Below, piece by piece: positions 1 to 64,000 of a stretch of DNA of 64,000 nt. The notes beneath the pieces are model-generated. The model was given only the letters and a program-made list of their open reading frames with translations, made no database searches and was not told the DNA's origin. Position numbers and translations under genes: made by a program. The DNA is taken from NCBI RefSeq assembly GCF_000165425.1, contig NW_001799619.1, forward strand, positions 675,370 through 739,369, read 5' to 3'. The stretch is from Paramecium tetraurelia. Its lineage: Eukaryota > Ciliophora > Oligohymenophorea > Peniculida > Parameciidae. Position 1 is the first letter of the stretch; every line of letters begins with the position of its first letter.

Positions 1-448
1 ACCAATCTATTTCCTATTGACACAAGTACTATACTAATGAATTAATTAGACATTCGATGTGTTCCATGTATCTGTTAGTTACAATGCATATAGAATGATT
101 GGTTATGACAAATTGCTGATAAGCTTTATCAAGTATATTCCATAAGTATACTGGAATTACAAAAGGAAGAAAACACTAGGTTGGAACATTTGGGTAAGTC
201 TATTGGATATAACAGGTGGACTGTTATCTGTTCTGTAAACTATAATGGATCAATTTATTTAAGATGGTAAGCTATGTCTATAATTAGTAAACAACGAGAT
301 AAACCCAGTCAAATTTGCATTGGGGTTGCTGACAATTGGTTTTGATTCGATTTTGATCTTCTAACATTATTTTCTATATCCACCAAAGAAGGAAACTTAG
401 GTTATGGATTATGTCACAATGAAGGATAATGGAATAGATGATATATGA
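1..448 (+). CDS. Cystinosin-like lysosomal transporter, C-terminal part (5' end outside window)
   Basis: Cystinosins are PQ-loop proteins that export cystine from lysosomes with protons. The visible part carries the second PQ-loop (KYIPQVYWNYKRKKTLGW) followed by LLDITGGLLS, matching the family pattern of a Pro-Gln pair, a Lys/Asn-rich loop and a D(F/I)TGG helix. The last helix reads FALGLLTIGFDSILIFQHYF, again as in cystinosin. The gene ends at TGA 446-448. One 21-nt intron is predicted near 272-292. The N-terminal helices lie left of the window. The next gene converges on it with only 36 nt between the stops. Family assignment is from motifs seen in the sequence; substrate is inferred from the family. 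Confidence 0.85.
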
Positions 449-484
449 TAAATACTAGATTATACACATTATAATTAGAGAATA

Positions 485-1712
485 TCAATGATGCTTATGG
501 ATCTCCATTTTTCTTACATTTGCACACCTAGCATCTTAATCTGCATTGATCTCAAAGTCAGCAGTTATTCCTATCTTAAAACTATCATTTTGATGTCTTT
601 GTTAAAAGCGAGATCTCTTTTCATTTGGACTTAATGACTCATTTCTAAAGTATTCTAACTATAATGCTTCTTGAGCATTCACTCTTTTGCAAGGATCCAT
701 CTCAAGCATAGCTCGTATTAAACGAATTGCCTATTTGGGTGTGTTGGCTTTCTCTAAGACCTTGAAGTCGATGGAACCATTCCTTAAGATGTTGTAAAAA
801 ACATTGGATTCTTGCATATATCGAATGGGATGTATATCTTCTCCTGAATATAATTTATATAAGATCGCTCCACAACTGTAGACATCCATTTTGTCATTTT
901 GGATAGGACTGTCTTGTAAGGCTTCAGGAGCAGTATACATGCCATATAATATTGGCTTAGCATTTGTGTCATCTTATTTCATTGCAAAGTTGAAATCTAC
1001 CAATTTCAAACTATCCAGTTTTCCAGATTGTGCAAACATTATATTGGCTGGTTTGATATCTCTGTGGACTATTCCCTCACCCTTCAAATAAACCAAAGCT
1101 TACAAGAGAGCCTTAGATTTAGTTATTTATATTAATACCTAAATAATAATTTTGCACTGTTAATGTGTTGTAATTAGATTTCTCTCAATTAATTTTGATA
1201 GCGTTTGACCTCCCATTAGTTCCATTATTATATAATAATATTGCTCTCCCTAAAAGTATTCTTTGAATTGGATGATATGACTATGTTCCAAGTTCTGATG
1301 CATCCTGATTTCCTAATAAAAATCATCTTTTCTTTCCAAACATTTCAATGCCCACAAGGATTTGTTTACGGTGTCTTCCACTCTAAACACTTTACTATCT
1401 GCTCCTTCTCCAATTTAATTACTACACTTAAACAAGTTCACTATGCCATCAAAAACTATCTTGCCTCCTATTAATCTACGCATTTCCTCTAATTCCTTGT
1501 GATTCCCTTTAAAAAACTTCACTTTCTTCTTAACTATGATTCCAAAGGCATGGATTCTTTGTTGTTCTGTGTACCAATAGACTTTGTTGTCAAAATTAAG
1601 AGGGCAAACATACTTAGTCTTCTGGGATTTAAACTATTATAAGGGTTTGAGAATATACCTAGTTAATTCGAATTTAATCAGTAAGGATATTCACAGTATA
1701 ATAGGAATTCAT
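485..1712 (-). CDS. Ser/Thr protein kinase with N-terminal PH-like segment and DFN in place of DFG
   Basis: Predicted 391 aa after removal of two introns (1634-1658 and 1132-1158). Kinase landmarks are in order: glycine loop IGEGADSKVF, ALKCL with the ATP lysine, catalytic loop HRDIKPANIMF, then DFNFA where most kinases have DFG, then MYTAPEAL as the APE motif and DVYSCGAILYKL for helix F. The first about 100 residues are beta-rich (VYWYTEQQRIHAFGIIV) and may be a PH-like domain, which is an inference. The start chosen gives MNSYYTVNIL and joins in phase. The DFG glycine is replaced by Asn, so activity may be altered. Substrate unknown. Confidence 0.85.
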
Positions 1713-1877
1713 GAAATAATGGATACGCTCGCAAGTAAAGGAAAGATTTACTGGTAATGACATGGGGGCTTCAACAATATATATTTTATTATTTATAAGA
1801 AACACAATAACTAATATAAAAGAGAAATATAGGAAAGCCATTTATATAGTGATGCGGGATTTCAAAACTGTGATAAT

Positions 1878-2231
1878 TCAATCATTATTAAGCAATAAAT
1901 TCCTGCCATACTTTTTCAATGCATAAACTACATCCATGGCTTAAACGGTATTTCTTTAGGCATGTTCAGTGTAAATGATGGCATCTTTGACCAAGGATGA
2001 CAAGAAATTAACTATGACATCTCTAATTTAAGATTTGCATACGAAATCATACCTAGTTGTCGGATAAGAATCTGATGAAATTCTTTTAACTCCTCCTCTT
2101 CGAGCCAGTCTACGTATGTCACCATTAGTGATGTGTTACCCTCCCTTCTTCTCTTTATTCATTCTACTCTTGTGTCTTTTAGCACCTGCTAGCTTACCCT
2201 ATCCCATACGTTTGCCCTTTTGGTTGTCCAT
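1878..2231 (-). CDS. Highly divergent histone H4 variant
   Basis: Predicted 107 aa with one 30-nt intron (2023-2052). The histone-fold core is unmistakable: AKRH in the tail, then IRRLARRGGVKRIS, YTEHAQRNTV and AMDVVYALKKYGR are H4 signatures. Elsewhere it departs strongly from canonical H4. The N-tail starts MDNQKGKRMGQGKLAGAKRH and is longer before alpha-1, the loop after KRIS is SDSYPTTR, helix 2 reads DVIVNFLSSLVKDAIIY, and the C-terminus is LLLNND rather than GFGG. H4 is normally almost invariant, so this is probably a specialised or fast-evolving copy. The frame is intact, which argues against a decayed gene. Confidence 0.88.
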
Positions 2232-2326
2232 TCCAATGAGATTAATTTAAATTTAAATAAAAATAAGCGCTAATAATTTGTTTATTATAAGTTATATAAT
2301 CATTTTTTAATATTCGTAAATCATCA

Positions 2327-2791
2327 TCAACTGAAATACTTCATGTATCTAAAAATGAGATCTTCTGAAACAAATAGATCATAATTCAATAACTCCAATA
2401 CTTCCAATTCCATTTCATTCAACAATCTTAAAGAAATTCCACCCAACTTGGCGAAATATTTATTCGAGTATTTATGATCATCCCAAAATTTAATACAAAT
2501 AACTAACAAGACCAATGTGAGTGTATATAAACTAGCTTAATCCAACCATAAATGTTCATTTTTAGTAGTAAATCTATCAAGATATATTAACACTATTGCA
2601 TAACATTGAATTGAACAATCACTATAAAGCAGAAGACGTTTCAAGTAGTCAGAATAACCAATTTTAGGAAGAGTTCTCTGTGAAAACTTACAAATTTTTC
2701 CACTAGAATTCCATCTATATATTATTTGACCACTTAATTTCAGAAACATTTCAGACGTCTAGTCTACATTGTAGTCTAGAGCTGAAGTCAT
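2327..2791 (-). CDS. Small Pho80/U-type cyclin
   Basis: Intronless, 154 aa. The cyclin-box features are visible: IGYSDYLKRLLLYSDCSIQC for helix 1, AIVLIYLDRF for helix 2 (typical YLDR), LVLLVICIKFWDD for helix 3 and LLNEMELEVLELLNYDLFVS for helix 5. Spacing and the short length match PHO80-like (type U/P) cyclins, which pair with CDKs in nutrient or cell-cycle control. The start ATG follows a short AT-rich gap. The CDK partner cannot be told from the window. Confidence 0.82.
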
Positions 2792-2903
2792 CCTTTCTTG
2801 ATTGATAAATTATTTTTTTAAAATATAATTAATGATCAATAATATTTCTTTAATTATTTAAGATTTCTTACACCTATATATTTTATATCTGATAATATTT
2901 TTA

Positions 2904-3218
2904 TCATTTCCTTATTGCTTTCCTCAAAATTGCAATTCCAAAACCAAGACTCAATCCCACAATGCTCATTCCCAAATACTTCTTCGGGTCCTACACATCC
3001 CAACAATACACTTTCAAAATCGAATGCGTTCCAAATACTCTATTCACCTCAGAATAAATTTGAGCATTGTTATATCCCTTCCTCAACAATTTCCTCACAA
3101 TATCCCTTTACTCCTTAGCACATGGAGTCTCTATGAATTCAATCGTTGAATTCACACTCTCCCCATCCAAACTTCGAATCCCTTTGCAAATCTCCAAGAA
3201 CCTTTCTTCTCTTTCCAT
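2904..3218 (-). CDS. Small protein of unknown function with a C-terminal hydrophobic segment
   Basis: A 104-aa intronless frame beginning MEREERFLEICKGIR and ending in TGA 2904-2906. Residues about 55-80 (DIVRKLLRKGYNNAQIYSEV) look like a short helical module. A hydrophobic stretch (YLGMSIVGLSLGFGIAIL) near the C-terminus could anchor it in a membrane. I do not recognise a family. The same frame stays open upstream of the ATG, so a more distant start is possible, but the first ATG gives a compact protein. Confidence 0.55.
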
Positions 3219-3342
3219 TTTATAATCTTAATAATAAAATTAACTTAATTCAACACCCTAAGAATAATCCAATCCATCCCCCCTAATTATCATCTCATTG
3301 CTTCTATTCCTACAACTCCTGTGCACAACCCTCACTTCATAA

Positions 3343-3901
3343 TCATTTTTCAAATTGAATTTGATCCTCAGAATTATTTGACATGTTATCTAAATTTGTA
3401 GTATTTTGATAGTTTAGATCTATTTAGAATAAATGCGTAAAAGTCACCCCTAAACTATAATCTCCATCTTAATCATATATATTCTGCAGATCCACTTTTA
3501 AATTTCTGATTTATTTACAATTTAGTTTTTGTTGAACCTTGCCATTTCATACATACAACTAAATGCCTATTGAAAATAATGTCCAAATCATTCCCAATAA
3601 TTCTCCATTTACTTATTTTTAGAGTGATCTTATGGGTAAATTTAGAACATAAATCTTATGAGTAAGGAATTGCTTTGTATGTTTAATATGATTTTAAAGG
3701 CTGATGAATATTAGATAACTATTCGACTTTTACAAAAACCTATTCCATCCAATTTATTCTATCATATCTCTCAGGTAAAAATACTCCATTTAGTAAAGAA
3801 CATCCTTATCATCAACACTTTTTAACTCATACTGTATCTCTGCAGGTTGTATATCTTTTATTTATTGACACTACTCTCCTTGCCTAGTTATAATATTTCA
3901 T
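3343..3901 (-). CDS. Hypothetical protein with three predicted mini-introns
   Basis: A reading frame can be followed from ATG 3901 (MKYYNQARRVV) to TGA 3343-3345 if three short introns are removed: about 28 nt near 3807-3834, about 26 nt near 3768-3793, and a third of 19 or 22 nt near 3530 whose exact borders I could not fix. The result is about 161 aa, beta-rich in the middle (KITLKISKWRIIGNDLDIIF) with an acidic Asn/Ser-rich C-terminus ending SEDQIQFEK. No family recognised. Gene existence is moderately supported by the convergence of splice phases; the exact protein is not certain. Confidence 0.45.
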
Positions 3902-3987
3902 CAGATTATTCTATATATTTATAAATAATATCAATACTTGAAATTTAATACGATTCTAATTCTAAAATTATATATAATTCATATTAT

Positions 3988-6900
3988 ATGTTTAATCAAA
4001 ATTCCTCTTCATTATCCCAAGGATAATAGTAGACTCCGACCAATTAGAAAGTTAGTGAAATTTAGGCCTAGTAATTCCCTCCAGTTGGATCAAACTTTAT
4101 TAAAACTGTATAAATTCCGAATTAAAATTCATAAATTGCATTACAACCAGGCTAATCAGTGCCCAGTAACTTTTAGATTACTTTAAACCAACAGTCCTAA
4201 GTTAATAAACTTGCCCAGAATTTGGTAAACCTTCAAATCTAGATTAGCAGAATCCTATAAATTTTCCGATTCCTCAAATTTAATAGGTTGTTCAACCTGC
4301 CTCAATCTAAATCAATTAGACCAATTTGAACAATCAACAATTCCCATAACACCCATAGACAAAGTCAGTGGTTAATCAATTAATACAACCTCAAAATTAA
4401 CCTCAAGTTCATTTATGTATAATTCTATTAAAATATTTGTTTAGAGTAATAACCTATATTGGAGTTCAAACAAGTTCCTTATCTGGAAAATAATGAATTA
4501 AGTAATTAAAATAATAGTAACTTACTCTAGAATTGAAGAAGGATCACTTAGATCAATTGGAAGAGAAATCTAAGGAACTTTCAAGATAATTAGAAGAAAT
4601 GAATCTAAAAATGAGTAACTTGAACCAATAGAGATAATAATTTTTAGGGAGAATATAAAATCTCAAAAAAGAAATTGATGCAGAAGAAACAAAAAGGAAA
4701 TAACTCACTCAATAACTAGAAAATTAATAATAGACTTTAGATTCTAAAAAGTCAGAATTAAAAGTTCAATTCGATGAGGCATAAATAGAGAGGAATGAAT
4801 TTTAAACATAACTGGGTATGGAAGTTCAAAGGATCAATCAACTGACTTAAGAATATAGAGAATCTGTCAAAAGCACAACTAGTGACTCGACCAAATAAAT
4901 ATAATCAAGACTTGATTAATTATACGAATAAAATCGAAAATTGAAAGACGAATTAGAATTACAACAAGAAAGCTAATAAACTAACTAAAATAAAGAGCAT
5001 TAAATATAGAGATTATAAGAAATTGTTGAAAGCAAAGAAAGATACAAAAGGTAAGTTGATTAAGAATCGAAACTAATACAAGATGACATTGATTAGTATG
5101 AGTCTCAAATACAAATGAGGGATCAAAATATCAATCAGTTAAGTTTCGAATTAAAATAAGAAGAGAAAAAACTCAAAACCTTAATTTAATAGGTTGATTC
5201 TATGAAAGAATAGATCAAACTCAATGATGATAGAATTCGTCTAAAAAGTTAACAGATTTCCTAATTAGAGGAGAAAGCCTTGTCTGTCTTTAAAAATTCT
5301 GGAAATAGGTAGTAGTTAAATGCCCTAAAACAAGATGTTGAACATCAGGATTTGATGTATGATCAAGAATTAAGGAAAAAGTAAGGAGAAATTACACAAT
5401 CAAAAATAGCTTTGGGAAACAATAAAAAATAATAAAAAGAACTTGAAGAAAATCAAAGACAACTTAAAATAAAGTAAGGAAAGGAATTGCAAATGAAGTT
5501 TAAAGAGAGCTTTGGTTAACTTGAAGTTTGCTTCTTAATAGATTCAACAGCGTAAGGAATTTCAATTTATTGTTAGATCAATGGAGCCTTATAAGAGATA
5601 AGCTCAGCTTTGTGTTAAAGGAAGTGTGAAGGCAATCAAAGTATTAACATAGAGAGACACAAGTTGGTCTACTGTATGTTACGTTGATACAGACATCTTA
5701 CCAAAGTTGGGAGGAATGTATCAATAGTATGGGTTCACAAGAGATTCAAATGAATTAGAAAGGTTTATTGAATAAGTCAAATGTACTCCTAATAGAGATT
5801 TGCCAGAAGATGTAGAAGGAGGCATGAAATAAATGTTGAATAATATACCCTGGTAAACCAAATTTAAGTTAGCTATATTAATTTGTGATTGCCCATGTCA
5901 TGGAACTAAGTTCCATAATTATCGTAAAAATGAGGATTTCTAACCAGATGCTGATTTCACTCCAACTATCGAAAGAATGATTTAGGAGGAAATATTCTTC
6001 ATAGGAATTATATTTACTAAACATACAATCAAGATGTATGAGGAAATAACAAAAATATATCAGAGACACGGAAAGGAAGAATATTTTATTTTATCAGATT
6101 TAAGTAATATTTCTTAAGACTTATAATATGAAAAATTAACTGAAGTCTTAAGCTTTGCATCTGCATAAGCAACATAAACAAATGTGAAAACTACAAGAAC
6201 CTTAAACCAAGCCAATGCCATTTTAAAAAATGAAGAAAGCAAAAATTCCCCTGCTAGTCCAGTTGAAGCCCTTTGCAAAGTCGATCTCAAGTAAGGTCTA
6301 AATGCAGACAATGCTGTAAGAGAGACTTTTAAGGTCTTTAGACTTTAAATGAAAGAAGAATCTTTCTAAGAGAAAATGAAAGCCATTTAGAATATTGGAG
6401 TTAATGATTTCTCATTGATTGAAGAAAATGATTGGGATTGCTTGAGATCAAAAAATGCATTTGCAAAAGGAGCAATGAAAGCAGCCTTTTTGATGATTAA
6501 ATCTAAAAATATGGGTTCTAAGAATGAATTCTACGTTTGTAAGACTCCTTTGAATATGCAACCCTATCCAAATTAGGAGAGTGCTATTAAAGAATGCATA
6601 TTGCATTTAGTGAGTCAGAAGTGGTTGAGAAAGTATTACAAGGATTTGGATGAAGTAGCAGCATCAACAAAATAGCAATATCCACAAATCAGTTACTCAG
6701 ATATTCTCTTGCTCCAAGATGCAAATAGTATATTTATGTTTTATAATAGAAAAATTTTGGTTGGCTGAGAGATTCTTTGAAGGTAATTTTATTAAGTACA
6801 ATAACAATTGGGGATTTGTGAATAGCTCAACGGATGATATTAATAAATTAGCTCAATGCTTTTCTTATTATACATACTTCAAAAGCGATTATCAATATTT

Positions 6901-7107
6901 GATATGCGATATTCAAGGAGTTGGTACTTGTTTGACAGATCCTGCAATTTGTACTAAAAATAGTATTAGAGTAATTCTATTATTTAAGATCACAAAATCG
7001 ATCCAACTGATATGGGCGAGGAAGGAATAGGAAGATATGTAGTGTCATTTGGGGCAGTTAAGAATAGTTGCACAAATATATTAAAGGCATTAAAAATAGA
7101 ATTATGA
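3988..7107 (+). CDS. vWA-domain alpha-kinase (VWKA-like) with long Gln-rich coiled coil
   Basis: Predicted 988 aa with six introns (4225-4247, 4417-4444, 4502-4530, 5552-5576, 6728-6749, 6963-6988). Residues 1 to about 160 are Gln/Pro/Asn-rich. About 165-490 is a strongly charged coiled coil. Near 495 a von Willebrand A fold starts with LIDSTASMEPY, a MIDAS-type DxTxS. The C-terminal about 210 residues are an alpha-kinase (MHCK/EF2K class): NAFAKGAMKAAFLMIK, YVCKTP with the ATP lysine, CFSYYTYFKSDYQYLICDIQG and LTDPAI. The last motif (GEEGIGRYVVSF then SCTNILKALKI) lacks the usual His and second Cys of the zinc site. Members of this class phosphorylate helical targets; substrate here is unknown. 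Confidence 0.85.
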
Positions 7108-7161
7108 TATTAAATAATAAGATAAAATATTGTCTATTAAGGAAGGAAATAAATATAATAA

Positions 7162-7959
7162 TCACTCTCTTATTGTGATTCCATTTAATTCTAACAGCTT
7201 ATCAAGTTACGTTTGCATCGTTTGCAAGATGTTTGTATTCTCTTTATTGAGTTGGATCACGATAAAGAAGATGGCAAAACAATCATTAATCATTTCCCCA
7301 CTATACTCCAAATAATGGGCTTGCCTTTCTCCATCGTCATTAGTTGGGATGATGTCTCCATAGATGAGCAGTTTAATTAAGGACATGATGAATGTTACTA
7401 TAATTATGAAAGATTCCGAATATCTATATTTGTACATCAACGATGTCTTATCCTATTGAAAAATGAATAGAAAATCTGTTAATGTTAAAAGTAATTAAAC
7501 ACTATATTCTATCCAATGAGAGGTAGGCTCAAATAATTCAGGGTTGAATAAAAATAGAATCAATGCTACTAATGTCCCTCCTATATTAATTATTATTAGA
7601 TATATCTTGTATGAATCCAATGTCACTATACCTGTTAATATGAGTACACATCCTTCGCTCAAAGCAAAAAAAAATGCTCCCCAAAAATCCAATTGGTGGA
7701 AAGGTAAATAAAAATATTCTTCTATTACTTCTTGTGTTTGAAAATTTGCAATAAATAAAGATAAATTGCAAAAGAAATTTAGAACAATCACTAAAACAAA
7801 GAAGGCAAAGATGAATTTTTTGAATTTATGTTCATTATAAATATGATTGTACAATAAGCTCTAATTTTACAAATTTAGTGAGCAATATTTTGACTTCTAT
7901 TTCTCTACAGTTTCTAGCGGTGTAATTTGAGGATTAATTTGATCCAAATTTTAACTCAT
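7162..7959 (-). CDS. Multi-pass membrane protein of unknown function
   Basis: Intronless, 265 aa, starting MSQNLDQINPQITPLE. After a hydrophilic N-terminus of about 45 residues come roughly six or seven hydrophobic helices, for example FIFAFFVLVIVLNFFCNLSL, GCVLILTGIVTLDSY, IIINIGGTLVALILFLF, SFIIIVTFIMSLIKLLIYG and CFAIFFIVIQL. A short hydrophilic tail ends ITIRE. It converges on the alpha-kinase gene with 54 nt between the stops and is divergent to another membrane protein gene starting at 8108. No family recognised. Confidence 0.7.
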
Positions 7960-8107
7960 TTTAGTTGAAAATCTTTAATTAATGAATCACCACATCTGAT
8001 TTAATCCGATTATTAAGTTACAGATAATCCGTCATCAAATAGAAAGCATATTTAATTTAGAATTAATTATCTTTGAATAAAGCACCAACTATTTGATATA
8101 TAAATAT

Positions 8108-9678
8108 ATGAATATTTATACATTGAAATTTGAGGAAAGCACCTTAGAGAATTCTTATCAATTACATAAATTCAATATATGGCAATGCCCCATTCTTATC
8201 TACACATATGTGTTATCAATAATAATTGTTGGCAGCAAACTAATATATTAATTAGTGATTCATGACTATATGTATTTGATACATAAAGTAGTAATACTCT
8301 TTATAGTAATACTGCTATGCATATTTTTTAAACATTTCAAGAAATTTCCAAATTTAACCTTGCTGTTAATCAACTTTTTACTTTTATCACTTGAAACCGA
8401 GACAAATTAGAATAATACTTATTATCAAGGATACTTGTTTGGATGTAATTAGATGCTTGCACATGCTATTCTATTCTTAGGTTCAGATTTTTTAGTTGGT
8501 TTGGGTGCGAATGTAGTTTTGGCAGTAGCAAGGGCAGTAATCACATATGTTAACGAAGATTATTTAACTTTTCAATAGTATCTCTACACTATTTTGATTA
8601 CTTTTGGGGTTTCTGGGTTATTATATTAATCAGAATTGTCATAAAGAAGGTCCTATTTATATTAAACGAAGGACACAACTTGGGGTATAAATTTAATAAA
8701 TCATTATTAGAAAAAATATTGCCATTTGTTATATGCAAGCCTTTTCTGATTTTTAAATTTGACAAGGAAGCTTTTTCCTTTTAATAAATTGCAATTAATA
8801 AGTCTTTGACAGATAGTTAAGAGATGTGTTTTGATTCAGTAGGTGATTTTCTAAAGGAATGCAAATATGATAAAATGACTCTTCAAAAATACTTATTTCA
8901 AAAGTATGAGAAGTTCAACACCTTGATTAATAAGATAGAATGTGAGAAATTAGAGATCTATTATAAAAAAAGTAGGATGAAAATAAAATTATTGATCTAT
9001 TGTGCTGATACGATTAGATTTATGATTGTTATTGAGGCTGTGGATTAAGCCTTTATAGATTTAAAATATAGATACTAGAACCACTTAAAGGAAATCACTT
9101 AAAAGTATAATAATCAACTGAAGAAACTTGCCAAATTATTACATAAAAAACTAAAGAAATGTAAAATGTAAATGATGAGTGAAGTGTCGATTTCTGTACT
9201 TGAATTCAGAATTTTGCAATCATTATAACTTACAAAACTAACCAGAATCAATATGTCCTAGCTATTTCAAAAATTTTATCAAATCTTTCACTCTAATTAT
9301 AAATATAAAATATATTTCATTTCAAAATAGGATTATGTGATTCATACCTATAAACCAGAACTATATTACTTTATCATATCAATTATTAGATAATCAAATC
9401 GAACTTCAGAAATATCCTTCATTATTGATTAAAATTAGGAAGCATAAGCTCCTTAACTATCGCTTTAAGGTATTGAGAAGCTGCCCGTGGATCATTAATT
9501 TTTATATTGTTAACGAATACTTTTTGAAAAGCATATCTAAGTGTTAAATTGTAATTTAGATTATTTATTTATAGCTCATTTTTGGATCTTCAAAGAAGTG
9601 CATTCCTCGTTTAATTAACTCTATACTTTTGATAATATTTCAAATGATCAATATAATCTGTTGAATTAGTAATTCTGA
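8108..9678 (+). CDS. Six-helix membrane protein with degenerate histidine-kinase-like tail (paralogue of 11141-12658)
   Basis: Predicted 514 aa with one 26-nt intron (8685-8710). Residues about 30-200 contain about six hydrophobic helices. The rest is cytosolic-looking: KPFLIFKFD, a segment ending FLKECKYDKMTLQKYLFQK, then a long helical stretch, then HTYKPELYYFIISIIRQS, which resembles the N-box position of a histidine-kinase ATPase domain, and later EKHIQVLNCNLDYL. It shares order and short motifs with the gene at 11141 (KPFLxFxFD, FLKEAKYGKRTLQ), so the two are paralogues. The link to histidine kinases is an inference from pattern only; no intact H-box or glycine-rich ATP lid is seen. Confidence 0.65.
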
Positions 9679-9728
9679 GATTCTTAATTTATAAGTTTTA
9701 TTTATGTTATGATGATAAATAAATTAAA

Positions 9729-11046
9729 ATGTTATTTCGTTGTTTATATAGGTTTCATTACACATTCCCTCAAAGAATAAGCCAAACAACCTATTACCTA
9801 CAAAATAAATAATATTTTGATTCATTGGTCGATCAACCCATCACTTCTTAACAATTTTAAGATTTGAAGCAATCATTGAAAAGCATCAAGGAAAACGAAG
9901 CCAAAATTGGAATCATACAAATAGCATTAGACAATGGTATAATGAAGGAGAAATTGGGAGAGATTAGAGAAATAATGAACTAATACAAGCATCTAATCGA
10001 ATCAAATAAATCATCGAATTAATTGTATTAGCATGACTTAGGAGATTACTATGAAAAGGAAGCATTACTATTATTGAGAGAGTGCAAAATGCAGGAATCC
10101 TTCGATCCTTTCAAAAAGGGACTTCAATAGTTTATTGATTTGTCCCAAGATAAGAATGCCTACATTATCAGAAGAATAGATTAGATTCTGGAGAGTATGA
10201 TAATAGTGATTGAAGACATGGGCTCGTTGGAGTAAGCAAGAGAACACATCAAATAGGGACTACAAGTAATGAATGACTGATTAATTTGATAGATATTCGA
10301 GTAGTTGCTTGGAAAATAGTCAGAGAAATACATTTAATATTTGAATAAGTTGGCTAATACATACTTACAAGTAGATAACCAGCAGGCTATAAATTTGCAT
10401 AAAGAGGCTCTTGAAATAATAGGAGAAATGAATGAAAATAATTTTTAATTATATTTGAAAACAGCAATTGAATTGATGATTACACAATTTAATTAAAAAT
10501 TTGATCAGAATTTATATGACACAATCAATAAAGGCTTATAATAATATGGTAATATTGACAGCGAACTTACTGTGTATTATCATGTAGTGATGAGTCATCT
10601 ATTTTATGATAACAAAAATTACTAGAAACAAGAGTTTCATCTTTAAGAGGCATTTAAGGTGTATTCAAATGAAAAATCCAGTTTATTAATGAATATTATT
10701 GCACAAAAATCTTTGATTTTGAAAAGCGAGCATAGGAATGACTTTTATAATGTGTTGATTACTGAACTTGATAAGGAATTCCAAGATGTTCTAGAATTAC
10801 AATATTATAAATGTAAACTAATATACGAAATAAATAAATAGAATGGCATAATTGAATTCGAAAATATGGTAATAAATTTGTTATATTCTAAAATAGTAAA
10901 CTAGGTTGTATAACTAAAAATTAACTTAATATATTGTTGATTTCACTTAATAATTGGCTAAAGACGGTTTAAAAGAGGAGGCGATAAGATTAATTGAAGG
11001 ATATCCTGAATATGATCACTTACTCAAAGCTTGGAAATAAAAATGA
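9729..11046 (+). CDS. Probable mitochondrial helical-repeat (TPR-like) protein
   Basis: Predicted 420 aa with introns at 10266-10292 and 10869-10896. The N-terminus MLFRCLYRFHYTFPQRISQT is Arg-rich, hydrophobic and free of acidic residues, as expected of a mitochondrial presequence. The remainder is all-helical, with pairs resembling TPR units (KYIQYLNKLANTYLQVDNQQ followed by AINLHKEALEIIGEMNE). It ends EAIRLIEGYPEYDHLLKAWKQK. It lies between two related membrane-protein genes on the same strand, with no evidence of shared function. The family is not firmly identified. Confidence 0.65.
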
Positions 11047-11140
11047 TTATTTAAATATGTTAAGATAGAGCTGGTTAAATTTCATATATATATAAGGATT
11101 TCATAAATCATTAATTTCAATTATTAAGAATTAATTATTA

Positions 11141-12658
11141 ATGAATAAGTATACTCTATAATTTAAAGATGAGACAATAGATAAAAAATATCGATAATAA
11201 TCTGCAGATAGTGTTTAAATACCTACTTTTAATTTTTGTGCATATTCATCAATTCTATATTTTATGGTTTCGTTGACAATTTAAATAATTGATTAGGATG
11301 TTACTAAAATTATTGTAAGAGCAATTGAAATTTTTTTGCTTATTGTTATTTTGATAATGGTCAAAAGAAATAGAGACAAAGTAAATATTGGACTCTTTTT
11401 TGTGAATTTGTTGATAGCCTTATTTGAGTTTGAGTAAGATGATGCATATGATCGATTCAATTATTACCTTTATGGATCCAACGCAATGCTTGTGCATACT
11501 ATTATCATTTTTTCTCAAACTTTTAATTATGCCGTAGCGTCCAACTTTTCTATGCTAGTAATCAGATTATCGGTCACTGGACTAAATACAAAAATCATCT
11601 ACATTCAGTTAATTATTGCGATTTTGGCAACTTTTGGGTTTAACTTCATCTTATACTAATCAGAGAAATTTTAGAGGGCTTCATTTTTGATGACATTAAA
11701 AGATAATACATGGGGTAAGACACTATATAAACTATTTTTAGAGATTATGCTGCCATCTATACTGACTAAACCATTTCTGGTGTTCAATTTTGACTTTGAT
11801 ACATTTTCTTATTAACTGAAAATGATAAATAAATTGGGATTTCCATTTGAAGATACAAATGTAGTCCATTCATTTTTAAAGGAAGCCAAGTATGGGAAAA
11901 GAACCTTATAGGAACATATTTACTTCACAATCATTTCTTGTAATCCCTAACAATTTTAGCCTTTCGTGTAAGAACTAAAAATAGTTTTTAAAAAGAAATA
12001 AATATCATTGTTGCTTTCAGGCTGTTACTTAGGACAACCTACTTTTATAATTGTTTTATAATCTGAGGACAAGGACCTTCGATAGATGTAATAATAATTC
12101 AAACTATAACACCAAATTTACTCGAAATATTTTGTTAAGCACATCAGACAAACATGCAATTATTTAAAGACTATTGTAGAACGTAATCAAGTTCATTTAG
12201 CAATCAAATTGTTAATCTCACATAAACAAAGCCTATTAATTGAACATTACAAATTTGAAAATCAGAGAAACATCTCTCCTCATAGAATAATAGAAAAATT
12301 AGTCAATTATTTTAGAAGTATTAATTATAAGATTAAACTCACAAACATCAAATTTGATGATATCTTCACCATCAAATCTTGTTATTTAAACTTTTTATAC
12401 GAAATATTTAAAAGTATGGATAGGAATCAACGTTATCATTTAAAATCTTTTACTTCAAATAATCAATACATCATTTCTATAAAAGGATTGTAGGAATATC
12501 CTAAATCTAATCTATTCTAGTTTTGTACAAAATGTCTCATAGAATAAACGATTCAGATAGATAACAGTATTTAAAGATCTTATTAAGTTAGGTTTTCAAT
12601 TTATATTTTTGGATATTCCATAGATCTCGTATTATCATTCAAATATGAAAACATATGA
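11141..12658 (+). CDS. Membrane protein with degenerate histidine-kinase-like tail (paralogue of 8108-9678)
   Basis: Intronless, 505 aa. Six hydrophobic helices occupy about residues 30-190. The tail reads KPFLVFNFDFD, FLKEAKYGKRTLQEH, then LLLSGCYLGQPTFIIVL (PAS-like strand pattern), then FVKHIRQTCNYLKTIVE, where a His lies in the place of the H-box HELRxPL, then a region like an ATPase N-box (IKSCYLNFLYEIFKSM). This order (membrane, PAS-like, HisKA-like, ATPase-like) is that of a sensor histidine kinase, but the key Pro, the N-box Asn and the G-boxes are not clear. I therefore call it a possible pseudo-histidine-kinase receptor. The paralogue at 8108 supports a conserved architecture. Confidence 0.65.
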
Positions 12659-12786
12659 CGATCCTTATGAATGACATAAGGAATATATTTGTAAATTAAC
12701 TTTGTTTATAAATTGCTATATAAATAAGGAAAAGAGTATATATATTCTAATACAAATCATTAGAAAAGGTATAGATTGGATGCTTC

Positions 12787-14323
12787 TCAAGACTTGGAAA
12801 GATGCTCTTTGAAATGTACTTGAATTTGTTCAAATTATTTCAATTTGTTTGCTAGATTCTCTTCATCATCATTTATATCATCATCTCCAAAATCATCGAA
12901 TTAAACACTTTATTTTTATTTTGGTATTTTTTATATTTCTAAATCCTCAAAATCTTAAAATTATCCTCCCTTATGTATTTGGCTCTCCTTTTTTTTAGTT
13001 TATCCAGTCTACTATTTCAGTAAGGAGGATTCTCTTGAAAAAGAACTTTACCTCGAATTCTACCTAGAACGACTTAACTCAATAACGATATATATTACCC
13101 AGTAGATTTTTATCCAAATCGACCCCCTATCTATTAAATGACTGATGGCACATAATTTAACATGACAGAGGATTGTTAACTAAGATTGGATTCACATATT
13201 TATTTATTCTTTTTTTCAGGTTTCTCTGGTTTTTTTAAGATATCATCTTATGCAAATTCAAATTCCTTGCCAGATAATCTTGGTTGTTATCCATCTGAAG
13301 ACTTAGTAGAAGTAGTAAATTAATCATTCCAATCAAATTTCTTATCTAATTAAAATCCCTGTTGTTAAGCAATCTTTTAAAACAAACTAAGCAAATATTT
13401 ATAATCTGGAGTTGAAGGGAATTTCAGTTTTTAAACATAGTCCATATACCTTTAAATTTCAATTGGCAAACCTTTACATAAATCCTTGGTCTCAAGTTCC
13501 ATTTTGAGTTTACCAACCAATCTCGTCTTTTCTTTGTCAGAAGACGAAGTGATATTTTACCATGGTAAATTACCTACGATTATGAAAGACAGTACCTTTT
13601 AAGAGGTAAATAAACACATATCCCAAACTTTCTAAATCATCTCTTCTAGATAACTCATATCCCTTGTGTGCAGGAATACTTGCATATCTGGTAGTGCCCA
13701 TAAATGGTTTTTGCTCTTAAAATGGACTAATGATTTATGGAAGATAATTACATATGCTGTCCATTAACTTTGTATTTCTTAGAAATGCCAAAATCAACTA
13801 AATAAACTATATTAGTTTCAGTGCCTCTTCCCATAAGGATGTTTTCTGGTTTGATGTCTCTATGGATCACACCTCTTAAATTTCAAGAGAATTGATTACC
13901 TTTAATGAACTTCTTCAATGATGTAGAGTAATTGTTCTGCCAGATTACATACACATTTCATAGAGAATTTTCTATATCGCTTTAAGTAATGAGAAAGATC
14001 TCTACCCAACAATTGCATGGCCATACAATTTGAGTTGTATTCATTGCCATACCAATAGAGTTTCGGAATACCTAGGTATAATTTCGATAGTCTACCTTGG
14101 ATGCCTCTCAATTCTTCAATTATTTGTATTTCGCGTTCCAAACTCAACATATTGCTGTTTTCCTTCTCCACCTTAATTGCAACATATTCTCTTGAAACTT
14201 TGTCTTAGCATATATAAACAACTCCAAAGGAACCTTTTTATATCAAAATTCAATACCTGCACTCAGTTTCTCTTTCTAAACAAACCTTCCATAATAAACT
14301 CGAGTTTTTTCTTATGATTACAT
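12787..14323 (-). CDS. Casein kinase 1 family Ser/Thr kinase
   Basis: Predicted 473 aa with five introns (14234-14256, 13875-13899, 13727-13751, 13574-13595, 13032-13051). It has all CK1 hallmarks: glycine loop LSAGSFGVVY, AIKVE with the ATP lysine, [21 protein letters not shown], the CK1 activation segment ending [19 protein letters not shown], and [18 protein letters not shown]. The usual SIN is replaced by SIP. The C-terminal tail is hydrophilic, with an acidic block ([16 protein letters not shown]) before the stop at 12787. CK1s act broadly in Wnt-like, ciliary and vesicle signalling; the target here is unknown. Confidence 0.93.
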
Positions 14324-14351
14324 AAATTATATTATAATATTTATATGTTCT

Positions 14352-16565
14352 TCATTTAGATGTAAGTCCCTTAGCTTTTGGATAGTTCTATTCTTGTAAA
14401 TTGACACTCTTTTTGGCAGATTCAATTCTTTTAGATGAGGGTCTCTTTTTGGCTGATTGCGGTTTCTTGGCAGATTGTAATCTCTTCTGAACCTTCTTTT
14501 TCTCTTGTGGTGCCAATTGCTCTTCTCTTATTAATCCTTCTTCTGTGTAAGCGAAATACACATTAGGATGATTCAATAATTCTTATAATTTCTCTTCACT
14601 ATTAATTTGATCACTCACATTCATTTGCTATTATTCTTAGATTGCCTGCTAGATTTGAGTTTTAGTCAATTTCCCAGAGTAATCTAAACCTTGTATTGTC
14701 CATGCTTCTGCAGCTTCATTATATAAGGCTAGCATCTACATGGTCTCCAAAAACTTAGGCGGGATGAAATAATCCAGAATAAACTATTTCAATTTCACTT
14801 CCTATAGAATCTCCCTTTTTCTTATTTGTAAGTCTTCTATCTCCTTAGCCATGAACTCATCGGTCTCTTTATTTTCAAATTCCAATTAACGAGTCTTTTA
14901 TTAAAGTGTTTTAATTCTTCTAGTTTTATCTTCCAATTCTTCCTTTATTGAGTTGTACTTTGTTTATAATTCTAAATTGAATTCTTCCTTCTTCTACAAC
15001 TCTAGAGCTCTTTTGGCAGCCTCAGCCTTCTCTTTTTCAATCAATTTCCTTGCCTCTTCTAATTCTTTCTCCTTTCTTCTTGCTTCCTCAACTTCAGTAT
15101 GACCATTAACTAACTTCTATTCCATCTTCTAAATTGTCTTAATAAGCTTTTATTGTGTCTCCCTTGCATTATTGGCCTACTCCTCCTTCTCTTGTAATTA
15201 CTAATTAGAATCTAATTTAATTGTACCTTCAATAATTTCATTTTCTCCTCTTCACCCAAATTCTTTTATTGATCAATCTTCCTCCTCTCCTCTTCTATCT
15301 TCTTTTTTAATTCTTCCTTCTCTCTCTCTATCATATTCTCAGCCTCCTTGATCTTATCCACATTCTTCACCTTCACTACCTTCTATACTAAGACCTCTTA
15401 TCCTGGACTCATCACACTTCCTCCACCTTCAATTGATAATTCCAATTATTATTTCAATCTTAATTAATGAACAATTTCTATACTTCAAAATCTCCTCTTA
15501 AAATTATCTAATCTAAGCATCCTTTGGATCCTCATTAATCTTAGGTTCATTCTTAATTTATTTAGCTCTGTTAGCATATCTCAAAGTAGATAGAGTTTCG
15601 TCGAAATTGTAATCAGCTGGACCAATATTAGCAATCATAACTGTCTTTGTATTACCTCCCAAAGAATCTTACAACAATCTTGTTAACTTTGAATCTCTGT
15701 AAGGTATATGCTAAGATTTATTATCCACCAATGCACTGATCACATTACCCAGTGTGGTTAAAGACTAGTTGATATTGATGGCTTCCTTCAATCTATCTCC
15801 TGTGGCATGAGTCTTACTCTACCTTTCACTACCTGCTAGATCGACTAAATTCAATTTGCCTACAGTCACATGACTCTATCCCTACACAATTTCATTGGTC
15901 TCCACTGTTATCTAGAACAATGAATGTGAACGAGATGAGTCTTGATTCATAGCTGTAGCTCCAACTGCTCTGTTCTCTCTTCCATGTAATAGTTTCTCTC
16001 TCATTTCCTAAGGATTCTCTATCATGAATTTACTTAGATCCTTGATATATATTCCAGTTTCTGGATTCTCACGTATCTCCAATTTATTTTTTATATTTTT
16101 GGAAAGCAAGTCCCTAATCTCCTCATTGTAGAGCTCCAAAAATGAAACCTTCACCAAAAACTATTTGTTCTTAGCCATGTTCTCTATTCTCTGAAATATG
16201 TGATCAAATGTTCTAGGGATTATTCCCCTTAAAGTAGGAGGATCATCCTTACCTTCCATCGTGTGAGTCTTTCCTGTCCCTGTTTAACCATAGGCGAATA
16301 TAGTTCCATTGTATCCCTCCAATACACTCTCAACTATAGGATGAGCTGTCTGATTATACACGTTCTCCTAAAGAGATTAGGTATCAAAGATTTAATCAAA
16401 TGTGAATTGTTTTGGCACCTCATCTGCTACTTTTGGATTTCTCACTGTCACTTATCCATTCTTAGTGTCCATATTCACTATACAAACATGTCCATCCTTC
16501 TTTTCAGTATCATTTAAGGGACGACATCGAATTACCACTCGTACACATTCAAATTTCTTGTTCAT
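14352..16565 (-). CDS. Kinesin-2 motor (KIF3-like), intraflagellar transport
   Basis: Predicted 720 aa with two introns (15459-15483, 15201-15226). The N-terminal motor begins [14 protein letters not shown] and has the P-loop [10 protein letters not shown], switch [12 protein letters not shown], switch [15 protein letters not shown] and the microtubule-binding [10 protein letters not shown] to [13 protein letters not shown] segment. [19 protein letters not shown] leads into [12 protein letters not shown] and [10 protein letters not shown], which is typical of kinesin-2. A long coiled coil follows, then YFIPPKF and a basic tail ([20 protein letters not shown]). Kinesin-2 moves anterograde intraflagellar transport trains along cilia. 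Which paralogue (KIF3A or KIF3B type) it represents cannot be settled here. Confidence 0.95.
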
Positions 16566-16679
16566 TAATTTCTTTTATAATAATTATAATCTAACATATT
16601 TATAATATATTTCAATGATCACAAAATTTTATTATAAAAACAAAAAGGGATTTAAAAGGGGAGTAGTGCTTAGAATATC

Positions 16680-16798
16680 GTTGTCGGCCATACTAAGCCT
16701 AAAGCACCGGATCCCATTCGAACTCCGAAGTTAAGCGGCTTAAGGCGAGGTTAGTACTAAGGTGGGGGACCGCTTGGGAAGTCCTCGTGTTGACAACC
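16680..16798 (+). rRNA. 5S ribosomal RNA
   Basis: About 119 nt with the conserved core GCACCGGATCCCATTCGAAC and CCGAAGTTAAGCG (loop B/C and internal Pol III control region). The ends pair (GTTGTC with GACAAC) to form helix I. A run of five T follows at 16800-16804 and fits a Pol III terminator. It is clearly more GC-rich than its surroundings. Only one copy is seen in this window. Ends may be off by one or two bases. Confidence 0.96.
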
Positions 16799-16804
16799 CT
16801 TTTT
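16799..16804 (+). terminator. Oligo-T Pol III terminator of the 5S gene
   Basis: CTTTTT directly follows the paired 3' end of the 5S gene, as expected for RNA polymerase III termination. Confidence 0.75.
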
Positions 16805-17048
16805 ATATTTTTTAATTAAAATCAGTTAATTAATTAATTTTGTTGTGATTCATGAGTATTCTGATCTAGAATGGATTCTTTGAAACTTCTATCTATAAAT
16901 AGCTTTCAATTGGTTTTACATATAATTAATCATTTTAATTCATAATTCATGGTAATATCAGTATAAATATGCAAAAATATATCATATTTGGATAAATATT
17001 AAATATAAATTTATCAAAACTTAAACTTACACATTTCATCCTTGAATT

Positions 17049-17354
17049 ATGGGCTGTTCCATTCAAAAAAAGAATCTTCCCCTATCTCAATAAATTATCA
17101 AAGTATACGAAATTATTATTTTCCAGCTCTCATCAGAAATAATTCAAATCCCTTAAACTTCTAAAGATGCTACCGAGCGTTAATAAAATTTGAACACTCT
17201 GAAATCTATATTACACAACCCAAATTTTACCATTTCAAAGGTTAAATACCCTAATTTCAAAAAAGAACCATGCATCTATAAAATTAATGATTTGGTTGTT
17301 ATGTTTATGCTCATTTTATTATGTATTTATATCACAACTTGGCTGCCATATTGA
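17049..17354 (+). CDS. Possible small N-myristoylated, single-pass membrane protein
   Basis: A 101-aa frame starts MGCSIQKKNLPLS, a good N-myristoylation/palmitoylation start (Gly2-Cys3). It ends with a hydrophobic helix (LVVMFMLILLCIYITTW) two residues before the stop. A GTA...CAG stretch at about 17100-17123 (24 nt, in frame) could be an intron. It lies in a gene-poor stretch next to the 5S gene. No family is recognised, and support rests on the open frame and sensible ends only. Confidence 0.4.
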
Positions 17355-17719
17355 ATGATATCAAATATCATAAATCCTAGATTGTCCCTTGATTTCCTTT
17401 AATGACTATAATACAGAAGAATTAAAAATTTAAAATAGAAACAACATAAGATGTTACACTGCACTATTAAATGATATTATTGAATAAAAAGAAACATAAT
17501 TTAAGAGTTTAAATGATTCTTAGAATTTCCAATTAAATATATATTTAATAAACGTTATTTTAGACATAATTATATAAATGTAATTCTATAACTAAAAGAG
17601 GAATCATAAAGCTAAAAAAAATGGAAAAATGGAGTCGTAATATTGAAGGATTCTAAAGTAAATTTTATGAACTTATATTGATTTGTTTTAATTACTTTAT
17701 TACTACTTAATAAATATAA
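17355..17719. other. AT-rich intergenic stretch, nothing recognised
   Basis: About 365 bp, extremely AT-rich, with frequent TGA in all frames I followed. I see no RNA gene or repeat. Confidence 0.6.
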
Positions 17720-18979
17720 TCAAATATCAATAAATTCGCTAGCTTAAAATGAATAATGTCGTAATTTCATTTTAATGTTATAAATGTAATCTATTAGCAA
17801 ATCGTTTTTCCAATTCTTTAACAACTTAATTAATTGTTAGTCAATTTAGGTATAAATTGTAACATAAAAGTTTAGAGATTAAAAATTATGTTGTACTTCT
17901 TTATAATCCAAACATACATCCAATAATCTGATGTGATCAAATATAAGTTGATATATTTATTCATTTTTATCTGTATTATTTTTTAAGAAGGTGTCTAAGG
18001 TTTTCCAATCTGTCTGCAATTAATCAAATATTTAATTTGGTATTTTTTAAGTTGTTTCTATTTTGGATTTGAAAAACCCCAAATTCCAATTTTATTATTT
18101 TTATTATTTGAATTGTAATTTCTCGATAGCTTCTACATATTAGTTTTTAAATTTTATTAAGTTCTATTTCAACTTATCCAATTATGTGAATTGATATTAT
18201 TTATCAATTATTTCTGACAGATTAGCCTAGTCTAAACATTATTTTATTTATTTTCCATATTTCTCCATCATTTTCACTTCATCAAAAACTGGGTTCTATA
18301 AAGCTATAAAATGCTATCTGTATTTTTAAGATATTGTTTTTATTAAGAAGTCTTAGATATCAATATTGATGTAATCAAAATATGTAAGAAATCCAACGAG
18401 AATATTAATCATTTCACTCTATCTATTGATGTGATAATTCGATTTAAGAATTAGATTTCCATTTGAAACAAACACTTAGATATTACTAGTTTGAAATAAA
18501 ACTTAATCCAATGTTGATTCTTCTGGTTAAATTAATTCTAATTGATTGAGAATTAACTATCGGAATTTTTGAATCATAGTCGAATTCAACTCTGGCAATA
18601 AAATGCAATTGCTTATAATCCATTAAACTCTTTCGATTGATAGATGTTATAAGGACCAATTGGAAATCTCATGTTAGGAATGATAATCTAAATTTTTTAC
18701 GTGTTTCTCGAATTGTTCAATGCAGCTTAAATAAAACATATATTCTTTAAGAGTAATTTGATCAATCAATTATTTGAATTCAGCAATCAGTTTAGACGAC
18801 AATTTATCTTATCTAATCTATTCATGATGATCTAAGATTTTTGTTAATAATTATATTTCATCATCGTTTAATTGTGGATTGTAATCAATTGCTGGTAGTT
18901 ATGGTATTTGATTGAGTGCTTCCAATAATGGAGACAGATCAATATTTTCATGAAGTCTTTTGTGAAATTCTTCGATCAT
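17720..18979 (-). CDS. Hypothetical helical/coiled-coil protein
   Basis: Intronless, 419 aa, beginning MIEEFHKRLHENIDLSPLLE. It is rich in Gln, Leu, Lys and Ile and almost entirely helical in character. A heptad-like stretch (LDKLKQNLIKFKNQYVEAIE) and a Gln-rich patch occur near residue 300. No signal peptide, membrane helix or catalytic motif is visible. The long frame without TGA and the purine-rich codons support a real gene. Function unknown. Confidence 0.7.
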
Positions 18980-19133
18980 TATTATAAATTATATAATATC
19001 TCTATTAATGATTATTTTATCATAATGTTAAGGCTAATCTATTAATCGGATTTAAATGGTTGAAAAATGCAATTACTGATAGTATAAGAAAAATAAATAA
19101 AGAAAAAAAAACTAATCGTTTTTATATAATTTG

Positions 19134-20688
19134 ATGAATAAACTTATTTTGCTGTGTATACTCACAATAGGTCTAGTTTAAGCAGACCTTCCTGTTCATT
19201 GTATGAAACATCAGATCACAGGAAAGTGGAAGATGGAGGTGAGCTAAACAAAACTTAAAGGAATGGGTGCTGTTCCATGTGGACATCATGTTCCAGATTC
19301 ATAGTAATCCTCCTATTAAGCTGGTTTTGATGACTTTAAAGCAGTTGATACCTTCGAAGTCAATTTGAGCAATGACTACAGTGTTCAGGATAAGGAGAGA
19401 AAGACAAGTGGATAATGGACAATGGTTTATGATGAAGGATTTGAAGTAGAACACAATGGAGTCAAATATTTTGCATTCTCAAAGTATGCTCCAAATGGAT
19501 CCGATTACAAATCATATTGTGGTGAGACTTTGATTGGTTGGTATAATAATTTAAAGACTGGAGAGAAAGGTTGTTATAGAGCAAAGAAGACTGATGGAGA
19601 CAACGAAGCCACAGATTCCTATCAACTCATAAGTGTGGTTCAGCCAGAATTCATTCAAAAAAGTACAAGACATGGAGACAGGGTTAAATTACATAAGAAT
19701 TTCGACAATCACAAGGAAGCAGTTGATAAGTTGAATAGTATTCCAAAAACATGGAAGGCTAAGGCATATGACCATTTTGAAGGGATGTCTATGATGGAAT
19801 TAAATAAGATGGCAGGTAGAAGAAAGCACTTCTAGGGTAAAACAATAAGGAAGGCATCCTTTACACAAATAAAAAGTGGTGATGTCTCTGGATTACCAAA
19901 ATAATTCAGTTTGGAATAATACCTTGATCCTCCTAGACAATAAAAGTAATGTGGATCTTGCTATGCTATATCAACAATGGAAATGCTATCAGCTAGATTG
20001 AAGATGAAAGGTGAGTAGGTGACACTATCTCCTCAATACTCAGTGGATTGTAATTACTTCAATTAAGGTTGTGATGGTGGTTATCCATTCTTGGTTGAGA
20101 AATTCGCATCTGAATAATATTTGGTGACAGAACAGTAATATCCATATAAAGGTGATGTGGGCACATGTAAAAAGATTGATTTTTCATAATCATCAAAGGT
20201 TTATGGAGCAAAGAATTATAAATATATTGGAGGAGGTTATGGATTAAGTAATGAGAGAGATATTATGATGGAATTGTATACAAATGGTCCAGTAATTATG
20301 AACTTCGAGCCTTCATATGATTTCATGTATTATGAAAGTGGAATTTATCATTCAGTTGCTGAACATGATTGGTCTACTTAAGAACGTCCAGAATGGGTAT
20401 GAAATTGTTAATAACATAAGGAAAAAGTCGATCATTCTGTTTTGTGTTATGGTTGGGGCGAAGAAGATGGAGTTAAATTCTGGCTATTATAGAATAGTTG
20501 GGGCAGTCAATGGGGAGAGAATGGAAGTTTCAGGTAACCAATATCGAGATATCATTAATAGAATGAAAAGAGGAGTTGATGAATCAGCTATTGAGAGTAT
20601 GGCAGAAGCAGCAGATCCAGTGATATATTCAAAATCTAATAGCGAATTTATTGAAATGAAAAAGGAATAAAATTTAAGAAAGTAATGA
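19134..20688 (+). CDS. Cathepsin C (dipeptidyl peptidase I) cysteine protease
   Basis: Predicted 500 aa with introns at 20397-20420 and 20534-20561. A signal peptide (MNKLILLCILTIGLVQA) leads into a cathepsin C exclusion domain (DLPVHCMKHQITGKW near the start). The papain-type catalytic domain shows the active-site Cys in QCGSCYA, CDGGYPF, the His in VDHSVLCYGWG and the Asn in NSWGSQWGENG. It ends with RGVDESAIESMAEAADP, also typical of cathepsin C. It would act in lysosome-like or food-vacuole compartments, removing N-terminal dipeptides. Both introns are needed to join the active-site His and the C-terminal motif. Confidence 0.95.
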
Positions 20689-20756
20689 TACCTATATGTA
20701 ATAATCATATATTATTGATATACTGAAAGTAGTATAAAGATTTATAAACATATATC

Positions 20757-21919
20757 TCAATGAGTTATTAATAGTTAATTATACTCACTAGCCAATTTGT
20801 CACAATCGTACGTAAAATTAGAGTAATTCTAGAACTTACCAAAATCATTAACTGGTGTATCCTTGACACTGCATTTTCTTATCAGATTTTAATCAAAAAA
20901 TTTGAATGGCCTTTCGTTTTGCATTTCAACAGGAGGTGCAATCTCTTTTCTTCCAATTTTTTTGAAGTCTACATCCTTGAAAAAAGGGTGCTCATAGATT
21001 TCTTGAGCATCTCTCTTTAGTCCCAATCGTTCTCGTGGATTTCTCTTTAATAGTTTCTTTAACAAATCCGTAGCTTCCTCAGATAAATACTATGGAATCT
21101 CAATATCCTTTTCTGTTGCATATTCTATGATCTGTTTTCTGGATAACCTATAAAAAGGTGGCTTGCCTGTCAACAAATCATACAATAAGGCTCCATAAGT
21201 CCACCAATCACAACATTTTGAATACACTTGTCCTATAATTACTTCTGGTGCTATATATTCAATAGTTCCACAGACAGTTTTAGCAGACATATCATTTCCA
21301 TAACATATTTTAGATAATCCAAAATCGCATAATTTAATATGTCCCTCTGAATCTAATAATATGTTTTCTGGTTTCAAATCTCTATATATGATATTTTGTT
21401 TATGTAAGTAATCTAATCCTATTAAAATTTCAGCAGCATAAAACTTCGTCTTTTTCTCTGTCATTCTTCCTTATAATTTAAGGTGGTAAAATAGCTCACC
21501 TCCTGGAACAAATTCCATTATCAAATACAATTTGGTTTAACTCTAAAAAGCATAATGTAATTTAGTAATGAAATTGTGATTTGTTATTTCTAAAACCTTC
21601 CTCTCTGTTTGCACATGTTTCTTCTATGTTAGTGTCTTAACTGATTTCTTGATTAACACTTTCATTGCATATAATTTCAACGAGACTGTGTGTTAAACTA
21701 ACATTACTTTTCCATAACTACCCTTTCCCAAATTCTTAAATTAACCATAGTTAATACTCTTAGCATTATGAAATGACTTAATGAAATCTTTTCACCATCC
21801 TCATCCTGTTAAGGAAATTACGAAATCACTTCTTCGTTATCCTCCACTAAATCCTTTTGATCTGTGGGATCAGCACTAATTACTGTTTGTGGACCCTCTT
21901 TAAAACAAACCAATCCCAT
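20757..21919 (-). CDS. AGC-family Ser/Thr kinase (S6K/AKT/SGK-like)
   Basis: Predicted 379 aa with one 23-nt intron (21735-21757). Kinase motifs: ISLSHFIMLRNLGKGSYGKV (glycine loop), YAMKVLIKKS (ATP lysine), FVPGGELFYHL, IIYRDLKPENILLD (AGC-type YRDLKPEN), CDFGLSK and the activation segment AKTVCGTIEYIAPEV with a Thr in the PDK1 site. The C-terminal tail ends with a hydrophobic motif resembling FxxF/Y-T-Y (NYSNFTYDCD). The N-terminus MGLVCFKEG is a possible myristoylation/palmitoylation signal. It converges on cathepsin C with 68 nt between the stops. Confidence 0.93.
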
Positions 21920-21979
21920 ATTAAATTATAATTTATATATTACCACCGCCAATCAATTAAATTTAAAAAATATTGAGTT

Positions 21980-22959
21980 ATGATTTACTCTCTACTGTAG
22001 CAACATCTTCATAAGGAACTCCTTGGATAAAAGTATCAACTCACTGAGTTCGAGTTGCTCAATGTTCTTGATAACATCTATTAAGATAAATAAGATTTCA
22101 AATATTTCCTCAACATTCCAAATCCTTTACAATCTACCCTAGTTGTTCAGTCCTATCGATTTGAATATGAATACAACTTCGAGAACAACACTGTAGATTA
22201 ACTAAACCTCATAATTGAAAAAGTCAATGATGATCAAGCAAACCACTCAATTAATTTGTTATAATACTAACATGCAATACCAACCCTACTAATCTAAAAG
22301 GCCTTCATCAAAAAACAAACACCCCAACCAGCACTTCAATCTCATTAAATTCACACTCTTATTTCCTAAAGTTCCAATTATCAAAGGGTAGATGCTAGTT
22401 TCTGCAATTTGGACATTGTCCAAAGATCTCAAAATATTGCTTACAGATAACCTACTCAAGACTAATCAATTAAAAAAAGAGTCAAAGTAGAAAAATCATA
22501 ACCGATTGACATAGATTCAATTAAATTATCCAAAACGCAAGACACCGAGGATTCAAAAATCAAAAAAGAAATTAAAGTATCTAAGCAATTGTTTAAGTAA
22601 CAACACAAAAAACATGAAGAAACGAATCAAAATCAATACCTAAAATCCTTAGTTAAGAAATTAGACATTCCAGAAAAATGGAAATAAGTATCATAAGAAT
22701 TCAGTGAATCGCATAAGAAAGTATGGGATATCAAATATTATGAAAAATTGATGCTATTGACTGAAGCTGTTTCCAAAAGTAATTAAAATTGATATATCTT
22801 ATAGAATACTTCTATTCGCATATCTTTAAAGAATGTACAGAGGAAGAGTACTAAAAGAGGTTCATCAGATATGCTTTACCTCCTGATTTGTAAGATCAAT
22901 CGATAATAAAAAAGAGAAAGATCTACAGTAAAGATGTTGTATGTGCTCTTTTTGAATGA
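21980..22959 (+). CDS. Hypothetical protein, basic middle region
   Basis: Predicted 317 aa with one 26-nt intron (22779-22804). The N-terminal 130 residues are helical (LTEFELLNVLDNIYQDKQDF). The middle is Lys/Gln-rich with several KK and SK pairs. The C-terminus (YFYSHIFKECTEEEYQKRFI) is helical and ends KIYSKDVVCALFE. No family recognised. It is divergent to the AGC kinase, with 60 nt between the start codons that may act as a shared promoter. Confidence 0.65.
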
Positions 22960-23546
22960 TAATATAAGATATATATAATTAATGATGATTAGTTAATATA
23001 TGGCTAAATTAATGATACTATCGAAATTATAGTTGGTAAAAACAAAGCATATACAATTTTATAGTGATAGAATGTCAATCAAAAAAATTAATTTGGTTAT
23101 TATTATAACTTATAAAGGGAATGCATCTGCCTATTTTAGAAGTTCTTTGTCTGTACTTAAACGCTGATTTTATACTATGATCGTCGCATATAAATTTAGA
23201 TAATTTTAGAATTAAAATTGATAGAATGATAGATAATCAGGATATATGAACTGCAGTTAAAAATAAAATACTAATTTTGGGAAGATACAAAATCGAAATG
23301 ACCAACATAGATTATGTCCAAAAACTGATCCAAAGGAATCGAAAATTACAGACTGAAATATTTTTGATTATCATGTAGACTTTTTGCTCTTTAATAATTA
23401 TATAAGGTGAGGAGAGAGACATTTAAATACAATATACATTATTGATAAGTCACTTTTGTTACACTTATACTAATTCAGATGATTAAGAGATTTTAATTAA
23501 TTGGATCAGGAAAATTATATTAAAATAAATAATTTACACACATTAA
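22960..23546. other. 587-bp intergenic stretch, no gene recognised
   Basis: AT-rich with scattered TGA in every frame and no RNA or repeat signature. The frame of the downstream beta'-COP gene stays open for about 240 nt upstream of its ATG, but the residues there do not resemble that family. Confidence 0.5.
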
Positions 23547-25764
23547 ATGTCTTTGAATTTTGAGATAAAGAAGAAGCATGTGGCTCGCTCAGAAAGAGTT
23601 AAGAGTGTAGAGTTGCATTCTGAATATACATGGGTATTATCAGGATTATATAGCGGAGTTATAACAATTCAAGATTATTCAAATTAGGTATATGAATTAT
23701 TTAATTAGACTATCGTAAAATAAATAGATCAAAAGTAAAATGAAGTTAATAGATAGGCATTTGAAGCTCATACTGATTATATTAGATGTGTGATTGTGCA
23801 TCCATCTTAGCCATATTTAATAACTAGTTCAGATGATACGACAATAAAATTATGGGACATTGATAATAATTTTACATTGCTAAGAACATTTGAGGATCAT
23901 GTGAATTATGTGATGATGGTTGCATATAATCCAAGAGATCCTAACACATTTGCAAGTGCAAGTATGGATAACACAGTAAAGGTGTGGACAATCAGAATAG
24001 CAAACCTAATTTCACATCTGATATCAGATGGAGATGATAGATCCATTAAGATATGGGATTGCCAAACCAAATAATGCATACACACCTTAGAAGCACATCA
24101 ATAAAACATATCATCAGCTAAATTCCACACAGATTTACCACTCATCATTTCATAGCTGCTGAAGACGGAGTCATTAGATTCTGGCATTCAAATACGAACA
24201 AATTAGAAACATCACTCAATTATAATATGGAAAGAGTTTGGAGTTCAGATATAGGAAAAGATAATACATTAGCCTTTTCTTACGATGAAGGAACATTAAC
24301 CAATTGTATCTATGCAATAAGGTAAAGTTGTCGATGGGAAGAACTTTCAGTTCTTTACAATCAATCTCAAAGCCATTAATAATACATCAAATGATGGTTA
24401 GATTATATAGACAAATTCAAAAGAACTGGGAATTAGTGACATCTATCCCTGCGGTGTCAGACACAGTCCAAATGGTCATTTATTTGCAATTTTTAGTGAC
24501 TCTGAATACACGATATATAGTTCATAGAACTTTAAGAATTCAGGTTTCGGATCTGGTACAGACTTAATTTGGTCTTCAAATGGGGATTATGCTGTTAGGA
24601 AATATTTTCTATAAAACTATTTAAGAACAACACTTTGAGTTTTGAAATGAAAACAGAGTAAATAATTGACCAATTATTTGCTGGACCTGTGCTGTGTGCT
24701 AAGTTTTCTGATTTTATCATGTTTTACGATTGGGAAACCGGCAAATTGATCAGAAGAATTGATTTCTTTCCTAATAAAGTAATTTTGAATGATACAAATA
24801 CAATTGTGGCATTGGCAACAAATGATGAAGTGTATTTCTTATAATATGATCCAGAGCAATTACCAATCTTTTACAGTAAGAGGAAAATTCTGATGGATTT
24901 GAGGATGCCTTCTAACCTTTATGTGACACAACTGAATCTATCAACTCTGGCTATTTCATCCAAGATGTCTTCTATTATACTACTATGAATGGCAAAATAG
25001 CATACTCTGTTAATGGAAAGATCTTTATTGTCGATTAGGATAAAAAGTATTTCATAATTCGTTACATCCAACAATAAAATAAACTCTATCTCATCGATAA
25101 AAAATATAATATTATTAGTTATGAAGTTAATAGCAATGTCGTTGAATTTCAAACTCGGATTCTTAAAAAATAATGTACAAAGGCTGAAGAAACCCTTTAA
25201 ACAATTCCAATCCAATACTATGATAAATTATCTAAATTTTAGACACTCTTAATCTCAAAGAATGGGCATATAAATTAGTCTAGGACGAAGACCATAAATT
25301 TGAGCTTGCTCTTTAACTTGCATTTGTAGATGATGCTTTCCTAATTGCTTAAAAAAGCTAAGACACACTCAAATTAAGACAAGTTGGAGATCTTTCTTTA
25401 AAATAAGGAAAAATTAAAATAGCTTCTTAAGCCTTGCAATAGGCAGATGATTTTGGAGGACTCCTATAAATTTATTCCTCTTTGGGATTGAAAAATTAAT
25501 TATTGCGATTGGGGGATAAAGCTTTCCAATAAACAAAAATGAATATTGCATTCTCTGCCTATTTCTTATGTGCCAATCTTGATAAATGTTTTGAAGTTCT
25601 TATCAAAAGTAATAGACTCCCTGAAGCTGATCAATTTAAATAAGTATTCATTTTCTTTACTATCATAGTTTTAAGAATTCTTGAATTAAGATCTATTTCC
25701 ATAATTATAAAATAACCCTAATTTGGATCTTTCACAAATCACTTATGAATCTGGTGAGTATTGA
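23547..25764 (+). pseudogene. Coatomer beta'-subunit (COPB2-like) with missing segments and frame breaks
   Basis: The start (MSLNFEIKKKHVARSERVKS), FEAHTDYIRC, ITSSDDTTIKLWD, TLEAHQQNIS, MERVW, MFYDWETGKLIRRI and FELALQL are diagnostic of beta'-COP, the WD40 subunit of COPI vesicle coats. Two introns fit (23688-23708 and about 25651-25675). However, about 35 residues of the second WD blade are missing near 23709-23765 and part of a later blade near 23985-24030. The frame must shift near 24300, 24597, 24870 and 25237, where a single missing base restores the family sequence; the 24300 break probably also reflects lost residues. Either this is a decaying duplicate of an essential gene or a poorly sequenced copy. 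Downstream of each break the protein again reads well. Confidence 0.8.
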
Positions 25765-26122
25765 ATAATTTATATCAAAGTGTTTATTAACATGATATAT
25801 CATTGATCTATAATTATAAATCAAATAAAATTGTAATTTTATAACTCTTAATCTTATTACTAAAATAGAAATTTTTATAATTTCATTTATTGTAGCAATT
25901 TCTAAAGTGATAATAGTAATTGGAAAATGCTTGCCATACTAGATAATTAATATGATAATGAATAAAACATGAATAAAGCATAATTAGATATTATTAATAC
26001 ACAGAATATTATTATTAAAAGTTATAATAATTTCTTTAACAATATTTTTCAAATTAAGGATTGAATAGAATTCATTAATAGATATACTTAAAAATTTTAA
26101 ATTATATTGCTAATTATCTTAA
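25765..26122. other. 358-bp AT-rich spacer between convergent genes
   Basis: No open frame of note, no repeat and no RNA gene seen. Confidence 0.5.
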
Positions 26123-27339
26123 TCAATTCTTTAATTATTCTAATTCTTTTTCTACCGAATTTTTGTATTATGGATTTATAGCAATACATTTCTTAAAGCA
26201 CTCTATCGCTTCCTGTACCTGTCCTTTGGCTTTTAAACAATATCCTATTACATTATAGGCATTTTTAAATACCTTTAGAATATTGGATCAATGCATTATT
26301 TGGATCGATTTGCTCTCCTTAATTAAGAGTAATCAGAGATTCATCATATCTCTTTAAGCATCTTAATGAGTCACCTAGCATATATAATTTATGGATCATA
26401 CCTTTTCCGAATAGAGTTATTGCATTCTTGGGATTAATTATTAAAGCCCTGTCAAAAAATATCAAAGAGTCAGCATATCTTTACATTTTCCTTAAAGTTT
26501 CGCCTTTGTAACTTAAGCCAACAAAATTCTTTTCATCCAACGAAAGGGTCTTATCAAAATAATCCAAGGCTTCTTAATATTTGCCTTGGAGTCTTAGAGA
26601 ATCTGCTTTATGGCAAAGAGCATCTACGAAGGTTGGATTATCTTAAAGAATTTTATCAAAAATTTCATTGGCTTAATCATAAACTCCCTACATCTTTAAG
26701 CACATGCCTAACATAATCATTACTATTTTTACCTATTCTCCATTTACTATATAAATTTGTCGGATCAAGATATATGCAGTAATTAAACTATTGTCTTGCT
26801 TGTTCAAACTTGCCCTATACATAAAATTAATTGGCTTATTTTAAGCACTCTTAAAATTCTTATTGTTATCCATCAGTCAAGTTTGATTGAGAAAATTCAA
26901 GGGCTGTTTTTAAATCATTTAATATTTCTTTGGCTTTTTTTAATTCAGTTGATGCTTTTATTGAAATAGAGGTACTTTCTTTAGAAGGTTTTGAGTAAAT
27001 TAACATTAATTTAACTTTTGTAATATCATCATGATTGGAAATTTTTTAGATGCCTAAAATATTTTGGATAATTCTAGTTGTTTCCATTTTTATTAAATTT
27101 ATCATTTGTATAACTTCTTCACAAATAGAGTAGTTGTGTTTCATGGTTTATATTTATTCTTCTAGTTTTTGTCTTACATTGTCTATTGTTTATAAATCTT
27201 CATTATGATTTGCATGAGCTGGAAAACAACTAATACACAAACCAGAAGCTGCTTAACATTCTTTATTTAAACAAATAGCGATAAGTGGTTTCTTTTAATG
27301 TTGTATTTCTTTGCAGTACAAAGCATTCTCTATAATCAT
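26123..27339 (-). CDS. B-box-like zinc finger plus TPR repeat protein
   Basis: Predicted 387 aa with introns 26708-26732 and 26245-26272. The N-terminus has a Cys/His pattern like a B-box (CKEIQHQ, ICLNKECQ, GLCISCFPAHANH), followed by a coiled coil to about residue 100. The rest is a run of TPR units: NQFYVQGKFEQARQQFNYCI, ALCHKADSLRLQGKYQEALD, FVGLSYKGETLRKMQ, and the last GYCLKAKGQVQEAIECFKKC ending AINPQY. Such proteins act as scaffolds; a B-box with TPRs is common in ciliates. Partners unknown. Both introns are needed to keep the TPR register. Confidence 0.82.
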
Positions 27340-27501
27340 ATTGAATGTACTTATTTTATATAATTTATTATCAAAAACTCAATATGAATTATAAGTTTCC
27401 TTTAGATATTCACATTTAATACATGATGAGTATTATTATATCAGAAAAATTATTATCATAACAAGATTTTCTAATATATAAAAAAAAACTATAAATATAG
27501 A

Positions 27502-27726
27502 ATGTAGAATAGCACCTAACAAACTCCAATTTTAGCATAAATCGGAATGTCTTGAAAAAATAAACCCAATCAAAGCTCATAATTAAGCGAAAAAACTACA
27601 AAAGAAGAATAATTTAGTGTATTTTCAGGAATAACAACAAAATTAAGAAGTAAAGATTAAGAAATCATGATAACTTACAAGCTAATTGTCATTTAGATTT
27701 CTTATATTTAAGATTTGAACTGCTGA
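27502..27726 (+). CDS. Possible short Gln/Ser-rich protein
   Basis: MQNSTQQTPILAQ can be joined across a 27-nt GTC...AAG intron (27552-27578) to a 65-aa frame (SEKTTKEEQFSVFSGITTKL) ending at TGA 27724-27726. The intron is atypical (GTC start), so this is weak. No family. Confidence 0.25.
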
Positions 27727-27752
27727 TAATTCTATTAATATGATTAGGTTAA

Positions 27753-28043
27753 ATGGCATTCTTGAATGAATAGGGAGGAAATCAATTTAAGCAAATTTAA
27801 TCTAATGTTTAACATTCATATCATCGCTAATAGGGCTTCAAATACAGATAAACTCTAGACTTCAAGGAACAACACAATAATAAAAACAAATTCCATTTAC
27901 CTATCCAAAATTTTCTATACAGGTTTAAAGAGAAAGTCAATACGGAATTTGAAACTCCTTAGTATTTGGAATGTCATGATCAATAATACTTTATTGATAA
28001 ATTCTTTTTGTTACCTATTATAAATTTTTATATTGTGTTTTGA
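27753..28043 (+). CDS. Possible short Gln/Asn-rich protein
   Basis: A 96-aa frame begins MAFLNEQGGNQFKQIQ and ends in a hydrophobic stretch (KFFLLPIINFYIVF) just before TGA. The composition resembles Paramecium coding DNA. It may be an upstream exon of the next gene, but I found no convincing splice join. Confidence 0.3.
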
Positions 28044-28054
28044 ACTTCTATACA

Positions 28055-28780
28055 ATGTCAATCAAACATTAATAAATTGATGAACCTCTTTACATATTAA
28101 AGGGATTTAAAATACCACTGCTGAATACATATTTTCAAGAACCTTATCTATCTCCTATAAATGTGAAGTAATAACTGAGTTCCAGATCTAATAATCAGCC
28201 ATTCTTTGAATCCTCAACCACTAAAACCAATGCAACAAGCAGAGAATTTTATCGTTTCGAGCCTTTGAAAGTAGATAAAACACAATAGAACAAGCAACTA
28301 TAAGAAAAATCACCTTCTCCAAATAAGCTGAAATTTCTTGAGGATAACAAATTAAAAGGATTATTAAATATCGTTTCAGATAGAAATAAACAAATTCATC
28401 TAAAACAATATGATTTTCCTGTAGGAGGCTCAACTAATAGTAATACAAAAAAAATAAAGTTTAACTTTAAGAAAATAAATATTAAAATGCCATAAAAAAT
28501 ACAATTTTCAAAGGAAGATTTAGAAAACAATAAGAAATTTTTAATAAACACACTTCGAAAAAGTTCAGTTGTTTAGAATTAAGAAGACATTTAAAGACCT
28601 GTTAGATCGAAATCAGATTTCGAAAAGGTAAGATCTAAATCGAATTTAAAGTAAGCTAGTCCTTACAAAGACAGATTAATTGAGGAGTAATATAAGAAGA
28701 AAACGGTCAGATTTAATGAGTTGGTAGAAATAAAAATGTTTGAAAGAATAAAATCTCATTTAATGAAATAGTTAATATGA
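28055..28780 (+). CDS. Hydrophilic protein with a PP1-docking-like motif
   Basis: Intronless, 241 aa. Mostly disordered, rich in Lys, Asn, Ser and Gln (SSRSNNQPFFESSTTK). Near the C-terminus it carries KKKTVRFNELVEI, a strong match to the RVxF docking motif (K-V-R-F with basic residues before and acidic after) used by protein phosphatase 1 regulators. The Ser-rich stretch RPVRSKSDFEKVRSKSNLK just before it looks phosphorylatable. I infer a PP1-interacting regulator. No other domain is visible. Confidence 0.6.
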
Positions 28781-28835
28781 ATTATTTTTTATGACTAAAG
28801 ATATAAATTAATTTGCTAAAACCTTTATTTATTCA

Positions 28836-29300
28836 ATGAATCCTTCCCTTCATTCCTTAGAATAAGTAAAACATTAGACATTAAACATCTTTATGTAAAG
28901 GGTGTTTCTCTTCACAAAATCTTCATATTAACAATTAAATTATATCGGGCAACAACAAAACCTTTGCAAGTAATAATACTAACACAATCGAAAAAACCAA
29001 AATGACCCTTATTCATCAGAAATGTTAACAAACTTACATGTCATCAATTTCAAAAATATCTTGACCTAGAGAATCATACAGACTCAAATGAATTTTAAAG
29101 AAAATTTTCTTAATGAGGTGAGAAACTCAGTCTAAGGTCAATATATCACCTCATATTTTAATTAGAATGTCTTATTATTTATAAAAATATTTGTAAGAGA
29201 TCTAGTTATGAGATCTAAAGAATGTTAAAAAAAAAACTAGAGGCCATTCTAAAGTATGGGGTGTAGAATATAGATAAGAAGTTGGAATATGACTTTATGA
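28836..29300 (+). CDS. Possible hypothetical protein
   Basis: A 154-codon frame starts MNPSLHSLEQ and ends at TGA 29298-29300, with Gln/Asn-rich composition. A 35-nt intron after codon 10 would give a much shorter product instead. No family; it may be chance in AT-rich DNA. Confidence 0.3.
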
Positions 29301-29515
29301 TTTTTGAAATTATAATGAATACCAAAGATTTTAATGGTTATTAATCCATAATTTATTTGTTTACTTTTAATAAAAATAATTTAGCATTTATTGTAATTTT
29401 TATATTCAAACTTGTAAAGCTGTATTATATGATATATTTAATAACATTATTGTTTGAATGAATGATAGAGAATTTTAATTACATAATATAATAAAATAAA
29501 ATAAACTTAAATACC

Positions 29516-30151
29516 ATGTTTTTATAAGGGTCAAAAATCAAAACAATTGAGGCCACTGTTAATTAATAAATAAAGTTTTCAACCAGATAATTAAGCTAAG
29601 AGCTCAAATCCTCTCATTCACTGCATCGTCGCTATTCTACTGTTGCCGTAATTCATCAAGATGCTTATAAGATTGAGGATAAATATTCAAAATAGTTAAA
29701 TCAATCATTGCACACTAAATATTATAATATGCATCAGCTATTCAAAAAGAAACAATATATTCCTGCTAATTTTAAGTCAAACAATAAACCATTTGAACAT
29801 GTAGTAACAAACTAATTCTCAAAAACATCATCCTAGTTAGTTCAAAAGAAAAAGAAGTTCAATGCAAAAGAGTGGCATAAAGTTAACTATGACAGGTTTA
29901 GATTCTTAAGTAGGTAAGCAAGCATCGAAAAATTAGTAACTAATCGATAACAAAGTATTTAGCCGTGTTTGTAAATTTAATAGGCTAATAGACAACAGAG
30001 AAGCGTTTCTTAAATGAATAATTATAGAACTGAATCAATTAGTAGTTTAAACAATGAAAGGTGTAAGTGTCAAAGAAGTAATTCTTTATAAAAAGAAAAT
30101 CTTGTTATATTTTTAATTGAAGAAAATTAACAGAACTAAAAACATGACTGA
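29516..30151 (+). CDS. Hypothetical basic Gln/Asn/Ser-rich protein
   Basis: Intronless, 211 aa, starting MFLQGSKIKTIEATVN. It is basic (VQKKKKFNAKEWHKVNYDRF) and low in structure, with a Gln-rich patch (QQANRQQRSVSQ). No domain recognised. Its codon pattern (many TAA and TAG for Gln, no TGA) matches nearby genes. Confidence 0.55.
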
Positions 30152-30853
30152 ATTGCATATATTGTATGTAAATAATTTTCACTACATTTTATATTTATTT
30201 GTAATTAAAATGAGTTAATTATCTACTATATAAAAAAATTTTTCTTAAAAAATGCTTTGTATAATTCATATAATGCATACTTGAAAAAATCAAAAAAGAA
30301 GATATTGATTTTAATTCAATCTATATTCAGAATTCAAGGTTCAATGAATTCTTAATTTTGAAATACAGTTAAAAATTTTTATAGCTGTAAGTTGTTTAAA
30401 AATATAAATGTAGGTTTATCAGAATAGATTGAGTTGAATTTCTCATCGGTAGAACATTATAATAGAGGGAGTTTCAGATCTTTAAGATAACGGCTAATTC
30501 ATTTTTAGGAAGGAAGAAGATCAAAACTTATCTAATTGATTTACTACTTAAAAATTTACAATTGAAATATTTGAGAGAATGTATATTAATCATTATAAAA
30601 ATCATATGCTTAAATGACATCAAAGTTTGGTTTTAAACAAATGTATAAAACTAAATTACATTTTGCTGAAATCCTATAGAAATGCAATATATATATTATT
30701 AGACTTTGTAACATTAATCAAATTTTATAGCTAATCATAATTTTGTTGTAAACTCATTATTAAAGCAAAAAGTGAATAAAAATAGATTACTTAGATCAAA
30801 TTATAAATATTGATTATAATAATCATTTTAAAGGTATAACGCTTCTGAATTCA
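30152..30853. other. 702-bp AT-rich spacer, nothing recognised
   Basis: No long frame on either strand, no RNA gene, no repeat seen. It separates two convergent genes, which is long for this genome. Confidence 0.5.
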
Positions 30854-33361
30854 TCAATACTGATTATAATCATAATAGAAATGAATCTTTAACAATAAGT
30901 GGCTTGATTAATGTCCTGATAAATAATATAATTTGAGGTCTCTCTCATTCTCCATTTCATCATCAATAAAACATTTGGCACATTCATAACAAATATCAAC
31001 ATGTTGGCCATCAAATTTGCCTGGTCTACAATTTAAGCAAATATATCTAGGTAATGGGTCAAAATCTTTTTCTTCTCCTTTTTCTCTTTAACATGGATGA
31101 CAATCTATGGGATGATACTTATTCAGTTATTGATTCTTTTTAGGGAATAAGTTGTGTCCAAATTTATATGAGCTTAATCTATTCATTTCTTCGTCAGTTG
31201 CACACGATGGTACAAATACTAAATTACTTAGAATCTTGAATTCTTATAGTTCTATTTTATCATCATCTTATTATCCACACTCAATGCAATAATGTCTGCA
31301 TAACCATGGTGAATAGAATTATCCTTAATTAATGATAGATTTATTACACAGATTACATTACTCTCCTTTCCTGATTTCGAAGTCTATTATTAAGATAATG
31401 AATACATTGATATAGATCTGGGAATTACAATTCTTTTGCAACTAGTTACCCTGATTACGCTTCTAAATTTAAATTTATGAGCTCATCTTCTTAATCTTTA
31501 TACCTTTATAAAGCATAGTATTCATGTTCTTAAGGTGTTAAAGTAATCAAGGGTACTATAGCAATTCCGTCTTATTTAACTAATTTATTATCTGCTTAAT
31601 AAACAGCAAAGCCATAATTAACAATGTCAAATTGTCCAAATTGCATTAATGAGTTTCGGCAATCATAGATATCAAATTAAATTATTTTATTTTGCAGGAA
31701 GTCCTCAAATCCCATTTCAATGACATTCTTAGCTCTTTCTAATATTTAAGGAATATGATCAAGGCATAAAATTTTGTATGTTCCTTTTGGTTTTAGTTTC
31801 TCCAACAATTTGAGTATGGCTGTTGCTGTAAATGCACTTCCACAACCAATATCCAATATTTATAATTCTTTATTTAAGTCTTTCTTCACATATTTATAAA
31901 TAGTCTCTAAGATTTTGATCTAAACATCAAAACTTTCAATGAAACTTCCCTCTGCAAAATCATATCTCTCATATTCATTTTAAAATGAAGGGACATTATC
32001 CACGTAATCTTGTATCTCTAATTCTAATAGTACTTATGCAATTTCAGGATGCATCTCCTATCCCCTTTGATATAATTTCTAAATTAACTTAGCTTAATTG
32101 CTGTTCATTAAAAACAAATATGGCTCAAAGAAATCCAATTTTTCATAATCCAGAGCCTGAGTTGGATTCTTGATCATTGGTAATGGTTTTTACTGTGTTT
32201 ATTGTTATTGTTCAACCAACATAGATATTCCCTTAATGATTTTAATTGATTATTTTTATCCTTTGACTGTTCTAATGTTTGTAGTGTGCTCCATGGGTTT
32301 TCTTAAATATTTAGTATCTGTCATGCCATATTATAATACTTGAACATGTTCTTCTCCATCAAAATTCTAATAATAATCATGAAGAAATTGAATCAGCTCT
32401 TCATTTAATTTTGGATCTGTAACTTCCTTATGTAATCCTAGCTTTGTTTTCACTTCATTCATCATAATAATGTCATTGATTCTATTGGCTTTGGTTATCG
32501 TCAATGATTTAGTGACTGAAATTATAATTGAAATAGTTGATGATGCTAAGGAAAGCATAAGAATTTCTATTGACTTTTTGTTTGGATTCAGAAATAAGTA
32601 AATGACCTATAATAAAAATTATGGCAAATCTTCTGCAAATGTTCTAAATGTAGCTGCATAAACTCTATTTGGAATTCCTTTCATCCATAAAAAGTTGGTT
32701 GTATTTTATATTGTCCATTTTTCTAATAATGAACCCACTAAATGAATTTCAACAAAAGAGCAATAATTGCATAAATAGTCAATATAATTTTCATCTCCAT
32801 CTTATCTCGATAATAACAAACTTAAGATATGAAACATAGTTGTAGACAATGTTAAAGCCATAATAGCTATTGCACAATATCCTATGGCAGTGTTATCCCC
32901 ACATGTCATCACAGTAGTAATAAAACAAATATCAGAATAAACATCAAACTTAGCCATTTAACTTAAAAACAAATCCTTGCTCTTAAAAAATCAAATATGA
33001 AATAATTACAAAAAACATTTGCTCTCTTCCAATAAGGACCATTTGAAAACTCAGCATGAGTAATTTCGTGATCTATGCAAGTCTTTGCCAATCTGATTTC
33101 TAATAAACAAACTAGAAATGCATAACCGCAATATATAAAATGTCCTGTCCATTAATGTCCTGAGCACGCAAGTACAAAATACACGGGTACGAATACGCAA
33201 ATGAAATAAAATGCTAAAAAGTTAATCCAAAATAATATATTTAATGGATACTTACTATTTTCAAGGTGTTTTTTGAGATCATCCTTCTTGTTGTTATATT
33301 CATAATCAGCAGTCTTAATACCTAAAAGATGAGTGATAAAGGATCCATAATTACTTTGCAA
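30854..33361 (-). CDS. Fusion: multi-pass membrane segment, isoaspartyl-methyltransferase-like domain, zinc-finger tail
   Basis: One frame of about 816 aa runs from near 33361 to TGA 30854-30856 with two introns (32982-33016 and 31384-31405). Residues 1 to about 270 contain several hydrophobic helices (ILFWINFLAFYFICVFVPVY, IGYCAIAIMALTLSTTMFHI) around FLSQMAKFDVYSDICFITTV. Near residue 490 comes LDIGCGSAFTATAIL, an AdoMet-binding motif I, then LCLDHIPQILERA and VKQDGIAIVPLI, in the order seen in protein-L-isoaspartate methyltransferases (protein repair). From about 650 two Cys-rich zinc motifs follow: CNLCNKSI...CRHYCIECG, and YICLNCRPG...DICYECAKC, like a ZZ finger. The 5' end is uncertain because no in-frame ATG fits without an extra splice. 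Confidence 0.72.
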
Positions 33362-33486
33362 AAATACACAATAACAGCATAAGAGGTATTTTTAAACAAA
33401 ATAAATAGAACAAAAACACTATTTTAAACATTCAACAAAATTGGCTTAAATGTTTTAATACAAATCCACACACATTTTAACATAGA

Positions 33487-36052
33487 TCATGAAAAAAGCA
33501 CACTAAAATTCATAATATAATATTTTACAAAGCATGTTTTAATTTCATCTACTTATCCTTCATCTTGTCTTTCGTACAATTATAATAGTGATTAATCCCA
33601 ATAGTAGTTCTAATTGGAATTTACAATGTATAAGTAAAAATTCATTGGAATTTCCTCTTAAACTTGTTATTCAAAAGCTTCCACATCAGAATTTTTAACT
33701 AACTTTTATTCTTCAGATAATTGCAAAGTGAATTTTTCTATAATTTGTTTTGTAAATTATTTCATTGTTGATTCAGACAATTCTTCACTAAATTCAATTA
33801 TTAATGTTTAGGTATTCTTCATAATTAGATTCTTATTTTTAATCAACATTTCTAATTGATTTCTAGTTTATTCTTTAAAGAGTAAATTGCCAGAAATATC
33901 CAGCACCCTCAAATCTTCATTATTTTCAAGTGTCCTCAATAATTTACAACCTTCCTCATCAGTAAATTGATTATTTCTTAAATTGACAATTGGAATCTTT
34001 TAAAAAAGTAATCTATAAAATGAGTAATCATCTTCAGGAATCAATTATTATTCATCATCATTAGCCATTTCTAGATTTTGATATCTCATTTTTTATTTCA
34101 TCATAGGTTTCTTAGTCTGATTCCCAAGATAATTACTAGATAAATCTAAATATTTCAATTAAGTCAGACGAGTTATTTTTTTGATATCTTCAAAGGTAAT
34201 TTTGTTATTACTGAGATCTAGGTAACTTAATCTATCGACTTTGTTGATCAAATCAATGATATACTCTTTAAAAGGGAGTTTCACATCAAATAATAATGAG
34301 CAATTTCCCAGAAGTAACATAGTTAAATTTTAGTACTGCAAATTCTATAAAAGTTTAGAAATAACTAAGTATCTATCATCACTTAGTTTCAAATCATTAT
34401 ATTATCTGAGATAGGCATCAGCGAGATCGCTTAGATACAAGAACATTTTATTATCTGTATCTTGGGCAGTATCAAAGAACTACTCTATTTTCATGAATTG
34501 CTTTTTCTTCTTCTACTTTGACTATTTTCTTATTTCCTGTTTTTCACTTTCATTCTTTTTCAAATCTATTTATTATGGGATACCCATTCCAAAAGATTAC
34601 GGCAATAGATTTTGTTTAACACTATTCAATGACCATGCTAATATCTATATTCTTAATTCATATTTCTTCCTTCTGTGTCTCAACCTCTCTTGGAATTCTG
34701 CTTTGTAGAATTCTCGAAACTCACTCATCTTTAGAATTCCATCATATAATGGTTCAAAGTACTATTCTCCATTCAACATTATCTATTGTACAGATTGAGT
34801 TTTCTTGTCAATGCCTGAAAATCCAATGTAAAATGAGGATTAGAAATATTGTTGTAATAAGGGTTTGTAATTGAACATCTCCTAGAGTTTCAACTCAATA
34901 AAATAGAGGAATGGCATTTAAACTAAATGATCTATTTTTTGTGTATCATAAGAGATAATCTATATTAGACCATTCTCTGATATCTATAATAAGTTTGGAA
35001 ATTCCTAATAATGACTTAAGGGATAAATTTATTTAGTTACATCACTCAAATTTTAAAGATATAATCGTTCGTCGTTAATTTGATCAATATCGACAATAAA
35101 TATTTATCCTGTGTTTACAACCACATATAATTTATTCTGAATTGGAAAGAATTTCATATCAAATACCTCTGCACCATCATAAAATTGATACTTCTTAATT
35201 ACCTTCCCTTTTCTATTTAAATCCACTATGCTGATTTTGTATTCCAAACCATTTACCATTCTGCATTAAGCTACTGCCAATAATCGCCCATCATTACTGA
35301 TTGTTAGTTTATTTATTATTTCAAAAGGTTCAATCACATACACTTTTGCTGTCCTTAAATTAGAGTTTATATCTTCCCCTATAAAAGTGTAGACCACCAT
35401 AGAACTATCTCCTAATGAAATTACCAACTGGTTCGTCTCATGACAATATGAACTTGCACTTATACCAACTACAAACTTTTCAGTTATTGTCTCTATATCT
35501 TATTATAACAGTTAATATTTGTTGCTCACTTCTTTTGGCTATTTCTATACTGATTATGTCAACTAATTTATATAAAAACATTTTATGCTGCTCAAATCAA
35601 TTACTATAGCTAAATCGCCATTGGTTAAAAAAATATTCTAAATTTACGTTTCACTAAATTTTATAATCTCTATCTGTTTCAGAATATCGTATTATTTTAT
35701 TGAATTGCATAATTAATACATTTCCAATCTTCCCTTTTGTGTTCCGACTAAAATATAATTGTTATAATATCCTATTGCAACAGCGGTAACAATGCATCCT
35801 TAATTATTCAAATTCGTGTATTAAATTATGTAGTTTCTCGTCACAACATCGACTATCGAAATGCAATTCTAATTACTCTCAATTTAAATAAGTTACATAA
35901 TGTCCTAAAACTAGCAATTCGTTTGAATAAGCTGAGCAATAAATCTGTTTCCGATTGATTTCGTAATCCCTTATGAAAAAAGGCACCTGATTTACAGATT
36001 ATAGATTAGAATCAGGAAATATGATTGAATAAAGTTTTTAATCGTCTTACAT
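33487..36052 (-). CDS. Beta-propeller-like plus leucine-rich-repeat protein
   Basis: Predicted 845 aa with one 28-nt intron (35869-35896). The first about 430 residues alternate short beta strands as in a WD/NHL-type propeller (SIVDVVTRNYIIQ, KISIVDLNRKGKVIKKYQ, QIFIVDIDQINDERLYLQN). The C-terminal third has LRR units: LTMLLLGNCSLLFDV, LSYLDLSNNKITFEDI, LKYLDLSSNYLGNQ, IPIVNLRNNQFTDEEG and LRVLDISGNLLFKE. A basic linker (KKNESEKQEIRKQSKQKKKK) divides the halves. The layout suggests a scaffold, perhaps ciliary or cytoskeletal, but I cannot name it. Confidence 0.72.
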
Positions 36053-36701
36053 TATTAAATTAATTTACTTCAATTATCTCTAAATTTAAATACATCTCTT
36101 TCTTTTCATTCCCAATTAAATATGTCTCATTAATTTTTCTCATTATTATCATTTCTCAGAAATTTATCTGATTAAATTCATGATAATCACATACATTTTC
36201 AAATGAAAAAGAAGACTAATCTAAACTTATTTTGTTTATCTTATATTTAAACCAGAGAATTCTCCCACTAAGAATTATGAAATAAGGTAATTTAGAAGAT
36301 TATACTTTGACTATCAAACTTAATGTATGTTCAAAGAGAAAAATAAAAATATAATTAAAAACAAACTAATTATATAATGATAATTAAATAGAATAGAAAT
36401 ATCTTAAAACCAAGATGAATTAAAAATTACATTAATTTAAATTTCTACTCCTTAACCAATTACTAACTTATAAAATCAAAAATACACAATCTGTTCAGAA
36501 CAATATATATGATGACATAGCTTCATTAATGAATATATCCATAAACATCATGAAAATGAGTAAGTTTACTATTTAGAATAATCTTTGGAGTCTTTAATAT
36601 CAAAAAAATAAATTAATTTAACGATTAGAATATGATTTAAACTAAGGTATATATTTTTATATAAATTAATAACTTTATTAATGCGCAATAAGCATGTTAC
36701 T
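36053..36701. other. 649-bp AT-rich spacer between divergent genes
   Basis: Holds the promoters of the flanking genes. The only ATG-initiated frame of note (36203, 25 codons) is too short to call. Confidence 0.45.
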
Positions 36702-37187
36702 ATGAGAAATTTCGAAAATAAAATAAAGTTATCTTGATGCTTATTTTTAAAGTCAAAAACGACATTCTTCCTATCCTTAATCTAAATCAAAAAAAACACT
36801 AAAGGTTCTATACCTAACAATTTCCAAAAGGGTGAAAATAGAATTGACATCAATAGATTTAATATTAACAAATAAGTATTTTTTGAAGATTCATTTTAAT
36901 TCTTCAGCAAGCCTAATTAAACAAATACTAATTTTTCTCGCCTAATGTTAAGAAATAACTATCATATTTTAAGTGCCAAAAAAAAAAGACCAACTTCTTC
37001 GGAAAAACTCAAAATAACTACACCATTCTATTCTTCTTCCTTTTATCAAAATTTCATAAGCTAAATAATTTTCTAGGTAATAGAAATTAATAAATAAGTT
37101 CGAGTTCCTCTTTTCTTAAAATAAGTCAAAGAAATAGAGAAAAAATAAGTCTGTGATGAAGGAGGACTTTTTGATAATGGGTTTTGA
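36702..37187 (+). CDS. Hypothetical Lys/Ser-rich protein (frame needs one base in an A-run)
   Basis: MRNFENKIN joins over a 25-nt intron (36728-36752) to QKRHSSYPQSKSK. The frame then reads sensibly (NTKGSIPNNFQKGENRIDIN, SAKKKRPTSSEKLKITTP, ending CDEGGLFDNGF) only if the A8 run at 36789-36796 has one more base. So either the run is mis-called or my start is wrong. The later part is well supported; no domain recognised. Confidence 0.45.
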
Positions 37188-38105
37188 GAATAACTAACAA
37201 CTTTAAAGAGTAATTTTCGATATATGAAAACTTATAGTTTCAAAATTCATCTATTTTGTTACATTGTTTATTATTTAATTATATTTAACATACAAATTCT
37301 ATAGTTTCTTAATTATTTTATTCAAAAACAAATAGTTATTATATCTATAAAAGATTGAATAATAAAATGCGGATATGTCTAGAACTTATTTGTTTTCTTT
37401 TGCTTGATTTAATTTAAATTTTTCAATAAATAATAAGATATATTCAAAATATAGTGATCTTGTTATCACAAATATTCACTTTACACTATTCATATTTTAT
37501 ATCAATTTCAAGTAAAGAAATACAACTGCTACAAATACTAATTAACAGGTTAATATACAATCAGTTAAGAGGATATGAAAAATTAACAAAAATAATGAAA
37601 CAATTAATTATTTGATCAACAAAGATTAATTAAAAGAAATATTAATTAATCCTCCTTTGATTTTATTTATATCAAGGATCGAGCTGTTTTACAAATTTCC
37701 TTAATGGGAAAATATTGTGCTCTAACAATTAGATTTGATTAATAAACTGATATTTTAAATTAGAGTGATAGTTTATTATACTAATCAAGTCTATTATTAA
37801 TTATTCTGCAAAATTTATAGCCTTAATATGATAGGGATTGCTTTGAATGTATTTTGCAAATTTCCAAATCAGAGACAATTAATAATTCTAAAAAAAGAGA
37901 GTAGGTACTTCAATTTTTTCGGTTATAATATTTTATCTTGTATTGACAAATTGAATTGTTTAAAACCAAAAATATAATAACTGTGTCAATATTATAATTT
38001 ATCCAAAGGATTAATATTTTGAAATTATATAATATAACAATAAAATAAATGTAGAAAATATAGGATGACTAATAATATATAAAAAATACAAAGAGCTAGT
38101 TAAAG
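37188..38105. other. 918-bp gene-poor, very AT-rich stretch
   Basis: The longest spacer in the window. I found no consistent frame, RNA gene or direct repeat. It lies between two genes on the same strand. Confidence 0.5.
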
Positions 38106-39649
38106 ATGCAAGGAATAACAGACAATTTGGCATCAACAACTCCTGATTTAACAAAATGTGAGTTTGAATTTAATTTTAGTTATCAATCCTGAGGCACTCT
38201 TAAAACCTACGAAAATGCAAATTGAACAATAAAATAAGAAAAGTGATCCAAATGATTCAAAAAATAAGAAAAAGCAAATCTAATAGAGTACTGTTATTAC
38301 AAAAAATGAAATGACTGCTTAAGATTGGATATTGAAGTGTTAGGAATTGTAAGCAATATTGGAAAAAGAAAAGATGAGAACAAATTAATTAGAATTGGAA
38401 CTAAAAAATAGATAGGAAAGATTTGTTAATAGAGAAATTGAGTATAGAAAAACGATAGAAGCATTACAAACTGAATTAAGAGCTAAAACAGCTTTAGATT
38501 AAGGAGATAGAAAAATAATGGAGAATATTTATAAAGATCACAATAAGATTATTGACGGAATCAATAATATTTAATTGAGAACATCTAAAATATTGGTGGA
38601 TTAGGAGAGAGATATTATTAGATTTTTTAATAATAAAATTAATGAGATAAAGAAACAATTTGAAGAGGAAAGAATTAAGAAAGGTAAAAATGATTAGGAG
38701 TATATTGAAAAAGAAAATTAATTGATTAGTGAATTGGAATGGATTAAAAACATAGCTTAAAAAATAGATAATGAAAATCATTCTCTAATGTAAAAGTATA
38801 AAGAATTAAAAATATAGTATTAGACATAAGAAAATGATCGAGAAATGCTTTTAAAAGAGTTAATAATGAAAAAGAAAAAAAATGCCATTCTTAAATCTTA
38901 AATTGAGTAATATGAGAAATTATTGAATGAAGCCTAAAAGGATGAAGTGGAATAAGATGATTAATCCTTTGATCAACCATCCTATCAAGATATTGTAAGA
39001 CCTGGAAGTAAAGCTAAGGTGAGAATTAGGTCTGTGAAGAATTCATCCTAATCTTAAAACAGATAAAACAAGGATGATTCATTATCAAAAAACCAGTCAT
39101 AAATTCAATAACAATAATAACAAGGCTCATAATCAATTCAATAAACCTTGTAAAGGTATGAGAAAACAATAAAATCCTTGCAATCAACATTAAAAAAGGA
39201 ATAAAAGAGAGTGAGAGATTTGAAATAATTATACATTAAGGAAATGCAAAGTAAATCAGAATTGGAAGTTATTCTTAGAAAATGTATTGATGATATCAAG
39301 GAAGAAATCATATAGATCAAAGGAGAAGCAAGAATATTCAATAAGAATAATAAAAGTAAATGTTATAGTAGATAATTTAGATAAATTGGATTAATTGGAG
39401 AAGGAAGATAGAGATAAATTAATTCAAACCTTATTAGATAATGAAAAGATAGTGACTTTAATACATGATTAGATATTTTATGCAAATAAAAAGAAGGTTG
39501 ATGAACTAAATACATCAAAATAATACGAGCCAAAATAACAAAAGTTATTTTAATTTCCTAATAAATAAATACTATAATAATAGTCTTAATAGAGACAATT
39601 AGAGGATGAAGGGTTTGATGATGGAGAGAACCCAGAAGATGAGTTTTGA
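38106..39649 (+). CDS. Long coiled-coil protein, possibly axonemal or basal-body
   Basis: Predicted 498 aa with introns 38158-38179 and 39356-39380. Almost the entire middle (about residues 75-280) is coiled coil with regular heptads (RFVNREIEYRKTIEALQTEL, FFNNKINEIKKQFEEERIKK). A Gln/Ser-rich linker follows, then a second coiled coil and a Gln-rich, acidic tail (QLEDEGFDDGENPEDEF). The order resembles ciliary coiled-coil proteins such as basal-body orientation or CCDC families. That is a comparison by feel, not a proven homology. Confidence 0.7.
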
Positions 39650-39692
39650 TTAGTATATTTTTAAATATTTTTAGTTATATGAAAATATTTAA

Positions 39693-40264
39693 TCATTATA
39701 TATTGATAGGTTTAAACGAATAGTAATCGGTATTTCTTCTTTTAAAATCAACTCTTCTGGTGATTGAAGTATTTCTTTAATTATTATTATTATTCAGTTC
39801 TAGTTTATTCCTAGCATCTTAGGTAGTGTTATTCATTTTTAGAAGTATATCTAGGTGAGTGTTGTTCTAATGAAATGTTTTATTAATTTTCTCTGTGATT
39901 TCCTTTAATTTATTTTCGTAATCATCTGTTAGATTTTAAACAACTGTTGTCTAAGGTATTGAATAACTTCGGTCTTGAATATTGACTGTGTTTTTAGTTT
40001 AATCTTTAAGAATTGGAGTTGGTGGTTTATTTTCTTGATTAATCTTGGAATTATTAAATTATTAGAAAAATTACTCAACTCTTTGTAATTCAATTTTTTT
40101 ATTAAATGGATCAATGATCTCCTTGAACTTTGTCCAATTTTAAAATTGCTTAGTATCTTATTTAGCAATTGGTAATAAAATCTAATTTATAATTTTAAGA
40201 GAATTACTTCTTCAATAAACCTAATGAATCCGCTGCATATTTACGAAATATCATCAGAACCCAT
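39693..40264 (-). CDS. Hypothetical hydrophilic protein
   Basis: Predicted 181 aa with one 26-nt intron (40182-40207). It starts MGSDDISQICSGFIRFIEE and continues WTKFKEIIDPFNKKIE, then is Asn/Thr-rich, with a helical part (LKEITEKINKTFHQNNTHLD) and a basic end (ITRRVDFKRRNTDYYSFKP). Gly2 is a possible myristoylation site but the next residues are not classic. No family. It converges with the coiled-coil gene, 43 nt between the stops. Confidence 0.6.
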
Positions 40265-40368
40265 AAGAGTTTGATATCTTTGTTATGACATTGACATATA
40301 ATTTTACTGTTAAATTTATTTATATAATTATTATTTAAAGTTGATATAATTTTGAATATTTCATTTCA

Positions 40369-40933
40369 TCAAAATTAAGCATATGGTTATTATCTATTCT
40401 AAGACATGTCATTAAATCCGCTTTATTAAGGATTCTAAGTTCCAACTGGACCAGCTAATGTAATAATCTATCATTTACCAACTTGTTGTTAATTCCCTCT
40501 ATAAGAATTTATTGCTACAATGGCTCCAACCTATAGATAAATCCATCATTTTACTTTTAATAAGGCATTCACAATGCTAATGAAGATTACGAAAACATGG
40601 AGACCATGTAATCTACCCCAAACAGGATTATTTTTTTCTGTGGCAGTCCAAATAGATCCAACTGACAATAACCAAATTAAATCAACTAAAATTAAGATTC
40701 CATTTAAAACCATTAACTAAGAAATAGCAATTAAATGATTACCATTAAGGAATTGGCTTTGTCATCTCTTGATATCCATAAATAATAGCAAAAGAAAGCA
40801 AAAGGGAAATTAAAATCTGTTCTAATCAAACAGGCTAGTACTGATAACCACTTTCAAAATATTATTCATTAATTCTTACAGCAATTGATAAGAAAATTAG
40901 CTCTATTATTTTACTTAATTTCTTTGAATCCAT
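40369..40933 (-). CDS. Small multi-pass membrane protein
   Basis: Predicted 156 aa, with four introns of 20, 26, 24 and 24 nt (40822-40841, 40717-40742, 40531-40554, 40456-40479), all splicing in phase. Hydrophobic helices: LSKIIELIFLSIAV, FPFAFFCYYLW, LMVLNGILILVDLIWLLS and HVFVIFISIVNALLKVGAIV. The tail is Gln/Asn/Pro-rich (GTQNPQQSGFNDMSQNRQQP) and hydrophilic. It looks like a small conserved eukaryotic membrane protein, but I cannot name it with confidence. Confidence 0.65.
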
Positions 40934-41124
40934 CTCTTAATTCAACTATTTATATTAATTCAAATAATTTTAATATTTTTAAATATTAGACTGTTATATA
41001 TATATAATTGGCATTTATCTAAAACCTTAAATTATTTTTATCATCAATCCCAATCTTAGAATAGTATTAAATAATAGATGTTCATCATAAATACAAATAT
41101 TGTATTTTTAATATTTAATTAAAT

Positions 41125-42078
41125 ATGAATAAATACGCTTTAGAAGAATAACAAATTTTAAATGAAATTATAGATCAAATATTTTCATCTAACATAGCAG
41201 AAACTAAAATAATAGCAGAAGAAATCTATAGTGTAAAGAGACTTGTTTCATTAGAATAATTTTTACCTAACATTTGTGGATTCTATGCACTCTATAACAC
41301 ATATTTTGAAATCAATCACAATATTACATTATTTTGGAAATTCTACTTTGAATTAATAAAATAGTTAAACCAAATGTTTGAAGGGGATTTCGAAAATTTT
41401 GATGAATTATAGCGTTATCATCTTGATTACATACTAAATAATAAAATTATATAATAACTCTAAGTGTATCAAGATTTTGGCAACAAAAGACCAAAGGAAG
41501 TAATTCCATTTTTTTATGGTTGCGATATCATTTAAAATTCAACAGAGGAGTTATCTATCATCTCAGATTCATTTAATAGATTAAGATAATAATAGATTTC
41601 TAATTTAACTCTCATTTGTGGTATAACAATACATTACTTGATAATTGATTTGAGATGGGAGTAAACCAAACTTAATATATATTTGATAGATTCTCAAAAT
41701 GATAATTTAAATAAGCTCTTTAATAAGCAGATTGTTATGGATAAAAATCTTTCTTTGGAAAAGCGAAGAAGAAGAAGGTATAAGATTGATTTAAGAAATT
41801 TAATAATGATTCTTTAAAGACTATTAATCGGTTAAGACATAATTGATATTTATTTAGAATATGCAATCAATAATGTAAGAGATAGTTTTGATGAATTTGC
41901 ATAAAGAAAATAGTTAAAGGAATGGATTATTGAGGAGTATCCATTGCCAGTATTAAAACACATGATATTTAATGTAGCTAAATAGTTTAATAAATAACTA
42001 AAATAAATGTCTTGGATATTAGAGTATGAAAATTAAGAATTGAGTGAATTAAAGAATTAATTAATGACTTTTATTTGA
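41125..42078 (+). CDS. Possible cysteine-peptidase-like protein
   Basis: Intronless, 317 aa. Near residue 51 it has NICGFYALYN, which looks like a Cys nucleophile at a helix start, as in papain-fold (Ulp1, UFSP-like) peptidases. About 120 residues later it has ITIHYLIIDL (candidate His on a strand) and then LIDSQND (candidate Asp). The C-terminal part is helical (RRRRRYKIDLRNLIMILQRL). The Cys-His-Asp order with strand context suggests a peptidase or deubiquitinase-like fold. This is inference; the spacing is plausible but I cannot run a profile. Confidence 0.5.
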
Positions 42079-42104
42079 TATATAATATAAAATATAATTT
42101 AATA

Positions 42105-43011
42105 ATGAAAGGATATGAGTTTTTGAGACTGATATAGGAAATTGGAGTTATTCTTAATTTATCAACTCCAACAATCAGTCATGTGATTACTATTTATAAA
42201 AGGTAAAGAAATAACACTAATGAATAGATTTACACTAAGCAACAAGAGATAATTTAAAAAGGAAATGGTGATCACAGCATGTTTTTATTTAGTGAGTAAA
42301 ATAGTGGAAGATATGAAAAGAATTAGAGACATTTTAGTTAGTAAGTAATTCATATTAATAAGTAAGTAATTTGTGTAGTTAATAAAATGTACACATTAGC
42401 AAATCAAGAGAGAAAATAGAAATTATAAGCTAATAATTAAGCTGATTATGATGAAGATCCAATTAAATATTTAGGCATAGAATAATACGAGAATTACAAT
42501 ATTGAGTTTTTTGATAAATTTGTACCTTTATTTAATAATGAATAATATGCAGAATGGAAAAGAGAAGTATTGGAAGCAGAGTAACATATATTAAGGATAA
42601 TAAACTATGATTTAAAAAATGAAACATTGGATAGCTACTAACTCTTATTGAATTATTTAAAGGTATGTTATTAGAGAGTCTACATTATAGATCTTTCAAT
42701 TTGAATAAGGTTTAAGATAAATGATATTTGATATATTTCAGGATACATTCTTTGTTGACTTTTAGACAGACATGGTATTGATTTATCAGTAATTGTAGAC
42801 TTAAGTAGATTGTGTCAAAGGTTCAATTTATTTGGGAATTTAATTTTTTAGAATGCATGCAGTGGATAAATAGAAATTATTGAAATTAAAAGAAGAATTT
42901 TGTTCATAAAAATGGTGGGAAGAATTCATGCAAATCTCATATAAACAACTATTATTATTTTAAATCGACATGTTACAATATTACAATGCATAAGATTTTG
43001 TATAAGCATGA
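42105..43011 (+). CDS. Cyclin (transcriptional K/L/T-like)
   Basis: Predicted 292 aa with one 28-nt intron (42663-42690). It begins MKGYEFLRLIQEIGVILNLS, close to the first cyclin-box helix. It continues with FFDKFVPLFNNEQYAEWKRE and VLEAEQHILRIINYDLKNET, the conserved helix-5 pattern, then FDIFQDTFFVDFQTDMVLIY and the second box (VDCVKGSIYLGIQFFRMH). The layout fits CDK9/12-type cyclins. It starts 27 nt after the previous stop on the same strand. Confidence 0.75.
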
Positions 43012-43302
43012 ATATAATTTATGTAATTAATAATTTATAAATATCCTTTTTTTTTTTGCTTTTACGCTAAGGTATTTTTAAGCAAATTTGAATATAAAAC
43101 TCACATTAACAGAATTGATTGAGCAGAAGGAATTTGGTGATTAAATTTCAAAGATTCACATCTTCAAATAAAAATATAGTGTCATATTGTTGTATTTTCA
43201 TTTATTTGATATGAATACTGTGAAATAAATCATCAAATTGGTATCAACCAGAACAATATATTGGATCCCAAGGCACTTTAAAAATTGAGCCAGATTCCTT
43301 GA

Positions 43303-44212
43303 TCATATTTTGTTTTCTAATAATAAGCACTCATTAAATACATCTGGTTTATCTTCAAGTTGTTCAAGCGTTGTTTTATTTTACGATGTAAGATAAACAT
43401 GAAATATAAAAAAACCTGATATCAAGATGGCAAGGAAACATACAAAATAAAAGTGAAGCACTATAATGTAGAGTTTTAAATCGGAAACATCAATGTGAAT
43501 TACTTACTCAAAGACTTTTTATTAGGAAATAGTGACCCAAACTAAAAGAGCGCCTCTACTTCTAAATGAATTTAATCTTACTTGCATAAAAGATCATACA
43601 GAAAAACATCTTATAATTATCTCTGGCAACACAATTATTTATCCATTGGCAATGATGATCCATTCTCTACCAACAAGTATTGCATTATGAACAATGATGT
43701 GCTCTTGGTGGTTTAGGAATGCAACATTTTTTGCAAAATCGTTTTTATACAACCTTTTGATTCTGATCTTTATTAGTATTGTCTTCTTCTTCAATGATTT
43801 CTTCTGCATCCAGATTAACAACGCTTCTATCTTCATCATTTTCTGTTTTGAATGTTTTTACAGATCTTTAACTTCTCCTTTATTTTTCCTCTGTTAATCT
43901 CTCTTTTTCTTATTATTTAAATATTTCCCATTACTTCCAAGTTTCATCAATTGTTTCCTAAAATAAGTAAATAGAAAACCGTTGAAATAATTCCAGGTTA
44001 CAAAAACATTGCCCTAAACATTGATACCATGAATAAAATGATAATACAATGCAATATGATGATATCATAAGTATATCCATTAAAATTGGGTTTGAGATTG
44101 GTCTACAATAAATAGAATAATTTACAATGAAATAAATGCTGTATGAAAATATTAGCACACCAAACAACATAAAAGTCGGCAATAACGACATTAATCTGTT
44201 CCAAAAGCTCAT
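43303..44212 (-). CDS. DHHC-type protein S-palmitoyltransferase
   Basis: Predicted 293 aa with one 28-nt intron (43554-43581). Two N-terminal membrane helices (LPTFMLFGVLIFSYSIYFIV, then the helix near YCIVLSF), a charged loop, and the Cys-rich domain RFCKKCCIPKPPRAHHCSQC...MDHHCQWINNCV with the catalytic DHHC. After the third and fourth helices (FYFVCFLAILISGFFIFHVY) a TTxE-like motif appears (NKTTLEQLE), as in this family. It transfers palmitate to Cys of target proteins at ER, Golgi or plasma membranes. Substrate unknown. A 28-nt intron ending in GAG is needed to keep the third helix in frame. Confidence 0.93.
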
Positions 44213-44266
44213 CTAAATTCGTTTTTAATTATATTTTTTTAATAATATAATACTCAACATAAAATC

Positions 44267-45079
44267 TCACTCTAAGAAACCATTACTCAAATCAGAGATC
44301 TCTTCCAGTTCTATTTATTCATCCACTGATAGAAGAAATGTTGGATAATAGAAGGACTTTCCACATGTAACGAATGCACCAACAGGTTTACTACAATCGC
44401 ATGTTCTTGGTTTCATGGCTTAAGTGAAACAAGTTCTTAATTCAGCAATATAAAATTTGCCAGTTGTAGCTAAATTAATAAATTATACAATTTACAATCT
44501 TTCTAACATGTATATGTCATTGCTGTTGATATTCCTAATACTTTTGTAAATGCTGCTCTAACTTCAGCATCTGTTAATTGCCTATCATCATCTGGATAGA
44601 TTCCTGCTGATGCCAATATTTTATAATAATTATATTGATTATTAAGGTTTCCAACTCTTGACATATAACCATTTTAAGTAAGATTATCTGGGTGACATGT
44701 TCCATGCTTTTCCCATTCGTGTCTACATTATAATAATAATTTACTTTCTAAATGTGAAAGTGTCTGAATACATGCCATTCCAAGTAACATCAATTAATGT
44801 CTTAGTGGCCACAGTTAATTTATCTTCATCATAGTCTTCATCTCTACAATTGAATATCATCCCACAAGTAGTTTCTAACATTGTATTTGGCCATAATCCA
44901 TGCGTATTCCATCTAGCATTATCATAATTTCCCATGTATGTTTTTGTACACTTCTAAAATTTACATATAGATCCTGGCCATTCTTAAGCAAATACGTACA
45001 TATAGCCTAAGATTTCATCATTTTATTGACAATATGCCTGACTGACAATATATAACAACAGTATGATTGTTATTTTCAT
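44267..45079 (-). CDS. Ribonuclease T2 (secreted/lysosomal)
   Basis: Predicted 254 aa with introns 44723-44744 and 44470-44495. Signal peptide MKITIILLLYIVSQAYC, then EWPGSICKF, active-site CAS I WNTHGLWPN and CAS II KHEWEKHGTC, both needed for RNA cleavage by acid/base histidines. Later Cys residues (TCFTQAMKPRTCDC) are likely disulfides. RNase T2 degrades RNA in lysosomes or food vacuoles. The intron at 44723 splits exactly before CAS II, so the splice is well supported. Confidence 0.95.
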
Positions 45080-45222
45080 AGTTTTGAATAATTATAATAA
45101 TAATAAAGATTAATCTATATGACATCATAGAATTCGATAATAAATAATATGTTTTTAGGTCTCTTACTAAAAGGATAAGTATTAATTTAATTGCATTTTA
45201 TATATACATAAATTAAATTATA

Positions 45223-45915
45223 TCAATTTTCATTCAATTTACTCTTAAGAGAATCAAAATAATCAATTGCTGCTTTATTGACTGACATAAATTAATCAGT
45301 CACCAATAATTTGTGGTGAATTGACGAATTTAGGTTTATTGAATACCATTATTTATTTGGTTTTAAAGCATCCTCCTTCATTTATTAGATAATTAGGGTT
45401 TGAATTGGAATATCTTCAGTGGTTTGACACTGATCATCAATCAGTTTAGGCTACTTTTTTTCTTTTTCTAAATTTAAATTACAGGTTAAATCAGTTTGAG
45501 TTTCAACAGTGTTTAAATTCTTGCTGATTATTTGTGTATCAACATTTACTGTAGATTACTCAGCAGATAAATTTGATAGTTCATTCGACTATATCTATTA
45601 AGACAACTTGGTTTTGAATTTAAATTATAGAAGGATTTTTTTTTGATTTGATTAATTGTTCTCTTTGATTTATTGAATTTCTGGCTCTTTAATCTCAGAA
45701 CAACCACTATTGTACTACTACTTGATGTTCTCTTGGACAAATTTATCTTAAGGAGGCTCAATTGTATGAATGGATTATTCAGAATTTTCTTGTATAGAGG
45801 GATACTATTTGTTAAAATTAGTGTTTTTAAATTGCTCCAACAATCTTTTTCTATTTTGAATACACTTCTCTAGATAAAAGGAAGGAGCTGGATAAATATT
45901 AGGATGTTAATCCAT
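45223..45915 (-). CDS. Hypothetical Gln/Asn-rich protein
   Basis: Intronless, 230 aa, starting MDQHPNIYPAPSFYLEKC. Rich in Gln, Asn, Ser and Thr, with Thr-Gln-Thr patches (TVETQTDL, QCQTTEDIPIQT). C-terminal half charged, ending YFDSLKSKLNEN. No domain recognised. Tandem with the RNase T2 gene. Confidence 0.55.
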
Positions 45916-46029
45916 AGTATTAATTATTAAATAACAAAAACATTTTTATTAATAAGCTTCTAAATAATTAACATACCTTTCATTTAGAACATTTGGTATA
46001 TTTATTTATTTCATTTATGTATAATAATA

Positions 46030-46553
46030 TCATGCTGTTGCTTTTTTAATAAAGGTACGTTAAGCAGATCTTCTAATCTTACCTGCATATCTTCCAGCAA
46101 CTGTATCAGCATCTTTAACATCAGCCTTATCAAATTAATCGACTTTTGCTTCTTTTCTATCAACTACATCCATCAAATTGATTTCGCAAGTGTTATCACT
46201 AATATAGATTTAAATTATATACGGATTCACAAACACATAGCCACCCAAATGCAAAAAGTCACCAGTGACTCCTTTGACATCTTAAGTGAATTTAATCTTC
46301 AAAGGCCCTGGTGGTAATATGTATACTGCTGCAGGAGTTCTATTTTGAATAATGAGAGCTGCCTTGCGAGGTTATTACAATAGACGAATACTTCATTTGT
46401 TTTAGCCACTATTCTTGAGAAACCTTCGAATTTGTCCAATATTGTTCTGTATGGAGTTCTAATGGTCAACTCCATCTTTGCTTTCTTAGCTGTACTGAAA
46501 CAAGCCTGATTCTTAAGGGCAAGTCCAATCACACCATTAGCGATTCTATTCAT
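46030..46553 (-). CDS. Mitochondrial ATP-synthase delta/epsilon-like subunit (tentative)
   Basis: Predicted 164 aa with one 29-nt intron (46363-46391). N-terminus MNRIANGVIGLALKNQACFS resembles a mitochondrial presequence. The body is a beta-sandwich-like stretch: TPYRTILDKFEGFSRIVAKT, AALIIQNRTPAAVYILPPGP, GVTGDFLHLGGYVFVNP and INLMDVVDRKEAKVDQFDKA, followed by helices ending IRRSAQRTFIKKATA. Beta-sandwich then helical hairpin is the layout of F1 delta/epsilon, but motif-level identity is weak, so I keep this tentative. Divergent start, 32 nt from a kinase gene. Confidence 0.5.
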
Positions 46554-46585
46554 AATTTATTTATTTAATTTTTATATTTATTTCT
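46554..46585. promoter_or_regulatory. 32-nt bidirectional promoter region
   Basis: Two divergent start codons (46553 on minus and 46586 on plus) are separated by only 32 nt of T-rich DNA, so the two genes must share or overlap promoter elements. Confidence 0.5.
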
Positions 46586-47781
46586 ATGCAAAAAGAATAA
46601 ATAAGAAACCAATTAAAAAAACAACTGTTCGAAAATTAAGGATTGCGTTAAAAGAAATCTATTGACATTGAAAATAACATTACTCAATAGAATTCTCCTT
46701 AGCTGCAAGAAACATTTTAAGATGCATACTAATTAATGGAGAAAATAGGTATTCAGTTTGTTCTTATCTAGGTGAGGGTGCTCATTCTGTGGTTCGTAAA
46801 TGCTTAAGATTACCTAAATAAAAAAGTGCTAGGTCTCTTATGACTAAATCAACCTAGATATATGCAGTTAAATGTTTTAGAACTGATGATCCAGAGATTG
46901 TAAATACAATTATTCAGACATTTAATTTGTAAAGATTATTATAAGATGTCCCTCGAATTTGTAGGGCTTATGATCTTTTTATAGATGAAAAAACGAAACA
47001 TTAGTATCAAGTGATAGAATATTGTGATATTCCTAGTTTGGATTAAGTGTTTCCATTGCTATCACTTAAACATAAATAGGAAACTATTAAATAACTGGCT
47101 TAAACAATTGCTTAAATACATTCTAAAGGGATATGTCATCGAGATTTAAAGCCGGAAAACATATTAATATAATTGAATCCAGAAATATAAATTAAGTTAA
47201 TTGATTTTGGAGTTAGTAAACGATTCAAATTCAAAGATACCTTTAAAGATATGTGGACTGCAACTGGAACCATAGTTTATTAAGCACCTGAAGTATTTTT
47301 AGGTGGTGGCTATGACGAAAAGGGTAGTTATGGTATAATATTAAAGTTGATATCTGGTCTATTGGAGTAATATTATACTAATTATTGTGTTATCGACTTC
47401 CCTTTTTTGCTGATACTGTTAGTGAAACCATTGAGTTAATTACCTCAGAAAATCTTTCATTCCAATACACAGAAGAATTTTAGAATCTGAGTTACATAGA
47501 GAGAGACTTGATTAAAAGATTACTGAAACACAATCCTCATCATAGACTCTATGCTGAAGGTACATATTTGAATAACTTTAGACATCTCTTTACATCCTTG
47601 GTTTGAAGACTAAAGTATACATACTTAATATGTTATATCTGATGATACAAATCTAATGTCTAGACAGATTTTGGAAGAAAGAACACTTTCTACTCAAATT
47701 GGCAATGAAATCTCAGATCAATAAGTTTAAAATTTGATGGATAGTTTTGAGTGGGGATAAAGAATTCATTTTAAAAAATGA
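46586..47781 (+). CDS. CAMK-like Ser/Thr kinase
   Basis: Predicted 375 aa with introns at 46749-46771, 47324-47346 and 47560-47581, all in phase. After a Gln-rich leader (MQKEQIRNQLKKQLFENQGL) the kinase has QLMEKIGEGAHSVVR (glycine loop), IYAVKCF (ATP lysine), ICHRDLKPENILIQL (catalytic loop), LIDFGVSKRF, TIVYQAPEVF (APE) and DIWSIGVILYQLL. The segment ATGTIVYQAPE resembles CAMK-type activation segments. The C-terminal tail has a helical stretch (NLMDSFEWGQRIHFKK). Substrate unknown. Confidence 0.9.
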
Positions 47782-47846
47782 TTAATCTTTTAGATGATCA
47801 AATTTTTGTTTTATTTTGCTTCAAATATTAATTTATTTAATTGTAG

Positions 47847-48751
47847 ATGGGCAATCAGGGAGGGATGTGTTGTCTTTCTAGGTAGAAGGAGAATCATGTT
47901 TTGAATAATGAATTAGTTATAATTCGAGAATATATGAATGTGAAAATAACGGTTAAATTGGGTGACATCTAGAAGGAATCTGGAGAAAGTGTAAGTAAGT
48001 TTCCCCCTCTATTCATAAAGTTTGTTTATATACAAATCCTGATAAAATTCCGTTATAGTAAAATATTATCCAATCGATTTACGACAATATCAGTAGAAGT
48101 ATTAATTATGCTTATCCTCTAGTTGGATATGAACAGGTCTATATTCAAAATTTAGAAATGAGTGCCTACAAGTGTATAACTTATTATCGAGTAAGAGTTT
48201 TTGAAGTATTATAAACCATTATATTGAGTCAGATAAAGATTTATTCCAATATTATAACGGGTTTAGAGAGTGGTAAATAATGCTTACAACATTATTAGTT
48301 TATCGTAGTTGAATGACGAAGAATTTAAAGATATTCTTATATGTGATTGTCCAATCAAATAAAGTAGAGCGTTTAGTTCCGAAGTATTGGTTAGATCAGT
48401 GATTGAGTATCAATATTTAATAACTTAGTTTTATTGATGAATCAAAAAGTAGATTGAATATCAGAAGCATAACCATGTTGAATTGTGATAAGAAGAGTGT
48501 AATCTGTAATGATTAATAATGAGTCCCGTTTTTTGAAATATGAACTAATCAAATAAATAGAAGAATCTAACGAGCCCATGATACGAAAGGAGAGGTAGAA
48601 CAAATTCATGAAATTTATTACTTCCACTAAGAGTATTACATCTGAAATGGGCAGATAATTAAAATGTGATTTCAGTTTGTAAGACTTCGATCTTGGAGAT
48701 GAATCTAAATTGGTACATGCTCTAAAATAGGATTAAATAGAAGAATAGTGA
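47847..48751 (+). CDS. Hypothetical protein with a possible N-myristoylation start
   Basis: MGNQGGMCC fits a myristoyl/palmitoyl N-terminus. A frame of 256 aa needs five introns (about 26, 35, 26, 22 and 25 nt), the last four predicted with moderate confidence. It reads GFRECLSQLNDEEFKDILIC, SSRFLKYELIKQIEESNEPM and a final FSLQDFDLGDESKLVHALKQ. All-helical, no family recognised. The tail after about 48540 is strongly supported; the middle exon borders are less certain. Confidence 0.55.
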
Positions 48752-48883
48752 ATAATTAAACAGGTAATTCTTAGTTATATCATAATTAATATCAATGCCA
48801 ACATACTCTCTCATTTATTCTTAAATTTTCAAATTAATTACTAAATTATTCAATTATCAATACATAATATATATATTATAAAT

Positions 48884-49526
48884 ATGAATAGAAAGAAAAA
48901 TACAACATCAGTTCCTACATTGCCTTAGAGTAAAATAAATCAATCATTATTGGTCCCTCCTCCATAAATAATGAGTCCAAATTAATCATATTCAACGTAT
49001 ATTCCACCTGAACCTAAATTCGATCCAAACGATTATATAACAGGATCGACAACTAAGAGAGACATCATTTTGTATAAGGAAATATTTGATTTTTTGGATT
49101 CAAACAACAATGGAGTTATTTAACCTATGGATTTGAGAAAGGCATTTGCAAGTGCCGGCAAATATTAACCAAAAAAATAAATTATTTATCAAATGATTGC
49201 TGACTTCGATCAAGATCAAAGTGGTATAATTGAATTTAGAGAGTTTGTGAGAATGATGTCGATGCATCCAGGAGAAAAGGATACAGATGAAGATTTTGAA
49301 AATATCTTTTATCAATTCGATTTAGATTACAAAGGTACTTAGCCAATCCCATAAACTAGGTTATATAACAATTGATGATCTCAGAGAGATGGCATCAGAA
49401 TGTAACGAGAATCTAAAAGATGAAGACTTAGAAAACATAATCAAAGCTTGTGATCCAGAAGGAAATGGCACTATTAGAAAATAAGGATTTATTAGGTATA
49501 TGAAAAGTCTACAAAAGAAAAATTGA
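48884..49526 (+). CDS. Centrin/calmodulin-like EF-hand protein
   Basis: Predicted 205 aa with one 25-nt intron (49335-49359). After a Pro/Ser-rich leader (LVPPPQIMSPNQSYSTYIPP) come four EF-hands. Loop 1 is DSNNNGVIQPMDL, loop 2 DQDQSGIIEFREF, loop 3 DLDYKGYITIDDL and loop 4 DPEGNGTIRKQGF. Loops 1, 2 and 4 keep the acidic first position, loop 4 has a basic residue late, and loop 3 has Tyr-Lys where acidic residues are common, so Ca2+ binding may vary. Centrins organise basal bodies, contractile fibres and the infraciliary lattice in Paramecium. Confidence 0.85.
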
Positions 49527-49800
49527 TGATATTTATAAGAATATTATACATTTATTATTTCTTATTTCAAATATGAAATGATGTTTTGCATCTAAATGAA
49601 ATATAATGACCTCAATTTAGGATATAATCGAAGTGGATATTAAATTTAAAATGTAAACATATTAATTACATTTAGGAATTGATTGCATTTGAATTAGAAA
49701 AAAATGATAAATTAAAATAGAAGAAGCATAAAGCTTGTTATGTCAGATTGAATTAATACTATGTACATTATTTATTTTTTAAACAATTAACACAAAAATA

Positions 49801-51537
49801 TCAATCTTTTTCGAGTAAGTTTAGTTCCACATCTTCAATTTTCTCTTCTTTATCATTTCTTTTCCTAAAAAAATAGACAAAACATTTACTATATATATAT
49901 AATTAGTGCCCACAGAAAAGGTAAAAGAGATATGAACCACCCAAAAACTATAAAAAATCCATCGTAATTCAAGGACCCTCTAATCTATTGAATCACTGAT
50001 ATTATCAATAGAATGACCACTGTAAAATGACAGAGTTTAACAATAGAAAATTCAATAAATGCTGGAATCTAAATATTACATTATTCTAAATCCTTTTTAA
50101 ATTTGCTAAATCTTTTAGGATTTCCAAAATAATAAACTTCAAATAGCAATCCTCCCATAAAAGAAATAGTAGTTCCATATAAATCTACAAATTCAAGTAG
50201 ATAAAATCCAATGTCAGTACAATAGATTGATCCTAAAATTCCTAATGCAATGCAGATTCCCAATCGAACTTATTGAACTGTCAGTTTATATCCAAACAAA
50301 AACACTTCTCCTAAACAAGCATCCTCTATTGTTCCAGCAATCAGATCCACAAATCCAAATTATGTATCAACTCCCAATAAAACAAGTACACAAAAGAATA
50401 AAATGCACCATAAATTTGGCATCGGCATCTATGCTAAAATGGCTGGATATAGAACAAATGCCAAATCTGGGCCAGATAACTAGTTATATAATGATAATTA
50501 CTGGCAATTCATCTATAGGAATGTTGAATCTAACACTAACATGTCCAATGTAACTAAACACAACTAATCCTGCAAGCATACCACATAAAGATGTAATAAT
50601 GGGAATAGCATAAGAGAAATTAGGTAGATTATCATCCTTCTTTCTATAGCTGCCATATAAGCATAGAATAGCCAAACCGACATTCATTTGAAAAATGACC
50701 TAATTAGCAGCATCTACCCAAACAGAGGGATTAAATAATTTAACAAAGTCTGGTTTAAATAAATAATAAATTCCTTCACTTGAACCTTCAAGCATTAAGC
50801 CCCTTATGAGTAGAATCATTAATAAAATATAAGGGGAAGTGGCTGTCACTATTGCAATTTTTCCTGAGGTTCCTACTCCTTCCCTAAAGTAATATACAAG
50901 AGTAAATACTTAATAATTAAATAGACAATTGTTAATGAAACCATATACGCAATAAGTAAACTCCATACTATTTCATCTAATATTAAATATTAAAAATTAA
51001 TACTTATGTTTGTGATTGAATCTGATATTTGAAGAATTTCACCATAAAAGTATGACTTAGAAAAAGGTTATTCTTCATTTATTACGCTTTCTAACCAAGG
51101 CAAGGGATATTTGAAGGAATCCCATAAAAATCGAAAGGAATAAGCCATGATTAAATTCTAGGATTAAATTAGAATTACATAATATGTAGAAACATATGAG
51201 GCTATTATGATGCCTATGAATCCAAAACCTGCTAATTTTGGTTTCTCTGAGGCAATAAGATGCGCAAATCCCATTCCTTTTGTTTATCCAAGTCCAACTT
51301 CAAGGAAGAATAATGGAATTGCAAGTGTGAAAACAAGAAGAAAGTAAGGAATAAGGAATGTTCCTCCTCCATTTTTAAAAACCACTAAATAGTTATTACA
51401 ATCTTACAATAAGGAAATCTCCAAACACTTCCGAAGCCTGCAGCAAAGCCTAGAGCGGTCATCATGAAAGTCCAAGAGTTTGTGAATTTCATTCTCTCTT
51501 CTTAATACTCTTCTAAGCTTTTATTCGATGGCAACAT
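49801..51537 (-). CDS. SLC6-type Na+-dependent neurotransmitter/amino-acid symporter, copy 1
   Basis: Predicted 546 aa with four introns (23, 26, 22 and 25 nt) that splice in phase. TM1 has [14 protein letters not shown] and then [16 protein letters not shown], the SLC6/NSS signature around the sodium sites. [43 protein letters not shown] and DTQFGFVD also fit. About 12 helices. Symporters of this family use sodium gradients to import amino acids or amines; substrate unknown. A second copy lies at 55807-57558 with a shared near-identical tract (see findings). Confidence 0.92.
50701..50877. repeat. Near-identical tract shared with 56716-56892
   Basis: This 177-bp part of symporter copy 1 matches copy 2 with only four differences by eye, while the flanks on both sides differ far more, at about one base in five. 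It covers the helix after TATSPYILL. Confidence 0.75.
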
Positions 51538-51638
51538 TAATTAAATTGATAAAAATGCAATTTAAGAATAGATTGTTAAAAAAAGATAACTTTAAAACAA
51601 ATAAATTCATTTTATACATAAATATACAAATCTAAAAT

Positions 51639-52797
51639 TCATTTGAATAAATCATTTTCCCAATAAGTCTAATCAAATTTATAGACTCTTGAATATCCAC
51701 CCTCTTCTCCAGTAATAAATCCTTTTCCATCAGGGAAGAATGCTAAGGCATTGATAGGTCCAATTTGATTAGGATCTATACATTTAATAATTTATTATAC
51801 TTAATAATTTTCCTACTTCCTCCTCATAAATTACGTTGCAAATGTGTATATCAAATCCTTAAAATTTGGTTCTGGCTGTTTCTCTTGCTGGAATACCACC
51901 AGCAACTATCAAATGAGGTTTTGGCTTTTGCTCAGTATTGAATAATGGTGAGATTGCAACAGCATTCATGGGTACTTCATATTTGAATTATCTCAACAAT
52001 TATAAAGTAGCTGGATCAAAGATCTTGCATCCATCGTTACCAGCAGTAGCCAAAATTGAAAAATCTTTGGCAAATGTAAATTGCTTGATTTCACCATCAT
52101 GCACTTATACTCTTCTAATTTCCTACTCTATTCATTATCTAGAATTAATATATACTTTATGGATAAGATAACAATAAGAGTTCTCCTTCAGTTGATGCCA
52201 TTACAATGGTTTGATTCAAATATCCCCAACTTGCTTGAGTAGTCTTGAATTTATCTGGAGTTATAAGAGTGTCTGTAATTTCCAATACATCTTATGTTTA
52301 TCTCAATTTAATCTTATCTAAGATTTCTTGCACTTTCAAGATCCGAGTCTCGTAATTGATTGTCGAAGTCATTGGTTAATATACCTATACATTATGCTTC
52401 CAATCTAATTACAATAATTAAATTTTCATCCCCAAAGGAGAAACTCAACCCATTTGGCCTTTCTCATATCAGCTGTTAATTTTCCAAGACTCTTTCCTCC
52501 ATTGATCTAAAAGAAATCAACAGAACCCTTAGATATCAATTAGTATTCTTTACTTCTAATGAACCACTCACTAATAATTCGCTATTATCTGTCAAATCTA
52601 ATGTCTTCACTGCACCACTTGCTTTATAATTTCCTAATCTAATTTTTGATCTCTCTAATTATATACCTTTCACCAGTCTCTGTCAACCAACAATTAATAC
52701 CACCATCTTATGAGGCAGTAAAGAATAAATCTCCATCATAATTGATTTTAACAGTCATTATAGCTCTGTCTGTACCTCTGACATGAAAAGGCCTCAT
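51639..52797 (-). CDS. eIF3i: Translation initiation factor eIF3 subunit i (WD40)
   Basis: About 340 aa, five introns (28, 26, 28, 28 and 25 nt). It starts MRPFHVRGTDRAIMTVKINY and has seven WD-like blades: GDLFFTASQDGGINCWLTET, GAVKTLDLTD, LVSGSLEGSVDFFQINGGKS, DGEIKQFTFAKDF, LATAGNDGCKIFDPATL, VPMNAVAISP and GPINALAFFPDGKGFITGEE. These match eIF3i, which forms part of the eIF3 complex with eIF3b and eIF3g. The exon lengths sum to one base more than a multiple of three: an extra base lies near 52430-52455. So this copy has a frameshift or a sequence error. Confidence 0.88.
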
Positions 52798-52814
52798 TTA
52801 ATTAATTTAATTTA

Positions 52815-53084
52815 TGGAAGAATAAGAAAATAGAAAATATAAAAGAATAAGAATAACTAAATAAAAAGAGCAATAAAGAAGGCACTTTTAAAAATAAGGA
52901 AAATTTTAGTTATATACTTAATGCATTTAAGACGTTGAGTGATTGGAACAGCTTTTTAACTTTTTTACGATTAGATGAGTCTCATGACGTTCAATAGCAG
53001 ATATTGAAAATTCTAATATTAGAAACTACATTATAAGAAATAATGATCAATTATGATTATAAAGAATGGAATTAAATAATTTGA
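52815..53084 (+). CDS. Possible short protein without clear start
   Basis: The stretch KENFSYILNAFKTLSDWNSF followed by LQEIMINYDYKEWNQII before TGA 53082-53084 looks like coding sequence, but ATG 52815 is one frame off and no splice donor fixes it. Either the true start or one base is missing in the A-rich leader. No family. Confidence 0.35.
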
Positions 53085-53131
53085 ATTAAGAATTGTTAGA
53101 AATAGTGTATTATAAGGACTAAATAAATAAA

Positions 53132-54424
53132 TCAACCATAATTAATTGCGCTTTTGGTTCTATGTGCATGTCTTCTTCTTCTGTGTCTTAAGACAACAGG
53201 ATCTTCTTCGTCTTTGAATTTTGGAGAGTTAATAATTATTCGCTAATTAATCAAATTCTTTTCATTAGGATTATTAGTATTAATATTAATATTTGTATCA
53301 TCTATTTAGAATGTATAATTTCTTATATGTCTTACTAATTTTGTAATACTCTATTTCTTCATAATTTTAATATCTGATTGCGCAACAACAACTAATTTCT
53401 TGTTTACATTATTATTTTTCGGGGAATTGAAAACAGGAGTCTTATCAAGTTAATTAGAACTAATTGAATGTCTTTCTTCTTCAGATTATATAGAATCATT
53501 CAAATATTGTTGTTTTTGGCTTTGCTCAATAATCCTTTGTTGGAACTTAGAGGGCACAATCAGACTCTAATGTTTTATCCTGTTTTCATGATTTAAATTT
53601 TTCATGCTATGAACTTTAGTGTTATATAAAATCAATTATTTTTTTAGTGCTAGTGATGGGTTTACTAAAGATTATAAAGATTTAATGTAATAAAAGGCCT
53701 TCTCATATTGCCATTACTTAATTTTTATTAGATATGCTATCATTACAGCTGTACTCCAATTTAATCCATTCTAACAACATACTAATATCGAAGAACGTTT
53801 GATTTCATTCTAAATCAGTTGGCAAGTCTTTTCAAAAATATTTATAGCCTCTCCAATGCCATCATTTAGTCTCTAAATCATTTTATCAATAGTACATGAT
53901 AGGTAGCATACTCTATAAATTTAGTATGATTTTATTATCCAATAACTATAATAGTTCGAATGTTCTTTAATTTAAAGTATTGAATAGATTCCAAGGCAAG
54001 AACATTCCCTTAGTATATTTTGTGGAAGCGTTCCTCAAGTACTGTGAAGAGAAAGGCTTAGTTAAGCATATAGAAATGTGAACCAAATAAAAGATTATTA
54101 TATTTCTTAGATATTGATTTATTATCCAAATAATACTTCATAGGTTATATTTGATGTTGTGATTTCTCTATCTAAAAACACAACATTTTCTCAATGATCA
54201 ATATATTATCAACTACAAAAGTGAGATTAATTTCGTTAAAAAAAATAATGTCATTCGCATCCTCATCGGACAAACCATTTATCAAATAATAATCTAAAAT
54301 ATTGGTGAGGTGGAATTTACAATGTCTATCAACTAAATTCTGTACAAAAGAGTAAATAATAATTCGATTATTCACTAAAAAATAAAATTTGAAGCTTGTT
54401 ATGCCAAGTTATTACGACAACCAT
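53132..54424 (-). CDS. Predicted inactive dual-specificity phosphatase (pseudophosphatase)
   Basis: A frame of about 420 aa ends at TGA 53132-53134, with one sure intron (23 nt, predicted near 53895). It contains RSSILVCCQNGLNWSTAVMI, which lines up with the HCxxGxxRS signature of DSPs. The catalytic Cys is kept but the preceding His is Cys and the essential phosphate-binding Arg is Trp. NPSLALKKQL follows as in active DSPs. The N-terminal about 220 residues are helical. The C-terminal about 100 residues are Asn/Arg-rich with RHRRRRHAH near the end. The start is uncertain: the ATG at 54424 is in another frame. Confidence 0.7.
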
Positions 54425-54426
54425 AA

Positions 54427-55654
54427 ATGAAAGATGTCTTGTGTTGGTCTATGGAAATGAATGCTCTGATTTGGATAGAATAAATATTTGATTATTAACA
54501 TGCAGCGGATTTATTGCTGAATTATTAGAAGTTTTACTTTGAGGAGTATAAGAATATTTATAGTGTTTAAATGGATAAATAATATTAATTTAAGAATTTA
54601 GTGAAATTAGAATGAATTAGTAAGGCCATAACAATGGTTATAGCAAAAAATCTATTGAAAATATCATATTTAATATTAAATTATTACATATGAGTATCCA
54701 TGAATAGTTGTTACAAATGGTGACAGACGTAAGTAGTTATAAGTGTATGTAGATTTGCAGCTCACTTAAATAGGAACCAGCTGTAACAAAGGTGTAGAGT
54801 ACACAAGAGATTCTGAATGCACTCAAACTTCTAATCTTTATACTACTCGAATTAGTATCTCAAAACAAAAGCCTCGAATATGATGAATTAGAAAAGGCAG
54901 TCTAAAAAGCTGAAGCAGAGATTCGTTCTCATGTTAGGGTATCATAGAAGGCATAATTGTAGTTAGAATAATAGATGAAACTTTACACTGATAACCTATA
55001 AGAGAAGATTGAACAACTTGAATTGGAAAAGCAATAAATAGAAGTACAATAATTGTCATTAAAATTTAGTAAGATCGTAAGGCATCAACTTTACAATTAA
55101 ATTTTTTATCTTCCAAAGAAATGGAAAAGAAGCCATCCAATTTGTCTCAACAACGTGAAGGAAGCCCAAACGTAGTTAAGAAATCTTACATAATGGGCAA
55201 TTAGATATATCATCGGCAACATTAATCTAACTTAATCACTTATCAAGATTAGCAAATACCCAATAAAACTACATCTTAGGAACCTATAAATCGTGAACGT
55301 AGAAGTGCCAACACTCAACATATCAGTTACATTCCAGGAAAAGGACTCCCATTGAAGAACAATGTCTCTCATTAAAATAACTCTATCCACAATCCACCAT
55401 CAAATAGAAAAGATGATAGAAATAAATCCCAATAATCTCAAGAAAGAGTCATTGATAAAAGCTAATCATTATTAAAATCTTAGAATAGCTACTCCTACAT
55501 TAAAATGTATAATATTTAAAAATTGATTATAAATAAAAATCAGAATGACAATATTAAGTAAGCTACTTAATTAACATAGTAAACCAAAAGGTATTAGTAA
55601 ATAATCATATTTTAGCAAAACCATTCATGGAGTATGTAACAATATTTTAGATGA
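54427..55654 (+). CDS. Coiled-coil protein with Gln/Ser/Asn-rich tail
   Basis: Predicted 393 aa with two introns (about 20 nt near 54603 and 26 nt near 55048). Residues about 20-90 are helical, about 130-210 form a coiled coil (ILNALKLLIFILLELVSQNK, LQLEQQMKLYTDNLQEKIEQ), then a disordered tail (SNLSQQREGSPNVVKKSY). No family. Its start is within a few bases of the minus-strand ATG at 54424. Confidence 0.6.
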
Positions 55655-55806
55655 ATCTCATTATAAAAAGAAATGATAATAAATATTAATAATATTAATT
55701 TTTGAGTTCTTATCCATTCGTATATTCCCTAATTCATCATTGCTCTATTTAATATCAAATTATCATTTTATAATAATTAATTAGTTACTCATAATTAATT
55801 TTAAAA

Positions 55807-57558
55807 TCACTATTATACCTGCTTAGTCAATAATTCTATATCTAAATCATTATTGCTCATGTCTATCTTATTGCGATTTCTATAATAATAAAATAGAAAT
55901 TACTCTATATAAATCTTGATGGCAGCTATAAATGGCGAGAAAGAAATAAACCAGCCAATCAAAACTACATGAAATGAATAATCAAGAGAACTTTTGATTT
56001 ATGATATAACGGATATTATAAGCAATACAATAACAGTATAATGGCAGAGTTTTGTTAATGAAAATTCAATTAGCCAAGGAACGTAATTCCCATATTTCTC
56101 TAAATCCATTTTCAATTTTTCAAATCTCTCTTTTGATCCAAAGTAAAATACTTCAAATAGTACTCCCAACATAAATGAAACATTAGTTCCAAAAGTATCC
56201 ACAAAACTCAATAAATAAAATCCAATATCTGTGCAATAGATTAAACCTATCACTCCTAATATGCTGCAAACACTTAATCGAACTTGTTGAACCGTCAATT
56301 TATATCCGCAAACTATCACTTCTCCCAAATAAATGTCTTCTATTGTTCCTGCAATTCCATCTACAAATCCAAATTAAGTATCAATCCCCAACATTAATAA
56401 TACTAAAAAGAATAAAATGCACCATAAATTTGGCATTGGCATCTAGGCCAAAATTGCTGGATATAAAACAAATGCCAAATCTGGACCAGATAACTAATTA
56501 TTGTTGTCATAAATACAGGTAATTGTGAAATTGAAACGTTGAATTTAAAACTAACATGTCCTATATAACTGAATACAACTAAGCCGGCTAACATTCCACA
56601 TAATGCAGTTAACAAAGGTATCGCAAAAGAAAAATTAGATAAATTGTCATCCTTCTTTCTATAACTACCATATAAACAAAGAATGGCTTGTCCAACTGAC
56701 ATTTAAAATATGACTTAATTAGCAGCATCTACCCAAACAGAGGGATTAAATAATTTAACAAAGTCTGGTTTAAATAAAAAATATATTCCTTCACTGGAAC
56801 CTTCAAGCATTAAGCCCCTTATGAGTAGAATCATTAATAAAATATAAGGGGAAGTGGCTGTCACTATTGCAATTTTTCCTGATGTTTCAACTCCTTCCCT
56901 AATTATGAATCTATAAATATTACTTTATACAAAAGTATACTATTATTAATGATACAATATATGCAATAAAAAGACCCCAAATTATATGATCTATTGTATT
57001 TTAAATTTAAATTACTTAAATCTGTTATGCATGTGGAAATCTAAACAATAGAATCGTAAAAGTAATCTCTAGAAAAGGGTTTATTTTATTCAATTATGCT
57101 CTCCAACCATGGTATTGGGTACTTGAATGATTCCCACAAATATCTCAAAGAATAAGCCATAATTAGATTCTACTTTCTGTGATATATTTTACATAATATG
57201 TGGATATATATGCGCAAATTACTATTCCAACATACCCAAATCCTTTTAACATAGGTTTTTCAATGTCTAATAAATGAGCCATACCAATTCCTTTACATTG
57301 TCCCAAACCAACTTCTAAAAAAAATAATGGGATAGCCAAAGTAAAAACCAAAATAAAGTAAGGTATTAAAAATGTGCCTCCTCCATTCTTGAATACAACT
57401 AGTCAGTTTATTATAATCAAATATATACGATAAGGAAATCTCCAAACACTTCCAAAACCTGCAGCAAATCCTAACGATGTAAGCATAAAGGTCCATGAGC
57501 TTGAGAACTTCATTCTGATTTCCTAATATCCTTTTAAACTTTGTCTAGATGGTTACAT
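55807..57558 (-). CDS. SLC6-type Na+-dependent symporter, copy 2
   Basis: Predicted 549 aa with four introns (30, 25, 23 and 24 nt). TM1 [14 protein letters not shown] and [49 protein letters not shown] and [12 protein letters not shown] follow the same SLC6 pattern as copy 1. Overall similarity to copy 1 is high but with many differences, except in one tract of about 177 bp that is nearly identical. Both copies lie on the same strand, separated by about 4.3 kb. Confidence 0.92.
56716..56892. repeat. Near-identical tract shared with 50701-50877
   Basis: Counterpart of the tract in symporter copy 1, from TAATTAGCAGCATC to TTTTTCCTGA. The difference pattern suggests gene conversion. Confidence 0.75.
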
Positions 57559-57931
57559 TATTTAATAATTAATTATTGCTATTAAGAACAAATACTCAAA
57601 ACTTGTATTATTCTGAAATTATCGTTATTAAAAATATTAGTACAATGTTAAGATTATTCAACAATTCAAAAAAAAAAATTATTGAAATATATATAACTTC
57701 TACTCTTGAACTGATAAGAGTGCGAAATCTTTATCATCTAGTGACTTATAAAGACCCATAATTGCATTGAAATCTTTTTACAAGCTTACATAGAAACTAG
57801 TTAACGTATAACCTCAAACTAATTTTATAGGTTTTTTAATACAAAACAGCATTGTAGATAAATAGTATGATAATAATGAATATTATTTATTTAAATCTGA
57901 ATAAAAAATTAAAAAAAAATGATTAATATAT
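57559..57931. other. 373-bp AT-rich spacer between divergent genes
   Basis: Likely holds promoters of the symporter and the large surface-protein gene. No RNA gene or long frame. Confidence 0.45.
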
Positions 57932-60900
57932 ATGAAGACATTTTACTTTTTACATTTCTTTTCATTTTTAGAGACCATACACACTTAATATCTCACATCT
58001 GTTGATTCTTTCTTTTAAACAAAGGAAACAATCTTAGCACTAAACGGGGAGATTACAAACGATTTTGGGATAGTTTTTGGAATTTGGTCTAAGTACAATC
58101 CCTTAAACAAAATATCATAAGGAGGGATTATCGGAGTGATGGATAGCAATTGTTTTCATTAAATGAATTTTATGAGGGAATCTTTCGGATAATTAGAATT
58201 ATTATATTACGATTGTCTTTACCCTGAAAGCTAAACAATTAAGAAAATTCTAGCCTACAATACTGCAGAAGGATTGTAACATGTCTATAAAGTGGAGATT
58301 GACACATTCGAGTATGAGAATGTTTGGTATTTATTTGAATTACTTTATTCACCATCTGCTAATAAGCTTGAAGTAATCATGGTAAAAGAAGATCAATTTG
58401 TATTACATAAATTGTTAGATGTGAACATAATCAAAACAGAAAACTTAATCTTAACGATTGGAAGTGATCTTATTGTACAAAATTCAAATATAGAATCTAT
58501 AGAGGTCGGATCAAGATTTTCATATTTTCCAGGGTAAATAAAATTACTAAAGGTAAATCAGAAAATTATTACAAAATTAGACCCTTAAATATTGGGAAAA
58601 GCAGTGTATGTATTATTTTTTGATACAATATCTGAATAATAGTGCAAATAAAATAATTAATATTCTCTTTTAGATCAAGATATAACTTGGTTGGATAAAA
58701 AGATTTTTCTCTCCTAAAACGTAAACATTAATTCATTTACATTTTCTGGTTGGTATAAAATCAAAGAAATTCATTAATTTGATGATAAGTTTACTTTTTA
58801 ATTTTTGAGGATAATGCCAAATTTTGAAAATGATTAATTCTCTAATCCTAATTTATCACCCTTTTAATTATTCTATAAAATATCTTCTAATAGTAATAAA
58901 ATTTTAATCACTACTTATAGTTATAAATTTCCCTCTATTACCTTAGATTTTACTAATATCGATAATGCTTTTATTATTTCAAAAGAATTCGAAATATTAC
59001 ATAAATTTACTTTTTGGCATTACTTACTAGTTAAATTAGTAGATGATTAAATCTTTATTTCTATTACATTTTATGATTCGCCTGTTATTTATGAATATTC
59101 TGATTTTTATAAAGTAAAACAATTCCACAACATATAATTTAAATTGCTTTAAGGAAATTTAGAAAATTCTGCTTTAAATTACATTAATATATAAACAAGA
59201 AATTAATATTTTTATAATTGTTAATTTTAAATAGAACAGCAAAAGTGTCATTATAGTTGTAAAGAATGTGATGGTCCAACAGAAACAGATTGTTTATCAT
59301 GCCCTGAAGAATCTTCAAGAATATATCAATCATAATATAAATCATGCATATGCCCTCATTAATATTATGATGATAAAGTTAATTAGAATTGTAAATCTTA
59401 TAGTGATTTATTACTAATAATAAATGAAATGCAAATAGAAAATGGATGCAAATTTGGTTATTTTGAATTCGATGATTCATGTTAGGCATGGTAAATATTT
59501 GTTTATATCAAGCCCTTCTATAATATCTAATTCATTAACAACATGTCTAGAGTGCATCTAAAATGTAAAGGGATGGAAGCAAAATTCATATTGTTAAACT
59601 ACTCTTTACATAAATTCAAATGGATATACAGTAAAAACTATATCTGAAGAGGATTATAATTACTATGTTTTTGATGGATCGGAATTTTCAATTTGTAGAT
59701 TTTGCGATTAATCATCCTTGTCAAATCTTGATAATTTATACCAAGACTTTAATTTTTTAACTTCAAAATTTATGTTATTTTGTAAATTTAACAACAACAT
59801 TTTTGATACATCATTTATCAATGATATTTGCTTTGAATGTAATTTACCTAATTGTCGTATTTGTTCCTTAGAAATAACACATATTAGATGTATTTAATGC
59901 AAAATTTCTTTTAACTTAATAAATGGAATCTGTACAAATAAATTTGAAGTTCAAAAAAATAATAGTTGCATTCCTCCTTTATACAAAAATTCTAATGGAG
60001 AATGCAAACGATGCATACTTGCAAATTGTAAATATTGTTTTGAATTTAATAAAATCGACTTATAAAAATCCACTTTGCATGCAGGCTTTAATAAATTTGA
60101 TTCAGATGAAAATCTAGCTCTTGGATGTGCACTTTGTGAAGAAAATTTTATTTATGATTTTATTATTGGAGAATGTATTTAGAAATAATCATCTTTGCCT
60201 AACTGCATAAGATCTTTTATTAATCTAGAAAATTAAGAAATATGCACTTTATCATCAACTGATTTTAATATTGCACCAGAAATAATTAATTGTAATAAGT
60301 TTATCTAAAACTGTTTATAATGTCTTTTGACTCCACAATCTGTAATCAAATGTATCATTTGTTAAAGTGGATTTACTAGTTCCATAAATCTAGGAAATTG
60401 TTATCCAAATTCATTTGCTGATGCAAAGGTAGTGATTGAGGGGTAGACATAAAATTTTGATGCTTGGGTTTAGAGAGTTTAAAGTTTTATGATGAAATTT
60501 CTACCAAATTAGTATTTTTATTTAAGACCATATGATGAATAAACTCTTTTATAATTTTAAGTTGAATGTAAGGAAGGATACAAGTTAAATTTTTAATAGG
60601 ATTGTAAAAAATATTGCACTTCTGATTGTTTGGAATGTCTATAATCAATTAATTCTGATTATTTTACTTGTGCAAAATGCCCATTAAATTAATACTATTA
60701 ACCCATTCTTAGTGAAGCAGATGGCTAATGCTTAGAATGTGCTGAATTGTGTGAAGTTTGTGAAAGACGATCCGAAGCAGAAATTTATGTAAGCAAATTT
60801 AATTAATTTAGAAACTAAATCCAAACTTTAAGATTAATGAGATAAATAGAAAATATACAAATAAATGTATCAGAAAAATTTCAAACCCAAACGTACTTAT

Positions 60901-63900
60901 CGATCCATAACTTTTAATTCCTAAATATTGTTTTGTTTTAATTTGTAATTAAGAAATGATTATTGAGTTAGCTAATTATTTTGATGTCGATACTTAGATT
61001 AATGTCTAATATTGTAATTAAATAGGAATCAACAACATATCTATACTATTTATTTATAAAAATGATATTGACTATAATAACAGAGTTCTATGTAAAACAG
61101 AATTGAAAACAAAAATTTTTAGTTTAAGAGTTATCAAGCTTGTATTAACTTTTTCTGAAAATAATTTTAATTCTGTTAATTTATCTGGCTTTGACTAGAT
61201 AGAAATAAATGATGCACATTTCCTATTCAAAACTCAAGATCATATTTAATTTGAAAATAAATAGTAGCCAGTACTTTTATTTTTAAAAAAGATTATAATT
61301 AATTAAAGTTCAATTTCAAATGTAAATTCGGTTTTCGATTCAGATTTATTTGGAGATATCACTTTGAAGGATATATTAATAATTGATTCAAATTTTAATA
61401 ATTCTTCATTTTTCAATCTTAAATATATTTCAGGAATTATTAAAATTGAGAAAATGATTATCAAATAATGCAACTTTACAAATTCATCATTTTTTTAATT
61501 ATTTAACAATCATATCAAGAATGTTTAAAATAGAAAAATTAAGAGAATTAATGAAATGGCAACTTTGGTAAATTCATTCGTTTATCACTTTTTTTCAACA
61601 TAATCCACCTCTGAAATGTTAATTTGAAAGGAAATAATTATTTTAATTAACTTCTAACCGCCCTTTATTAATCATATTTTTTTAAATATTTCAAAATAAC
61701 TTTCATCTTTAAATGATTGACTTTATTTTTGAATAAAATTGGATAGAAATGTCTACTGTAATTGGATTTAGTTCCAATACAACTTTGTGGAAGACTTAAT
61801 TACTTAAAAATTAATTTATTAATTCTTATTTTTTGGCTGGTCTGGAGATTGATAGAAAGAGAATAATAAATTGTTAAATCCAAAATTAATAAATTCTTCA
61901 AAATCATTTCATAAAATCCAATTTATTTTATGTCGAATCAACAATTACAAATAAAAATTTATACGTATAATTAAAATCTCTTATAATTTCTGATAATTTC
62001 AGAGGAATTAATGAAAAATCATAAATCACTTTATTTAAAATTCATTGCTTCCAATTAGAAATTGAGAACATTTAGATAATTAATTCAAATAACTTCCTTA
62101 TATTCTATCTTTTTGAAATAACAAAACTTTTTGCTTCAAATATTGTATTTAAAAATCTAGAAATCAATTATAAAGTTAGTCAAAATATAAATTGTGTATA
62201 ATATAATTATTATGTTCAAAATTAACTCCTTTTCATGTATGGATTCGATATAATTATTATAAAAAACATTACAATTTATTAGTAATGGAGTATTGATTAA
62301 TCATTGTTGTAGATATTATCAAGCAAAAATAATATATCAATTTAAAGTAAAACTTTACAATTTATAGATTTATAGTTTCTAGGAAACTTGTTGATTAAAT
62401 AGTTCTAATCTAGTATATCATCTTTTATTACAATAGAATCTGAATAAATATCTCACATCTATCAATTTAAAGTAAAACTTTACAATTTATAGATTTATAG
62501 TTTCTAGGAAACTTGTTGATTAAATAGTTCTAATCTAGTATATCATCTTTTATTACAATAGAATCTGAATAAATATCTCACATCAAATTGCATAATGTAG
62601 TTTTCATAAGAAATTTCTTACATTCTTACATCGATAGTTCATAAGAATCTAGAATACATCTAATTTAGATAATATCATTGGCAGGACTCATTGAGATTAA
62701 TAATCTTACTTGTTAGAATAATGCACTAACTAATTCTTCAAGTTCATTTATATCTTTGAAATCAAAAATCATACAAATATCCAATTGTAGTATTTCAAAC
62801 CTTAATGTATTACCTAAAGAATTATGGAATTTTTATTATGATTTTTCAATAGACATGGATAAATTTGATTAGGAATAGATCAATTTAATCATTTAATAAA
62901 TTTTCACAATCAAATGCTAAGGTGTTCTAATAATAGCATCTACCTTTTCTTGTTTCAATTGTTTTTTTGAAGATATTATAGGATAAAAAAGCTCTATATT
63001 CGAGATAAGAAGTTTAGAAGATGGAAATATCTAATTCACAAATCTAACTATTAGATCATTAGAATATGATTTATCTAAAATATTAGATAGTTCAGGTTGT
63101 ATAACCATTGATTCTTCTAATAGTTTACTTAATTTACAAATCCTTAATGCAAATTTTTTAAAGATATTTAATCGAATGGCAGCATCAATTTTTACAATTT
63201 TTCCATCATTATGGAAGAATGAAGTAAGTATTTAGGATATTTTAATTATCAATTCAATTTCATTAAAGAATACAATAATTAATTTATAATTTTCATCATA
63301 AAGTATGAATTACAATAAAGTAATTCTTAGAAATATAACAATATAATAGGAGGAGGATATTTGGTTTAAGTATTTTGAAATGATTGAAATGATTACTTAA
63401 TCCGAAATATAAGATTTAACAACCGGTTCTAATGCTTTAATTCAATTAAAAAATAGTAAAGTTATTTTGTAAAATATTCTCATTAAAGGGCTGTTTGGTT
63501 TTACTTTAATAAAATTGTATAATATTTCAAAGTTATTTATCTATTAATTTTAGGTGAATGATATTAAAACATTTTCTTAATTCAGTCTATTTGAAATAAA
63601 ATCAGATTTATTGATAAAATAAACCATAGTAATTAAATTCTCTTAATTTTAATAATTTCAAATTTACGAATATTAGGATGAGCCTCTCATCTACAAACCT
63701 AAAATTAAATACATGAGCCTAGATTGCAATTTAATTGAAAATAACCTATATAACTCCATAATTTTTAATTTTTAGGATTTCCTTTTACTCATGTATTATA
63801 ATTCGAGATTATGGTCAATAATTGACATTTAAACTCTTTCAAATTAAACCGTTTTGTATTTGGAAAATATACTATTATCAAAAGTTGCTTGTCCCATTTG

Positions 63901-64000
63901 CACAAATGGAATATTTTCTTTGAATATGGTAAATTCTAGTTCAATAATAATTAGAGACTTAACGTGTACATATAATAATCTTTCACATTATGGATGCTTA
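57932..64000 (+). CDS. Giant cysteine-rich, beta-helix surface protein (3' end outside window)
   Basis: Starts MKTFYFLHFFSFLETIHTQ, a signal-like leader. Residues to about 430 resemble LamG-like beta domains. From 59230 to 60790 comes a furin-like Cys-rich region (CKECDGPTETDCLSCPEE, CIICQSGFTSSINLGNC, CECAELCEVCERR style) with many CxxC pairs. After that the sequence is a long series of short hydrophobic strands separated by Asn/Ser (LIIDSNFNNSSFFNLKYI), like a right-handed beta-helix. Introns are placed at about 59489-59510 and 60789-60811. Such giant proteins are ciliate surface or transmembrane proteins. The frame is unclear between about 61560 and 61800 and is broken by the duplication at 62335-62584. 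Confidence 0.7.
62335..62584 (+). repeat. Perfect 125-bp tandem duplication
   Basis: Copy 1 at 62335-62459 and copy 2 at 62460-62584 are identical as far as I can compare by eye. Each begins TATCAATTTAAAG and ends TCTCACATC. 125 is not a multiple of 3, so the second copy shifts frame and meets TGA (ACTTGTTGA) near 62518. If one copy is removed the frame runs open to the window end. Confidence 0.9.

What the first reader, a model, noticed from the sequence alone, without database searches (positions are those of the whole stretch)
30854..33361. Membrane protein fused to an isoaspartyl-methyltransferase-like domain and a zinc finger
One continuous frame joins several membrane helices, an AdoMet-binding methyltransferase of the protein-repair type, and two Cys-rich zinc modules, one ZZ-like. 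I know of no described protein with this order. It might repair or mark membrane-associated proteins, or link protein ageing to ubiquitin-type signalling.
Basis: partly seen in the sequence, partly recalled or inferred. Interest (0 to 1): 0.75.

Follow-up and report, generated by a model that had tools for sequence, protein, structure and literature searches.

The report
Giant five-part membrane protein of Paramecium
A Paramecium gene about twice as long as first thought appears to encode one membrane protein that joins two protein-binding scaffolds, a membrane bundle, a protein-repair-like methyltransferase that has lost its usual recognition motifs, and a zinc-binding tail.

The parts
30854..36130 (-). 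whole gene: 6 exons, 5 introns, 1710-aa protein WD40 - LRR - membrane bundle - PIMT-like - CxxC/ZZ-like
   Evidence: spliced model and alignment to the C168 copy (residues 59-1703), 24% identity, E=5.4e-99; coordinates re-checked
35897..36130 (-). exon 1 (residues 1-78), start of the beta-propeller; ATG at 36130 (alternatives 36109, 36052)
35869..35896 (-). intron 1, 28 nt, GTAACT...ATTAG
33529..35868 (-). exon 2 (residues 79-858): WD40-like propeller, LRRs, linker to the membrane part
   Evidence: no TGA in 780 codons; LRR_1 21.4 bits over cut-off 20.6 on the exon-2 ORF; WD40 families weak here, clearer in the C168 copy
33823..34425 (-). leucine-rich repeats (approximate, residues about 560-760)
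   Evidence: LRR_4 at residues 624-658 and weaker LRR matches; boundaries inferred from the alignment to C168
33503..33528 (-). intron 2, 26 nt, GTAAAA...TTTAG
   Evidence: joins the former WD40/LRR ORF to the membrane frame
   Evidence: 36% identity to the C168 copy over the membrane part
33017..33321 (-). exon 4 (residues 908-1009): membrane helices
32982..33016 (-). intron 4, 35 nt, GTTTTT...TTTAAG (non-consensus ends, least certain junction)
31406..32981 (-). exon 5 (residues 1010-1534): rest of the membrane bundle, linker, methyltransferase
32511..33543 (-). membrane bundle, residues 854-1166; six strongly hydrophobic segments, eight at a looser cut-off
   Evidence: hydropathy; alignment A1 with C168; PF09815 XK-related only as a weak hint
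31485..32096 (-). PIMT-like AdoMet methyltransferase domain (Pfam match, residues 1305-1508)
31384..31405 (-). intron 5, 22 nt, GTATTC...AATAG
31277..31357 (-). first zinc knuckle, CxxC...CxxC (C1544, C1547, C1567, C1570)
   Evidence: the four Cys are invariant in 6 of 6 aligned modules
30899..31102 (-). ZZ-like module: C1629/C1632, C1650/C1653, C1666/C1669, H1692/H1696
   Evidence: profile of 6 modules matches ZZZ3 and HERC2 ZZ chains, E 0.0067-0.034; residues checked

Best explanation
This is one P. tetraurelia gene for a roughly 1,700-residue, five-part membrane scaffold. Shown from sequence: a WD40-like propeller and LRRs, a bundle of six to eight membrane helices, a PIMT-like methyltransferase domain and a CxxC/ZZ-like tail, in one gene, in two anciently separated copies. 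Inferred: if the helices are even in number, both ends face the cytosol. The propeller and LRRs pick up partners at an internal or surface membrane. The PIMT-like domain keeps AdoMet-binding motif I but has lost the isoaspartyl-recognition motifs, so it either methylates another protein substrate held there or serves as an AdoMet-bound binding module, as the PIMT-like domain of PCMTD1 may do. The zinc tail, shared with thioredoxin-like proteins, probably reads or holds a protein end or damaged protein, putting this protein in the redox and protein-quality-control circle.
Against: No expression, splicing, localisation or activity data. The second copy's methyltransferase scores only for general methyltransferase families below cut-off, with no PCMT match, so AdoMet binding may not be kept equally. 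The AF2 model was built with an alignment of PIMTs and is partly circular; the model without an alignment was poor (pLDDT 43.6, first PIMT at rank 33). The zinc tail has no Pfam match in either copy except an irrelevant HypA hit at 0.036. The helix count is a hydropathy estimate: six segments over 1.4 in each copy, eight over 0.9.
Confidence: 0.5

Rival explanations
1. A membrane-tethered isoaspartyl repair enzyme: the domain methylates aged proteins at a membrane.
For: PCMT family match over cut-off; PIMTs rank first by modelled fold.
Against: ISAPHMHA becomes IESFDVQI and ISSLKQEI; HVGAA becomes NYGFA and HLGYA; the post-III GVRYVPLTD is absent in both copies. A normal PIMT exists in the genome.
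Confidence: 0.1
2. The PIMT-like domain plus ZZ-like tail act as a substrate receptor for ubiquitin-type degradation at a membrane, comparable to PCMTD1 in a cullin-5 ligase and to ZZ domains that read N-terminal arginine.
Against: No SOCS box, RING or HECT family listed in the Pfam scans; ZZ match weak; no interaction data.
Confidence: 0.15
3. The membrane bundle is an XK-related lipid scramblase whose activity is set by the attached scaffold and AdoMet-binding domains.
For: PF09815 at 7.7e-4 on exon 5; a D-x-P-Q-x-x-L-Q stretch resembling XK proteins (resemblance recalled).
Against: Below the family cut-off (19.0 against 24.8 bits). On the membrane part alone E=0.26 and only its second half aligns, to the first half of the profile. 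Not listed at E <= 1 for the full spliced protein, nor for the second copy. No PDB match to the two-copy profile.
Confidence: 0.1
4. Two or more separate genes (WD40/LRR and membrane/methyltransferase/zinc) that merely lie head to tail, with long chance frames in an AT-rich, single-stop genome.
For: The window copy needs introns to join frames; one junction has unusual ends.
Against: Same order and colinear alignment in the second copy, where the last LRR and everything after it share one exon; long exons free of TGA at 4e-7 to 1e-11; the only trace of the gene found in the C14 region is its 3' end.
Confidence: 0.04

Closest known systems
Protein-L-isoaspartate O-methyltransferase (PIMT, Pfam PCMT PF01135; P. 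tetraurelia P0001, human 1i1n/1kr5, Drosophila 1r18)
   Different: Lost pre-I (ISAPHMHA) and post-III motifs; sits inside a 1,710-aa membrane protein instead of a free enzyme (P0001 has 231 aa).
PCMTD1/PCMTD2
   Different: PCMTD1 is seen in a cullin-5 ligase complex (title of 9oma; rest recalled); here there are membrane helices, WD40, LRR and a zinc tail.
Thioredoxin-like (nucleoredoxin-like, recalled name) proteins of the same genome at C12, C27, C174 and C47
   Same: Same C-terminal CxxC/ZZ-like module, 23-32% identity to this one, invariant Cys pairs; Thioredoxin_8 match shown for C12 and C27.
   Different: In the stretches fetched, the only match to the window gene's coding frame was the zinc tail.
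ZZ-type zinc fingers (ZZZ3 2fc7, HERC2 6ww3)
   Same: Cys spacing and the best-ranking PDB profile matches.
   Different: E-values 0.0067-0.034, no Pfam ZZ match.
XK-related scramblases (PF09815)
   Same: Weak profile match of the second half of the membrane part.
   Different: Below cut-off, shifted register, not seen in the second copy.

Membership tests
PIMT / PCMT (PF01135) | profile match over the curated cut-off | tested here: met
   42.1 bits against 20.3 for the window copy; the C168 copy has no PCMT match at E <= 1
PIMT / PCMT (PF01135) | AdoMet-binding motif I (LDxGxGS) | tested here: met
   LDIGCGS (window), LDLGFGSG (C168)
PIMT / PCMT (PF01135) | pre-I motif ISAPHMHA | tested here: not met
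   IESFDVQI and ISSLKQEI; T-I-S-A-P-H-M-H is at least 90% conserved per column in the 31 rows aligned
PIMT / PCMT (PF01135) | post-III motif (GVxYVPLTD) | tested here: not met
   absent in both copies
PIMT / PCMT (PF01135) | PIMT fold | tested here: met
PIMT / PCMT (PF01135) | methyl transfer to isoaspartyl residues | not testable with these tools
   needs an enzyme assay
PCMTD1/2 | SOCS-box type cullin adaptor (recalled) | tested here: inconclusive
   no SOCS-type family listed in the Pfam scans, but short motifs can be missed
ZZ-type zinc finger | CxxC, CxxC, CxxC and His pair (pattern recalled) | tested here: met
   C1629/1632, C1650/1653, C1666/1669, H1692/1696
ZZ-type zinc finger | recognised by a ZZ family profile | tested here: inconclusive
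   no Pfam match; 4 of 6 PDB rows, the best four, are ZZ chains at E 0.0067-0.034
XK-related (PF09815) | profile match over cut-off | tested here: not met
   19.0 bits on the exon, 10.7 bits on the membrane part, cut-off 24.8
WD40 propeller | repeat or propeller profile match | tested here: met
   C168 copy: ANAPC4_WD40 31.7 bits over cut-off 22.9, other propeller models below theirs; window copy only weak matches
Leucine-rich repeat | LRR profile match | tested here: met
   LRR_1 21.4 bits over cut-off 20.6 for the exon-2 ORF; 18.0, below cut-off, in the full spliced protein; LRR_4 8.9e-5 but below its cut-off

The most novel reading that the evidence does not exclude
An integral-membrane protein-damage hub: a PIMT-derived domain turned from repair to reading, joined through an XK-like membrane bundle to WD40/LRR scaffolds and to a zinc tail common to redox proteins, so that protein ageing or AdoMet level is coupled to a membrane event such as lipid scrambling or local protein disposal.
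Probability: 0.08. Interest if true: 0.85.

Novelty: new variant of a known kind. Interest (0 to 1): 0.45.

Why it matters
PIMT is usually a small free repair enzyme. A PIMT-like domain built into a membrane protein with scaffolds and a zinc tail, kept in two very diverged copies of a model ciliate, would show the fold being reused outside repair, as with PCMTD1. It also exposes a zinc module shared by thioredoxin-like and methyltransferase proteins that matched no Pfam zinc-finger family here. P. tetraurelia is open to gene silencing by feeding (recalled), so the function can be tested.

Tried and rejected
Protein searches of 5.8 billion sequences with exon 5 (563 aa; 7,608 candidates, none at E <= 0.001) and with the methyltransferase part (261 aa; 522 candidates, none) found nothing. 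This is not absence: only proteins 0.55-1.75 times the query length are candidates, so a 1,700-aa protein cannot appear. P. tetraurelia proteins are in that collection, so no protein of 310-985 aa matching exon 5 was found there, which fits a long annotated product but could also mean a short or missing annotation. The third and last search went to the canonical PIMT, so relatives in other Paramecium species were not looked for with a full-length query.

XK-related identity was tested further without support. The genome search with PF09815 found nothing in this genome or in any of the 14 controls, so it is uninformative. The viral contig scan gave 6 pattern matches, none confirmed. Genome searches with alignments were not accepted for this genome, so distant relatives of the single domains in the genome may be missed. 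PCMT matches at C51 and C174 belong to other methyltransferases (arsenite-methyltransferase-like by recalled motif). AF2 without an alignment gave a poor model with no fold match at E <= 0.001. In the VIA list a family not shown is not excluded. Literature: nine searches ran. Those on the protein and its parts (174, 2, 3, 1 and 862 papers held enough of the terms, at most 15 listed each) showed no listed title or abstract start describing this domain order. The library is open-access only. My first notebook entry wrongly put 33361 inside an intron; one search shows it is a TTG codon in exon 3.

Full report
What was checked. The window lies at C200:675370-739369 of a 69-Mb genome. Its organism is Paramecium tetraurelia: a 137-residue piece of the PIMT on contig C149 is 100% identical to a P. 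tetraurelia protein (P0001) whose contig has the same length as C149, 545,223 bases. TGA is the only stop (table 6), so long open frames are common and the frames need support from conservation.

Gene model. On the minus strand the reported region is made of exons separated by short introns. The introns of the window copy are 28, 26, 33, 35 and 22 nt. Four of the five have GTA...TAG ends; the 35-nt one has GTT...AAG ends and is the least certain. The frame upstream, 33487..35898, is not a neighbouring gene: removing the 26-nt intron joins it in frame, and its tail aligns to the N-terminal part of the second copy's membrane frame. The product is 1,710 aa.

Second copy. A search with exon 5 found one other place, C168:474939-475547. 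That locus encodes a 1,671-aa protein with four introns (30, 21, 26 and 26 nt; the first with GTG...TAG ends), all in the WD40/LRR part. From the last LRR to the stop it is one exon of 3,117 nt. The two proteins align at 24% identity over 1,795 columns, E=5.4e-99 (window residues 59-1703, C168 residues 35-1662). The membrane part is 36% identical, the methyltransferase 24%. Only these two copies were found with three queries: exon 5, the C168 frame and the exon-2 frame. One search also lists one short extra match at C168:14708-14815 (36 residues, E=9e-5), which I did not follow.

Loss as a unit. The neighbour at 38065-39444 has relatives at C14 (86% identity), C13 and C26 (50-51%). In the C14 region, pieces of the DNA on both sides match the window (between 27453 and 30804, and 37990-38654; 68-91% identity), but of the gene between only about 110 nt at its 3' end match (window 30803-30913), and no protein match to either copy was found. 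The C13 and C26 stretches fetched show no match to window 26000-40000 or to the proteins. The C14 copy has therefore lost the gene almost entirely, which fits one gene and suggests that a second dose is dispensable. That C14 is the sister from the last whole-genome duplication is inferred from the 86% identity.

Domains. N-terminal half: WD40-type matches are clearer in the C168 copy (EML_2 propeller 1.6e-9, below its own cut-off; ANAPC4_WD40 over its cut-off) and weak in the window copy; LRR matches occur in both. Membrane part: six segments over a mean hydropathy of 1.4 in each copy, eight over 0.9. XK-related matches at 7.7e-4 on exon 5 but only 0.26 on the membrane part alone, with the second half of the bundle aligned to the first half of the profile; it is not listed at E <= 1 for the full spliced protein or for the second copy, and the two-copy profile finds no PDB chain at E <= 10. 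I treat it as a hint only.

Zinc tail. The C-terminal 175 residues match four other loci (C12, C27, C174, C47; E 2e-14 to 5e-6). These look like thioredoxin-type proteins: Thioredoxin_8 at 5e-26 and 4e-24 was shown for C12 and C27, while C174 and C47 were judged from sequence only. The module has an invariant CxxC...CxxC knuckle, then a ZZ-like part whose first and third Cys pairs are invariant in 6 of 6; the middle pair and the His pair are present in the two methyltransferase proteins and wholly or partly lost in the others (and reading). The six-member profile ranks ZZZ3 and HERC2 ZZ chains first; Pfam has no ZZ match. HERC2's ZZ reads an arginine N-terminus mimetic (PMC9001736, abstract seen).

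Reading. The most economical view is a membrane scaffold with a repurposed PIMT-like domain. The nearest conceptual precedent is PCMTD1, a PIMT-like domain held in a cullin-5 ligase (9oma, title seen). The tail's sharing with thioredoxin-like proteins points towards protein quality control. Shown: gene structure from sequence, order, two copies, fold family, motif loss, shared tail. Inferred: transcription as one unit, topology, AdoMet binding, function.

Verdict. As an architecture it is unusual and none of the listings in the searches made described it; as biology it is a new variant of the PIMT-like kind.

Noticed in passing
L012 / C44:249018-249329: A PCMT match with two TGA inside it, next to genes resembling those beside the intact PIMT on C149; looks like a duplicate being lost.
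   Followed up: partly
L019 (C12), L020 (C27), L021 (C174), L022 (C47): Four thioredoxin-like loci ending in the same CxxC/ZZ-like module as the window gene; no Pfam zinc family was listed for the module in the two scanned.
   Followed up: partly
L032 (C14:645600-655500), about 8429-9235: Region that keeps DNA on both flanks but has lost the five-part gene apart from about 110 nt at its 3' end.
   Followed up: yes
window 38065-39444 (+): Coiled-coil-like gene (impression from sequence) with three further genomic copies (C14 86%, C13 50%, C26 51%), useful to date duplications around this locus.
   Followed up: partly
L009 (C51) and L010 (C174:368500-375500): PCMT-profile matches in arsenite-methyltransferase-like genes (family name recalled), apparently not relatives of the window gene.
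   Followed up: no
window 19131-20402 (+), 20757-21731 (-), 23277-24638 (+): Frames that look like a papain-type protease, an AGC-type kinase and a WD40 coat-like protein (names recalled from sequence).
   Followed up: no
C168:14708-14815: Short match (36 residues, 61%) to the membrane part of the C168 copy.
   Followed up: no
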